Shown here in pieces: positions 1-5,136 of a stretch of DNA of 5,136 nucleotides. Both the position numbers and the translations under genes were made by a program. Origin of the DNA: Candidatus Odinarchaeota archaeon (GTDB taxonomy: Archaea; Asgardarchaeota; JAGGXT01); NCBI GenBank assembly GCA_021162905.1, contig JAGGXT010000092.1, positions 1 through 5,136 of the forward strand, read 5' to 3'. The notes under the pieces were generated by a model. The model had not been told where the DNA came from. It saw only the letters and a list, made by a program, of their open reading frames with translations, and searched no databases. Position 1 is the stretch's first letter. Each line of letters begins with the position of its first letter.

Positions 1-45
1 AAACTAGAAATAGGAAATGTGAATGTTAACTGGCTGGTGGTTTAA
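1..45 (+). CDS. C-terminal end of an upstream gene (partial, unidentified)
   Basis: Reading frame 1 is open from the window edge and ends KLEIGNVNVNWLVV followed by TAA at 43-45. The stop overlaps the ATG of the lipid synthase as TAATG, the usual layout of translationally coupled genes in one operon. Of the other two forward frames, one stops at once and the other stops at 27-29. Fourteen residues are too few to identify a family, so no function is proposed. The call rests on the open frame and the overlap only. Confidence 0.4.
   Translation, partial: KLEIGNVNVNWLVV
36..40 (+). promoter_or_regulatory. Shine-Dalgarno-like GGTGG for GGGPS
   Basis: GGTGG lies four bases before the ATG at 45 and can pair with the CACC core of the archaeal 16S 3' end. 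The same word at the same distance precedes the ATG at 2765, and GGTG lies six bases before the ATGs at 2538 (minus strand) and 3784. Confidence 0.55.
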
Positions 46-830
46 TGGATTTTAAAGGGAAGGTAATGAGATACATTGAAGAAAGATTAAGTGAAGATGG
101 CGCTTTACATTTCACTCTAATTGATCCCGATCCGCTTAAGATGAATGTAGAATCATCTGCAAAACTTGCAAGAATCGCAGCAGATTGCGGCACAGCTGCT
201 ATAATGGTAGGTGGATCAACAGCATTTGGAATAATAGATGATGTTGTTAAAACGATTAAGGAACATGTTCCAGAGATACCTGTTATCTTGTTTCCTGGGA
301 ATGTTAATGGCATAACTAGATTCTCTGACGCTGTTTTTTTCATGAGTCTGATAAACTCTAGTGATACATATTGGATTATTGAAGCGCAGATGCTGGCAGC
401 ATTTAATATAAAAATGTGCAGAATAGAACCAATTTCAATGGCATACATAATTGTTGAACCAGGAGGTACAGCAGGATATATAGGCCATGCCAGAGTAATA
501 CCTAGGAACAAACCTAAAATTGCTGCTGCGTTTGCATTAGCAGCAGAATACATTGGCTATAAAATGATATACTTGGAAGCTGGTTCTGGTGCAGAAAGCC
601 CAATCCCGCCATATTTTGTAAGAACTGTTAGAGAGGCTATTACAAGACCTTTAATTGTAGGTGGAGGAATAAGGGAGATTGAACAGGCAATCGAGATTGT
701 AAAAAGCGGTGCAGATATAATTGTACAAGGAACTTTCATTGAAAGAGAAAAAGAAAAGGGTATTAGAAAGTTGAAAAAAATTATAGAAGGCATAAAAAAC
801 GCTGCTCATGAAAGAAAAATTAAAAAATAA
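45..830 (+). CDS. Geranylgeranylglyceryl-phosphate synthase (GGGPS)
   Basis: This enzyme joins geranylgeranyl diphosphate to sn-glycerol-1-phosphate, forming the first ether bond of archaeal membrane lipids. It acts as a Mg-dependent TIM barrel at or near the membrane. The 261-residue protein shows the family motifs in order: HFTLIDPDP at 22-30 with metal-binding Asp27, VGGS at 55-58, LFPGN at 82-86, YLEAGSGA at 176-183, VGGGIR at 205-210, and GADIIVQGT at 222-230. The last four contribute to the phosphate-binding end of the barrel. Length and motif spellings fit group II GGGPS (found in many TACK archaea and some euryarchaea) rather than group I; this assignment is from memory of the family. 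The ATG at 45 is preceded by GGTGG at 36-40 and overlaps the stop of the upstream frame, so it is a coupled start. The gene ends 11 nt inside the convergent transporter gene. The tail after about residue 232 is rich in Lys and Glu. Confidence 0.95.
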   Translation: MDFKGKVMRYIEERLSEDGALHFTLIDPDPLKMNVESSAKLARIAADCGTAAIMVGGSTAFGIIDDVVKTIKEHVPEIPVILFPGNVNGITRFSDAVFFMSLINSSDTYWIIEAQMLAAFNIKMCRIEPISMAYIIVEPGGTAGYIGHARVIPRNKPKIAAAFALAAEYIGYKMIYLEAGSGAESPIPPYFVRTVREAITRPLIVGGGIREIEQAIEIVKSGADIIVQGTFIEREKEKGIRKLKKIIEGIKNAAHERKIKK

Positions 831-2538
831 AATCAATAGAGGCTATCCAAAGTACATGCAAGGCTATTATAAGGCCTTCGCCAGCTACGACACCACCTAA
901 TATTTGTTTATATTTATTTATTATTTCTTCAGTGCGGTTTTGAACATATTTTGAAATCAAACCACCTAATAGTAAAGGTATCGAATACGCAGGTGGAATC
1001 AGCAGACCAACCGCAAGTGTTATAGGAGATATATTTCTTTTATGAAGAGCTATTGAGGCAGTTATCCCTAATGATAAGAATCCTATAAGATATGGTATAC
1101 CAAACTCATCAGCAAATGGTAATGAGAATGTCGTCAGTTTCATGAGACTTAAAACTGTGAATCCCATAAGCTGAGCTGTAGGAGCTGGAAACTCATGAGT
1201 ACCAAAGCCAAAAGGGGGTTTAGAGAAAATGTATATTAGCCATGTTCCAATTATTGTGCCAAAGATAGTACCCGTTATTGCTGATTTTCGTATTGTTTCA
1301 TCATGAACTTTTAATCTTCGTCCTAAAACATATCGGCCAAGTAAAGTTACTGCCGCACTTTGAACAGCAGCCATTAACGTCATAAAGAGAATAACACTAG
1401 GGAAATTTATTGAGAAAAAGAGTATAGCTGGTACAGCTAATGCGTCTGTAATAAAACCAACAACCATACCTGTTTCGCTTGCAGCACGTGCTACAAAAAA
1501 GGCAGAAATAAGAACTAAAGGGAGGCCTATTAGTAACAGAAGAGGGGGGATCATTATCGGAAAGAAAAAGCCTGAAATTGAGAATAAGAATACACTAATT
1601 ACGTAGAAAAGTATTAATGACAACAGAGAGCATTTCCATTGCTTAAGAAATAAAAACAAATTTTCCTTCGAAAAGAAGACCTCTACTGCCTCTCGCTCTT
1701 CCTCTTCTAAACTTACTGTTTTTGATTCCTTATACGCAGACCAAGCATCTAAAGCTATCGTAGTGCCAACAATTCCTATTGCTGTATAAAATATTTCTGG
1801 ACGGGTTACATGTTCGCCAAAAAGTATGTGAGGATCCCGCTCAAGTAAAAACCAAACGAGCATAGAAAAAAGAGAACCTATGAAAATCAGAAGTGTTCTT
1901 CTAAAACCAGCAAAAAACCCTATTCCAACCAACATAGGGCTATTGCTAATACCAATATAAGGCGGAACCTCCGTGACCCCAACACCATGAGGTATTGTTC
2001 GCAAATCATATTTAGTCATTTGTGATAGCCCAATAATGGTACCCATGTACGCACCCGCGCCGAGCAAGCCAATCATCATATTTCTTTTAGTTTGGACGTT
2101 TCCCTCTGAAAGAGAAATTATATTTTGAACTTGAGCTTCTATTTGTGGCCAAGGTTCGTCCATGAATGCCTCCTTAGCAGGTTCCAACAGAAAAAGACCT
2201 GTAAAGCCGGTAAGCGCTATCATGGTAAAAATTAGAGGCATTGTTATTTCAACTTCGGGAATCCCTGCTAAGTGAGAGAACATAGAAATTGCAGGAAAAG
2301 CTACTAGGACACCAATATTCACAAGAACGGATGCCGTTGTTATTGTTATTACAATAACATTATCTTTAGGATCATACTTTCCAAATAAACTCAAAAGTAT
2401 AAAACCCAGTATCTCCATTCCAGTAACGACAACAAATCCTACTTTTAGTTCTATATATATTTGCAAGAAAGTATAAAGGAAGGCTAAGAAAAAACCTACT
2501 AGTAAAGTATGTAAATTAAGTACATCTCTCTTAGCCAT
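820..2538 (-). CDS. OPT-family oligopeptide/metal-chelate transporter
   Basis: This is a polytopic membrane protein that probably imports small peptides or metal-chelating compounds using an ion gradient, as OPT-family members do. The substrate cannot be told from sequence. Read from the ATG at 2538 it has 572 residues with about a dozen or more hydrophobic segments spread from residue 10 to the C-terminus. OPT-like features are ARAASETGM at 350-358, the PPAYSIPLLLGGL stretch at 515-527, and GGVVAGEGLIIAL at 548-560, where the family has a conserved GxxAGEgl motif in the last membrane region. EPAKEAFMDEPWP at 119-131 is a cytoplasmic-type loop typical of this branch. An acidic loop (SLEEEEREA, about 276-284) separates the two halves. 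The frame stays open to a GTG at 2550, but GTGGTG at 2550-2545 sits six bases before ATG 2538 like a ribosome site, so I prefer that start. It runs convergent with GGGPS, overlapping by 11 nt, and divergent from the profilin-like gene. Confidence 0.83.
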   Translation of the reverse strand: MAKRDVLNLHTLLVGFFLAFLYTFLQIYIELKVGFVVVTGMEILGFILLSLFGKYDPKDNVIVITITTASVLVNIGVLVAFPAISMFSHLAGIPEVEITMPLIFTMIALTGFTGLFLLEPAKEAFMDEPWPQIEAQVQNIISLSEGNVQTKRNMMIGLLGAGAYMGTIIGLSQMTKYDLRTIPHGVGVTEVPPYIGISNSPMLVGIGFFAGFRRTLLIFIGSLFSMLVWFLLERDPHILFGEHVTRPEIFYTAIGIVGTTIALDAWSAYKESKTVSLEEEEREAVEVFFSKENLFLFLKQWKCSLLSLILFYVISVFLFSISGFFFPIMIPPLLLLIGLPLVLISAFFVARAASETGMVVGFITDALAVPAILFFSINFPSVILFMTLMAAVQSAAVTLLGRYVLGRRLKVHDETIRKSAITGTIFGTIIGTWLIYIFSKPPFGFGTHEFPAPTAQLMGFTVLSLMKLTTFSLPFADEFGIPYLIGFLSLGITASIALHKRNISPITLAVGLLIPPAYSIPLLLGGLISKYVQNRTEEIINKYKQILGGVVAGEGLIIALHVLWIASIDFIF

Positions 2539-2544
2539 ATTATG

Positions 2545-2550
2545 CACCAC
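2545..2550 (-). promoter_or_regulatory. Shine-Dalgarno-like GTGGTG for the OPT transporter
   Basis: On the minus strand GTGGTG is followed by CATAAT and the ATG at 2538. The GGTG core is six bases from the start. The two GTG codons that could extend the protein to 2550 lie within this site, which argues against using them as starts. Confidence 0.5.
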
Positions 2551-2580
2551 TTGACGTTCATTAATATCAATTTAAGTGGT
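2546..2580. promoter_or_regulatory. Inverted repeat in the transporter leader, possible operator
   Basis: ACCACTT at 2546-2552 is repeated inverted as AAGTGGT at 2574-2580. TTGA (2551-2554) and TCAA (2567-2570) make a second, inner pair of arms. The dyad overlaps the ribosome site and the AT-rich stretch just upstream of the transporter start, so a repressor bound here could block it. The arms are short and this could be chance. The remaining 2581-2764 is AT-rich and non-coding; AT-rich TATA-like words occur near 2697-2712 and 2733-2740, either of which could serve the rightward gene. Confidence 0.25.
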
Positions 2581-2755
2581 AAGGCACAGATGAAAACAGA
2601 GCAATAATAGTAACAAAACTATTTACTTTTTCATCTTTATTTTTTTCGATACCTACGATCAAAATTCTTTTTGTACATTTCAATAGTTAATTGAGTCAAT
2701 AAATAAAATTATTAGTATGGAATTATTAAACAATAATATAAGTCTATTCTTAGGC

Positions 2756-2760
2756 GGTGG
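2756..2760 (+). promoter_or_regulatory. Shine-Dalgarno-like GGTGG deciding the start at 2765
   Basis: GGTGG is followed by TTGT and ATG at 2765, the same word and spacing as for GGGPS. It supports the internal ATG over the ATG at 2717, which has no such site and would add 16 residues (starting MELLNNN) that look like translated leader. Confidence 0.55.
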
Positions 2761-2764
2761 TTGT

Positions 2765-3130
2765 ATGGGTGTGGCAGATGTTGTTAATGAGATTATGGCA
2801 AAGCACGTACAGATTGGTGCTGTAGTAATTTTCAGAAATGATGGAACAATAGTCCATTCCGTAGGGCAATGGCAATTGAATCCAAATGAAATTCTTGATG
2901 TTATTAAGAATAAACAACCATCAATAATAATTCAAGGTGTAAAATATTCTATTTTTACAAACACCGAAGATTCCTTTATAGCTTCTAATTTGCAAGGATT
3001 GGGTCATGTTATAGGCGCTGCGATAAATGATAAGGGATGGATTATTGTTTACGCTGGCAAAGACGCTGATAAAGCGGAGATATTGAGAACATTGATTGGC
3101 GCTTCCTCGAAACTGAAAAATCTTGTGTAG
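2765..3130 (+). CDS. Small profilin-like protein
   Basis: A 121-residue single-domain protein with no signal peptide or membrane segment. Its predicted order of elements is: helix (VADVVNEIMAKH), two strands around a turn (VQIGAVVIFRNDGTIVHSVGQW), helix (NPNEILDVIKNK), four strands from about residue 50 to 99, and a long C-terminal helix (DKAEILRTLIGASSKL). This is the order of the profilin fold. IQGVKYSIF, then a Gly-rich turn (NLQGLGHVIG) and WIIVYAG, line up by eye with LGGTKYMVI, the GPGGVTIKK region and LIIGIYD of eukaryotic profilin, including the G-x-K-Y word. Eukaryotic profilins bind actin monomers, and related proteins occur in some archaea. Whether this one binds an actin homologue is unknown. 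The main alternative is a Roadblock/LC7 domain, which shares a related alpha-beta topology but lacks the G-x-K-Y word. The gene stands alone, with a hairpin after its stop. Confidence 0.6.
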   Translation: MGVADVVNEIMAKHVQIGAVVIFRNDGTIVHSVGQWQLNPNEILDVIKNKQPSIIIQGVKYSIFTNTEDSFIASNLQGLGHVIGAAINDKGWIIVYAGKDADKAEILRTLIGASSKLKNLV

Positions 3131-3143
3131 CTATACCTTATAG

Positions 3144-3162
3144 AAACTATGAAAAATAGTTT
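3144..3162. terminator. Hairpin with A/T runs after the profilin-like gene
   Basis: AAACTAT (3144-3150) and ATAGTTT (3156-3162) form a perfect 7-bp stem around a GAAAA loop, 13 bases after the stop codon, followed by ATTTTC. On the minus strand the loop region reads TTTTT, so it could also end transcription coming leftward from the RNA cluster. A shorter CTATA/TATAG dyad at 3131-3143 precedes it. Archaeal termination relies mainly on T-runs, so the hairpin itself may not be needed. Confidence 0.4.
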
Positions 3163-3168
3163 ATTTTC

Positions 3169-3233
3169 AGTGTCAGTCAGCCCATCGACATTCATCCTAT
3201 TTGTCATTAGGTTGATCCATCATCATCCACACT
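3169..3233 (-). ncRNA. Probable box C/D guide sRNA
   Basis: Read on the minus strand, an exact box C (ATGATGA, 3226-3220) is followed by a 12-nt guide (TGGATCAACCTA, 3219-3208), a D'-like ATGA (3207-3204), an 8-nt spacer, a C'-like ATGAATG (3195-3189), a second 12-nt guide (TCGATGGGCTGA, 3188-3177) and an exact box D (CTGA, 3176-3173). A second CTGA at 3180-3177 would give a shorter guide. AGTG (3233-3230) and CACT (3172-3169) can pair as the terminal stem. Equal 12-nt guides are typical of archaeal C/D RNAs. The first guide has nine contiguous matches to GGUUGAUCC near the 5' end of archaeal 16S rRNA. By the N+5 rule it would direct methylation of the first U there. I cannot name a target for the second guide. 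It lies 37 nt downstream of tRNA-Trp on the same strand and may share its transcript. The D' and C' boxes are imperfect, and chance cannot be excluded. Confidence 0.55.
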
Positions 3234-3255
3234 AATTTATTATATATTGGGATCT

Positions 3256-3260
3256 AAAAA
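3256..3260 (-). terminator. T-run downstream of tRNA-Trp
   Basis: After the discriminator base the minus strand reads CTTATCTTAA and then TTTTT. Short T-runs are the usual archaeal termination signal, so part of the transcripts may stop here rather than read on into the box C/D candidate. Confidence 0.35.
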
Positions 3261-3270
3261 TTAAGATAAG

Positions 3271-3405
3271 TGGGGCCGCTGGGAGTTGAACCCAGGCTAG
3301 CAGGTCTCTCCTTCGCGCTCCAGAGGCTCGTCATCCTAGTGTCAGCAGACCTGCTTTTTAAAATCCTCTGGAGCCTGCCGTGCTACCTGGCTACACCACG
3401 GCCCC
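3271..3405 (-). tRNA. tRNA-Trp (anticodon CCA) with a 62-nt intron
   Basis: The exons are 3405-3368 (38 nt) and 3305-3271 (35 nt), giving a 73-nt mature tRNA. The acceptor stem GGGGCCG/CGGCCCC is fully paired with discriminator A73; CCA is not encoded. The D arm is GTGT-AGCCAGGTA-GCAC with A14, G15, G18, G19 and A21. The anticodon stem GCAGG/CCTGC is perfect around loop CTCCAGA (CCA at 3371-3369). The variable loop is TAGC, and the T arm is CTGGG-TTCAACT-CCCAG. The intron lies between positions 37 and 38. Splice motif: CTCC (32-35) pairs with GGAG (3311-3308), with an AGA bulge on each strand cut as AG^A, so it is a helix-bulge motif with no clear intron-side helix. All stems are GC-rich, as in thermophiles. 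It follows the permuted 5S gene by 10 nt and is probably cotranscribed with it. Confidence 0.96.
3306..3367 (-). ncRNA. tRNA-Trp intron with box C/D-type guide elements
   Basis: The intron holds an exact box D' (CTGA, 3345-3342) and a near-consensus box C' (ATGACGA, 3334-3328) seven bases apart. The guide upstream of D' (AGCAGGTCT, 3355-3347) pairs over nine bases with the end of the intron and the start of exon 2. The fifth base before D' faces C39. The 12 nt after C' include CCTCTGGAGC (3326-3317), which pairs over ten bases with G31 through the first three intron bases. If the degenerate CGAA at 3315-3312 is box D, the fifth base faces C34. Positions 34 and 39 are the two sites known to be 2'-O-methylated under guidance of the tRNA-Trp intron in Haloferax, so this looks like the same system. 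Box C cannot be found with confidence: neither ATTTTAA (3364-3358) nor CAGAGGA across the splice site is a good match. Both guides span exon-intron borders, so they would act before splicing. Confidence 0.75.
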
Positions 3406-3415
3406 AAAAATGAAT

Positions 3416-3572
3416 GATAGCAGCACCGTTCCGTGGTCGAAATGGGAACGGGTGTTTCCCCTTGCCTATGACCGTCGGCAAAGCCGACAGCCATCCGGGC
3501 TTCCCGTCGGCTCTCGCACGACAGTACAACCCGGACCGCGCAAGGGCTTAACTTTCACGCGGTGCTGCTATC
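3416..3572 (-). other. Precursor of the permuted 5S rRNA: outer helix and bulge-helix-bulge
   Basis: GATAGCAGCACCG (3572-3560) and CGGTGCTGCTATC (3428-3416) form a perfect 13-bp outer helix. Inside it CGTG (3559-3556) pairs with CACG (3435-3432) to make the 4-bp central helix. A 3-nt bulge GAA (3431-3429) lies on the 3' strand next to the outer helix, and a 3-nt bulge AAA (3555-3553) on the 5' strand next to the inner helix. The inner helix is GTT/GAC (3552-3550 with 3438-3436, one G-U). This is the canonical archaeal splicing-endonuclease substrate, cut between the second and third bulge bases: AA^A and GA^A. The product is a 124-nt circle plus a joined leader-trailer. The central helix uses bases that form helix III in mature 5S, so the motif exists only in the precursor. 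Confidence 0.85.
3430..3553 (-). rRNA. Circularly permuted 5S rRNA
   Basis: The minus strand carries all conserved parts of an archaeal 5S rRNA, but the 3' half (3553-3483, 71 nt) comes before the 5' half (3479-3430, 50 nt), joined by TTT (3482-3480). The 5' half starts GCCGACGGTCATAGG and contains CCCGTTCCCATTTCGACCACGG (helix III and loop C) near its end. The 3' half starts AGTTAAGCCC and includes GTACTG, TGCGAGAGCC and GGGAA as in other archaeal 5S. Helix I GCCGAC/GTCGGC is capped by the TTT loop. Helix II is GCAAGGG/CCCTTGC, helix III CCGT/ACGG, helix V TCCGGG/CCCGGA, and helix IV GTCG/CGAC. The normal free ends are thus fused, and the new ends fall in the segment between helices III and II. 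Without the linker the length is 121 nt, normal for the family. All helices are intact, so it does not look like a pseudogene. The mature form may be circular, or may be opened in the TTT loop. Confidence 0.92.
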
Positions 3573-3580
3573 GTAAATGG

Positions 3581-3592
3581 ATAAAATAAAAG
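3581..3592 (+). promoter_or_regulatory. TATA-like element for the plus-strand RNA
   Basis: ATAAAATAAAAG is centred about 26 bases before the foot of the hairpin that begins near 3614, the usual archaeal distance from TATA box to transcription start. It lies back to back with the minus-strand element at 3597-3608, so 3573-3612 would be a compact divergent promoter region. Confidence 0.35.
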
Positions 3593-3596
3593 TATT

Positions 3597-3608
3597 GATA
3601 AATTTTTC
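3597..3608 (-). promoter_or_regulatory. BRE/TATA-like promoter for the 5S-tRNA-Trp cluster
   Basis: On the minus strand GAAAAATTTATC reads as a purine-rich TFB site followed by a TATA-like box. Its centre is about 26-28 bases from G3572-A3574. Transcription would therefore begin almost exactly at the first base of the 13-bp outer helix of the permuted 5S precursor. Confidence 0.5.
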
Positions 3609-3613
3609 GATTA

Positions 3614-3715
3614 TTGGTAACATTTGAGAATAGGTGATATAACACCGTTTTAGCACTTAGGAGTTGAAGGCTCATGGTAAATCATTTATAATCACCCATT
3701 TTCGGATGTTACCAG
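3614..3715 (+). ncRNA. Candidate structured RNA with a long hairpin stem (unknown function)
   Basis: TGGTAACAT (3615-3623) pairs perfectly with ATGTTACCA (3706-3714). The next nine bases on each side (TTGAGAATA and CATTTTCGG) continue the helix with eight pairs, three of them G-U. GGTGATATAA (3633-3642) then pairs with TTATAATCACC (3686-3696) with one bulged A. The G-U pairs become A-C mismatches on the other strand, so the RNA is read rightward. Inside, ACCGT (3644-3648) can pair with ATGGT (3674-3678), and GAGTT (3661-3665) with GGCTC (3669-3673). I do not recognise the family. The 9-bp stem, 9+9 nt zone and upper stem resemble an archaeal H/ACA guide with its pocket, but there is no ACA box (only AGA at 3714-3716). 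It could instead be a regulatory dyad for the downstream regulator gene. Confidence 0.45.
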
Positions 3716-3724
3716 AATGAAAAA

Positions 3725-3739
3725 CGAAATATTTTTATG
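3725..3739 (+). promoter_or_regulatory. BRE/TATA-like promoter of the HTH regulator
   Basis: CGAAATATTTTTATG has a purine-rich left end and a TATA-like core at 3730-3738. The core is centred about 26 bases before 3760, so transcription should begin near 3760. That gives either a leaderless message starting at ATG 3760 or a leader of about 24 nt for ATG 3784. The T-run in the box could also help end the upstream RNA. Confidence 0.45.
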
Positions 3740-3783
3740 AAAGTTTAAATGAATAAGATATGAAAGGAGAAATGGTGCAAACC

Positions 3784-4740
3784 ATGTTATCTGCCATCGA
3801 AGAAATAGTTTCTGTAACGAGAAAAGCGGGATACGTGCTATATTATAACTTTCAAGGTGGAAAATACTGTTTTGATGTATTTGCAAAACGTGATAATAGA
3901 TTAATTGCTATAAAATATATTCCAAATATAGATTGTTTTGATGAAGAACTAGCAAATTCCCTTAAGTTGATAGCTCTAGTCTTTAGAGCTCTTCCATTAA
4001 TAGTTGGTGAAAAAACTCGACATTCTAGACTTGAAACAGGCGTTATTTACTTTAGATATGAAATCCCTGTTGTTAACTTTGAAACTTTTAAACGGATGAT
4101 TTTGCATGAAGAGTATCCCATGGTATACACGAGACGTGGTGGCTATTACGTAAAGATTGATAGTATCTTACTAAAAGAGTTACGTGAAAAGAAAGGAATG
4201 TCCCTAGGAGAACTGGCAGATAAGGTTGGTGTTTCTCGAAGAACAATTTATGAATATGAGAGAAATACAATGGATGCCACGCTAGAAACTGCTATTAAAC
4301 TTGAGGAATTTTTCAACGCCTCTATAGTAGTACCTATTCCTTTATTGAACTTAAAGGTTATAGAGATCGATAAGAGAAAATTATCTACTACTATGAGGGT
4401 GCCAGAAAATCCACTATTAAAGTTACTTTACTCTACTCTCCGCAGAATTGGGTTGAAAGTTATATTTTTCAAGTATACTCCATTTGATGCACTATCAATA
4501 GCCGAAGAAAAAGAAATACTATCAGGTGTTGATGATAAAGAAAAAAAATCCGAACTATGGACAAAAATAGAATTGGTGAATGAATTTTCAAAAATATCCG
4601 AGAGAGCAGCTCTTTTTGTAGTTAAGGAGAATTATAAAAAAATAGATGTAGAACTTGAGCATGTAAAGATTGTCACCTCCTCTCAGTTAAAACATATAAA
4701 ATCAATAAAGCATTTTATGGAACTAATAGCTAATGAATAA
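3784..4740 (+). CDS. Archaeal HTH-type (Cro/C1) transcriptional regulator
   Basis: This is a DNA-binding protein of the conserved archaeal family called putative HTH-type transcriptional regulatory protein (HAMAP MF_00584 type). From ATG 3784 it has 318 residues. The N-terminal domain (1-125) carries family words: CFDVFAKRD (29-37), AIKYIPNID (42-50), ALPLIVGEKTR (69-79), GVIYFRYEIP (86-95) and VYTRRGGYYVKID (114-126). A Cro/C1 helix-turn-helix follows at about 129-178, with LREKKGMSLGELADKVGVSRRTIYEYER and recognition helix SRRTIYEYE at 151-159. A C-terminal domain (about 205-318) keeps the PFDALS and AALFVV words of the family. Targets are unknown. GGTG at 3774-3777 lies six bases before ATG 3784, which also fits the family's N-terminal length. 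In-frame ATGs at 3760 and 3772 would add eight or four residues, and 3760 could be a leaderless start. The gene ends 10 nt from the convergent Trm1 gene. Confidence 0.9.
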   Translation: MLSAIEEIVSVTRKAGYVLYYNFQGGKYCFDVFAKRDNRLIAIKYIPNIDCFDEELANSLKLIALVFRALPLIVGEKTRHSRLETGVIYFRYEIPVVNFETFKRMILHEEYPMVYTRRGGYYVKIDSILLKELREKKGMSLGELADKVGVSRRTIYEYERNTMDATLETAIKLEEFFNASIVVPIPLLNLKVIEIDKRKLSTTMRVPENPLLKLLYSTLRRIGLKVIFFKYTPFDALSIAEEKEILSGVDDKEKKSELWTKIELVNEFSKISERAALFVVKENYKKIDVELEHVKIVTSSQLKHIKSIKHFMELIANE

Positions 4741-4750
4741 TAAATAATAA

Positions 4751-5136
4751 TCATCCTTTTTGGAATATGCTTAATATTGTCCCATAATCAGCATCTGTTT
4801 TAAATCCCTTTTTCAATGAATGTACTCTTGCTGCTTTAAACCCAAGATTTTTTAATTGGTTAATAATATAATCTATTTTCTTTTCAGCTTTTTTTGTAAA
4901 AGAGGCTAAAGTGTCTGTTCTATAAAAAAATGGAGTATTTATTTCCATTTCTTTTTTGTATCTTATCAAGAAATTCTCCATTTCTTTATCTCTCTGATTT
5001 TTCACCTGATTTAGAAGAACATCCAGAAAAGATAAGTCGGCTAATTTTTTTAGGTATAGCGCACCAATGGTTTTCAAGTTTGCAGATTTGCAATAATTAC
5101 ATAACGACTTATGTATAATATATGATGTTGTAAACC
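4751..5136 (-). CDS. trm1: tRNA (guanine-26-N2)-dimethyltransferase Trm1, C-terminal part (partial)
   Basis: Trm1 uses S-adenosylmethionine to methylate N2 of G26 in many tRNAs. Only the last 127 residues lie here; the frame continues off the right edge, and the methyltransferase domain is outside the window. Visible features are CNYC (codons 5101-5090), a likely half of the zinc-binding cysteine set that precedes this point in the family, then TIGALYLKKLADLSFL, matching the GPLWxGxLxDxxF block, then NTPFFYRTDTLASF, and KNLGFKAARVHSLKKGFKTDA, which matches the family's C-terminal (GFxASRTHxxxxGxKTDA) signature. A TTG at 5077 could mimic a start, but coding similarity continues upstream of it. 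GPLW reads GALY here, a divergent spelling. The stop is TGA. The gene is convergent with the HTH regulator, and the tRNA-Trp in this window has G26, so it is a possible substrate. Confidence 0.85.
   Translation of the reverse strand, partial: FTTSYIIHKSLCNYCKSANLKTIGALYLKKLADLSFLDVLLNQVKNQRDKEMENFLIRYKKEMEINTPFFYRTDTLASFTKKAEKKIDYIINQLKNLGFKAARVHSLKKGFKTDADYGTILSIFQKG

Follow-up and report, generated by a model that had tools for sequence, protein, structure and literature searches.

The window, a stretch of 5,136 nucleotides, contains protein-coding genes on either side of a minus-strand 5S rRNA gene and an intron-bearing tRNA gene (Table 1). Its GGGP synthase marks the window as Asgard, the nearest named homologue (75% identical) belonging to a Candidatus Asgardarchaeia archaeon. 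The tRNA-Trp gene is on the same strand as the 5S rRNA gene, 10 bases downstream of the outer helix of the latter, and its insert contains C/D-box-like motifs, as read by eye. ARAGORN missed this intron-bearing tRNA when run on the window, and its detection of tRNAs at 2/25 loci near permuted 5S genes therefore says little about 5S-tRNA synteny.

Table 1. Features of the window, in order of position
Feature	Position	Strand	Basis or remarks
GGGP synthase (PcrB family)	45-830		
OPT-family transporter	820-2550		
137-aa protein without Pfam hit	2717-3130		
tRNA gene, reads as tRNA-Trp (CCA), with anticodon-loop intron	3271..3405	-	Rfam tRNA 49.4 bits, ~66-nt insert; anticodon read by eye
Outer helix, 3' arm CGGTGCTGCTATC	3416..3428	-	Sequence; 13 contiguous pairs with 5' arm
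3' bulge GAA	3429..3431	-	Predicted EndA cut between 3430 and 3429; 3430 predicted to be joined to 3553
Predicted mature 124-nt circular 5S rRNA	3430..3553	-	Computed circle size; profile gain on splicing
5S 5' half GCCGACGGTCATAG ... CACGGA, second in gene	3430..3479	-	Rfam, covariance model, fold, profile
Central helix, 3' strand CACG	3432..3435	-	Sequence
UUU loop fusing natural 3' and 5' ends, capping helix I	3480..3482	-	Sequence; folds
5S 3' half AGTTAAGC ... GGCTGTCGGC, first in gene	3483..3553	-	Rfam, covariance model, fold, profile
5' bulge AAA	3553..3555	-	Predicted EndA cut between 3554 and 3553
Central 4-bp helix, 5' strand CGTG	3556..3559	-	Sequence
Outer helix, 5' arm GATAGCAGCACCG	3560..3572	-	Sequence; 13 contiguous pairs with 3' arm
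Helix-turn-helix regulator	3760-4740		
Trm1-family methyltransferase, end of gene	4751-5134		

The 5S rRNA gene (minus strand, 3572-3416) has its halves swapped, the 3' half preceding the 5' half. The natural 5S ends are joined via UUU, and the new ends lie within a 13-bp helix and a canonical bulge-helix-bulge (BHB) motif. The order along the minus strand is outer arm, CGTG, AAA, 3' half, UUU, 5' half, CACG, GAA and outer arm, and the BHB bulges overlap the terminal bases of both 5S halves. An earlier sequence-only reading of this DNA had proposed the permuted order with ends fused via TTT, together with the 13-bp helix and the BHB (CGTG/CACG, bulges AAA and GAA); order, helix and motif were recovered base for base. 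Archaeal EndA cuts such motifs between bulge bases 2 and 3, and applying this rule in silico joins A3430 to A3553, giving a 124-nt circle that reads CACGGA+AGTTAAGC.

The Rfam 5S model (RF00001) produces two half hits on the window (25.5 and 22.6 bits), both below the cut-off of 38, which is the split and weak pattern that the sequence-only reading expected of a linear model. A covariance model of ten permuted relatives, built without the window and without Baldrarchaeum (see below), matches 3429-3559(-) over its full length (129.6 bits, E 5.3e-28), an independent confirmation of the permuted order. To score the rejoined product, a profile was built from 23 conventional 5S genes belonging to the phylum and used in place of the Rfam model. 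The window gene as written scores 25.3 bits (model 49-115) and the predicted spliced circle 65.4 bits (model 4-115), a nearly full-length match, which agrees with the earlier claim that the predicted A3430/A3553 junction gives the conserved 5S sequence. For 73 unique class A/B circles (classes defined below; circles outside them and duplicates were left out), in silico splicing improves the profile score in 71, raises the median from 24.6 to 45.0 bits, and increases the number of full-length matches from 0 to 59. The folding energy of the precursor is -86.6 kcal/mol (z -7.1), and the rejoined 121-mer, opened at the UUU loop, takes the standard 5S shape (-62.5, z -5.2). In each case 0/200 shuffles are as low, and these controls rule out chance folding. 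Ordinary tandem 5S genes are also ruled out, since only 3 nt lie between the halves here, and in aligned relatives the gap is likewise a short loop.

A degenerate pattern for the permuted order has one match among genome contigs, in the Asgard archaeon Ca. Baldrarchaeum yapensis (L001), and 0 matches in viral contigs. The break is the same in the Baldrarchaeum gene, which differs in its helix letters (GGTGCAACGCCG/CGGCGTTGCACC) and in its loop, ACAU instead of UUU; the two halves of this gene are the sole 5S hits (E <= 10) in that genome. L001 also contains, at 4589-4857 (+), sub-threshold matches to HgcG (28.2 bits) and Pyrobac-1 (36.1 bits). The survey of relatives spans the 227 species genomes of the phylum of Baldrarchaeum, which we take to be the Asgards; the best match among them is 58% identical, and the window species is not one of them. 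A permuted 5S gene is present in 138 of the 227 genomes, while 59 contain conventional genes only and 30 contain neither form. The permuted gene is the commonest 5S state of the phylum, and the arrangement suggested for the window is indeed shared by many of its relatives.

The permuted model detects 132 of these genomes at E <= 1.3e-6, and laxer filters applied to the 36 genomes with neither form add six (G021, G108, G118, G119, G122 and G125), the gene in G021 being truncated by a contig end. Among re-scored loci, the counted permuted genes reach at least 43 bits and the conventional-order ones at most 34 bits; G084, with a 37.1-bit match to the permuted model and neither form otherwise, was left uncounted. 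Rfam 5S hits over the cut-off, regarded as conventional genes, occur in 64/227 genomes, five of which also contain a permuted gene, and the remaining 133 of the 138 permuted genomes contain no such hit. These include six genomes with one contig as long as the rounded genome (G008, G049, G050, G051, G121 and G174). Where both forms were recorded, the ‘conventional’ hit of G030 overlaps its own permuted gene, and the conventional copies of G013, G041, G110 and G134 are probably contamination. By eye, the copies in G041 (L150), G110 (L151) and G134 (L152) are un-Asgard in look, and they gave no spacing reading (see below); those of G110 and G134 are presumably bacterial 5S, judging from the motif. 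In 30/227 genomes (e.g. G005, G018, G024, G044), no counted permuted gene and no conventional 5S over the cut-off was found despite the laxer filters. Incompleteness, larger introns or stronger divergence may account for these, and some may hide intron-bearing genes.

Conservation of the flanking motif was assessed in 133 permuted rows (the window and 132 genes, from 130 of the 132 genomes found with the strict threshold), which reduce to 129 unique flank sets; the G015 and G013 genes and the six genomes added by the laxer filters are absent from these statistics, and six conventional-order loci (L150, L153-L157; 8 rows) were removed from the permuted rows. The best BHB of each flank set was picked by a strict ungapped geometry, the 5S consensus playing no part in the choice. 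Compared with 2561 swapped-flank pairs, a control that contains pairs of relatives, a central helix of 4/4 pairs with an outer helix of at least 4 occurs in 65/129 unique flank sets (control, 4.0%), and a central helix of at least 3 with an outer helix of at least 4 in 82/129 (control, 12.5%), the mean outer helix being 6.4 against 2.4. The latter combination is missed by 47/129 sets under this geometry. Many of these belong, by eye, to the G007-G029 group, in which the 5' arm is interrupted by a hairpin, and others are without a clear helix. In loci of this group (L020, L060, L064, L073 and others), the hairpin (e.g. CATCTGGATGCGTTCCAGATG) lies within the 5' arm of the outer helix, and beyond it a distal helix CCTAGTAAGG/CCTTACTAGG is seen by eye, a three-way-junction variant of the precursor.

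Registering the genes by 5S sequence alone gives 81 class A/B rows, or 65 unique genes after removal of 16 duplicates; 52/133 permuted rows fall outside these classes by 5S sequence, a few merely from loss of flanks at contig ends. In the 65 unique genes, the first 8 outer pairs are paired in 83.3% of cases (class A 98.9%, class B 80.1%). Pairing drops to 34-49% when the 3' arm is slid by 1-3, and shuffling of partners gives a mean of 48.7% and a maximum of 55.0% in 1000 shuffles. The outer helix thus covaries in these genes. Class A (11 unique genes, including the window) has the central helix CGTG/CACG and bulges AAA or AGA with GAA or GAT, and its cut gives CACGGA+AGTTAAG. Class B (54 unique genes) has the central helix CCGN/N'CGG and variants, with bulges AAG/AAA in 39/54, and its cut gives CGGAA+GTTAAG; the fourth central pair is non-standard in 11/54 and the second in 2/54. 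The cuts of the two classes are one base apart, yet the product is identical. Among 74 unique genes with an outer helix of at least 5 and a central helix of at least 3 of 4, the cut rule gives a 16-nt spacing in 65; the other nine comprise five with 17 nt and four with 14, 22 or no anchor. The unique genes in all these statistics are kin, so that their counts are non-independent. The same 16-nt spacing is read in 6/10 conventional-order 5S rows, the other four giving no reading. The cut rule usually restores both the conserved 5S sequence and its spacing.

The gene arrangement is established by sequence and by comparison among genomes, and circularization by EndA and RtcB is the best-supported mechanism predicted for the transcript. 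It is highly probable that the window contains an Asgard-type permuted 5S gene, the transcript of which is cut at the BHB by EndA and ligated, likely by RtcB, into the 124-nt circle. The flanks of the precursor would pair, holding the central helix CGTG/CACG in place; EndA would cleave both bulges and RtcB would ligate A3430 to A3553, whereupon the freed ACGG would re-pair with CCGU to form 5S helix III, a sequence of events that would couple splicing to 5S folding. The loop, which is UUU in this gene and frequently a UNCG tetraloop in its relatives, would keep helix I closed, making further end trimming unneeded, and the RNA would join the 50S subunit as a circle. A simple stem search finds a putative helix I hairpin with a UNCG loop in 40/73 circles, in keeping with natural ends that stay sealed throughout. 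Of the 227 genomes surveyed, which do not include that of the window, 226 contain the EndA catalytic domain, usually as two matches, and 202 contain RtcB.

Such a permuted and functional gene might instead give rise to a mature 5S rRNA that is linear, its ends being produced in the helix III loop by EndA or other nucleases and left unligated, or its circle being re-opened elsewhere. Permuted tmRNA is described as functioning in two separate pieces (excerpts of PMC10085705), Pyrococcus 23S rRNA as circularized and later re-opened (excerpts of PMC12918454), and the ligated junction of the Asgard 5S rRNA is a prediction from gene sequences. A linear product is nonetheless unlikely, because the covarying geometry keeps both cuts where joining restores the 5S sequence, with the 16-nt spacing described above, and because RtcB is present in most of the genomes. 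The break also lies within helix III, where open ends would be expected to fray a conserved region. That a linear permuted 5S rRNA keeps the flanking helix as an expansion segment is considerably less probable still. The helix is stable in the precursor fold, and a large insertion is on record in one archaeal 5S rRNA (PMC7530397, in the part available); judging from the folds, however, a retained helix would lie within helix III and hold CACG away from its 5S partner, and two 3-nt bulges at constant positions make no sense in an expansion segment. Least probable of all is that the contig was wrongly joined or that this is a second, degenerate copy beside a normal 5S gene, since, prone as metagenome contigs are to misjoining, the permutation recurs throughout the phylum, including the six genomes with a genome-long contig, the helix letters covary, and the permuted genomes contain no conventional copy over the cut-off other than the half-gene of G030 and four apparent contaminants.

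Cleavage and ligation of the permuted transcript into a circular 5S rRNA can be compared with several known systems. Permuted tRNA genes, in work attributed to Soma in 2007, reportedly mature via a circular intermediate, and the permuted-tRNA circle is re-opened to restore the ends. The Asgard 5S rRNA likewise combines a permuted gene with a circle, which is predicted in its case; in contrast to permuted tRNA, a short loop seals its natural ends, and no re-opening signal was seen. The Rfam family mtPerm-5S (RF02547), a permuted mitochondrial 5S rRNA, resembles the Asgard genes in being a 5S rRNA gene in permuted order, and we know of no BHB or circle associated with it. The mtPerm-5S model, run with no mitochondrial positive control, has matches in 0/10 genomes with an archaeal permuted gene at E <= 10, and at E <= 1 the family is absent from the matches listed for the window (one weaker unnamed match of the same clan was omitted). 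Membership in mtPerm-5S is rejected on the basis of the ten archaeal genomes. One article, in the part available, names 5S rRNA among the RNAs with known circular permutations (PMC10085705), and we take the mitochondrial case to be the one meant.

Circular archaeal 16S and 23S (pre-)rRNAs are, as is proposed here for 5S, formed by BHB excision and ligation, and circular 23S rRNA has been inferred in ribosomes of archaea; in contrast to the Asgard 5S gene, their genes have the normal order and they are excised from a longer precursor (excerpts of PMC12918454 and PMC7758197). Circular 16S and 23S transcripts have been reported in Asgards, and the background section of the same article states that circularization in pure cultures was shown for 16S and 23S ‘but not 5S rRNAs’ (excerpts of PMC12918454). 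Circular reads of 5S rRNA from Halobacterium and Sulfolobus are likewise circular forms of an archaeal 5S rRNA, but they have variable ends, are possibly degradation products according to their authors, and are described in the available passages with no mention of a permuted gene (PMC12558985).

The closest precedent is the permuted, circular SRP RNA of Thermoproteus. In T. tenax and T. uzoniensis, an essential non-coding RNA similarly has its halves swapped, with a BHB formed by leader and trailer, and there too the permutation explained a ‘missing’ RNA gene and processing by EndA and RtcB was proposed (excerpts of PMC4731332). The two cases differ in the RNA concerned, in the archaeal phylum, and in extent, with two named species against 138 genomes (same excerpts of PMC4731332). 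They differ also in the kind of evidence: circle reads were obtained for the permuted SRP RNA of T. tenax and its BHB was cleaved in vitro, whereas the Asgard 5S circle is predicted from genes (PMC4731332, in part). Two features of the T. tenax SRP type are found in the Asgard 5S gene: a permuted order with fused natural ends, and a BHB in which 3-nt bulges flank a central helix of 4 bp.

5S rRNA is among the most conserved RNAs known, and its gene is now located, in permuted form, in 138/227 genomes of the phylum. In a study of complete Asgard genomes, the 5S rRNA ‘could not be predicted’ according to the authors (PMC8813620, in the passages available), and linear models miss the Asgard gene because it is permuted. 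5S genes are listed for two Asgard species elsewhere (PMC9723677, in part), consistent with the conventional minority described here. No report of a permuted or BHB-circularized archaeal 5S gene was found in the parts of the open-licence literature that were searched, preprints excluded. The prediction is that, in a large part of the archaeal group nearest to eukaryotes, enzymes of tRNA splicing produce a circular ribosomal RNA, and how rRNA processing was altered in the lineage leading to eukaryotes becomes directly testable from existing RNA reads.

The distribution of gene forms was compared with an RtcB tree that takes in 56 genomes, 39 with the permuted and 17 with the conventional form, the rows of which are a selection from the matches listed, that of G013 probably deriving from a contaminant contig. 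The midpoint root has permuted genes on either side of it, and the gene forms require at least 6 label changes, 3 of which are forced by well-supported branches, with no split that a single change would explain. One old permutation with reversions, or repeated permutation at a favoured site, are both possible. A 5S gene in conventional order with a predicted 23-nt BHB intron at the permutation site is present on contig C117 of G013 (L176, 8277-8414, minus strand). The intron region reads CACG GA^A CAGTCT ATCG AGACTG CGTG AA^A GTTAAAC, a BHB as in the window that is closed by a loop. The fold of the whole L176 5S is no better than that of shuffles (z -0.9, 33/200 as low), although the lowest-energy fold does contain the predicted hairpin. 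No report of an intron in an archaeal 5S gene was found in the same kind of search, covering parts of the open-licence literature and excluding preprints.

The contig carrying L176 is probably Aenigmatarchaeota-like and a contaminant within G013. In each of the 15 other genomes compared, the best match to its RNA polymerase B'' shows 44-47% identity, and G013 contains no second copy. Among the best 120 of 3567 homologues, 10/13 that name an organism are from Aenigmarchaeota/Aenigmatarchaeota (71-78%), and the other three are from an unclassified archaeon (74%), Heimdallarchaeota (72%) and Archaeoglobales (72%). Tandem duplication and trimming of a 5S gene with a BHB intron would yield a permuted gene. 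For the permuted SRP genes, an origin from a variant with simple BHB introns was deemed plausible (PMC4731332, in part), and the intron-bearing L176 fits this proposal that permuted genes grow from BHB-intron genes. On balance, and by a narrow preference, we favour a history in which the ribosomes of most Asgards contain a 5S rRNA that is a covalently closed circle, produced by the tRNA-splicing machinery from the permuted gene. In this history the permuted state is old in the phylum, the conventional form has returned several times, and the starting point was a 5S gene interrupted at this very position by a BHB intron, of the kind surviving in a DPANN archaeon.

Upstream of the 5S loci, TATA-like motifs are mildly enriched, with 29/101 matches over 131 loci starting 40-49 nt before the start of the model. 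Some genomes contain more than one copy of the gene, including two permuted 5S genes in tandem with differing outer helices in G054 (L024), two dispersed permuted copies in G008 (L022, L023), and three conventional copies in tandem in G087 (L154). Extra sequence of ~30-60 nt, in the form of expansion segments, is present in several permuted 5S genes (L021, L117, L120-L124, L126-L128, L133, L134, L136-L138 and L148), with predicted circles of 149-180 nt.
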